A stretch of DNA of 40,087 bases, taken from assembly GCF_000817785.2 (NCBI RefSeq), contig NZ_JTCM02000058.1, forward strand, positions 1 through 40,087, read 5' to 3'. Every line of letters starts with the position of its first letter. Position 1 is the first letter of the stretch. This document shows positions 1 through 40,087 of the stretch, piece by piece. The stretch comes from Hassallia byssoidea VB512170 (GTDB lineage: Bacteria; Cyanobacteriota; Cyanobacteriia; Cyanobacteriales; Nostocaceae). The position numbers and the translations under genes are program-made. The notes under the pieces are model-generated. The model ran no database searches. It worked only from the letters and a program-made list of their open reading frames with translations, and was not told the DNA's origin.

Positions 1-6
1 GTTTGA

Positions 7-444
7 TTACTTATGATCGCCCAAAGAACCCCACCCCGCCAAAGCGTAGCTTTGTCTCCCCTCCCCGCTTGCGGGGAGGGGATTAAGGGGAGGGGTGTCC
101 ACAGTCACAATTGGCATTTTTTCCACTTGGCTGTGAGCGATAATTATCCTGTCGAAAGGGTCGCAATGTAAATCTGGTAAATTTGTTACTTGTAAAGCAT
201 GAACCATTTGAATCGGTAAACCCTCAAATCGATTTATTGTCAACTGACTTGGGATATAAGTTTCTGGCGGTTCAGGTAAATTTAGCTTTCTTAAGCGTAC
301 CTTAATAACGATTTCCCACGCACTCGCAGCACTCAAGAACAGCACATTACTAGGGTCAGCAATTATACTGCTAACGGTGGATGAAAGTTGAGAATTATCT
401 GTAACCCACCAAATGAATGCATGGGTATCAAGTATTGCTCTCAT
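7..444 (-). CDS. PIN-domain toxin (VapC-like), C-terminus replaced by a repeat
   Basis: This is a PIN-domain ribonuclease-like toxin of a type II toxin-antitoxin pair. The N-terminus MRAILDTHAFIWW carries the first acidic residue of the PIN active site, SAASAWEIVIK the conserved Glu, and CDPFDRIIIAHS and PIVTVDT the later acidic positions. I start it at the ATG at 444 rather than the upstream TTG at 450. It overlaps the end of the antitoxin gene by 17 nt, typical of such operons. After VTVDT the frame runs into translated repeat (PPLNPLPASGEG onward) and stops at 7. The final strand expected in this family is missing, so activity is uncertain. Family assignment is secure; whether the toxin is functional is not. 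Confidence 0.8.
   Translation of the reverse strand: MRAILDTHAFIWWVTDNSQLSSTVSSIIADPSNVLFLSAASAWEIVIKVRLRKLNLPEPPETYIPSQLTINRFEGLPIQMVHALQVTNLPDLHCDPFDRIIIAHSQVEKMPIVTVDTPPLNPLPASGEGRQSYALAGWGSLGDHK
25..98. repeat. Dispersed palindromic G/C-run repeat, copy 1
   Basis: The stretch begins AGAACCCCACCCCGCC, contains a short hairpin (CTCCCCGCTTGCGGGGAG, about 59-76) and ends in GGGGAGGGGTG. A related copy closes the window at 40013-40087. Copy 1 lies inside the reading frame of the PIN toxin and supplies its last residues, so it probably inserted there or replaced the original gene end. Confidence 0.75.
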
Positions 445-691
445 TCTCAATGTCTAATAGGCTGAGAAAATCGTTTAAAACATCCTCTGGTAACGGTTCG
501 TTAAAGTCTGAGGCAATGACCACCTTACCACGGTCTAATTCTGGAATCCGGGGTAATGGTGGGTTATTTAGAGGTACAATGCGGGCAACGGGTAACCCTG
601 CTTGGGAAAGAATAACTTCTTCTCCTGCCAAAACTCGACCAAGCAATTCTGCAAAGTCAGTCAAGTTGGCAGGAAGTTCTACATTATACAT
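428..691 (-). CDS. Type II antitoxin, Phd/YefM-like
   Basis: An 87-residue protein preceding the PIN toxin on the same strand. It has the Phd/YefM-type N-terminus (MYNVELPANLTDFAELLGRV) and the typical GEEVILSQAGLPVARIVP segment, normally a DNA-binding region, followed by an acidic C-terminal tail that would wrap the toxin. An upstream in-frame ATG exists at 745, but the ATG at 691 has a GGAG 7 nt ahead and fits the family's length. It presumably neutralises the PIN protein and represses the pair. An inverted repeat at 720-758 lies just upstream. Confidence 0.85.
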   Translation of the reverse strand: MYNVELPANLTDFAELLGRVLAGEEVILSQAGLPVARIVPLNNPPLPRIPELDRGKVVIASDFNEPLPEDVLNDFLSLLDIENESNT

Positions 692-719
692 TAAATGTCT
701 CCGGAAAAGATTTATATAC

Positions 720-758
720 GTAGGGTGCGTTACGGATTTCAACAATCACGCACCCTAC
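720..758. repeat. Inverted repeat with GTAGGGTGCGT arms
   Basis: Perfect 11-nt arms GTAGGGTGCGT (720-730) and ACGCACCCTAC (748-758) flank a 17-nt loop. The arm resembles that of the hairpin at 10304-10337 (TTGGGTGCGTT/AACGCACCCAA), suggesting a dispersed cyanobacterial hairpin repeat. It sits upstream of the antitoxin start and may lie in its promoter or leader. Confidence 0.7.
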
Positions 759-767
759 AATACTTAA

Positions 768-1239
768 ATATAAACTAAAATCTATGCACCTCATTCTCTG
801 TGTTCTGGGCGCCTAGTAAGGTTCGTTTATCAATAAATGCAGATAGAATTGCTACATGGGGAAAAAACATTTTTTGTCAAGTATATATGTCCTAAATTTA
901 GGTGCATTTGCTTACCCCTAGGCGTAGTATTTTCACGAATATTTCTCACCCTAGCTTCACTGATTTATAACCAGAGGAAGAGGTAATATATTTAAAATTA
1001 CTCCTCAGTAATTATATTAATAAAGTAGTAGAAAAAGCGAAAGAATTGATATTTGTAACGAAAAATCCTTCATATATCAATTGCTTAATATTGAGTAGGC
1101 TTTACTAAGAAGAAGTAGCAAAACTTCAGTAATTACAAAAGACTCGGCGACAGGTTAAATTACATTTTCATCTTCATTGTCATTTGTCCCAAAGTTCCCA
1201 CAAGACAAATGACTAATAAATATTCTAGAGGAATTGCTC
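768..1239. other. Intergenic region and leader of the trp operon
   Basis: No gene-like frame is visible in this AT-rich stretch. It holds two inverted repeats: ATTGATAT (1045-1052) with ATATCAAT (1074-1081), and perfect 10-nt arms at 1179-1188 and 1204-1213. The trpEG ribosome-binding site AGAGGA lies at 1227-1232. I see no leader peptide with tandem Trp codons, so classical trp attenuation is not supported. Confidence 0.5.
1179..1213 (+). promoter_or_regulatory. Hairpin in the trpEG leader
   Basis: GTCATTTGTC (1179-1188) and GACAAATGAC (1204-1213) form a perfect 10-bp stem with a 15-nt loop, ending 13 nt before the trpEG ribosome-binding site. It could control translation or mRNA stability. 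The arms also resemble short tandem repeats of the TTGGTCA class in cyanobacteria, so it may simply be a repeat relic. Confidence 0.45.
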
Positions 1240-3441
1240 ATGATTGTTGATTCGCACTCTTATACAACACTTGGGGGTGTGCGTGTCTCTCGCTCCATGA
1301 CAGAAGTCAATATAGACACAGCACTTGAAGATATTTTATTTTATCTAAATTCTCAGCGTGGAGGCTTGCTGACTAGCAGCTACGAATATCCAGGAAGATA
1401 CAAAAGATGGGCGATTGGATTTGTCAATCCCCCCTTGGAATTAACTACAAGAGAGAATAGTTTTACATTAAAAGCATTAAGCGATCGCGGCAAAATTCTC
1501 TTACCATTACTCTTAGAGCGTTTATCGCAGTCGAAGCAACTTCAAGAAGTAATTTCAAATAAAGATAATATTACTGGGACTGTCAAGAAAACACAACAAT
1601 TATTTGCTGAAGAAGAGCGCAGTAAACAACCTTCAGCATTTACAGTTGTCCGAGAAATTCTACATACCTTCTCAAGTAAAGAAGACGAACATTTAGGACT
1701 TTATGGTGCATTTGGTTACGACTTAGTTTTTCAATTTGAGCCGATTCCCCAGTGCCTAGATCGTCCTGAAGACCAGCGGGATTTAGTATTATATCTGCCT
1801 GATGAATTAGTCGTAGTTGACTACTATCTACAAAGCGCATTTCGTCTTCAATATGAATTTGAAACAGCGCATGGCAGCACAAATAATCTTCCTCGCACAG
1901 GTGAATCGATAGATTATCGCGGCAAACGTCTTCAACCCGCGCAAGCTGCCGACCATAAAAGAGGCGACTATGCCAAGCAAGTTGAAGTAGCACTCGATTA
2001 CTTCCGTCGAGGCGATTTATTTGAAGTAGTTCCCAGTCAAAACTTTTTTGAATCTTGCGAACAATCACCCAGCAAACTGTTTGAAACCTTAAAGAAAATC
2101 AATCCCAGTCCCTACGGATTCATTTTAAATTTAGGTGGAGAATATCTCATTGGTGCATCCCCAGAAATGTTTGTCCGCGTTGAAGGTAGGCGCGTAGAAA
2201 CCTGCCCGATTAGTGGTACTATTAGCCGGGGACAAGATGCCATTGACGATGCCGATCAAATTCTTTTGTTACTCAACTCACACAAAGATGAGTCTGAGTT
2301 AACAATGTGTACCGACGTAGATCGCAACGACAAATCGCGAATTTGTGAACCAGGTTCAGTCAGAGTAATTGGGCGTCGGCAAATTGAATTGTACAGCCAC
2401 CTGATTCATACAGTCGATCACGTTGAAGGCACATTACGAGAAGAATTTGATGCCTTAGATGCATTTCTTTCCCATACATGGGCAGTTACAGTTACCGGCG
2501 CACCCAAACGCGCTGCCATGCAATTTCTCGAACAGCATGAACGTAGCGCTAGACGTTGGTATGGTGGTGCAGTTGGCTATCTCAGCTTTAATGGTGATTT
2601 GAATACCGGTTTGATTTTGCGAACAATTCGTTTAAAAGATTCAATCGCTGAAGTGCGAGTTGGTGCAACAGTTCTTTACGACTCGATACCACAAGCCGAA
2701 GAACAAGAGACAATTACCAAAGGTGCTGTTTTATTTGAAACAATTCGCCGCGCTAAAGAAACAGACGAGAAAATCGAGGAATGCAGCAATAAAAACTTGA
2801 GTAAATGCATTCCCGATGCTGAACCAGGTAAGCATATCTTACTAATTGACCACGAAGACTCATTTGTTCACACACTAGCCAACTACATCCGGCAAACCGG
2901 CGCAAGCGTCACCACACTACGTCATGGCTTTGATGAATCGCTTTTTGATACAATACGTCCTGACTTAGTTGTTTTCTCTCCAGGTCCTGGTAGACCAAGC
3001 GAATTTAAAGTTCCGGAAATGGTCGCCGCTTGCGTCCGTCGCGAAATTCCCATTTTTGGAGTTTGTCTGGGGCTGCAAGGCATTGTAGAAGCTTTTGGTG
3101 GAGAATTAGGAGTTCTCAACTATCCCCAACATGGTAAATCCTCGCGGGTTTTCGTTACCGATACAGATTCGGTGATGTTCCAAGACTTGCCGGAATCCTT
3201 CGCCGTGGGTAGATATCATTCACTATTTGCCCTGCCATTACAAATGCCGGCAGAATTGAAAGTGACAGCAATTTCCGAAGACAACGTAATTATGGGAATT
3301 GAACATCAAACACTTGCGATCGCTGCCGTTCAGTTTCACCCAGAGTCAATCATGACTTTGAACGGCGAAATCGGTTTAGCCATCATCAAAAACGTCGTCC
3401 GTAAATACACGCAAACGAAAGAGTCAGTAGTTATTAGTTAG
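1240..3441 (+). CDS. trpE: Fused anthranilate synthase (TrpE-TrpG)
   Basis: A 733-residue fusion that converts chorismate and glutamine to anthranilate, the first step of the Trp branch. The start is the ATG at 1240, with AGAGGA 7 nt ahead; the TTG at 1234 is less likely. The N-terminal two thirds are the chorismate-binding synthase: PSQNFFE, GASPEMFVRVEGRRVETCPI, LTMCTDVDRND and GAPKRAAM followed by RRWYGGAVGYLSFNGD. The C-terminal third is a class I glutamine amidotransferase: DHEDSFVHTLANYIRQTG, FSPGPGRP, nucleophile Cys609 in GVCLGLQ, and His700/Glu702 in FHPES. The fused form is known from rhizobia and some cyanobacteria. It heads an operon with trpC, trpA, trpB, trpD and aroF, which suggests a paralogue dedicated to bulk tryptophan or indole supply. 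Whether it keeps Trp feedback inhibition cannot be told from sequence alone. Confidence 0.95.
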   Translation: MIVDSHSYTTLGGVRVSRSMTEVNIDTALEDILFYLNSQRGGLLTSSYEYPGRYKRWAIGFVNPPLELTTRENSFTLKALSDRGKILLPLLLERLSQSKQLQEVISNKDNITGTVKKTQQLFAEEERSKQPSAFTVVREILHTFSSKEDEHLGLYGAFGYDLVFQFEPIPQCLDRPEDQRDLVLYLPDELVVVDYYLQSAFRLQYEFETAHGSTNNLPRTGESIDYRGKRLQPAQAADHKRGDYAKQVEVALDYFRRGDLFEVVPSQNFFESCEQSPSKLFETLKKINPSPYGFILNLGGEYLIGASPEMFVRVEGRRVETCPISGTISRGQDAIDDADQILLLLNSHKDESELTMCTDVDRNDKSRICEPGSVRVIGRRQIELYSHLIHTVDHVEGTLREEFDALDAFLSHTWAVTVTGAPKRAAMQFLEQHERSARRWYGGAVGYLSFNGDLNTGLILRTIRLKDSIAEVRVGATVLYDSIPQAEEQETITKGAVLFETIRRAKETDEKIEECSNKNLSKCIPDAEPGKHILLIDHEDSFVHTLANYIRQTGASVTTLRHGFDESLFDTIRPDLVVFSPGPGRPSEFKVPEMVAACVRREIPIFGVCLGLQGIVEAFGGELGVLNYPQHGKSSRVFVTDTDSVMFQDLPESFAVGRYHSLFALPLQMPAELKVTAISEDNVIMGIEHQTLAIAAVQFHPESIMTLNGEIGLAIIKNVVRKYTQTKESVVIS

Positions 3442-3658
3442 TTGTTAGTGGTGAGCCAGTGCGTTGGGGAGGCAGTGCGTTGCGGGGGTTCCCCCCGTTG
3501 TAGCACCTGCCGTCGGGGATGCCGACTTGAAGCAACTGGCGAACCCGAAGGGTTGGTTGTTAGTTGTTAGTTGTTGGTTGAAAAAGCCCTAACTCCTAAC
3601 TCCTAACTCCTAACTCTTAACCACTAACCACTATCGACTAACCATTAACCAACAAATC
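3442..3658. repeat. Heptamer arrays and GCCAGTGCG-type hairpin repeat between trpEG and trpC
   Basis: The gap starts with TTAGTTG-type heptamers and continues with a repeat containing GCCAGTGCGTTG, a GGGGGTTCCCCC hairpin and GTAGCACCTGCCGTC. It ends with repeated CTAACTC and CTAACCA heptamers that are roughly complementary to the first array. A related GCCAG...CTGGC element is found twice in frame at 20548-20651. The arrays resemble the short tandemly repeated repetitive (STRR) sequences described in Calothrix and Anabaena. Confidence 0.7.
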
Positions 3659-4483
3659 ATGACGAACCAAGCCCCTCCCCGTCACATTCTCGAAGAAATT
3701 GTCTTGCAAAAAAGGCAAGAAGTTGCCCAAATGCAGCAAGAAATGCCTTTGGCAGTTGTGCAAAATCAGTTAAATGATGCGCCAAAGGTGCGAAATTTCC
3801 TCGGCGCTTTAAAGCAAAGTCCTTATAGACCTAGCTTGATTGCCGAGGTAAAAAAAGCATCGCCGAGTCGTGGTATTATTCGAGCAGACTTTGACCCGAT
3901 CGCGATCGCCAAATCTTACGAACGCGGTGGTGCAGCTTGTATCTCTGTCCTCACAGATGAAAAGTTCTTTCAAGGCAGTTTCGACAATCTGCGTCGCATC
4001 CGCCCAGAGGTAGAATTGCCACTACTGTGCAAAGAATTCATCATTGATCCCTACCAAATTTATACGGCACGGGCAGCAGGCGCAGATGCTGTATTATTAA
4101 TTGCAGCTATCCTCACAGATGAAGGACTCCAAGACTTTTTGCGACTAATTCACGAATTAGGGATGACTGCGCTAGTAGAAGTTCACACCTTAGCCGAACT
4201 GAATCGCGTACTCAAGCTTGAGGGTATACGCTTGGTAGGAATTAACAACCGCAATTTAGAAAATTTTACGGTTGATTTAGCAACTACACAGCAACTTTTA
4301 GCGCAACGGCAACAAGAATTGCTTTCCTTGGATATTACCGTCGTCAGCGAATCGGGATTATTTACACCCGCTGATTTATCCTTAGTGGCTGAAGCTGGTG
4401 TGCGTGCGGTTTTGGTGGGAGAATCTTTAGTTAAACAAAGCGATGTAGAACAAGCTGTGCGTAATTTGTTTCCGAAGGAATAA
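3659..4483 (+). CDS. trpC: Indole-3-glycerol phosphate synthase
   Basis: A 274-residue TIM-barrel enzyme that closes 1-(2-carboxyphenylamino)-1-deoxyribulose 5-phosphate to indole-3-glycerol phosphate, with loss of CO2 and water. Diagnostic motifs are [11 protein letters not shown] (Glu63, Lys65, Ser68), [13 protein letters not shown] (the catalytic Lys of the family), VGINNRNL and VVSESGLFT, with the phosphate-binding [10 protein letters not shown] near the end. Length matches the stand-alone family; there is no fused TrpF. It is second in the operon and only 5 nt separate its stop from the next gene. The leader region before the ATG is repeat sequence with no clear ribosome-binding site. 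In scytonemin biosynthesis a ThDP enzyme uses indole-3-pyruvate derived from Trp, so a paralogue here would feed Trp production. Confidence 0.96.
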
Positions 4484-4488
4484 TCCAC

Positions 4489-5448
4489 ATGAAAGCGATG
4501 GTGATAACAAACTTCGGAAGTCCAGAAGTCTTTGCCGAACAAGAAGTTGATAAACCGACACTAAATAAAAATGAAGTATTAGTCAAGGTTTATGCAACCT
4601 CAGTTAACCCCGCAGATTGCGGGATACGTCAAGGAATGTTTGGACCTAGAGTCAAATTACCTGCAATTTTAGGTTATGACGTTTCCGGTGTTGTTGAAGC
4701 GATCGCTCTTGATGTCAAAGATTTTCAGGTAGGTGACGAAGTTTATTATGCCATCGATCTTTTAGCAGGTAACGGTGCTAATGCAGAGTATCATGTCGCT
4801 AATGAAGCAATAATTGCCAAAAAGCCGACAAATATATCTCATTTAGAAGCCGCTAGCGTACCTGTTGCAGGAGGTACAGCTTGGGCTGCACTCATCACCA
4901 AAGCAAATATCAAAATCGGCGAAACCGTGCTGATTCATGGTGGTGCTGGAGGTGTTGGTACATTTGCAATCCAAATTGCCAAAGCAGCCGGCGCTTACGT
5001 TTACACAACCTGCGGTGGTTACGACATAGACTTTGTAAAGTCCATCGGTGCAGATAAAGCAATAGATTACCGCCGAGAAAACTTTGTTGACATCATTATG
5101 AAAGAAACTGGTGGTCAAGGCGTTGACGTTACTTTATCTACAGTCAGCGGTGAACTTTTAGCTCAAAGTTTGATGGTGATAAAAACAGATGGTCGCGCAG
5201 TCACCGTCACAGGTGTACAAGGAGACCTCAACGCTGCCATCTTCAAAAATATTACAATCCACTTCGTACATCTAGATCGCACCCGTCCCAAACTTGAAGC
5301 CTTGAAAACTTTAATTGAACAAAGTCAAATCAAACCCGTTGTTGGGATGACTTTTCCCCTAAATCAAGTAGCACAAGCCCATAAAAAACTTGAACAAGGT
5401 GGTGAAGGTGTGCGCGGCAAAATTGTTGTACAAGTTGCTAATTGCTAA
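4489..5448 (+). CDS. MDR-family NADPH:quinone oxidoreductase-like protein
   Basis: A 319-residue medium-chain dehydrogenase/reductase. The N-terminal GroES-like fold carries [16 protein letters not shown] and [11 protein letters not shown]. The nucleotide-binding fold carries [21 protein letters not shown], and the Rossmann domain continues through GADKAIDYR. Zinc ligands of alcohol dehydrogenases are absent, pointing to the quinone oxidoreductase/enoyl reductase branch, NADPH-dependent by family. It starts 5 nt after trpC and must be cotranscribed with it, which is unusual for a tryptophan operon. Either it tailors an indole or quinone-like product or it is a passenger. The last residues (VANC) run into the heptamer repeat that follows. 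Substrate unknown. Confidence 0.88.
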
Positions 5449-5600
5449 TTGGGCATTGGGCATTGGGGAGGCAGTGCGGTCTTGGGGATCACCTGCGTGG
5501 AGCACCTGCCGTCATTGGGCATCGGGCTTTTCCCCTTTCCCCATTCCCCTTTCCCCATTCCCTATTACCCATTCCCCATTCCCCATTCCCCATTCCCCAT
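5443..5600. repeat. Inverted heptamer arrays between the MDR gene and trpA
   Basis: TTGGGCA-type heptamers (5447-5470) are followed by a GGCAGTGCGGTC...GCACCTGCCGTC element and by CCCCATT-type heptamers running right up to the trpA ATG. The two heptamer arrays are roughly complementary and could fold over the intervening element. No ribosome-binding site remains in front of trpA. Confidence 0.7.
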
Positions 5601-6428
5601 ATGACTTCTATTTCTCATCACTTTCAAACTTTAAGAAATCGCCAACAGTGTGCTTTAATTCCTTTTATTACAGCTGGCGATCCTAACTTAGAAACTACTG
5701 CCGAAGCTTTACGCATCTTAGATCGCAATGGTGCAGACTTTATAGAATTGGGTGTTCCTTACTCCGATCCTTTGGCAGATGGTCCGGTGATTCAAGCAGC
5801 AGCAACTCGCGCTTTGCAACGAGGAACAAAATTAGAGCAAGTATTAGATATGTTGCAAGCTGTGATTCCCAGCTTGAGAGCGCCGATAATTTTATTTACT
5901 TATTACAATCCGATTTTGTACCGGGGTATCAAGTCATTTTTAGCAGAAATTGCTAATGTAGGGGTACGCGGTTTGGTGGTGCCAGATTTACCTTTAGAAG
6001 AAGCAGATGAGTTAATTCAAACTGCTGCTAGTTTCGGAATTGAGGTAATATTACTTGTAGCGCCTACCAGTTCTCAAGATAGAATTGAAGCGATCGCTCG
6101 TCAATCTCAAGGATTTATCTACCTCGTCAGTGTAACAGGCGTTACCGGAATGCGCTCTCAAATCCAACTCCGCGTCAAGGATTTGATTACAGAATTGCGA
6201 AGCGTCACCGATAAACCGATTGGCGTTGGCTTTGGTATTTCCGCACCCGAACAAGCACATCAAGTCATGGAATGGGGCGCAGATGCCGTAATTGTCGGTA
6301 GTGCCTTTGTCAAAAAATTAGCAACCGATACTCCCAGCGAAGGACTGCAAGCTGTAGAAAAACTTTGTCAAGAACTGAAAGCAGCGATTACCCCCACCGC
6401 ATCCCTGCAAAAAGTAGGTTCGGTTTAA
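5601..6428 (+). CDS. trpA: Tryptophan synthase alpha subunit
   Basis: A 275-residue alpha subunit that cleaves indole-3-glycerol phosphate to indole and glyceraldehyde 3-phosphate and channels indole to TrpB. The catalytic pair is visible: Glu49 in [11 protein letters not shown] and Asp60 in LADGP. Further signatures are [43 protein letters not shown] and [10 protein letters not shown] use the ATG at 5601. The frame is open further upstream to 5442, but that part only translates intergenic repeat (PFPIPHSPF-like) and is not part of the family. The start lies directly against a CCCCATT array with no recognisable Shine-Dalgarno, so translation may depend on structure or on coupling. Confidence 0.95.
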
Positions 6429-6469
6429 ATTATACCCACTCCCCATTCCCCATTCCCCACTCCCCAATA
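6429..6469. repeat. CCCCATT-type heptamers between trpA and trpB
   Basis: Short array of CCCATTC and CCCCACT units after the trpA stop. It is followed by AAAGGA (6470-6475), the ribosome-binding site of trpB. Confidence 0.65.
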
Positions 6470-6483
6470 AAGGATTTTAACCA

Positions 6484-7728
6484 GTGGTAAGCATTCAAGA
6501 TATCAACACTATCATTTCACCTGAGACAGCGCGACCAGACTCGTTAGGCAGATTTGGTAAGTTCGGCGGTAAGTACGTCCCAGAAACCTTAATGCCCGCA
6601 TTAAGTGAGTTAGAAACCGCATACGAGCAATATCGCCACGATGCTAGCTTCCAAGACGAGTTGCAAGGTTTACTCAAAGACTACGTGGGAAGACCTAGCC
6701 CATTATATTTTGCCGAACGCCTGACCAAGCACTACGCCCGACCTGATGGCACAGGAGCGCAAATTTATTTAAAACGCGAAGATTTAAATCATACAGGCGC
6801 TCACAAAATTAATAACGCTTTAGCGCAGGTGTTATTGGCAAAGCGCATGGGTAAAAAGCGGATTATCGCTGAAACCGGTGCAGGTCAGCATGGAGTTGCT
6901 ACGGCAACCGTGTGTGCGCGTTTTGGTTTTGAATGCGTGGTTTACATGGGTGTCCAAGATATGCAACGCCAAGCCCTGAACGTATTTCGGATGCGTTTGA
7001 TGGGTGCGGAAGTACGTCCCGTGGAAGCTGGTACGGGAACTTTGAAAGATGCTACCTCAGAGGCAATTCGCGATTGGGTGACGAATGTAGAAACCACCCA
7101 TTACATCTTGGGTTCCGTTGCAGGTCCCCATCCCTACCCGATGTTAGTGCGTGACTTTCATGCCGTAATTGGTACAGAAACTCGCGCTCAATGTCAAGAG
7201 AAATGGGGCGGTTTGCCAGATATTCTTTTGGCTTGTGTTGGTGGTGGTTCTAATGCGATCGGCTTGTTCCATGAGTTTGTAAATGAAGCATCTATCCGCC
7301 TGATTGGAGTTGAGGCAGCCGGTGAAGGTGTCGATACAGAAAAACATGCAGCTACCTTGACAAAAGGACGAGTAGGTGTATTGCACGGTGCGATGAGCTA
7401 TCTACTGCAAGATGAAGATGGTCAGGTAATCGAGGCACATTCGATTAGTGCCGGGTTAGATTATCCCGGTGTGGGTCCTGAGCATAGTTATCTAAAAGAA
7501 ATTGGTCGCGCCGAATATTACAGCGTGACTGATAAGCAAGCTTTAGAAGCATTGCAGAGACTTTCGCAGCTAGAAGGAATCATTCCCGCTTTAGAAACCG
7601 CTCATGCGATCGCCTATCTTGAAACCCTTTGTCAACAGCTTGATGGTAATCCCCGAATCATCATCAACTGCTCAGGTCGTGGTGACAAAGACGTGCAAAC
7701 CGTCGCGAAAGCGCTCAGTGTTGAGTAG
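6484..7728 (+). CDS. trpB: Tryptophan synthase beta subunit
   Basis: A 414-residue PLP enzyme that joins indole and serine into tryptophan. The start is a GTG at 6484, supported by AAAGGA 8-9 nt upstream. Visible hallmarks are [12 protein letters not shown], the PLP lysine Lys108 in [27 protein letters not shown], the phosphate-binding [28 protein letters not shown] and the C-terminal CSGRGDKD. This is the TrpB1 type that pairs with TrpA, consistent with trpA immediately upstream. Full length and intact. It has a standard Shine-Dalgarno, unlike trpA. Confidence 0.97.
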
Positions 7729-7925
7729 TTAGGAGTTAAGAGTTAGGAGTTAAGAGTTAGTGGTTATTGGTTATTGGTTAGTGGTTAGTGGTTATTAGTT
7801 AGTGGTTAAAGAGTCCTTTTTAACAACCATCAACTATCCACTATCCACTATCGACGCTCCAACCATCAACTATCCACTATCGACGCTCCAACCATCAACG
7901 CTCCACCGATCAACCAACAACCAAT
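7729..7925. repeat. Inverted heptamer arrays between trpB and trpD
   Basis: The first half is TTAGGAG, TTAAGAG, GTGGTTA and TTGGTTA heptamers. The second half is AACTATCCACTATC and CGACGCTCCAACCATC repeats, largely complementary to the first. It is the longest trp-operon gap apart from 3442-3658 and has no gene-like frame. Confidence 0.7.
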
Positions 7926-9167
7926 ATGATAGCCACAACCCAAGCTCCATCTAACAACATTCCCGTCACTCCCGACCAAAATTGGTCTGATTTCTTAAAA
8001 CAATTACTCGACAAGCGATCGCTCACAGTTTCTCAATCTGCGGACTTGATGCAGGGTTGGCTGACAGATGCTATTCCCCCCGTCCTAACCGGAGCGATTT
8101 TAGCCGCAATTCAGGCAAAAGGTGTATCCACAGAAGAATTGGTTGGTATGGCTGGTGTCTTGCAATCCCAGTCGATAGGAGGACTTGGGGACAGGGGGAC
8201 TTGGGGACAAGGAGGACAAGGGGGACAAGGAGGACAAGGAGGACAAGGAGGAATTTCTTCCTTGTCTCCCCCCTCTCCCTTGTCTCCCTTGTCTCCCCCC
8301 TCCCCCTTGTCTCCCTTGTCCCCCCCTCCCCATTCCCCACTCCCCACTCCCCTAATTGACACCTGCGGAACTGGTGGAGATGGAGCTTCAACTTTCAACA
8401 TATCAACTGCTGTCGCTTTTGTAGCTGCTGCTGCTGGGGTAAAAGTTGCCAAACATGGCAATCGTTCAGCATCTAGCAAAACCGGTTCCGCTGATGTATT
8501 GGAAGCTTTGGGTATAAATCTTAATGCCAGTCCGGAAAAAGTGGAGTCCGCAGTTGATGCAGTTGGGATGACCTTTTTGTTTGCCCCAGGATGGCATCCA
8601 GCATTGAAAGCAGTTGCCGCTTTGCGAAAAACTTTGAAAGTGCGGACTATCTTTAATTTGCTTGGACCTTTGGTAAATCCAATGCGACCGACAGGGCAAA
8701 TTATTGGTGTGAGTGACCCACTTTTGTTAGAAACGATCGCTCAAGCATTATCGCAACTCGGATGTCGTCGAGCGATCGCTCTCCACGGCAGAGAAAAGTT
8801 AGATGAAGCAGGTTTGGCAGACATCACTTACTTAGCTGTACTTCAAGAGCAAAAAGTCCGCTGCATCACACTCAATCCCCTAGAATTGGGTTTAAGTCAT
8901 GCTCCCACTGAAGCATTGTGCGGTGGAGATGTCGAAGAAAATGCAGAAATCTTAAGAAATGTTTTGCAAGGGAAAGGCACTCAAGCGCAGCAAAATGTAG
9001 TTGCTTTAAATACCGCTCTAGCCCTACAAGTTGGCGAAGTTTTTGATAGCAACTCCACAGATATTCTGGAAAATTGTGTCCAAGGCATCGCTTTGGCGAA
9101 AGAAGTACTGCAAAGCGGTGCTGCTTGGACGAAATTAGAACAACTCGCTGATTTTTTACGCGATTAA
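7926..9167 (+). CDS. trpD: Anthranilate phosphoribosyltransferase with an in-frame repeat insert
   Basis: Transfers the phosphoribosyl group of PRPP to anthranilate. Catalytic and PRPP-binding motifs are intact: [18 protein letters not shown] (about 144-161), [42 protein letters not shown] and [16 protein letters not shown]. At 413 residues it is about 60 longer than the usual 340-350. The excess is residues about 85-142, a run of GGQ units followed by PPSPLSPLS units, encoded by G-rich then C-rich tandem repeats at 8178-8351. The insert sits just before the PRPP-binding glycine loop, between the helical domain and the alpha/beta domain. The frame is kept on both sides, so the protein is probably made. 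Whether the loop impairs activity is unknown. ATG at 7926; no clear Shine-Dalgarno because the leader is repeat. Confidence 0.93.
8178..8351. repeat. G-rich/C-rich inverted tandem repeats inside trpD
   Basis: GGAGGACAAGG-type units are followed by CTCCCTTGTCTCC-type units and then CCCCACT heptamers. The two halves are approximately complementary. Total length is 174 nt, a multiple of three, so the trpD frame is preserved. The same sequence class recurs at 20381-20689, 29387-29495 and 30227-30355. Confidence 0.85.
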
Positions 9168-9204
9168 CTGTTAGCAACTTAGTCAACTAATTGGAGAAAA
9201 AGAA

Positions 9205-10269
9205 ATGATTGTCATCCTAAAAAACGGTACACCTCAAGAAGAAATTACTCGGTTAAGTCAAGAAATCAGTGAAACATGGGGAGTCAAAGTAGAAAAAAGC
9301 GTCGGCAAGCACAAAGTTGTTTTAGCGATGATTGGCGATACTCCTAGCATCAATCCGTTGCAAATCAAGGGGTATAGCCCTTGGATTGAGGAAGTATTGC
9401 GAGTACAGCAACCGTTCAAACGGGTGAGTCGGGAATTCCGATATGGAGAAGCTAGCGAAGTTGTTGTACCGACACCAAATGGTAACGTCTACTTCGGTGA
9501 AAATCATCCGATTGTCGTGGTAGCTGGACCCTGTTCTGTTGAGAATGAACAGATGATTGTGGAGACAGCAAAGCGGGTAAAGGCTGCGGGAGCCAAGTTC
9601 ATCCGTGGTGGAGCGTACAAACCTCGCACCTCACCTTATGCATTCCAAGGACATGGTGAAAGTGCTTTGGGCTTGTTAGCAGCTGCCCGTGAAGCTACGG
9701 GTTTAGGCATCATCACAGAAGTGATGGATACTGCCGACTTAGCAGCAGTGGGAAGAGTAGCTGACGTGATCCAAGTGGGAGCGCGGAATATGCACAACTT
9801 CTCGTTGTTGAAAAAAGTAGGCGCTCAAGATAAGCCAGTATTGTTGAAGCGTGGAATGTCCGCCACAATTGATGAGTGGTTGATGGCAGCAGAATATATC
9901 CTAGCTGGAGGAAATCCGAATGTAATTCTTTGTGAGCGGGGAATTAGAACCTTTGATGGTAAATATGCCCGCAATACCTTAGATTTGTCGGTGCTTCCAG
10001 TATTGCGATCGCTTACCCACTTACCAATCATGATTGACCCCAGTCACGGTACAGGTAGGTCTGAGTACGTTACACCAATGGCAAAAGCAGCGATCGCCGC
10101 CGGTACAGATGCTTTAATGATTGAAGTTCACCCAAATCCGGCAAAAGCCCTATCTGATGGACCTCAATCCCTCACTCCCGATAAGTTTGACATCTTGGCT
10201 CAAGAAATGGCAGTAATTGGCAAAGTAGTTGGACGCTGGTCTGAGCGTGCCTTGGTAGGTTCTATTTAA
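9205..10269 (+). CDS. aroF: 3-deoxy-7-phosphoheptulonate (DAHP) synthase, type I-beta
   Basis: Condenses phosphoenolpyruvate and erythrose 4-phosphate, the entry step of the shikimate pathway. Residues 1-66 are an N-terminal ferredoxin-like regulatory domain (MIVILKNGTPQEE...), which in Thermotoga-type enzymes mediates Tyr/Phe control. The barrel follows with AGPCSVEN (metal ligand Cys110), FIRGGAYKPRTSPYAFQG, ITEVMDT, LLKRGMSATIDEWL, CERGIRTFD, MIDPSHGTGRSEYV and the metal-binding EVHPNP. The ATG at 9205 has GGAG 8 nt ahead. It closes the operon 37 nt after trpD, so flux into chorismate is raised together with its use. The equivalent gene is called aroG in descriptions of scytonemin clusters. 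Confidence 0.95.
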   Translation: MIVILKNGTPQEEITRLSQEISETWGVKVEKSVGKHKVVLAMIGDTPSINPLQIKGYSPWIEEVLRVQQPFKRVSREFRYGEASEVVVPTPNGNVYFGENHPIVVVAGPCSVENEQMIVETAKRVKAAGAKFIRGGAYKPRTSPYAFQGHGESALGLLAAAREATGLGIITEVMDTADLAAVGRVADVIQVGARNMHNFSLLKKVGAQDKPVLLKRGMSATIDEWLMAAEYILAGGNPNVILCERGIRTFDGKYARNTLDLSVLPVLRSLTHLPIMIDPSHGTGRSEYVTPMAKAAIAAGTDALMIEVHPNPAKALSDGPQSLTPDKFDILAQEMAVIGKVVGRWSERALVGSI

Positions 10270-10270
10270 T

Positions 10271-10337
10271 TCTACAATTTTCAATTGAAAGAATTGTAGA
10301 TTGTTGGGTGCGTTGGCGCAATTCGTAACGCACCCAA
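10271..10337 (+). terminator. Two hairpins at the end of the trp operon
   Basis: TCTACAATT (10271-10279) pairs with AATTGTAGA (10292-10300) right after the aroF stop. A second stem, TTGGGTGCGTT (10304-10314) with AACGCACCCAA (10327-10337), follows and is related to the repeat at 720-758. Neither is followed by a long T-run, so termination is plausible rather than shown. Confidence 0.5.
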
Positions 10338-10738
10338 TTTGATGTTTTATCTTTTTCAAAAATTATTTATAACTTTATTTCTGTTAGCTCATTCTTGCAG
10401 AAAATCATTTTTGTACTTTTATTAAAAAATCAATATTTTTTCTCTAAATAAACAATAACTAAAAATTAGACAAACTTATCAAAAGATTTCTCATTGTTAA
10501 TTGAAGTCAAAAAAATTACTATATTTTATAAAAGTGACATTAATTACAAGTTGTTTTTGGTCAATAAAAATGTAAACGCTCTGTAATTAAGCCCAACAAG
10601 CTAAAGAAAATAATAGCTGTTAACTAGATTAAGCAGTAAAAAAATCATAAAAAAGCTACGAAGCAAACTTAATTTTGCATTTTTGATGTCGCTTGATTAA
10701 GCAAAATTTTTGTCCTAAAAACAGAAGGATTATATCTA
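10338..10738. other. AT-rich intergenic region upstream of repeat-protein gene 1
   Basis: About 400 nt of AT-rich sequence with no supported gene. It presumably holds the promoter of the gene at 10739, whose ribosome-binding site AGAAGGA is at 10723-10729. I see no clear operator or riboswitch. Confidence 0.4.
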
Positions 10739-11497
10739 ATGGCAGATTCTAATGTCAACTCTTTTAGTAGTAGTAGCAATCCCCTTGATGGTGGTAGCTC
10801 AACGGGTGGCAATATCATTGGTAGCAATTCCAATACTTTTGATGATGGCATCTCATATCAAGGTAGCAGCAGTTCATCGGATCTTGGGCAATCACCCTTC
10901 GGTCGTTTACGTGAAGTTACTGATTTAAACACCATATTTAATGGTGTCGGTAGTGGAGGCGAAAACCCGTTTGCTAACAACCCATTAGGTGCCCAGGTAC
11001 TGTTTGGTGGTGACAATCAGGGGGGATCGCCCTTTACTAATTTAAGGACGAACATTGACAATCTAGTTGGTACTGCTACCAATGGCAGCAACCCGACAGG
11101 TGGCAGCGGTAGCACTAATCCGTTTGCAAATGGTGGCATTTCCGCTCAGTCTGTTGATGATGGCACCACAAGTGTTGGTGGTAGCAATATTCCGTCATTC
11201 GATGGTGGTGACACAAACGCAACCGGGTTTGAGATGAGGGTTATGATTGATAACCTGGTTAACTCGAAGCTCAGTGAAAATGGTATTAATGTAGGTGTAG
11301 GTGGTGCTATCCCCATCGAAGGTGGCGGCATCGGTACCGGTCCTGAAGGTGGCAATCTCAGCGATCCGTTTGCACCTGGAGGCAGCAACCCATTTGGCAT
11401 CCCATTTGATGAGATATTAAGTGAGTTTGGCATCCCATCTGATGAAACATTAGATAAGTTTGGCATCCCATCTGATGGCAGCTTTAGTGAAGGTTGA
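10739..11497 (+). CDS. Asn/Gly/Ser-rich repeat protein 1 (unknown function)
   Basis: A 252-residue low-complexity protein dominated by Gly, Ser and Asn. The start is well supported: ATG with AGAAGGA 9 nt ahead. There is no signal peptide or membrane segment. NPFAN and SNPFG motifs recur (NPFANNPLG, NPFANGG, SNPFGIP), matching the NPFASGE heptads of the larger neighbour at 11980. Near the C-terminus an 11-residue unit repeats three times: FGIPFDEILSE, FGIPSDETLDK, FGIPSDGSFSE. Two short ordered segments, FGRLREVTDLN and FEMRVMIDNLVNSKL, may be helices; the second resembles SVEQLLDSVIVKLRNRL of the neighbour. It is probably an exported or surface/matrix protein, but no export signal is recognised. 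No known family recognised. Confidence 0.8.
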   Translation: MADSNVNSFSSSSNPLDGGSSTGGNIIGSNSNTFDDGISYQGSSSSSDLGQSPFGRLREVTDLNTIFNGVGSGGENPFANNPLGAQVLFGGDNQGGSPFTNLRTNIDNLVGTATNGSNPTGGSGSTNPFANGGISAQSVDDGTTSVGGSNIPSFDGGDTNATGFEMRVMIDNLVNSKLSENGINVGVGGAIPIEGGGIGTGPEGGNLSDPFAPGGSNPFGIPFDEILSEFGIPSDETLDKFGIPSDGSFSEG

Positions 11498-11979
11498 ATA
11501 CCGTCATTCGATAGTGGCAATCTGTTAGCTTAGTACGGTCATTGCACAAGTTCAAAGGCGAATTGAAGTTAGACATTGTAGCAAAATGGGTTCCTCTGCC
11601 TTTTTATTTAAACCTTCAATTCGCGACAATTTTACGCAAAGCAGTACTAAGTAGCAACAAACATTCTTGTGTTTTTGAAATTATGCCGCTACTTAAAAGT
11701 AAAAACCTAGATTGTTAAGCTCGTTGCTACTCAAAGTTGATGACAGTAATGAAACTGTCATCGAAATTATTCTGTAGACAAATTTATATTTCCAAACAAC
11801 GATGAAATTAAACGTCAAATACTCTCCTGGTTCGTAGTGAGCGGTTTACCGCTCATATCTTCGGTTTTAAGCGGCTCTATCCCTTACTACAAAAACCTAA
11901 ATAACTTAGGAATCCGACTGAAGTTTGTCTTTGATATGCAAAATTTTTCAGATTAAAACGTGAGTGAGGAGAATTATTT
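11498..11979. other. Intergenic region with three inverted repeats
   Basis: No gene seen. GCGAATTGAAG (11558-11568) and CTTCAATTCGC (11614-11624) are perfect 11-nt arms. GATGACAGT (11739-11747) and ACTGTCATC (11754-11762) form a 9-bp stem with a 6-nt loop. Near 11840 a GAGCGG/CCGCTC hairpin occurs. These may separate the transcripts of the two repeat-protein genes or be dispersed repeats. The ribosome-binding site of the next gene, GAGGAG, is at 11966-11971. Confidence 0.5.
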
Positions 11980-13779
11980 ATGGCAACTTACACTGACAAT
12001 TCCATTAATGAGCTTAATCAATCACTAACTGGTGATAGCTTGTCAACTGGTATTAGCAATCCCCTAGCTGTTAATGACAATCTCTTGACTGGCAGCTTGA
12101 GTACCTCTTTTTCTGGTAGTAGCAGTCTGTCTGAAATTGAAGACAGCAGTAACTCAAGCTTCCAGAATATTGGTGGTAGTAGCAGCAATTCCACAACAGT
12201 TATTAAAAGCAACCCGTTTGCTATTGTTGGCAACGTAGTTGTTGGTAATGGTCAATGGATAAGCAATAATGAAACCACACCAGAGAGTGTTTCTTCAGCG
12301 TTCGCGGGTAGTGTTGAGCAATTGCTTGACTCGGTTATTGTCAAACTGCGTAACAGATTGCCCTTGAGTGATGCTGGCAATAATTCCAGTGATGGCAACC
12401 CGTTTGCTAATGGAAACAACCCTTTTGGTGATGGCAATCAGCCTTCAGCACCAGGTTTGGTATTGAATGTCAGTGGTGAAAACCCAGTTGCAAGTGGTGA
12501 GAATCCGTTTGCAAGTGGTGAGAACCCGTTTGCAAGTGGTGAGAACCTGGTTACAAGTGGTGAGAATCCGTTTGCAAGTGGTGAGAACCTGGTTACAAGT
12601 GGTGAGAATCCGTTTGCAAGTGGTGAGAACCCGTTTGCAAGTGGTGAGAACCCGTTTGTAAGTGGTGAGAACCCGTTTGCAAGTGGTGAGAACCCGTTTG
12701 CAAGTGGTGAGAATCCGTTTGCAAGTGGTGAGAATCCGTTTGCAACTGGTGGTGCTAATCAGCAACCATCCTTCGATATCTCGCAATTCATCTTTGGTAA
12801 CGACGACAACCTAACATTCTTAACTGGTGATGGCAGTGTGCCTCAGTTATCATCCTCGGAGATATTGAAGACTGTCCAAGATAATATCTTAAACGTAACT
12901 GAAATTCTCAATTCTGGAAATCTGTTTGCAGAAGGTAACAATACACCTTTGCAAACACCGTCAGATTTGTTGAAGCTGTTCAGGAATGACATGTTCAGCT
13001 TTAACAGCGGTGTCAACGCTGTCAACGAACTTGCTAGTGGTGACAGTTCGTATACTGATGGTAGCAACCCGTTCCTCAGCTTATTTACTGGTGGCAGTCA
13101 AGATAAGGAAATACCGTTTGATATTTTGAACGTTGCCTTAGAAGGAATTTTACCCTTCAATGGCAAAGATAACGTGTTTTCTACCCCAGAAGGCGAACTA
13201 CCGATTGGTTATGGCAATCACGACTTTGGGATTAAGAACGCAACCATCGGTAATGCCAACTGGGATTACGGCAACGCCAACGCAACTATCGGTAATGGCA
13301 ATTGGCTTTGGGATTCCAGCACTCGTAACGCAACCATCGGTAATGGTAACTGGAATTTAGATGCCTCTCATGACAACAGAACTGTTGGTAATGGTAACTG
13401 GTATTGGAATTCAACTAGTGACAATACAACTTTAGGTAATGGCAATTGGAGTTTTGGAAATAACAACACAACTCTTGGTAATGGTAACTTTGACTTCGGT
13501 AGTAACAACACAGTGATTGGTAGTGGCAACAAAGTCTTCACCAGTAACAGCATAGTCATAGGTAATGGCAACTGGTCTGTAGTTATTGACAAATCAAGTG
13601 CTGGTGCTAGCGACTTGATGACTCAGCTAGATACATGGGTGTCTATTATGGGAGTCAAAGATGCTACTGATAATCTAGTGAATTCAGTGTTGAGTAAGTT
13701 GGGTGAAGCTTTTGAGCCGCTAACAGACGATCTTACTGCATCAGGTAGTAAGACATATGACCGACTATTTTTATCTTAA
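11980..13779 (+). CDS. NPFASGE / IGNGNW repeat protein 2 (unknown function)
   Basis: A 599-residue protein with a strong start (ATG, GAGGAG 8 nt ahead) and a terminator hairpin after it. Layout: Ser/Asn-rich N-terminus (1-165, with IVGNVVVGNGQW near 90), 13 heptads of the NPFASGE type (168-258, 21-bp DNA repeat), a middle region with helix-like segments (260-410), then eight turns with core (A/T)(T/V)(I/L)GNGNW spaced 14-16 residues (about 418-538), and a short C-terminal region (GASDLMTQLDTW...). The regular IGxGN core with 14-residue period recalls the left-handed beta-roll of YadA-type adhesin heads; that is an inference from pattern only. No signal peptide, TM segment or C-terminal anchor is recognised. 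It shares the NPFA motif with the protein at 10739, so both are probably parts of one extracellular structure. The function is unknown. Confidence 0.85.
   Translation: MATYTDNSINELNQSLTGDSLSTGISNPLAVNDNLLTGSLSTSFSGSSSLSEIEDSSNSSFQNIGGSSSNSTTVIKSNPFAIVGNVVVGNGQWISNNETTPESVSSAFAGSVEQLLDSVIVKLRNRLPLSDAGNNSSDGNPFANGNNPFGDGNQPSAPGLVLNVSGENPVASGENPFASGENPFASGENLVTSGENPFASGENLVTSGENPFASGENPFASGENPFVSGENPFASGENPFASGENPFASGENPFATGGANQQPSFDISQFIFGNDDNLTFLTGDGSVPQLSSSEILKTVQDNILNVTEILNSGNLFAEGNNTPLQTPSDLLKLFRNDMFSFNSGVNAVNELASGDSSYTDGSNPFLSLFTGGSQDKEIPFDILNVALEGILPFNGKDNVFSTPEGELPIGYGNHDFGIKNATIGNANWDYGNANATIGNGNWLWDSSTRNATIGNGNWNLDASHDNRTVGNGNWYWNSTSDNTTLGNGNWSFGNNNTTLGNGNFDFGSNNTVIGSGNKVFTSNSIVIGNGNWSVVIDKSSAGASDLMTQLDTWVSIMGVKDATDNLVNSVLSKLGEAFEPLTDDLTASGSKTYDRLFLS
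12481..12753 (+). repeat. Thirteen 21-bp tandem repeats encoding NPFASGE heptads
   Basis: Units of AAYCCGTTTGCAAGTGGTGAG type, 13 in succession, exactly 21 bp each. Two units read NLVTSGE instead of NPFASGE, and one each reads NPVASGE, NPFVSGE and NPFATGG. High DNA identity between units implies recent expansion or slippage. Because 21 is a multiple of three, other frames also stay open here; these are not genes. Confidence 0.95.
13231..13593 (+). repeat. Eight IGNGNW-type protein repeat turns
   Basis: Successive units share the core TIGNGNW or TLGNGNW followed by 6-8 variable residues. The spacing is 14, 16, 16, 16, 14, 14 and 14 residues. The DNA has diverged more than in the heptad array, so these turns look structurally conserved rather than freshly duplicated. 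Confidence 0.85.
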
Positions 13780-13827
13780 GACTTTCATAGTAAGGTTGTT
13801 TTCGTAAGCGCGATCGCATACTACCCT

Positions 13828-13861
13828 AAAACCCCGGTTTCTTGAAGAAACCGGGGTTTTT
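13828..13861 (+). terminator. Rho-independent terminator of repeat-protein gene 2
   Basis: AAAACCCCGGTTTCTT and AAGAAACCGGGGTTTT form a perfect stem with a minimal loop, followed by further T residues and TGCTTTT. It lies 49 nt after the stop at 13779. The hairpin is symmetrical and could also serve transcription from the other side. Confidence 0.85.
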
Positions 13862-14116
13862 GCTTTTCTTACCGTGCGTCCCATTCGTCTATAATTTGGC
13901 AAAGTTATCTTGACGGACTAATAGAGAGAAAAACTTTTGCGGCATGTACTGCCATGTAATCGCATCCTCAGCAATACGAGCGCTGAATTAAATCAGATTC
14001 TGGCAAAGCAAGAGAATCGCACAAAGTAAATAGAACTTCTTAAACGTCCTGTAACCACTACCATGAAACGCAATCACTATCGAGGTTTTCAGCTCATCAA
14101 CGAGTGCGCTGCTGGG

Positions 14117-15085
14117 TTATGTCATTACACAATCTAAAATCCCATCTTTTGCATAAGGTAGAATTCCAAAGTAGCCAAGAAAAGTCAAGGTAATATCAGA
14201 GTATTTCTTGCTAATTGTGGAGGCATCGTGAATTACGTTCTCGGTAGGTGCAATGTATGCTTCTCCAGGCGCTACTTTTAGTTTAACTACAGGGTATGAA
14301 GGGTAACTTTTCATAAACTTGTCCCCTATAGATGTCCCCCGATAATTCTTATAAATATCCTCAGGGTCTGACAGACCTAAAGCATGAAACATATCCATCA
14401 AAGTTAGGTTGATGAACAAAAAGTAGCGTTCTTCACATCCCAAATTAATGCATATTCGATTTCTTGATTTGTGTCTGCGTCTGAGGGTATCTCTATCCCA
14501 ACTGTCAAGGTGCATTCCATCATAGCGTTTTTTGGGGATGCTGTTATGATAACCACTTGTTACTGTTGTCAATCCTGGTAGTGTTGTTTGAATACCTAGT
14601 AATTGTAATCTGTTACTAGATAGACAATAACGCTCAACGTGCTTCATAACTTTTGCAATAGCATTCTCGCGTTCTGGATGTGTATCAAGAAATTGACATT
14701 CTTCTAGTGTGGCAGCCGAACTTTTCCTAATATTTTCAAGTATGGCTTCAAGTGGTGCCAAGACCTCGTTAGGGAAGCGAACCACTCCTATAGATGAACC
14801 AAGATCCCAAGAGCTAAGGTTCAAGATTGGTTCATTTGCACGTAGGAGACTATATTCCGTTAGACTCGGTTCTCTCCAAGGTTCTCTAGGCAAAAAAGCA
14901 TCAGTACGATATATTATATCAGAGGCTGATTCAATTTCCTGTGTCGTGCCCGAACTCAGCCAAATTCTAGAACTGTGCTGGTCAGTATTGGCATCACAAA
15001 AAACTTGAATTCCTTTTTTTATTTCTACAATTTCCTTAACTAACATAGCATTAACCCAAATTGTTTCTAGCTGAAAACTGCTCAA
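14117..15085 (-). CDS. 2-oxoglutarate/Fe(II)-dependent oxygenase-like protein of the RiPP-like operon
   Basis: A 322-residue protein, last in a three-gene minus-strand operon. The C-terminal half has features of a double-stranded beta-helix oxygenase. YDGMHLDSWDRDT supplies an HxD pair (His192, Asp194), and APTENVIHDAST about 90 residues later a distal His (His286), together a plausible Fe(II) facial triad. The downstream SDITLTFLGYF strand fits the fold. The N-terminal half is unrecognised. The start is uncertain: TTG at 15085, or ATG at 15046 (MLVKEIVEIKK), giving 309 residues; neither has a strong Shine-Dalgarno. By position it would hydroxylate or otherwise oxidise the product of the upstream radical SAM enzyme. 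Family assignment is from motif spacing only. Confidence 0.7.
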   Translation of the reverse strand: MSSFQLETIWVNAMLVKEIVEIKKGIQVFCDANTDQHSSRIWLSSGTTQEIESASDIIYRTDAFLPREPWREPSLTEYSLLRANEPILNLSSWDLGSSIGVVRFPNEVLAPLEAILENIRKSSAATLEECQFLDTHPERENAIAKVMKHVERYCLSSNRLQLLGIQTTLPGLTTVTSGYHNSIPKKRYDGMHLDSWDRDTLRRRHKSRNRICINLGCEERYFLFINLTLMDMFHALGLSDPEDIYKNYRGTSIGDKFMKSYPSYPVVKLKVAPGEAYIAPTENVIHDASTISKKYSDITLTFLGYFGILPYAKDGILDCVMT

Positions 15086-15170
15086 AAAATCTCGGAAAGT
15101 TACCGTAATATCGAATAATACGGTACTGTATACTCAACTATTTTTGCGTACAAAAGAGGACGGTTTGATG

Positions 15171-16355
15171 TCACAAAGGACAATCTAGTGCTGGTATAGA
15201 TTTAGAAGGAATTCGATGTTTGATGTTGAGTTTACCAGTTGCAGAATCGATAATACCAGCTTGTTTTAAACGCATCTCAATATGCTGTAAAAGTCCTCTT
15301 TCTTTGATGCATAACATATTACCTTTATCATCAACTTGATTGTGAAGAATGCCCTCCTCCGCTACTGGGTAACCACTACAGCTTCCGAAGTATGGGCAAA
15401 AAGTACACGTAGAAGCTATGCGTTCTTCTGCTGCTTTTATTACTTTCTGATGAGCAGATCCCAGTACTATCTCTTCCATAGAATCCTTGAATAAATTACC
15501 GTGACTAAACTCAATGTTATAAGCATCTGCATAACTATAAACATCACCTGTAACATTTACTAAATAAATCGATTCCCATTCTTTTTTGTCATAATAAAAG
15601 GGTTCTGAGTCAGGACTGTAGTAATGAAGAATCTGTTGAATGTGATCCATAATTGGCTGAACTACCACTAACCGATCGCCTTCCATCCACAAGTCAACAA
15701 GAGTGCAAAAAGCACTCAAAACTTCGTTAGCATTAATTTCAAATCCTTTATGTTGTCCATCAAACGCTCCATTAAATAGTGGCAACAATCGAAAAGAAAG
15801 ATTCATTTTTTCAAAAAATTTATAAATTTTTTGAATATAAGGCAAATTCAATTTAGTTAAAACAGTGATACATCCATAGGGAATATTTTCATCTCGCAGG
15901 CGATCCATGTTTTTTAATACTGTTGTTTGAGAATCCATACCAGCTTGATTAGTGCGTAAACCTCCAAATAAATCTACAGAAACACCCACACCATCAAATC
16001 CATCTCTCAATAATTGGATACGTTCTTTATTAAGCACAGTCAGGTTAGTCTGTACGATATTTGTAACAGAGCTTGCGAGTTCACCAAAAATTTCTTGCTG
16101 GCGGTCAAAGGTTTGCCAGTAATAATCTGGTGATTGTAAAAGTGGTTCTCCACCATGCCAAACAAACTCAATTTCTGTAGGGTGATCGAGTTGACTATAA
16201 TAACTGGCAATGTGACTATACATTTTGTCTAATTGTTCTGGCGCAATTGCTGCCCTATTACCTAGTTCTGAGTATTCATAGCAGTAGCGACAGCGTAAGT
16301 TACAAAACTTAGAAGACTTAACAACAAATTGGACTCGCTTTGTGTTGGATGGCAT
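15171..16355 (-). CDS. Radical SAM/SPASM-like peptide maturase (GrrM/XyeB/FxsB-like)
   Basis: A radical SAM enzyme that probably modifies a ribosomal peptide. The cluster motif is FCNLRCRYCYEY (Cys18, Cys22, Cys25), followed by VWHGGEPLL, VQTNLTVL and GVGVSVDL, typical of peptide maturases. The C-terminal part has CTFCPYFGSCSGYPVAEE and a final Cys (Cys317, 320, 326, 349), resembling a reduced SPASM region. The usual early SPASM Cys is not seen in NVTGDVYSYADAYN. I start at the ATG at 16355, which has GAGGT 6 nt ahead and puts CxxxCxxC near residue 18 as in relatives. An upstream ATG at 16451 would add 32 residues. It is preceded by a small leader-bearing protein and followed by an oxygenase gene, the classical order of a RiPP operon. 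Relatives in cyanobacteria build aromatic-ring cyclophanes; the chemistry here is inferred. Confidence 0.88.
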   Translation of the reverse strand: MPSNTKRVQFVVKSSKFCNLRCRYCYEYSELGNRAAIAPEQLDKMYSHIASYYSQLDHPTEIEFVWHGGEPLLQSPDYYWQTFDRQQEIFGELASSVTNIVQTNLTVLNKERIQLLRDGFDGVGVSVDLFGGLRTNQAGMDSQTTVLKNMDRLRDENIPYGCITVLTKLNLPYIQKIYKFFEKMNLSFRLLPLFNGAFDGQHKGFEINANEVLSAFCTLVDLWMEGDRLVVVQPIMDHIQQILHYYSPDSEPFYYDKKEWESIYLVNVTGDVYSYADAYNIEFSHGNLFKDSMEEIVLGSAHQKVIKAAEERIASTCTFCPYFGSCSGYPVAEEGILHNQVDDKGNMLCIKERGLLQHIEMRLKQAGIIDSATGKLNIKHRIPSKSIPALDCPL

Positions 16356-16485
16356 ACTTTTACCTCGATTGTAATTGCTTGCTAGAAATGAGTAATCAAC
16401 ATATTTCTGGGTTTGGCTTGAAAAGGTATTTATAGCGGTTCTCACTGGCATTCAATATATCTCTTGTGCGGTAGAAGACCAAAAA

Positions 16486-16509
16486 GCCCGTCCTAAACTA
16501 AGGACGGGC
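16486..16509 (-). terminator. Terminator/attenuator between precursor and maturase genes
   Basis: GCCCGTCCT and AGGACGGGC form a perfect 9-bp GC-rich stem with a 6-nt loop. Read on the minus strand it is followed by TTTTT, the form of a rho-independent terminator. Its place after the small first gene and before the maturase would give much more precursor than enzyme mRNA. Confidence 0.8.
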
Positions 16510-16651
16510 AAGACGCCCTTCCCACAAGAAAATCACAAATGTGATGCATTTTATTGAGAATTGCTATAAGTTTGAATCAGCAAGATTGACTAACAAAAAA
16601 TTGTTAAATTTTAACTTGTCAGTCAATTATGCATTCGTGAGAAGCGACAGT

Positions 16652-17038
16652 TCAAACCATCAGAGATTGAAATGTATCTACTGCTGAGAGATATTCAGCA
16701 TTAGCTGCTTCATTTGGTAGGCTTTCAAGCATTTTAGGTACGTAGGGTTGGTTTTGTACCCACGATGGACCAGGGTCAACCAGTTTGAAAGCTGGTCTCA
16801 GCGCAACCAAACTTTCTTCGTTAGGGGAAAGTGCTTCTAGTTTCTCACTTAAATTGGAGGAAAACTGGATAGAAGGTATAGAGTTTATAGCCTCCCTAGA
16901 AGAACCAGTATGATTAGAGTTTGTCGCCCCAGCTATACTAGGAAAAGCTACAATAGGAACTGCGCTAACCAGCAATAGACACAGACGATTTGATAGCTTG
17001 CTGTGCAGCACAAATTTGACTTTACTTGCTTTGTTCAT
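16652..17038 (-). CDS. Candidate RiPP precursor or exported small protein with hydrophobic leader
   Basis: A 128-residue protein, first in the operon with the radical SAM and oxygenase genes. Residues 1-18 are basic (MNKASKVKFVLHSKLSNR). Residues 19-38 are hydrophobic and end in SIAGA, like a Sec signal with cleavage after Ala38. The rest is hydrophilic with a Pro/aromatic-rich segment, RPAFKLVDPGPSWVQNQPYV (about 81-100), and a C-terminal tail with Tyr116 and Phe123. Cyanobacterial GrrA/OscA precursors also have a signal-like leader and about 125 residues, but they end in a Gly-rich repeat that is absent here, so this would be a different precursor type. Its aromatic residues are the plausible modification sites. 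No known family recognised. The ribosome-binding site is weak (GGA 10-13 nt upstream of the ATG). Confidence 0.7.
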   Translation of the reverse strand: MNKASKVKFVLHSKLSNRLCLLLVSAVPIVAFPSIAGATNSNHTGSSREAINSIPSIQFSSNLSEKLEALSPNEESLVALRPAFKLVDPGPSWVQNQPYVPKMLESLPNEAANAEYLSAVDTFQSLMV

Positions 17039-17248
17039 TTTCTTGGTTCCAGAATTAGAAGTATTGATTGATAGAGTCAGCTATTTTGCTTGCTCTGTTA
17101 TGTTTAACGAAAGCTCAAAGGGAAATATTCCAAAATTAAAAAAATTTTTTGTAATTCTTTAAAACCTTCTCAATTGGTTGCAGTGCATAAGTACCTGACT
17201 CAGATATCTATTTAACTCATACTTGATATTGAGTGAAAACGGGTTCTC

Positions 17249-17818
17249 ATGGTTTCAGAAGATTTATTGTTATATGAGCAACTACTTAAGACTCCAGAGT
17301 ATCAGCAGAGAGTCGAAAGAATTGCCCGATCGCAAACAAGAAATACCTCAAGTTCCTGGGAAGATGCTGTACAGGCAGCTCATGAAAAAGTGTTTCAGGC
17401 AACACAAGCTGGAAAATTTCAAAAAGGAGGAGTAAACGAGTTTTACCGTTGGGCAGCTACTGTAGCTAAATTTCAAATCATCGATCTGGTTCGCAAAGAA
17501 AAGCAATTTATATGTCAAAGTTTAGATCAAAACATTCCCGGTACAGATTTGCCGCTATCAGAAGCGATCGCTGATAAGTTCAATTTATTCGATGCTTTAG
17601 AACGCACGGATCTTATCAACAGAACAATAGATGCCATTATTCAACTAGATAGACACTATCCAGAGCGAGGATATGTCAAACTCTGGCAAGCACAACTTCA
17701 GGGTAAGAAACAATGCCAAATAGCTGCTGAGTTTGGTGTCACTCAGGGAGCAATTTCAAAACGATGGCAGGAATTACGTTCGTGTCTTGCTCAGATGCTA
17801 GGAATGGGGAATGGGTAA
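17249..17818 (+). CDS. Sigma-70-family (ECF-like) RNA polymerase sigma factor
   Basis: A 189-residue sigma-like protein. Residues about 35-85 resemble region 2 ([17 protein letters not shown]...[23 protein letters not shown]). The C-terminal part is a region-4 helix-turn-helix ([30 protein letters not shown]). No separate anti-sigma gene is next to it. It is convergent with the giant caspase-STAND gene; similar sigma genes often accompany such death/conflict proteins in cyanobacteria, and the second giant gene in this window has one too. The last residues (GMGNG) run into a GGGGAATG repeat, so the natural end may have been altered. The ATG has only weak Shine-Dalgarno support. Confidence 0.8.
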
Positions 17819-17950
17819 TGGGGAATGGGGCATGGGTAATAGGTAATAGATAATAGGTAATGGATTTTTTCCAATTAGCAATTACCAATTCCCAATTACC
17901 AATTACCAATTCCCAATTCCCAATTCCCAATTCCCAATTCCCAATTGCTA
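17803..17950. repeat. Inverted heptamer arrays between sigma gene and caspase gene
   Basis: GGGAATG and GGTAATA units (17803-17862) face CCAATTA and CCCAATT units (17868-17945), which are complementary. They lie between convergent genes and could fold into a long hairpin acting as a two-way terminator. Confidence 0.7.
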
Positions 17951-20900
17951 TTGGCAGATGTTACGATCGCCTGTATTAAGATTGGGGTTAGTCGTCAGAT
18001 AATCGTGCAAGCGATCGCATCCACGCTTTAATAATTGCGACAAATTCAATGTTTGCAGTTCTATCCCCGTTAACCGCCAAATTTTTACTGTTTTATCTTG
18101 ACTTGCCGAAACAATCATCTTACCATCTAAACTAAAATTCACACTTCTGACATCACCAGTATGTCCTTGAAAAGTTCTCAGCAACATACCGCTATGTACA
18201 CTCCAAAGTTTGATGGTGTCGTCATCACTAGCTGAAGCAATCATTTGACCGTCAGGAGAAAAACTCAAATTATTAACCGCATCAGTATGTCCGGTTAAGT
18301 TTTGCAACAAGCGACCGTCACGACTCCAGAGTTTGACTGTACCATCCTGACTACCAGAAGCTATTATCTTACCATCCGGGCTGAAAGTTAAAGCCCAAAC
18401 ACTAGCATTATGTCCATTAAGAGTTTTCAACAAACGACCATCGCGACTCCAAAGTTTGATAGAATTGTCAGCACTGGCTGATGCTAACAACTCACCATCT
18501 GGGCTAAATTCAACATTAGTCACCCAACCGTTATGCCCTTTGAGAGTATTTAGCAAGCGACCGTCAAGACTCCAGAGTTTAACAGTTTTGTCAGTACTCG
18601 CAGAAGCGAGGATTTTCGCATCAGGACTGAAGCTCATATTAATTATCCAATCAGTATGCCCTTTGAGGATATGGAGCAAAGAGCCATCACGTTTTCGCAG
18701 TTGGATAGTATTATCAGCACTCGCTGTCGCTACCGTATTTTCATCCTGAGTGAAGCTAATGCTGGTAATATCGTTAATCGGGGAAGGAATAGATTTTAGC
18801 AGCTTACCGTCTAAACTCCAGAATTTCATCGTTTTATCGTTGCTGACCGAGAAAACGGTATTACCATTCGGATTAAACCAAGCGCTATTCACACTATCGA
18901 GATGTCCAAAAAGAGTTTTTGGTGCATTGATATCAAAGTTCCAAAGTCTTATGGTATAATCATCGCTAGCGGAAGCAAGTAGTTGACCGTCTGAACTAAA
19001 ACTAACGCTACCGACTGCATGGTTATGTCCCTGTAAAGTCCCCAACAATTGACCATCCAAGCTCCAAAGTTTGATAGTTTTATCAACACTTGCCGAGGCG
19101 ATGATTTTACCGTTAGGTGAAAAACTAACGCTTTTAACATCGCTGTTATGTCCAGTTAGCGTATTAAGTAAGCGACCGTCACGACTCCACAGTTTTACGG
19201 TATTATCAGCACTAGCAGAAGCAATTGTTTGTCCATCTTTTGACCAAGCTACACTTAAAACCTCATCGGTATGTCCGCTCAGAGTTTTTAGCAAGCGACC
19301 ATCCAGACTCCACAGTTTAATTGTGCGATCGTCGCTACCAGAAGCGATAATATCACCTTGAGGTGAAAAAGTAACGCTATCTATACCTTGGCTGTGTCCG
19401 GTGAGAGTTTTCAGTAACTTGCCATCCCGACTCCAGAGTTTAATAGTATCATCATCGCTACCCGAAACAATCATTTGACCGTTAGGGGAGAAAGCAACGC
19501 TATTAACTCCATCATTATGTCCGGAAAGTGTTTTCAGCAACTTACCATCCCGACTCCAAAGTTTGATAGTTGCATCAGTACCTGCCGAAGCAATAATTTG
19601 ACCGTCAGGAGAGAAACTCACACTATTGACTCCATCGCTATGTCCGCGTAAAGTGTGAAGTAACTTGCCGTCACGCTTCCAAAGTTTGATAGTTGTATCA
19701 GTACTCGCCGAAGCTAGCATTTGTCCATCGGGAGAGAAACTGACACTACTTACCCAAGAATTATGTCCAATCAAACGGTTGCGTTCTTGAGTTTGATCGA
19801 TCGCCTGTTGTAAAGTAGTTGCAGTTGCAGTTTTAATCTGTTTTGTAGTATCAGGATACATCACCTGACTGGAAAACATCATCTTTTGTAACTCTTGCCC
19901 TGCCTTAACACTAGTTGATAGTGCTTCTAGTTGTTTATGCGAGAAAAGAAAGTTTTCTGATAAAGAATTTAAAGCTTGTATTTCTCGCAACTGCGCTTTT
20001 TGACTTTGCTGATAAGCTAAACCTGCAAAAGAGAAAGCAGCTATTCCCAAGATACTGATAACAGTAACAGCTTTTTGCGCTTGTTTGAGTCGGCGTTTTT
20101 CTTGCAGTTGTTGTCGTTGTCTTTCTTCTAGACAAGCAGCAATAAATCGTTGAACATCAAAAGATAGTTCCTCAGTGTAATTGATATAAATATCTTCTGC
20201 TTCAGCCAAACGCACACCCTGCAACAAAAAATCAGATTGTTCACCCCCATGCTTCCATAGCTGTGCAGCTTGCTCAATTTGACGTTGCGATCGCAATCTA
20301 CCACGATTTTCCTCCAACCACCATCGCAAAGTAGACCAATAGCGAATCAGCACCTCATGGGCAACTTCTATCGTCACAGAAGAGGGGAGTGGGGAGTAGG
20401 GAGTGGGGAGTGGGGGAGAGGGGGGGCACATGCGTCCCCACGAAGTGGGGTTGGGGGGAAGGGGGGGAGGGGGAGACAGGGGGAAAGAATTATTCTCCTT
20501 GTCTCCTTGTCTCCTTGTCTCCTTGTCTCCTTTTCTCCCTTGTCCACGCCAGTCGCTACAACGGAGGAGACCTCCGCAACGCGCTGGCTCCCCTTGTCCC
20601 CCTTGTCCACGCCAGTCGCTACAACGGAGGAGACCTCCGCAACGCGCTGGCTCCCCTTGTCCCCCTTCCCCCCCTCTCCCTCTCCCTCCTTCTTCCAAAT
20701 TCACTACTACCAGCTTTGCAGCAGTTAACGCTGCCAGTGTCTTTTCTACCAATGGTGCCGGATATTTTTTCACTATTAACTCTGATTTATACACCCGCCG
20801 ACGAGTATCTTCAGTACCTTCACCTAACTGCGTCAGCGACAGAAAAATCCAACGAGCGCATTCTTGAGCTTCAGCGTCTAAACTCTCGTAAACAGCTTGC

Positions 20901-23338
20901 GCTTTACTTTCCAGCGCTCCTTTAATTCCACCCAAGTGCTGCTGATAAGCTTGTAAAGTTAACTTACCTGCAACTCTATGTTCCCACAACTGCTCTAAAA
21001 CAAATTCTAAAAGCGGTAAATCTCCGGGTGAGCGGTGTAACTCTCGCAACAGTACTTCAACTAATACTGGCTCAACTGTTAAACCGACTTGTTCGGCAGG
21101 GTTAATTATAACGTGGCGATACTCCTCCTCAGTTAAACAGGGCGGTATGAGAATGCTAGACTGCTGCAATAGCTGCGCTAATTTCGGTATTTCCAAACAA
21201 GGTGCGATAAAATCTGCCCGTAGAGTGATGACTATTTTAAGCTTACCTTCGCTTAATTCCAACGCCTGCAAGATAAGTTCTAAAAAGCGCTGTCTGTCAG
21301 CAGCTTGGGCAAGGGTGAATAATTCCTCAAACTGGTCTATAACTAACACAATTACTGGTTCTGGTCGGTTACTTAACCAGTGAGCGAATCCTTGTCCCCC
21401 TTGATACAACATTTGTTCTAGTTGTATTTGCTGATAAGCTTTTTCTTTCTCAGTACCGCTATCAACTAAGCGTCGCGATAAAGCGTCTTGCGGATTTGCA
21501 CCAGGACGAAAGCTTTTAATCCACCATTCTTCGCTACCAGGTAATTGTTTACCGCACCGCAGTTGAGCGATTAATCCCGCTTGCACAACCGATGATTTAC
21601 CGCTACCAGAGGCACCAACTACGGCAAGAAATGACTTACTTGCCAAGTGATGCAGAAGTTGCTGCGTTAAAGCTTCTCTGCCGTAGAAATACTGAGCATC
21701 TTCCGGAGTAAAAGCTCTTAATCCTCGGTAAGGGCAAAGTCCTAAATCAATCCCTTCCGTTAACTTGATATCTCTTATACCAGTCGTGGTAGGTATAATT
21801 TCGATAACGCCTTGAATCCCGGATACCCAAATGTGCAATGGTAATGTATTTGAACAAGATAGTTGCAATTGAGTAATCCAACTAGCTACCGATAAACTAT
21901 TTTGCTGTTGGGCAGCTTTCAGGGTATCGTGGAGAACTTGGGTGAATTGTTCGGGATTGTATGACGGGGAAGCAGCGGCAATGATACACTGTCCTTGTTC
22001 GGAACTTAGTTGCAAGTCTTCTAGCCAATCTTGTAATGAGACTTGTTGCGTTTGGTCACAAAGACAATCTAAGATGATAATTTGTTGAGTGTAAGGCGAT
22101 CGCCTGAGTTGTTGTCTTAACCAAGAGCGACTCAATTGAATATCCGACCCCACCACTAACACCGCTTCCCCCGCTTCAGTTTCCTTCAGTCTGCCACGCA
22201 GATATAATAAAACTGTTGCGTCATGTTCTAAATTTTGAGAATCTTGCTTTTTCTGCAAGCAATTCTGCATTCCTTCTTGAATATATGAAGCAGTTATTTT
22301 ATCAGCTTGTGGCAAATACTTTAACTCAAAGCCACCAACACCGCGTAATAATTTACAAAAATCGAGAGTCGTCTTATTAGTCGTCAGTCCCTCAACAATC
22401 AGCGCTTGTCGCAAAGACGACGATTGCACAACTCCTGATTTTAAACCAAGAACAATTTCCCCAACTCCTTCAACAATCCGCTTCGGAGTTTGCAAAGGAT
22501 ATTCTGAATAAAGTCTGGTTTCTCCTCTACCTCTTTTTTGCTGATTAATCAGTCGCAGTTGTTGATTAGTTTGCTCGATGTATTGCTGCGTCTGATGATA
22601 AATATATCGATAAAGACCGTCCGCTTCAATCAAACCGCGTCCATCAGCTGCTTCACCTCGCAACCCCCGCATTAAATAATAAGTAAAGACTCCGTGTCCT
22701 AATTCCGGAAATTCCCAAGATTGCTGATCTGTGTCACAAGAAAGCAAAGCATAAAATCCTTTACTCTTTTTCGCTTTTTGCCGCAACAAATCTACCATTT
22801 GCGGTGTCAGGTTTTCGCGGTTTGGTATTTCTCCTTTTGCTCCCTTGAGTGACATACTACCGCTATGACAAGCATCCAACAATACCAACTGAGTCTGCGC
22901 TCCACTATGTCCCAATAAATGTAATAATTCCTGTAATCCTAAACCTGTATTCAGTAAATTATCAATTTGCGTATCTGCCAGACACAAAACTACCTGCCCA
23001 GAGTTTGACTCTAGCATCCCGTGTCCAGAAAAATAAAATAAAATCGTGTCTTGTGGTTGAGCCGCAGCAGCAATTTGTTTTAAAGTAGTACGAATATTTG
23101 TTAGTGTCGGCAACTGTGACGAAAAATCGTGGTGAGTCCACACCTCAGTCTGCGGAAACGCTTGGGTTGCATCTGCTAAAGCTGATGCTAAACCCTGACA
23201 ATCAACCGCTGAATAGCGCAAAGACGGCAATCGTTCATCTTGGTATTGGTTTACACCCACTAACACCAACCAAAGTTTTGCGTGTCCGGTTTCTAAAGCA
23301 TAAGTTGAGCGACTAGTAGCAACGCCTAATGGAGACAT
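17948..23338 (-). CDS. Caspase - degenerate caspase - STAND NTPase - TM - WD40 giant protein 1
   Basis: A 1796-residue protein. Order: caspase-like peptidase (20-290) with catalytic His106 in FYFSGHG and Cys157 in LLDACHSG; a second, degenerate caspase-like stretch (310-510) where VLLYLRGR and QIIILDC occupy the equivalent strands but the His is lost; an nSTAND1-type NTPase with Walker [10 protein letters not shown] (575-583), Walker [12 protein letters not shown] and sensor ITLRADF; a repeat-encoded low-complexity insert (DNA 20381-20689); a winged-helix-like part ending [21 protein letters not shown]; one TM helix ([19 protein letters not shown]); 14 WD40 blades, i.e. two seven-bladed propellers; and a short conserved tail ([17 protein letters not shown]). 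By family knowledge, ligand binding to the propellers would release the NTPase and activate the protease, as in bacterial conflict or regulated-death proteins. The ligand is unknown. It is paralogous with 26921-32182. Confidence 0.92.
20381..20689. repeat. In-frame G/C-rich repeat cluster with two 63-bp tandem units inside the caspase gene
   Basis: On the plus strand: GGGAGTG units, a GGGGGG-rich part, TCTCCTTG units, then two copies (20548-20588 and 20611-20651) of a GCCAG...CTGGC imperfect palindrome spaced exactly 63 bp, then CCTTGTCCC units. The protein reads the tandem as two copies of [18 protein letters not shown]. All parts keep the frame. The palindrome is related to elements in the trp operon gaps (3442-3658, 5443-5600). 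Confidence 0.85.
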
Positions 23339-23869
23339 TTTTTTTAAATTACAATACAGGTAATAGCAACCAATCTCGAAAATATACGGAAAAATTTTAT
23401 GTTTATATAAATACTGATTATTTAATAAGAGTCAAGTTTTTCTAGGTTGGTTGCTACGAGTTTATGCATTCTTGTTGAAGGATATATCCGGAAAAGTTTA
23501 CAAATCTATATACTTAAGTAGAGAAAAATTAAGGTTTTATGAAAAAATCCGCTAAATCAGGCTATGAGTAAACGTATTATGATAGAATTTGGTACACGTA
23601 ATTAGTTATAAAATAGGCGTTGCATATTAACGGACAGGATACGTACCCCACAAAACTTTTAGTATTGTTGTGAGATGTGCCGGAAAACCCGCCCTATTTT
23701 ACATTTATTAATGTCCTTAAGCAAATTGATATTTTTATAGGAATGAGCGCTTTTCCTAAAGTCTTGTAGGGGACCCTTCATGAATTGCCCCTACGTAAAT
23801 TCAAGCTTTGACGACATGAGTGCGTAAGTCCTATTTTAATTACCAACACCCTTACTTTTGAGACATCCT
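23339..23869. other. Intergenic region upstream of caspase gene 1
   Basis: About 530 nt without a supported gene; it should hold the promoter of the giant gene. An imperfect dispersed repeat, GTAGGGG (23766-23772) with CCCCTAC (23788-23794) around TTCATGAATTG, is the only structure I see. Confidence 0.45.
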
Positions 23870-24025
23870 CTAAAAATCGGTACGTGCTTTCAGGAAGTTG
23901 TAAACAGCAAGAGCAATTGCCAGAAGTAAAAGTGCATGAATTAGACTGCCTGCAATATGAAATGCTAATCCCAATGCCCAAAAGACGACAAGTATAACTA
24001 CAATGCCCCAAAGTAAACTAAGCAT
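23870..24025 (-). CDS. lmo0937-like small membrane protein
   Basis: A 51-residue protein: MLSLLWGIVVILVVFWALGL, then AFHIAGSLIHALLLLAIALA, then VYNFLKARTDF. Two hydrophobic segments separated by a short loop with His residues, and a basic end, match the lmo0937 family of small membrane proteins found across bacteria and often stress-induced. Role unknown. The gene stands alone on the minus strand, with no strong Shine-Dalgarno before the ATG at 24025. A longer frame overlapping it on the same strand lacks any family likeness and is a shadow. Confidence 0.82.
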   Translation of the reverse strand: MLSLLWGIVVILVVFWALGLAFHIAGSLIHALLLLAIALAVYNFLKARTDF

Positions 24026-24282
24026 AATTTTTTACTATTAAAAGTAGTTTGAGCCAATTTTAGATGTTTGATGAATTAGATGATAACTATCTTGCGGATG
24101 AATTATTGACGATTATCTTTTAGTTTTGTTACTTTTCCTATCTCATAAAAATCTATATATTTTCCACATATTTCTTAACAATTACTGGTGTCAGTGATAA
24201 AAAGATAAGATAGAAGAGAACCACACGAATGTAGTAAAAAACTTTTTTGTTATCAATTTTAAGACAAAGGAGGAAGTGTGAC

Positions 24283-24648
24283 ATGACGATTATTTTAAAT
24301 CACACTATAGTACCCGCACGCGATAAAAAAACATCGGCACGGTTCTTTGCACAAATTTTTGGTTTAAAGATTGAGTCGGATTTTAGTTACTTTGCCCCCG
24401 TGCAAGTCAATGATACTCTAACGCTGGACTTCGCCGATCGCCAGGAATTTGAATCACACCATTATGCATTTCATGTCACTGAAGAGGAATTTGATACTAT
24501 CTTTGCACGGGTAAAAGAGGCAGGTCTTGAATACAGTAGTGACCCCATGCATCATAATAAAGGTGAGATTAACCACAGGAAAGGGGGGCGTGGCTTTTAC
24601 TTTTATGACCCCAATGGTCATAATCTGGAACTATTAACTCGTGCGTAA
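24283..24648 (+). CDS. VOC-family (glyoxalase/dioxygenase-like) protein
   Basis: A 121-residue single-domain vicinal oxygen chelate protein. It starts MTIILNHTIVPARDKKTSARFF, with the first likely metal ligand His6. HHYAFHVTEEEFDTIF in the middle and FYFYDPNGHNLELLTRA at the end supply the other His/Glu positions. The ATG at 24283 is chosen over one at 24247 because AAAGGAGG lies 9 nt upstream. Substrate cannot be predicted; members include glyoxalase I-like, fosfomycin-resistance-like and ring-cleavage enzymes. Stand-alone gene. Confidence 0.9.
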   Translation: MTIILNHTIVPARDKKTSARFFAQIFGLKIESDFSYFAPVQVNDTLTLDFADRQEFESHHYAFHVTEEEFDTIFARVKEAGLEYSSDPMHHNKGEINHRKGGRGFYFYDPNGHNLELLTRA

Positions 24649-25178
24649 GTTTTTGGTATAAAGCAGCTAAGAGGATGATATCACTTATCCGCCATTTGAA
24701 GTATTTTCTAGCTGCGATCGATAGATGATGGCTGTGTTAATACGGTCATAAACTGTAACCAATAAATTAAAGTTAAATCGGTTGTGGTTTAGGTTTAACT
24801 TTTTTTATCGAAAATCTTGGGTTTAAAACCCCGTCCTTGTAGGACGGCTTTAATTGATTGAGTGGTAGAATAATGGCAACAGGAAGGGTAATCAACCTGT
24901 TTAAAAACCCTATGCTGCCTAACGGCTCTGCGCTGTACCTTGACAACCGAATCTATGGGGTTCTACTTGTTGTCCTAGTAGTGCTTGCACGTCCTGAAAG
25001 TAGGTAAAAGATTCACAGGAACTAGGCCATCAGCTATTAAACTCAAACAAAGTTTGGAGAAATCCAACTACCGAGGGGCACTCGGAAAGTTAACGCTTGG
25101 GGAGAGAACCACCTCTGGGTTAGGTAACGCAAGGAACTTAACGTAAGTGGACTCGTTGAACCAAGAATCCTCGTCCTT
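24649..25178. other. Gap holding the IS relic; no gene
   Basis: Apart from the element at 24820-25198 I find no coding sequence. The part at 24649-24819 is AT-rich, without recognisable signals. Confidence 0.5.
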
Positions 25179-25198
25179 TTAGGGCGATGGAGTGTCAA
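24820..25198 (+). mobile_element. Relic of an IS200/IS605-type element without transposase (possible omega-RNA end)
   Basis: The left part has a CCGTCCT-TGT-AGGACGG hairpin (24831-24847) after GGTTTAAAACC. The right part has GAATCC then a TCGTCCT-TTT-AGGGCGA hairpin (25171-25187), ending GGAGTGTCAA at 25198. Such hairpins and the terminal TGTCAA are typical of cyanobacterial OrfB/TnpB-only elements. No tnpB frame remains in the 380 nt. In intact elements the sequence before the right end encodes the guide RNA of TnpB, so an RNA relic may be present. The right end lies inside the chaB frame. Confidence 0.6.
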
Positions 25199-25385
25199 GC
25201 CAATTGCCATCTTCCCCTTTTTCGTAGTCACGCTTTACCGCTGCCCAAGCAACTTTAAATGCTGCTTCTTCTTCGTCATATTCTTTTGAAGCATTGTTAA
25301 AAGCAGCAATAAATATTTCAGCCGCGTGTTTGGGTAAATGATTTTTAACTGAGTCAGGTAAATCGGCAATATCTTGATATGGCAT
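25179..25385 (-). CDS. chaB: ChaB-family protein, 3' end overwritten by an IS end
   Basis: A 68-residue protein with the ChaB pattern: MPYQDIADLPDSVKNHLPKH, AAEIFIAAFNNASKEY, AAFKVAWAAVKRDYEKGEDGNW. ChaB is named as a regulator of the ChaA cation antiporter in E. coli, but in cyanobacteria it is a stand-alone small protein of unclear role. After GNW the frame enters the terminal TTGACACTCC of the IS relic and ends LDTPSP. The natural last few residues are therefore lost, while the conserved core is intact. ATG at 25385 with GGAG 11 nt ahead. Confidence 0.85.
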   Translation of the reverse strand: MPYQDIADLPDSVKNHLPKHAAEIFIAAFNNASKEYDEEEAAFKVAWAAVKRDYEKGEDGNWLDTPSP

Positions 25386-25999
25386 ATGCTTATTATCTCC
25401 AGTTAAGAAATTTAAATTGTCCGGTGTCGTACTATTGGCGCTTCACATCCTACATTAATTTTATTGCGTAAGTCTGTCTTATAATTAAAGGCGATCGCAC
25501 ACCATATAAGCGCTCATCAGGGCAAATATAGCATAATCCTGGCTCTCATCCGACAATTGCGCGACTGCGTGGGATGAGCTTAACTATAATTTATAAAATA
25601 AATCTTAAATTATTCGGTTGCGATAACTAAGTAGAACGTATTATACTCGTACTTAAGTATATAAGATTACCAGGAACAAAGACTTGATCAAGGTAGTCTT
25701 GCGAGTTGGGATTTAAAATTTTAGATTGGGTGATACGCCATTCATCAGGATACTAAGACTTTTCAGCCCAACGTCAAATAGAAAGGGTGCAAATCTACGA
25801 TCGCCAAAACGACAGAAGATTGCATAAATAAACTCAAGGATATCTATTAAGTCTGTGAAAGGATGCAAATAGAAAAAAGTTGAGGCTATTTAAGTTTTGG
25901 CAAGTTTACCTTAGTTTCGGGAATGCTTTGATGGCATTGGGTAGGTAAACGTATTGCAACAAAAGTCTTAGTCTCTCACACACCAGGAGATTATTTGAG
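25386..25999. other. Intergenic region, no gene seen
   Basis: About 610 nt between the divergent chaB and the repeat-peptide genes. It contains a HIP1-like site (GCGATCGC near 25492) and otherwise only AT-rich sequence. It should hold both promoters. Confidence 0.4.
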
Positions 26000-26611
26000 A
26001 TGAAAACGCGAGTTTTGAGGGTCATACGAGTTATTTTCAAGGTGAGTAGATTTAAATTTCTGAAATTCTTGTCAAAATTAAGTCACACAATTCTCACTCT
26101 TAAATCTAAAATCGAAAAAGGTTCGAGAAAGTTAGGTAATGAACAGCAGAATCATTTACAACAAGAAACAGAGGAAAATTCAAGGAGAATAGGAGAATCA
26201 AGAGTTGATCCGCGACCAACACAACCACCAACTCCTGCACGACTGGACAATGAACTAGACCAAACAGAAGAAATTTCTAGGAGAATAGGAGAACCAAGAG
26301 TTGATCCGCGACCAAAACAGCCACCAACTCCTGCACGACTGGACAATGAACTAGACCAAACAGAAGAAATTTCTAGGAGAATAGGAGAACCAAGAGTTGA
26401 TCCGCGACCAACACAGCCACCAACTCCGGTACGAGTCAGGAGAATAGGAGAACCAAGAGTTGACCGGCGAACAACACTGCCACCAAATCCGATACGACTG
26501 CGGATAGGAGAAACAACAATCATTTCGCGAACGACTTTTATCGGAGTGAGAAAAATAGGAGTTGCAACAGTCAATCCCCGACCCAAGAAGACATCTCGTC
26601 CAGCGCGATAG
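26000..26611 (+). CDS. RIGE/PRP-PPTP repeat protein (unknown function)
   Basis: A 203-residue, strongly basic protein. The N-terminus (1-45) is basic and amphipathic (MKTRVLRVIRVIFKVSRFKF, then LKFLSKLSHTILTLKSK). It is followed by six degenerate units built on RRIGEPRVDPRP.QPPTPARL. The first two units are 32 residues long, with linker DNELDQTEEIS, and are nearly identical at DNA level (96-bp period). Later units shorten and diverge. There is no classical signal peptide or TM segment, and no known domain. The next gene (26653) encodes a secreted protein carrying one such unit ([20 protein letters not shown]), so the two belong together. AGGAGA lies 10-15 nt upstream of the ATG. Confidence 0.72.
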   Translation: MKTRVLRVIRVIFKVSRFKFLKFLSKLSHTILTLKSKIEKGSRKLGNEQQNHLQQETEENSRRIGESRVDPRPTQPPTPARLDNELDQTEEISRRIGEPRVDPRPKQPPTPARLDNELDQTEEISRRIGEPRVDPRPTQPPTPVRVRRIGEPRVDRRTTLPPNPIRLRIGETTIISRTTFIGVRKIGVATVNPRPKKTSRPAR

Positions 26612-26652
26612 TAGCTTTAGCAATAAAAGTCAAAAAATACACAAAAATTGAT

Positions 26653-26964
26653 ATGAAAAAGCAAATTGTAATGGCGATCGCTTTACCAATAGTATTGGCT
26701 AGTGCAACATCTAGTTTTGCTGGTGAAGTTGTGAAAAAGCCAGTAAAAACACCCAGCGTTACTGTCAAACCAATCGTATCTGCACCCGTGACTAGTGCAG
26801 GAGATGACACACAAAGAATTGGTGAAGGCAATATCAAAAAGAAACCCGTGAAACCTCCTAACCCTCCCCGTAGAGAACGAATTTTGGTCAACCAACCCCA
26901 AATTTTACAGCCTGTCAATTCTACTCTTTCAAATCGAAACACAAATCCCGCTCTTGGTTACTAA
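26653..26964 (+). CDS. Small secreted RIGE/PP-repeat protein
   Basis: A 103-residue protein with a clear Sec signal peptide ([20 protein letters not shown], cleavage near SSFAGE). The mature part is Lys/Pro/Val-rich and carries one copy of the repeat found in the upstream gene: [22 protein letters not shown]. It lies 41 nt after that gene and is probably cotranscribed. Its last 44 nt overlap the 3' end of the convergent caspase gene. Function unknown; an exported peptide, envelope-binding protein or signalling precursor are all possible. Confidence 0.72.
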
Positions 26965-29900
26965 GCTTGGGGTTATTCTCTAAATAATCATGCAACCATC
27001 GACAACTGCGAGTCAACAGATGATCTAAATCTGTGGTTTGCAGTTGTTTGCTATCAATACGCCAAAATTTAACTGTACCATCTTTACTGGAAGAGGCAAT
27101 CATTTTACTATCAGGGCTGAAACTGACATCGTTGACAGCTTGGCTATGTCCCGAAAACGTCTTTATTTCTATACCATCAATACTCCATAATTTCACTGTA
27201 TTGCCGTCACTAGAAGCAATCATCTTCGCTTGCGGATTAAAAGTTACATTCCAAACTGCCTCAGGTTGCTCTTGCAGAGTTTGTAGTAACTTACCATCTT
27301 TCACCCGCCAAAGTTTTATAGTTTTATCAGAACTAGCAGAAGCGAGAATATCACCTTGAGTGTTAAAACTTATACCACCAACAGCATTAGTATGTCCGGT
27401 CAGGGTTCGCAGTAACTTTCCATCGCTTACTCGCCAGATTCTCACTGTGTTATCTCTGCCACCGGAAGCGAGAATATCACCTTTAGGGCTAAAACGGACG
27501 CGAAAAACTTCACCGTTATGTCCTGTTAAGGTTCTAATAAGTTTGCCATCTTTTACTCGCCATAATTTAATAGTTGCATCCGCACTTGCTGATGCGAGAA
27601 TATCTCCATTTGGACTGAAAGTGACATTATTAACTTCATGTTCATGTCCTATAAGAGTTTTAATCATATAGCCGTCACGAGTTCGCCACAGTTTCACCCA
27701 GCCTTCGGCACCAGCAGAAGCCAGAGTTTGCCCGTCTGGACTAAAACTGACACCATAAACAGCATCTCTATGTCCCAGTCCAGTAGGCAACTTGTCTAAT
27801 CCTTCTAGAGAAAAGCGCAAAGTCATATTCGGTAGTTGCCAAAGTTTGATTGATTTGTCGTCACTTGCCGTTGCCAGGAGATTACCTTGCGGGCTGAAAC
27901 TAACACTATTTACCCCAAAGTTCTGTTGAGTGAGAGTTTTAATTAAACTGTTGTCTCGCCGCCAAAGTATAACACTTTGATCTCCGCTAGCTGAGGCTAA
28001 AGTCTGACCATCCGGGCTGAAACTAACACCAAAGACTTCTATAGTGTGTCCCAGGAAAGTTTGCAGCAAAGTGCCATCTTGGGAATTCCAAAGTTTAATT
28101 GCGGTATCAAAACTAGCTGAGGCTAAAGTTTGACCATCGGGGCTGAAACTTACCGATGTTACTTGATCGTTATGTGCTGAAATTGTTTTTGGCATAGCAT
28201 CGCTAATTCTCCAAATTTTGATAGTTTTATCAGCACTACCTGAAGCTATTTTACCGTCAGGACTAAAAGCCACACTGTTAACTGCCCCAGTATGCCCAGT
28301 TAAAGTTTTTAGCAAAGTCCCGTCACTAATTCTCCAGATTTTAATAGTTTTATCAGCGCTACCTGAAGCGATTGTTTGACTGTCGGGACTAAAACTAACA
28401 CTGTTGACATCACCATTATGACCTGACAAAGTTCTGATAAGTTTACTATCACTAACTCTCCAGATTTTAATAGTTTTATCAGCACTACCAGAAGCAATCA
28501 TATTACCTTGACCAGACCAAGATACACTATAAACCTCAGCTGAATGGGCATTGATAGTTTTAATTAAAGTACCGTCACTTGTGCGCCACAGCTTTAGTGT
28601 GTTGTCAAAACTAGCAGTAGCAATCATTTTACCGTCAGGGCTAAAGCTGACATCTCTAACCGTGCCCTGATGTCCTGACAAAGTTCGCAGCCACTTACCA
28701 TCACGTCGCCAAAGATACACTGTTTGGTCATCACTAGCAGAAGCAATTGTCTGACCATCAGGACTAAATTTTACACTGTTTACAGCTTTGCTATGTTTCT
28801 CCAAACGGTTGAGTTCTTGAGTATTAGAAAGTGCATGTCCTAAAGAACTTATTGTTTGAAATTGCACATCTTTTGGTGCGCTAATAATTTGCTTTAGCTG
28901 CTTACCTGCTTTGACACTAGCAATTAGTGCATCAAGCGGCTGATTGGATAAAAACTTAGCTTCCGATGATGAATTTAATGCTACGATTTCTCTAAGTTGA
29001 GCCTTTTGACTTTGGAAATAAGCTAAACCAGCAAAACTAGAAGCTGCTATTCCTAAAAACGAGAGTGCAACAACGGCTCTTTGAGCTTGTCGAAGTCTTC
29101 TTTTTTCTTCAAATTGTTGGCGTTTTCTTTCTTGTAAACAAGCTTCAATAAATTGTTGAACATCCGCAGAAAGTTCATCAGTATATTTGATGTAAATATC
29201 TTCTGCTTCAGCCAACCGCACACCCTGCAACAAAAAATCAGATTGCTGACCACTTTGCAACCATAATTGTGCAGCTTGCTCAATTTGACGTTGCGATCGC
29301 AACCTACTACGATTTTCCTCCAACCACCAGCGCAAAGTTGACCAATGGCGAATTAAAATTTCATGGGCAACTTCTACCGTCACCGCCGGGAGTGGGGAGT
29401 GGGGAGTAGGGAGTAGGGGAGATGGGGGAGATGAGGAGACAAACTCCCCCTGCCCCCTGCCCCCTGCCCCCTGCCCACTCTCCTCCCCCTCTTCCTCCAA
29501 GTTCATCACAATTAACTTGGCAGCAGTTAACGCTTGCAGAGTTCTTTCCACCAACGCAGCTGGATATTTTTTCACAATCAACTCTGATTTGTGTATCCGT
29601 CGTCGAGTATCTTCTGTACCCTCTCCTAACTGCGTCAAAGATAGAAAAATCCACTTAGCACATTCTTGCGCTTGGGGGTCTAAACTTTCGTAAACAGCTT
29701 GAGACGATCGCTCTAATGCTCCTTTAATTCCACCTAGTTCATCTTGATACGCTTGCAAAGTTAACTCACCTGTAGAGCGATGTTGCCATAATTGTTCTAA
29801 AACAAATTCCAGCAAAGGTAAATCGCCGACCGAGTGGTTTAACTCACGTAGTAAAACTTCTACTAATTCTGGTTCGAGTTTTAACCCTACTTGTTGAGCC

Positions 29901-32182
29901 GGGTTAACAATCACCCGCCGATAATCGTCTAAACTTAGCCGAGGTGGAACTAATACACTCGACTCCTGTAAAACTTCAGCCAGTCTCGGTACTTCCAAAC
30001 ACGAGGTAATAAAGTCCGCTCGTAAAGTAATAATTAACTTAAAACGGTCTTTCGCATATTCCGCAGCTCCCAGCACCAATTCTAAAAAGCGCTCTCTGTC
30101 TGTAGTTGAGGCAAGAGTGAATAATTCCTCAAATTGGTCTATCACCAAAACTATCATAGGTTCCGGTCGATTACGCAACCAGTAGACGAAGCTTTCTACA
30201 CCCTGGTGCAAGATTCCTTCTAGGAGGAGATGGGGAGAGGGGGGGAGGGGGAGATGGGGAGATGGGGAGGATGAGGGAGATGGGGGAGATGAGGGAGATG
30301 AGGAGGTAAACTCCCCCTGCTCCCTGCCCCCTGCCCCCTGCCCTCTGCCCCCTCCCAACCGTTGCGCCAAAACCTCTATGGGATTAGCACCTGGGCGCAA
30401 AGTTCTAATTAGCCACTGTTCGCTGCTGGGGATTTGTTTACCCAGTCGCAGTTGGGGAATGACACCGGCTTGGACAACTGAAGATTTACCGCTACCAGAA
30501 GCACCGACGACGGCGAGAAATGAGCGATCGCGCAATTGATGAATTAACTGCTGAGTTAAGCTTTCACGCCCGTAAAAATATTGGGCATCTTCTTCTGAAA
30601 AAGCACTTAATCCCATGTAAGGACAGATACCTAAATCTAAACCTGCTTTTTGTTCTCGCCCTTGCATGTAAGTTTTTTCTCTTAAGATTTCGATGATACC
30701 TTGTGTACCGGAAAGCCAGACGTAGAAAGGAATATCGCTACCGGCTAATTGTAATTGCAATTGAGCGATCGCCCCAGCCGCAGATAATCCGTCTACTTCC
30801 GCTGCCGCTGTTAAAGTATCAAATAAAGTTTGGGCGAATTTTTCAGTTGACGACGCAGGAGAAGCACAAGCAATTATACACTGTCCCTCTTGGGAGTCGA
30901 TTTGCAAATCTTCTACCCAATCTTGTAGAGATGCAGAAGCAGGACAATCGAGGATGATGATTTGTTTAGCATTACAGTGACGTAGTTGTTGTTTCAACCA
31001 CGATCGCTTGATGCGGATATCTTCTCCCAGCACCAAACCATCGATAGCTTCAGTTTCCTCGATGCGTCCGCGCAGATAAAGTAAAATAGTTTCTGATTCG
31101 GGTGAGTGTAAAAGACGAGCGATCGATGAACGCACATCCTCAGCAGCCTTTATCGCTTGCAAATATTTCAAGTTAAAACCGCCAACACTATCCAAAAACT
31201 TGCTAATATCTAAAGTTATCGTACTTCCTGATAGTCCCTCTACAACTATCCCCAATCGGCGATGCACATCATCATCAGCTTTTTCTTGCCTAACTCCTAA
31301 AATTATTTCCCCAACTCCTTCGACAATTCGCTTGGGAGTTTGTAGAGGATATTCGCGCTCAAGCTGAGTATCTCCTTTGCCTCTTTTCTGCTGATTAATT
31401 AATCGTAATTGTTGATTAGTTTTATCAATATATTGCAACGTTTGATGATAAACATAGCGATAAAGTCCATCAACAGAAATTATCCCCTTTGAATCTGCTG
31501 CCTTACCATTTAACCCCTGCATTAAATAATAACTAAAAACCCCGTGTCCCAGTTCGGGAAATTCCCAAGATTGCTGATTATTATCGCAAGAAAGCAAAGC
31601 ATAAAAATCTTTACTTTTTGCAGCCGATCGCTGTAATACCTCTACTAATTGCGTTGTCGGGTTCAACAACGGTTCTCTAATTGTTCCCCTTAGTGTCATT
31701 CCACCGCTATGACAAGCATCCAGCCAAACTAACTGCTTCTGCGCTGGACAATTATCTAACAATTGTAATAGTTCTTGTAATTTTAAACCCGTATTTTTCA
31801 AGTTTGATTTTTGCGTATCTGCTAAACATAAAAATGCTTCCTGAGAATTTGGTTCTAGCATTCCGTGCCCGGAGAAATAAAATAAAACCATATCCTGCGG
31901 TTTAGCAGCAGCGGTAATTTCTTGGAGACTAACCCGCACATTCTCCTTTGAAGGTGGTAAAGAAGCAAAATCGTGATGAATTTTCACCTCTTTTTGCGGA
32001 AACTGTGTGGTAGCACCAGTCAAAGCATCCGCTAAACCCTCACAATCGACATATGAATAATTTAGCATCGGGAGTCCTTTATCTTGATATTTATTGACTC
32101 CCACAAGCATTAACCACAGCTTGCTTGTATCTGTTTTTTTAACTTGATTTGAGCGACTAGTACCAACACTGATTGGACACAT
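26921..32182 (-). CDS. Caspase - degenerate caspase - STAND NTPase - TM - WD40 giant protein 2
   Basis: A 1753-residue paralogue of the protein at 17948-23338 with the same order. Caspase: His106 in FYFSGHG, Cys157 in WLDACHSG. Degenerate caspase-like stretch: ILLYLRGR 366-373, QIIILDC 407-413. NTPase: Walker [10 protein letters not shown] 560-568, Walker [12 protein letters not shown]. Then [21 protein letters not shown], a TM helix ([19 protein letters not shown]), 14 WD40 blades and the tail [17 protein letters not shown]. Two repeat-encoded low-complexity inserts are present. One (about residues 610-652) lies before Walker B and is absent from the paralogue; the other is at the same position as in the paralogue. 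Blades 4-6 are nearly identical, with [12 protein letters not shown] in each, and one lacks two residues ([10 protein letters not shown]). It is divergent from a sigma-like gene at 32547. Confidence 0.92.
29387..29495. repeat. In-frame G/C-rich repeat insert in caspase gene 2 (shared site)
   Basis: GGGAGTG units, GGGGGAGATG, then CCCCCTGCC units, encoding a Gly/Ser/Pro-rich linker between NLEEE and VTVEVAHE. The paralogue has its larger insert at the same place (20381-20689). Confidence 0.85.
30227..30355. repeat. In-frame G/C-rich repeat insert in caspase gene 2 (unique site)
   Basis: GGGGAGATG-type units followed by CCCTGCCCC-type units, encoding [16 protein letters not shown] and then Ser/Pro-rich sequence. 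It lies between the Walker A and Walker B parts. The paralogue has ordinary sequence here ([17 protein letters not shown]), which dates the insertion after the duplication. Confidence 0.85.
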
Positions 32183-32220
32183 TTTAATTAAGTGTATTTA
32201 AATCTTAATATTTGCTAAGT

Positions 32221-32436
32221 TGTGAATTGGGCATTGGGCATTGGGCATTGGGGCTTTTTTAAGAGGGAAAAGGGGAAAGGGGAAAGGGGAAAGGGTCAGA
32301 AAATATAATACACGTATTTAAATAACTCTTTATTTCCATACATGAGTACCTTTTCCCTGAAGAAAATTGCCCAATGCCCAATGCCCTTTTTCCCCATTAC
32401 CCATTACCAATTACCCATTACCCAATTTTCAAAATT
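32221..32436. repeat. Inverted heptamer arrays between divergent caspase and sigma genes
   Basis: TTGGGCA units and GGGGAAA units (32226-32294) face CCCAATG and CCCATTA units (32369-32425), which are complementary. The rest of the 32183-32546 gap should hold both promoters; no operator is recognisable. Confidence 0.65.
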
Positions 32437-32546
32437 TCTAAATATTTAACTTTAAGCCGAAACATGATTCTCGTTAGTTGTAGTAAAGTTTGTGCAGGCG
32501 TGTTTTAACGCTTGCATTCCTTGCATAGGTCGAGATTTTGTGTTTT

Positions 32547-33719
32547 ATGCACCCAAGACAAAGTATTATTTCCATATTTTCAACTTTTGTGCAATTTAAT
32601 GGCGATCGCTTTCACAGTTGGGCGACGGATAGTAAACTGCGCCGCAGTATGCAAAGTTGTGTAAACAAAACGCCACAAGAACGGCAAGAAAATTTTTGGG
32701 TACTTTATTGGTACAATTATATCTCCCTTCCTGGGGTGGAGAAACTTGCCAAAGAACATCTGATTGCTTATTTACAAGAAGTCTGCTATTGGACATCCCA
32801 AAAAACATCTGCTAGTTTTAGCAGTACTCAATATAAGTTACCAGACTGTTTTCAAATGGCGATCGCTTCTGTTGATAAAGTCCTCAAAGGTTTCAATCCT
32901 AACCAAGGCTTTATCTTAAAAAACTACGCCAGCGTCATCTTTGGTAGCGTCATCCGTGAAACTTTGCGTCAACGCGGCGAAATTGATATCTGTACAGAAT
33001 GGGGAATGTTGCGGAAAATTAGTCAAAAGCGTTTGGTAGAGTCTTTGGAAAATGCTGGCTTATCTCCAGAGACTGTTACGGCTTACGTCCTGGCTTGGAA
33101 TTGTTTTAAAACGCTTTATGTTCCCAAGCAGCCTCAGGCAACACGTCAACTTTCCCGCCCAGACAATGATACATGGAGTGCGATCGCTCAAGCTTATAAT
33201 TCCCAAAGTAGTCAAAAAGTAACTTCGCAAATTTTGGAAACTTGGCTGCTCAGTTGTGCCAAACATGCGCGAAACTATCTTTATCCACCTTCGGCATCAA
33301 TTAATGTTTCCCCCGCCGGTCAAGATACAAGCGAATGGATAGATAATCTCGCTGGAGAGGTAGACTCAGTACTTACCCAAATTATTACTCAACAAGAAGA
33401 ACAAACCAGAATTTCTCAGCAATCCGAGATTAATAATGTTTTAGCCGCCGCAGTTGCCCAACTAGAACCAGAAGCACAACAAATTTTGCAACTATATTAT
33501 AGTCAGGGGCTGACTCAGCAGCAAATTGCCAAAGAACTAGTTTTGCAGCAATATACTGTCTCGCGGCGACTCACAAAAGCTAGAGAAATTTTACTGCGAA
33601 ATTTGGCTAAATGGAGTAGTGAGAAGCTGCATATTTCTGTCACCTCAGACCTACTCAAAAATATGAGTACCGTAATGGAGGAATGGCTGCAAGCTTACTA
33701 CAGCGTATCTCCTTATTAA
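32547..33719 (+). CDS. Sigma-70-family RNA polymerase sigma factor (cyanobacterial, DUF1822-linked type)
   Basis: A 390-residue sigma-like protein. The first half has the pattern of a cyanobacterial sigma subgroup: FNPNQGFILKNYASVIFGSV, EWGMLRKISQKRLVESLENAGL and a conserved LAWNCFKTLY. The C-terminal region 4 is LEPEAQQILQLYYSQGLTQQ, QIAKELVLQQYTVSRRL, a helix-turn-helix. I use the ATG at 32547; a TTG at 32538 is also in frame. It is followed by DUF1822 138 nt downstream, an arrangement repeatedly seen in filamentous cyanobacteria next to caspase or CHAT proteins. It is divergent from giant caspase gene 2. Target promoters unknown. Confidence 0.85.
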   Translation: MHPRQSIISIFSTFVQFNGDRFHSWATDSKLRRSMQSCVNKTPQERQENFWVLYWYNYISLPGVEKLAKEHLIAYLQEVCYWTSQKTSASFSSTQYKLPDCFQMAIASVDKVLKGFNPNQGFILKNYASVIFGSVIRETLRQRGEIDICTEWGMLRKISQKRLVESLENAGLSPETVTAYVLAWNCFKTLYVPKQPQATRQLSRPDNDTWSAIAQAYNSQSSQKVTSQILETWLLSCAKHARNYLYPPSASINVSPAGQDTSEWIDNLAGEVDSVLTQIITQQEEQTRISQQSEINNVLAAAVAQLEPEAQQILQLYYSQGLTQQQIAKELVLQQYTVSRRLTKAREILLRNLAKWSSEKLHISVTSDLLKNMSTVMEEWLQAYYSVSPY

Positions 33720-33856
33720 ACCTCTTGGACTTATTTGGGAAAAATAAAAGGGGTAAGGGTTCACAAGGAAGTATCAAAATTTCTCTTCCCTAATCCCTAG
33801 TTCTTAGTCCCTAGTCCAAGCGTAAACCCCAAGCCAAAATTTCCGGAGTAATTTTC

Positions 33857-35029
33857 ATGACTGCTAACGCCGCCTTGTTTACTTTTGCATCCCCGACAGA
33901 TTTGATTTTAGAAATACCCGCCAACGTTCAAAATCAGGCGTATCTTCACAGTCAATCTTTTTCTCATCCTAGTTCTGGTTATCAAGCTTATTTAAATGAA
34001 CTTTGCTTGAATGTTGTTTTGGCGTGGCTGCAAGCAGATTTTGCACCCCAGGCAAAAGTATCGCCGAATATCAATGCTTTAGCAAGTTTTTGGGAACTGG
34101 TGAATGGGACTGCAATTGTATCAGACGGCATTCGATTTATTTTGGTTCCCAGCGAGGCGATGGATTTAAGTGAATTGCGAGTACCGCAAGAATGGGTAGA
34201 TATATCTAGTTTAGCTGGTGATTATTATTTAGCAGTGCAAGTAGAACCGGATGAAGCTTATGTGCGAATTTGGGGCTATTGTAGTTATGAACAACTAAAA
34301 AATCAAGGAAGTTATGATGCAAGCGATCGCACTTATTCCCTTGATGCTGTTGATATTATTAGCGACATCAACGTTTTAACTTTAGCGCGACAACTTTGCC
34401 CCCAAGAAAGTACGCCTAAGGTTATCCCACAATTAGCAACTTTACCACAAGAACAAGCACAAAATTTAATTTCTCGTTTAGCAAAGAAAGAAATAATCAC
34501 ACCGAGACTAGCTATACCTTGGACACTTTGGGGTGCGCTAATTGAACATGGCGGTTGGCGACAAAGCTTATATCAACGCCGCTTGGGACTACCAGAACAG
34601 TGGTCAGTTATCCAATGGTTGCAAAACGGTGTTTCTCAACTTGCAGAAAACGTCGGTTGGGGAAACTTGATGCAACTTAGCGCCGCTGGTGCGCGGAGTG
34701 TCGAAGAAACACAACCACAGACAATTCTTTCTCGGCAGTTAGCGATCGCAGGTCAAACCTACGAACTGCGTATTATACCACAAAACGAAGGAGAATCAAC
34801 CATTTGGCGTTTTGAATTGCGTAATGCTGCCGTAGGTGCAGCCATTCCTGGTGGATTTAAACTGAGACTACTCACCGAAGATTTACAAAGCTTCCCCAAC
34901 AACGAAGATATAGCGATAACAGCCGTAGAGCAACTCTTCGTAGAAGTAGCGCTAGAACCAGGTGAAGGTATAGTTTGGGAAGTAGAACCCAAAAGCGAAA
35001 ACTACGACCGAGAAATATTAAGATTTTAA
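33857..35029 (+). CDS. DUF1822 family protein
   Basis: A 390-residue cyanobacterial protein. Typical stretches are YQAYLNELCLNVVLAWLQAD, GDYYLAVQVEPDEAYVRIWGY and YSLDAVDIISDINVL in the N-terminal half, and QTYELRIIPQ, GGFKLRLLTEDLQ and EVALEPGEGIVWEVEP at the end. No TM segment or catalytic motif is seen. DUF1822 proteins commonly follow sigma-like genes and accompany CHAT/caspase genes, so a role in controlling that module is inferred. It is probably cotranscribed with the sigma gene at 32547. The repeat-like CCCTAGT units in the short gap do not obscure its ATG. Confidence 0.9.
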   Translation: MTANAALFTFASPTDLILEIPANVQNQAYLHSQSFSHPSSGYQAYLNELCLNVVLAWLQADFAPQAKVSPNINALASFWELVNGTAIVSDGIRFILVPSEAMDLSELRVPQEWVDISSLAGDYYLAVQVEPDEAYVRIWGYCSYEQLKNQGSYDASDRTYSLDAVDIISDINVLTLARQLCPQESTPKVIPQLATLPQEQAQNLISRLAKKEIITPRLAIPWTLWGALIEHGGWRQSLYQRRLGLPEQWSVIQWLQNGVSQLAENVGWGNLMQLSAAGARSVEETQPQTILSRQLAIAGQTYELRIIPQNEGESTIWRFELRNAAVGAAIPGGFKLRLLTEDLQSFPNNEDIAITAVEQLFVEVALEPGEGIVWEVEPKSENYDREILRF

Positions 35030-35060
35030 ACAAGACTCCAGAACGACTGACTCATAGTAC

Positions 35061-35081
35061 AGACGTGCCGGTGGAACGTCT
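35061..35081. repeat. Degenerate AGACGT/ACGTCT dispersed hairpin
   Basis: AGACGT (35061-35066) and ACGTCT (35076-35081) around CCGGTGGA, resembling a common short hairpin repeat of cyanobacteria. It lies after the DUF1822 stop. No T-run follows. Confidence 0.4.
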
Positions 35082-35154
35082 CTACAACAGCTGACTCCTT
35101 TCATATATGATACGGTGGAGAATTATTCCGTAAATCCACCAAAAGAAAAAAGCC

Positions 35155-35622
35155 ATGAGAGGAAAAACCAAGCAACAAATCCGTGTATGGGCGATGTTGT
35201 GTCATCTCTCAGCTTTATTAGCGTGGATACTATTAATTTTAGTAGTAATTATCGGCATTCCTTTGTATCTACCGTTGAATGTTTTAGCACCATTGATTAT
35301 TTGGCGAGTAAAAAAAACACAATATACGTGGGTTGACTTCCAAGGCAAAGAATCTTTAAATTTTCAACTTTCACTGACATTTTATGTTTTAATTCTCGTA
35401 ATTATATCCTTGCTGCTAGTGTTTACAGGATTTGGCATTGCGATGACCAGCAATGGCACAGCAAATTATATAGAGATAATTTTCCGCACATTACTAATTG
35501 GGTGTAGTGCGATCGTTGTATTCATGCTTTTATTACAATCATTTGTAGTCACTTGTGCTGCTATCAAAGCTTATAGAGGTGAGTATTATCGTTATCCGTT
35601 CACAATTAGATTTTTGATATAG
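35155..35622 (+). CDS. DUF4870 (Tic20-like) membrane protein
   Basis: A 155-residue protein with three to four TM helices: WAMLCHLSALLAWILLILVV, then the NVLAPLIIW loop, FYVLILVIISLLLVFTGFGI and LLIGCSAIVVFMLLLQSFVV. The family signature is VDFQGKESLNFQLSLT and the end is AAIKAYRGEYYRYPFTIRF. DUF4870 is a widespread small membrane family distantly related to Tic20; its function is not established. It is single, with STRR repeats directly after it. ATG at 35155. Confidence 0.9.
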   Translation: MRGKTKQQIRVWAMLCHLSALLAWILLILVVIIGIPLYLPLNVLAPLIIWRVKKTQYTWVDFQGKESLNFQLSLTFYVLILVIISLLLVFTGFGIAMTSNGTANYIEIIFRTLLIGCSAIVVFMLLLQSFVVTCAAIKAYRGEYYRYPFTIRFLI

Positions 35623-35639
35623 CAAAGAAACTCGGTATA

Positions 35640-35785
35640 TTGGGTAATAGGTAATGGGGAATGGGGAATGGGGAATGGGTAATCGGTAATGGGTAATGGG
35701 GAATGGGGAATGGGGAATAAAATAATTACCACGTTCCCAATTACCAATTACCAATGCCCAATTACCCATTACCCATTACCCATCT
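35640..35785. repeat. Inverted heptamer arrays between DUF4870 and oxidoreductase genes
   Basis: GGTAATA and GGGGAAT units (35642-35715) face CCCAATT and CCCATTA units (35736-35783). The second array extends the open frame of the next gene upstream, but that extension (MPNYPLPITH) is repeat translation. Confidence 0.7.
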
Positions 35786-35801
35786 AATTTTAGGTAAATT
35801 T

Positions 35802-36944
35802 ATGGCTTCAGGATGGCAAATGAATCAGGGTGCGATCGGCGTTGCAGTTGTGGGTACAGGATTTGGGCAAAAAGTCCACATTCCCGGATTTCAGGCGCAT
35901 CCTCGTAGCCAGGTAGTTGCAGTATATAACCAAGACTTAGAAAAAGCTAAAGCGATCGCCCAAACCCATCATATCCCCCACGCCTGCAACAAAATTGCAG
36001 ACATTGTTGCTTTAAACGAAGTCCAAGCCGTCAGCATTTCCACACCGCCATTTATGCATTATGAAATGGCAAAAACAGTATTGCAAGCCGGGAAACATTT
36101 ATTATTAGAAAAACCTACCACCTTAAATGCAGCCGAAGCAAAAGAACTTTATCAGTTAGCGAACCAAAAAGGCGTAATTGCAACAGTAGATTTTGAATTT
36201 CGCTTTGTACCTGGGTGGCAATTATTATCTGAACTCTTATCACAAGATTACGTCGGTGTCAAACGTTTAATTAGAATTGATTGGTTAGGTGCTTCCAGGG
36301 CTGATGCTTCACGTCCTTGGAATTGGTATTCTCAGAAAGACCAAGGAGGTGGCGTTTTAGGGTCTTTAGGTTCTCATGCCTTTGATTACATTTACTGGCT
36401 ATTTGGACCGATACGCAAATTAAACGCTCATTTAAGTACTGCCATTCCCACACGAATTGATCCCGCTACCAAAGAATCAAAATTAGTAGACAGCGATGAC
36501 ACCTGTATGCTAATGCTGGAATTGGCGGATGGAACACCTTGTCAAGTGTCCATCAGTGCAGTAGTTCATGCACCGCGTCCGCATTGGGTGGAAGTGTATG
36601 GCGATAAGGGTACATTAGTTTTGGGAAGCGAAAATCAAAAAGATTACGTACACGGATTTCGAGTTAAAGGTTCGCGACCCGGTTTACCGCTGACGGAAAT
36701 AGAAATTCCCAATCGCTTGACTTTTCCGAAAAACTATGCTGATGGGCGAATCTCTGCGTTTATTCGCGTAATTGAGCAATGGGTGCAAGGAATTGATCGA
36801 GGTGAGGCGATTCCACCATCGTTGCGAGAAGGAGTTTATTCTCAGTTGTTGATGGATTTATCTCATCAATCAAATGTGAGAAAAAGCTGGGTAGATGTAC
36901 CTGATTTAGAAGCATTTTTAAGTCATAATATCAACTCTTTTTAA
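35802..36944 (+). CDS. Gfo/Idh/MocA-family NAD(P)-dependent oxidoreductase
   Basis: A 380-residue oxidoreductase. The N-terminal Rossmann fold has VVGTGFGQKVHIPGF, then STPPFMHYEMA and the family's catalytic EKPTTLN. The C-terminal fold includes RFVPGWQLL and GGGVLGSLGSHAFDYIYWLFG, which carries the conserved Asp/His region. Substrates in the family are sugars, inositols and related polyols; this one cannot be specified, and biliverdin reductase-like relatives also exist. I start at ATG 35802 (TAGG about 9 nt ahead); an ATG at 35754 lies in a repeat, and ATG 35820 is also possible. Confidence 0.9.
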   Translation: MASGWQMNQGAIGVAVVGTGFGQKVHIPGFQAHPRSQVVAVYNQDLEKAKAIAQTHHIPHACNKIADIVALNEVQAVSISTPPFMHYEMAKTVLQAGKHLLLEKPTTLNAAEAKELYQLANQKGVIATVDFEFRFVPGWQLLSELLSQDYVGVKRLIRIDWLGASRADASRPWNWYSQKDQGGGVLGSLGSHAFDYIYWLFGPIRKLNAHLSTAIPTRIDPATKESKLVDSDDTCMLMLELADGTPCQVSISAVVHAPRPHWVEVYGDKGTLVLGSENQKDYVHGFRVKGSRPGLPLTEIEIPNRLTFPKNYADGRISAFIRVIEQWVQGIDRGEAIPPSLREGVYSQLLMDLSHQSNVRKSWVDVPDLEAFLSHNINSF

Positions 36945-36952
36945 TGTTTTCT

Positions 36953-37558
36953 TTAATTTCCAGAACAATCTCTAAGGACGATTGAAGGAATATAACCGTT
37001 TACCGGAGATGAAATTGGTACCCAACCATCTTTGCCACGATTTTTGATTATGACACGCTGACCACTTTCTAGAACTCCTAAAATCGGACTGTTAATTGAG
37101 GGTTGTTGGCGAACACGCAGAACACCTCCAACAAAAATTTTGCGACAGTTATCTGAAGAAGTTGCTGTTTCGGAGGGGGGTACTGGCTGTTCGCATGACT
37201 CGAGATGTTTAGCAGATACATAACCTGACTGAGGTGATGAAATCTTCACCCAGTCACCTGCGTAGTTTTCAATGATTACAAGGGTTTGATTGCGTAATGT
37301 GCCAATAATTGCGCCATCTGGACTATAGCGGACATTGAGATTGTCGCTCTGTTGAGTGGCAACTCGGCGGCAATTATCTGGAGTCTGCGCCAATTGATAT
37401 TCATCGGATGCCTGAGATGATGCAAGTTTTATAATAGATAATTGGATGTCTTGACTTGTAAGTGTATTAACAGTAGTTGAGGCAGCAGGAAAAGCTGTTA
37501 TCAGTGAAAACATAGCAGCTGCGGCTAGAGATTTTTGCCAGTTTTTTAACGGTTTCAT
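36953..37558 (-). CDS. Secreted protein with two SH3b domains
   Basis: A 201-residue protein starting MKPLKNWQKSLAAAAMFSLI, a signal peptide. Two bacterial SH3 domains follow, each bounded by Cys. The first runs from CRRVATQQSDNLNVRYSPDG to YVSAKHLESC; the second runs from CRKIFVGGVLRVRQQPSINS to YIPSIVLRDC. SH3b domains bind peptidoglycan or proteins in the periplasm or cell wall. No catalytic domain is attached. The ATG at 37558 has GGAGG 7 nt ahead. The gene is convergent with the oxidoreductase, 8 nt apart. Confidence 0.9.
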   Translation of the reverse strand: MKPLKNWQKSLAAAAMFSLITAFPAASTTVNTLTSQDIQLSIIKLASSQASDEYQLAQTPDNCRRVATQQSDNLNVRYSPDGAIIGTLRNQTLVIIENYAGDWVKISSPQSGYVSAKHLESCEQPVPPSETATSSDNCRKIFVGGVLRVRQQPSINSPILGVLESGQRVIIKNRGKDGWVPISSPVNGYIPSIVLRDCSGN

Positions 37559-37787
37559 TAGCAAACCTCCTAAGATGAGAATTATTAAAGGCGGAACTTA
37601 TAAATAGTGATTTAAGATATTAGACGTGGTAAAAAAAATTAAAGTTCTCATATGATGTCCGTTAGTTCCACTTATCATATCTGTAAAGGTCGGTAATAGA
37701 AAACGCGGTAATGGGAAAAATCGATGTTCCCTATTAGCAGCAAGACCAACCATATCGTAAGTAGTTAGCCGGACATAAAATTTACAT

Positions 37788-37821
37788 GCCCTTAACCTCA
37801 CTTTCAAGCGGAGTTAAGGGC
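37788..37821. other. Hairpin near the end of the secreted-protein gene
   Basis: GCCCTTAAC (37788-37796) and GTTAAGGGC (37813-37821) form a perfect 9-bp stem with a 16-nt loop, downstream of the minus-strand gene ending at 37852. There is no clear T-run, so it is a possible terminator only. Confidence 0.5.
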
Positions 37822-37851
37822 AATACGTTGAGTTAACTGAAAATTGCTGTG

Positions 37852-38322
37852 TTATCTTTGTGTACTAGCTGCGGGTTTATTTCGCTGCTGGTAAAAGCCA
37901 ACAACTTTTTGCACGTAAGCAGCTGTAAAACCACTGTTGCAGCCTGTATAGTTGCCAGTCATCCACCAACAGGCAACACCACGCACAGCTGCCGTTTCGT
38001 TGTTCTTAGTTGCGGCAAACTGCTTGTTTAACTCCCGACGGGTGATGCAACTTACAATTTGACGTGCAGTTGCAGGGCTGTTTTCAAACTCCGCTGGTGT
38101 GAGTTCCTTTTTTAAGCATGTTCTTGACCAACCTTTGAGGGTTTCTGGTTTGACTTGCCATTCGCTATAAAGTCCATCATTGGCAGAACCGGTTTTCGGT
38201 GCAGCTTGTCGCAATGCTTCTACCATCGCCGTTATTTGGGCATCAGATACTGCCTGTTGTGCTTGTGCTGGCAATGATAACAGTCCCAAACTGATGATAA
38301 CTCCAGTGAGTAGCGATCGCAT
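37852..38322 (-). CDS. Secreted protein of unknown function
   Basis: A 156-residue protein with a signal peptide (MRSLLTGVIISLGLLSLPAQ, cleavage after AQA). The mature part has conserved-looking segments: SDAQITAMVEALRQAAPKTG, GLYSEWQVKPETLKGWSRTC, ARQIVSCITRREL and RGVACWWMTGNYTGC. Four Cys residues could form two disulphides. I do not recognise the family; proteins of this type occur in cyanobacteria only, as far as I recall. The ATG at 38322 has AGGAGG 6 nt upstream, better than the ATG at 38337, which overlaps that site. Confidence 0.82.
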   Translation of the reverse strand: MRSLLTGVIISLGLLSLPAQAQQAVSDAQITAMVEALRQAAPKTGSANDGLYSEWQVKPETLKGWSRTCLKKELTPAEFENSPATARQIVSCITRRELNKQFAATKNNETAAVRGVACWWMTGNYTGCNSGFTAAYVQKVVGFYQQRNKPAASTQR

Positions 38323-38569
38323 GAATTTCCTCCTCATTACCTTAAACTTACTTCAGACCCTAGTTTACTGTGGTTATTGTATGCGTGCTTTAAAAAGCTT
38401 CTTCCTTCCCGGTATAACTTGGGAATCCTACTAAGCATAGGTTTTTGCCCATGCATTACTTTTTTCTATCGTTTTCAAAAATAATAACATTTGCTTGAAA
38501 TTTTCAAGCCGCGTACATTGAAATTAAAGAGGTTAAAGACAAATCCAAATAAACATCTCTAGGTGTAAC

Positions 38570-39217
38570 ATGAATCCAACAAAAAACGTATTATCAAACA
38601 GTGTTGATGCAAAAGCAAATCAAAAGCGATCGCTAGAAAAAACCTCGACTGAAAAATCAACTCTTGGGCAGCGACTTGCCGATTCAATGGCAGCGGAAGT
38701 GGGTTCTTGGAGATTTCTTATCAGCCAAAGTGCGGTGTTAGCGGGGTGGGTTGGTTTGAACATGATGCCCGGAGTTCCCCATTGGGATCAGTCACCTTTC
38801 ATGATGCTCAACTTAGTATTTTCATTTGCCTCAGCTTATACAGCGCCAATCGTTTTGATGAGTCAAAACCGGCAGTCTGATATTGACCGCAAGAATGACA
38901 AACTTGACCATCAAGTGAATTTAAGAGCGGGACAAAATATTGAACTGCTTCATGAAAAATTGGATAACTTGCATTCTGAACAGCTAAAAGAACTGACTCA
39001 AATTGTTAAACAGCAACAGCAAATTATCAATGAGCTTAAAGTAACTTTAGTCTCTAAATCAGACGATACTAAAGAAGTTAAAATGAATGTAGTGCCAGGA
39101 CTGAATGTGCAACTTAACGGCAAATTCTCCAAAGAAAGTTCTAGTAACAAACCCTTCACTCTAGAGCAAGCGATTGGAGACAATGCTAAAGTTGTCGAAA
39201 AGCTAACTCATCGGTAA
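38570..39217 (+). CDS. DUF1003 family membrane protein
   Basis: A 215-residue protein. A hydrophilic N-terminus (1-35) is followed by the DUF1003 signature: LADSMAAEVGSWRFLISQ with a TM helix, then WDQSPFMMLNLVFSFASAY with a second TM helix, then MSQNRQSDIDR. The C-terminal 110 residues are largely helical, probably coiled coil (LLHEKLDNLHSEQLKELTQI, then VKQQQQIINELKV). The family is widespread and its function unproven. AGGTG lies 6 nt before the ATG. Stand-alone gene. Confidence 0.9.
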   Translation: MNPTKNVLSNSVDAKANQKRSLEKTSTEKSTLGQRLADSMAAEVGSWRFLISQSAVLAGWVGLNMMPGVPHWDQSPFMMLNLVFSFASAYTAPIVLMSQNRQSDIDRKNDKLDHQVNLRAGQNIELLHEKLDNLHSEQLKELTQIVKQQQQIINELKVTLVSKSDDTKEVKMNVVPGLNVQLNGKFSKESSSNKPFTLEQAIGDNAKVVEKLTHR

Positions 39218-39243
39218 TAAGAAATAAAAATCTCAATTTCCAC

Positions 39244-39780
39244 TCATCGACGGTGAAATTCAACTACCTTTTCGAGAATTCTCACATCGTAGCTGTCAAA
39301 AAAATCGTGACCTAATAATCCAATGCCGGCTTTTGGAGCGATCGCTACCTCAACATTATTAACGATAGCTCCACCAACTGCAATAGACTTAACCTGACTT
39401 GTAAGGAATTGTACCCTGCTACCATCAGCAATTTCTGCTTGCATTGTACCTGTAGCTTCAAGTTTAAGGTCACTTGCCATTCCCTGAGTGATGACGGTAC
39501 CGCTAGCACCTGTATCTAAAATCATCTCAAAGGTTTTGTTACCATTAAACATTACCTCAATCACAGGGGTTTTCCCCAAACGGCGTTTAATCGGAATCCG
39601 AAAAACTCCATTATCAGATGCTGTAACACCGCAGAGGCTACCCAAACTAACCGTTTTACCCGAAGAAGTCACCATAAAACAGCCTCCTGGATCTTCAGCC
39701 ATTGTCCGACGCGGAAATACCAAAAACATCAGCGTAGGAATAACCGTCATCAAACCTAGCCGACTCCAAGCATTTTTCAT
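39244..39780 (-). CDS. Retropepsin-like aspartic protease
   Basis: A 178-residue protein with a hydrophobic N-terminus (LGLMTVIPTLMFLVF), probably a signal or anchor. The catalytic motif is MILDTGASGTVI, with Asp89, and the downstream part IGLLGHDFFDSYDVRI matches the second conserved segment of clan AA single-domain proteases, which act as dimers. Located in the periplasm by inference. It is convergent with the DUF1003 gene, 26 nt apart. ATG at 39780. Confidence 0.88.
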   Translation of the reverse strand: MKNAWSRLGLMTVIPTLMFLVFPRRTMAEDPGGCFMVTSSGKTVSLGSLCGVTASDNGVFRIPIKRRLGKTPVIEVMFNGNKTFEMILDTGASGTVITQGMASDLKLEATGTMQAEIADGSRVQFLTSQVKSIAVGGAIVNNVEVAIAPKAGIGLLGHDFFDSYDVRILEKVVEFHRR

Positions 39781-40012
39781 ATAATATCGCTCTTGTGCCT
39801 TGTTGAAATTTATATATTATTAGATTGCCCAAATTGACCCGAAAAATCTAAAAGTATCCAGCAGTTTGCATTTATTATGGATTAGTATCACGCAAAGGCG
39901 CAGAGGCGCAAAGAGTAAGACTTTGCGATACTGGATTTTATATTTTTTTCAGATAACTATACAATTTTGTTATTAACTAATATCATGTCTGCTTAATTAC
40001 CGACAAATCCTG

Positions 40013-40087
40013 GAAAACCCCACCCCGCTTTTGGCTACGCCAAAGTTCCCCTCCCCGCAAGCGGGGAGGGGTTAGGGGTGGGGTTCT
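40013..40087. repeat. Dispersed palindromic G/C-run repeat, copy 2 (window end)
   Basis: AAAACCCCACCCCGC, then a GGCTACGCC hairpin, then CTCCCCGCAAGCGGGGAG, ending GGGGTTAGGGGTGGGGTTCT. Its outer parts AACCCCACCCC and GGGGTGGGGTT are inverted. Same family as 25-98. The element may continue beyond the window. Confidence 0.75.

Follow-up and report, generated by a model that had tools for sequence, protein, structure and literature searches.

A predicted triceptide-type RiPP locus with a MicC-like oxygenase in Hassallia byssoidea VB512170

The described systems closest to the locus analysed here are the triceptides (XncB, OscB/GrrM, MscB, YxdB, HaaB and YhhB; 3-CyFE enzymes), in which a SPASM-type radical SAM enzyme adjoins a short precursor with aromatic-x-polar sites at +2 spacing. 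Known three-residue cyclophanes share this geometry; in the available part of the source, OscB joins Trp to Asn/Asp and Phe to Asn, and the XncB cyclophane joins Trp to Arg/Asn (PMC11002830). The available part of a second source describes the fused enzyme ChlBH, which combines cyclophane formation with 2-oxoglutarate-dependent beta-hydroxylation on one precursor, and cites ChlB, by the title of a reference, as a multiple cyclophane synthase (PMC12636437).

The window (the whole stretch of 40,087 nucleotides analysed) contains a locus that shares with the triceptides this gene neighborhood, the +2 spacing, a precursor with a signal-like N-terminus, as seen by eye in two GrrA-family matches, and oxygenase homologues common to GrrM/OscB and YhhB/FxsB-like loci. 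It differs from them in that its maturase stays below the cut-off in each model shown, in that its family lacks a Gly-rich core, has a C-terminal follower and, in one clade, a Nif11 leader, and in that Gln and Glu are among its predicted acceptors. ChlB is the second-nearest solved structure to the maturase, after anSME, and the combination of cyclophane and hydroxylation on one precursor is a predicted further likeness to ChlBH; however, in ChlBH the cyclophane synthase is fused to a 2-oxoglutarate HExxH hydroxylase, whereas the window encodes its oxygenase separately, and this protein belongs to a MicC-like family without HExxH. The best reading, which we consider likely, is that the three genes form a RiPP cluster whose product is a peptide of the triceptide type, with a three-residue cyclophane. 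The initial annotation had proposed a new RiPP system; the assignment to the RiPPs stands, and the locus is better placed as a variant within the triceptide kind than as a new system.

Gene content and distribution

The precursor, radical SAM and tailoring-enzyme genes lie on the minus strand in the order first described, each as an ORF at the stated positions (Table 1). Alignment with relatives suggests later starts for both enzymes, at M33 (16355) for the maturase, whose ORF residues 1-34 have a pLDDT below 50 in the structure model, and at ATG 15046 for the oxygenase, whose ORF itself opens with TTG 15085. A terminator-like hairpin separates the precursor and maturase genes; three such sites occur in the region versus 2.2 expected, and the 76-nt hairpin stretch has a z of -5.2. 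Its 17-base exact pattern is single copy in the genome, which rules out an exact dispersed repeat.

Table 1. Positions of the predicted features within the window
Feature	Position	Strand	Basis or remarks
Candidate RiPP precursor, 128 aa	16652..17038	minus	Made up of a Sec-type signal peptide, a leader segment, the core and a C-terminal follower
Predicted Sec signal peptide, residues 1-38	16925..17038	minus	Hydropathy scan: hydrophobic run 19-33, AGA at 36-38
Predicted core, residues 81-102, RPAFKLVDPGPSWVQNQPYVPK	16733..16798	minus	GPSWVQNQPY match to relatives; core limits inferred
Predicted crosslink site W93-V94-Q95, joining Q95 C-beta to an aromatic ring C	16754..16762	minus	+2 rule
Putative follower motif SAVDTFQSLMV, residues 118-128	16655..16687	minus	Kept in 16/19 loci
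Intrinsic-terminator-like hairpin, 9 pairs (7 GC), then T5	16486..16509	minus	Between precursor and maturase genes
Radical SAM maturase	ORF 15171-16451 (426 aa); likely 15171..16355 (394 aa)	minus	Start M33 from aligned relatives
MicC-like Fe(II)/2-oxoglutarate oxygenase	ORF 14117-15085 (322 aa); likely 14117..15046	minus	Aligned relatives

A small same-strand ORF of the same general design lies upstream of the maturase in all 19 loci with a complete maturase, the window included (L105 covers the region of L027 again and was left uncounted; L081, in genome G380, has a maturase truncated to 234 aa and falls outside the 19). The arrangement typical of RiPPs, with the gene of a peptide-modifying enzyme next to a conserved gene for a short precursor, is found in every one of them. 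Precursor homologues apart from the maturase were found neither by a precursor-only search at E <0.001, which matched two of 388 genomes (the window and G043, where the match adjoins this maturase), nor by a profile of the core and C-terminus, which matched five of 376 genomes at <1e-10, all next to the maturase. Since each of these five already stood in the profile, the second search brought in no further member and has little power to detect divergent orphans. The weaker precursor matches, to E 0.1, numbered 23 and were mostly stop-containing or long unrelated frames. A scan of genome contigs yielded one relative, and a search of a plasmid collection gave one weak match, a Parabacteroides sulfatase-maturation gene.

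Maturase and oxygenase families

The maturase exceeds the gathering score of the Radical SAM family (PF04055; 49.8 vs 29.5 bits), and C50, C54 and C57 of its CX3CX2C cluster are invariant in 27 of 27 aligned proteins. As noticed at the outset, only part of the SPASM cysteines is present: the four Aux II cysteines are kept and the Aux I cysteines are gone in all 26 aligned non-GrrM proteins, the cysteines being divided between the two clusters in what we take to be the correct assignment. Some relatives have an unaligned cysteine near the lost Aux I site. No NCBIfam model shown gives the protein a score anywhere near its cut-off, which places it in no curated family with a known unrelated substrate; nor is the protein, first described as GrrM-like, a GrrM, with 94.0 bits (90.8 in the whole-genome search) against a GrrM/OscB (TIGR04261) cut-off of 310. 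A second group of maturases has identities of 25-31%. Alignment A1 was built without L092 (470 aa), A2 without L087, L088, L090, L081 and the second L084 copy, and A3 without the precursors of L027, L075, L076 and L077.

The third gene is, by sequence, a homologue of Fe(II)/2-oxoglutarate oxygenases, as originally proposed. Its HxD...H triad (H179, D181, H273) is invariant in 26 of 26 homologues, and the structure model (pLDDT 84) has a related fold: all six Foldseek matches at E <=0.001 are 2-oxoglutarate enzymes, with low query TM-scores (0.29-0.36). To this we add a homologue of solved structure, MicC (PDB 9vkm), which has the same HxD...H and is related over nearly the whole oxygenase (phmmer E 1.6e-24; profile E 6.8e-62) but is divergent in sequence. 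The oxygenase gene is missing from the fetched flank in nine of the 19 maturase loci (the contigs of L110 and L112 are short), suggesting that it is optional. Conversely, a search led by the oxygenase found 26 loci, and a radical SAM gene lies nearby in 14 of the 22 that were widely fetched (all except G209, G179, G037 and G193). Nine loci in which an oxygenase relative adjoins a radical SAM gene fall outside the window maturase family; seven of these were scanned, and four of the maturases pass the GrrM/OscB cut-off (L121, L092, L122, L129), while three fall just short of those of YhhB and FxsB.

Precursor leaders, core and C-terminus

The 128-aa protein belongs to no NCBIfam family, its core is not Gly-rich, and the GrrA model (TIGR04260) has no match in its own genome, in keeping with the original view of a precursor outside that family. 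Among 14 non-redundant precursors, D/E/N/Q stands exactly +2 from 38 of 56 core Phe/Trp residues, the i to i+2 (aromatic-x-x) spacing of triceptides, versus 8-17 at nine other offsets. Shuffling gave a mean of 13.5 and no value as high as 38 in 5000 trials, a figure that overstates the significance, since the set includes sequences that are related and repeats within sequences. The limits of the cores were drawn manually, and 14 of 20 precursors were used, the near-duplicates L110, L112, L113, L114, L115 and L077b being left out. Applied to the window, the rule predicts W93-V-Q95: of the aromatics F84, W93 and Y99 singled out in the initial annotation, just W93 fits Omega-x-[DENQ], and F84 and Y99, with no D/E/N/Q at +2, are rejected as main crosslink sites. 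The GPSWVQNQPY segment has matches in the precursors of L107, with a Sec leader, and L108, with a Nif11 leader; the cores of L076 and L027 are divergent or expanded. W/F-x-[DENQ] sites are present in all 13 candidate ORFs upstream of second-group maturases.

The signal-like leader reported for the window precursor was recovered by a hydropathy scan (Table 1). Leaders are Sec-type in 15 of the 19 loci and of the Nif11/double-glycine type in four, and the latter form one clade nested among Sec-type loci; judged by sequence, this looks like a single later replacement within the lineage. All five candidate precursors of these loci (L075, L077, L106, L108) pass the PF07862 cut-off, as expected of Nif11-leader RiPPs, unlike the window precursor with its Sec-type leader, and that of L108 is also over the TIGR03798 cut-off (48.6 vs 32.3 bits). 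Far from being confined to the signal peptide, conservation persists in the core and C-terminus where a Nif11 leader takes its place. The comparison of C-terminal halves among homologues next to similar radical SAM genes, as initially suggested, finds core and C-terminal motif shared across leader types; two Nif11-leader loci (L106, L108) keep the motif, one of them with a near-identical core (GPPWVQNQPY vs GPSWVQNQPY).

This SAVDTFxSL-like motif, here called the follower, occurs in 16 of the 19 loci; it is missing in L027, L075 and L077, which keep the maturase, and is therefore not strictly required. Within the DNA examined, 16 of 2079 distinct frames of at least 60 codons have it in their last 28 residues, all of them candidate precursors, from whose sequences the pattern had itself been written; without the length limit, two distinct non-precursor frames of <40 codons also contain it.

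Proposed pathway and alternative readings

From these features we infer the following route. The precursor would be made in the cytosol, where the SAVDTFxSL segment probably has the role of a follower or of a recognition element. The radical SAM enzyme, predicted to carry Aux II as its single auxiliary cluster besides the SAM cluster, would take a hydrogen from the C-beta of a polar residue (D/E/N/Q) and join this carbon to the ring of an aromatic residue that stands two positions earlier (in the window, W93 to Q95), giving a three-residue cyclophane. The oxygenase would then most likely hydroxylate the crosslinked core, and the peptide, presumably bioactive, would be exported by Sec in the window lineage and by the double-glycine route in the Nif11 lineage. 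To our knowledge, it is uncommon for a peptide to pass through Sec once it has been crosslinked, although the two GrrA-family matches mentioned above also look signal-like at their N-termini.

A different radical SAM crosslink, such as a dynobactin- or darobactin-like macrocycle, an ether or a link to Y99 or F84, is improbable. DynA (NF041298) is the best-scoring NCBIfam model for the maturase and Y99 is conserved in L106, L107 and L108; however, 151.8 bits is one third of the DynA cut-off of 450, in a comparison with the dynobactin/darobactin enzymes (DynA, DarE) that covers maturase scores, and both the +2 enrichment and the company that the oxygenase family keeps with GrrM/OscB and YhhB/FxsB-like enzymes favor three-residue cyclophanes. 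We regard as very improbable a maturase that activates sulfatases or acts on a cellular protein beside an unrelated secreted protein. Although anSME is its closest solved structure, its score against the anaerobic sulfatase maturase model (TIGR03942) is 136.2 bits versus a cut-off of 349, the Aux I cysteines are missing and a candidate precursor adjoins it at every locus; the enzyme is thus excluded from that family.

The later steps admit other readings. An oxygenase that introduces a second crosslink or cleaves oxidatively, rather than hydroxylating, seems unlikely: we found no activity for MicC, neither substrate nor reaction, in the literature searched, and a 2-oxoglutarate Cys-Tyr crosslinker and backbone-cleaving HEXXH enzymes exist among RiPPs, but the characterised RiPP 2-oxoglutarate enzymes largely only hydroxylate (PMC12636437, available part). 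Furthermore, the predicted window core has no Cys, and the HEXXH enzymes have a different, zincin-like fold. It is also conceivable, though we do not favor it, that the C-terminal motif is a signal for envelope targeting or for a protease rather than for recognition by the maturase. Consistent with this, the motif of the first group sits at the very C-terminus or a few residues short of it, and three loci that retain the maturase have lost it; yet it survives the change from Sec to Nif11 leader in L106 and L108, and a VRDTFxxI-like segment in eight of the 13 second-group ORFs lies, in several, at least 30 residues from the end. With the motif read as a recognition element, we tentatively suggest that the maturase is guided mainly by the follower, and that this allowed one exchange of a Sec for a Nif11/double-glycine leader, moving the export route.

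The likely cyclophane-forming radical SAM enzymes thereby gain a maturase subfamily that fits no curated model and whose predicted sites follow a simple sequence rule, and one oxygenase family is now linked with three lineages of these enzymes. In the replacement of Sec by Nif11 leaders within a nested clade, evolution has run a natural experiment on the substrate features that a RiPP maturase recognises, a question that can be tested with two nearly identical cores carried by different leaders. If the follower-guided reading is true, the same crosslinked core would have been moved between export routes.

Gene layout and genomic context

The window holds the three minus-strand genes proposed in the initial annotation, which most likely form a RiPP cluster working like a triceptide (three-residue cyclophane) system. 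The hairpin between the precursor and maturase genes (76-nt fold, z -5.2) could, judged from sequence, lead to more precursor than enzyme; a scan found three terminator-like sites in the region, with 2.2 expected. The sigma-70 family factor, encoded divergently from the precursor gene, could regulate either of its neighbours. Elsewhere, the N-terminus of the 1796-aa protein resembles a caspase when inspected by eye, and the low-complexity repeats running in frame within this protein look like an insertion of intergenic repeat sequence. The longer NPF-rich protein combines GENPFAS units with TIGNGNW-like repeats and matches PF21300.

Table. Features of the window
Feature	Coordinates	Strand	Remarks
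Candidate precursor	16652-17038	-	128 aa, signal-like N-terminus
Radical SAM maturase	ORF 15171-16451; likely start 16355	-	start from alignment with relatives
Oxygenase (third gene)	ORF 14117-15085; likely start 15046	-	start from alignment with relatives
Terminator-like hairpin	16486-16509		GCCCGTCCT-loop-AGGACGGGC, then T5
Sigma-70 family factor	17249-17818	+	TIGR02937, 47.2 of 42.9 bits
Very large protein	17948-23338	-	1796 aa, nSTAND1 NTPase and WD40 repeats
Very large protein	26921-32182	-	1753 aa, nSTAND1 NTPase and WD40 repeats
NPF-rich repeat protein	11980-13779	+	longer of two
NPF-rich repeat protein	10739-11497	+	

The maturase family and its precursors

The maturase is a radical SAM protein (PF04055, 49.8 of 29.5 bits) outside the named GrrM, DynA and sulfatase-maturase families. 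Of the NCBIfam matches listed (best 25 of 62), none reaches its curated cut-off, and the same holds for the maturase of L079, a related locus. Initially described as GrrM-like, the protein is not a GrrM, the GrrM/OscB score being 94 of 310 bits; membership in DynA (151.8 of 450 bits) and sulfatase maturases (136.2 of 349 bits) was likewise rejected. No description of the subfamily was found in the literature searched, most primary triceptide papers lying outside that search.

We aligned 27 maturases, 26 plus the GrrM of L121. C50, C54 and C57 are invariant in all 27, and C349, C352, C358 and C381 are cysteines in all 26 non-GrrM rows. The same 26 lack cysteine in the segment GDVYSYADAY, bearing out the earlier remark that only part of the SPASM cysteines is present, and in the eight columns following C358. 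GDVYSYADAY aligns with a Cys-bearing stretch of anSME; which anSME cysteines bind which cluster is presumed here. Slightly beyond the segment, five of the 26 have a cysteine (FCHGN or VCHGN), and the L080 maturase has one further back, neither aligned with the GrrM pair. The closest structures to the AlphaFold2 model (mean pLDDT 81.6) are anSMEcpe and, after it, ChlB, whose structure was solved with the leader region of its precursor.

Searches of 388 genomes from the order and of 217 from the family, together with one scan of genome contigs, yielded 19 loci, window counted, with complete maturases above 50% identity. A candidate precursor lies upstream on the same strand at all 19. The N-terminus is Sec-type by hydropathy at 15, including the window, whose leader had rightly been called signal-like; at the other four (L075, L077, L106, L108) the precursors carry Nif11 leaders that end in GG, and all five of these precursors pass PF07862. 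A C-terminal motif, the follower (SA[VAL][DEGN]x[FL]xx[LI]; window residues 118-128), occurs at 16 of the 19 loci and is absent in L075, L077 and L027, the last with a core expanded into RYPWG and PIPNPGS repeats (L027:6846-7316). Among 2079 distinct frames of at least 60 codons (156 sources), 16 carry it in their last 28 residues, all of them the candidate precursors from which the pattern was written; an earlier scan matched two further distinct frames outside the precursors, each under 40 codons.

Precursor homologues without a maturase, which the initial annotation held would speak against the system, were not seen in limited single-sequence and profile searches. With the single sequence as query, matches at E up to 0.1 came from 25 of 388 genomes; just two fell below 0.001, those in the window and in G043, both beside a maturase, and the third match (0.003) sits in an 812-codon frame. 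A core-plus-follower profile matched five of 376 genomes below 1e-10 (the window, G318, G003, G321 and G043), all beside a maturase and each already among the sequences that built the profile; matches in 11 more genomes, at 0.006-0.08, look like chance.

A MicC-like oxygenase

For the window oxygenase, neither Pfam nor NCBIfam gave a family that scores at or close to its cut-off, and four homologues tried gave no Pfam family. The HxD...H iron triad noted at the outset (H179, D181, H273) is invariant in all 26 homologues. The model (pLDDT 84) has six Foldseek matches at E <=0.001, all 2-oxoglutarate enzymes with low TM-scores, the best being the Kdo hydroxylase KdoO (3e-5). The protein is homologous to MicC, a 2-oxoglutarate-dependent non-heme iron oxygenase (PDB 9vkm; E 1.6e-24 by single sequence, 6.8e-62 by profile).

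Searching 388 genomes with the oxygenase turned up 26 loci, spread over 25 of them; 22 of these loci were fetched widely. Of the 19 maturase loci, 10 have the oxygenase gene. The fetched DNA contains a radical SAM gene at 14 of the 22, nine outside the window's maturase family. Scans of seven of these nine, the other two being L123 and L126, place L092, L121, L122 and L129 over the GrrM/OscB cut-off; L124, L127 and L128 score 390-396 of 445 bits against the YhhB model and 357-366 of 370 against FxsB. At L121, a 68-aa ORF ending WDNSFLQWNDSWGNGGNGH (6982-7188, minus strand), upstream of the GrrM/OscB-family and oxygenase genes, is a possible triceptide precursor. The remaining eight loci (L093, L116-L120, L125, L130) have no radical SAM gene nearby; apart from L125, their oxygenase gene is followed by one of 391-416 aa (in L093, the one scanned, it encodes TPR and sulfotransferase parts), and in L116-L120 and L130 it is preceded by one of 220-223 aa (no Pfam family in L116, the one scanned). 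Pairs of JmjC_2 genes (putative 2-oxoglutarate enzymes; L106:6576-8714, L108:836-2957) adjoin the Nif11-leader clusters retaining the follower.

Predicted crosslink sites and leader replacement

The core was counted from residue 61 (or from the position that follows GG) up to the follower. Dropping six near-copies left 14 of 20 precursors, in which D/E/N/Q stands at +2 from 38 of 56 F/W, a count inflated by internal repeats and kinship; at each of the nine other offsets between -5 and +5 the count is 8 to 17, and shuffles average 13.5, none of 5000 reaching 38. Triceptides share this +2 spacing, according to PMC11002830. Among the Pro/aromatic-segment residues initially singled out, W93 fits (W93-V-Q95), while F84 and Y99 do not. 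Upstream of a second group of maturases (L082-L091, 25-31% identity), all 13 candidate ORFs have a W/F-x-[DENQ] site and eight a VRDTFxxI-like segment by regular expression.

In the 27-row maturase tree, the four Nif11 loci form one clade (99/98), nested in a supported group of seven (100/99) whose other members, the window, L027 and L107, are Sec-type. The root rests on the second-group rows and the long GrrM branch, and the branch uniting the 19 has 90/86; on those 19 rows, leader label needs one change, oxygenase two and follower two. The absence of the follower from L075 and L077 counts against its being essential; L106 and L108 keep it. In the core, L108 (Nif11) reads GPPWVQNQPY, against GPSWVQNQPY in the window (Sec) and GPSFVQNQPY in L107 (Sec), and L106 (Nif11) reads GPIFAQKQSY. 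Core and follower can thus outlast a complete change of leader, and these sequence patterns suggest that the maturase may read the C-terminal part of its precursor.
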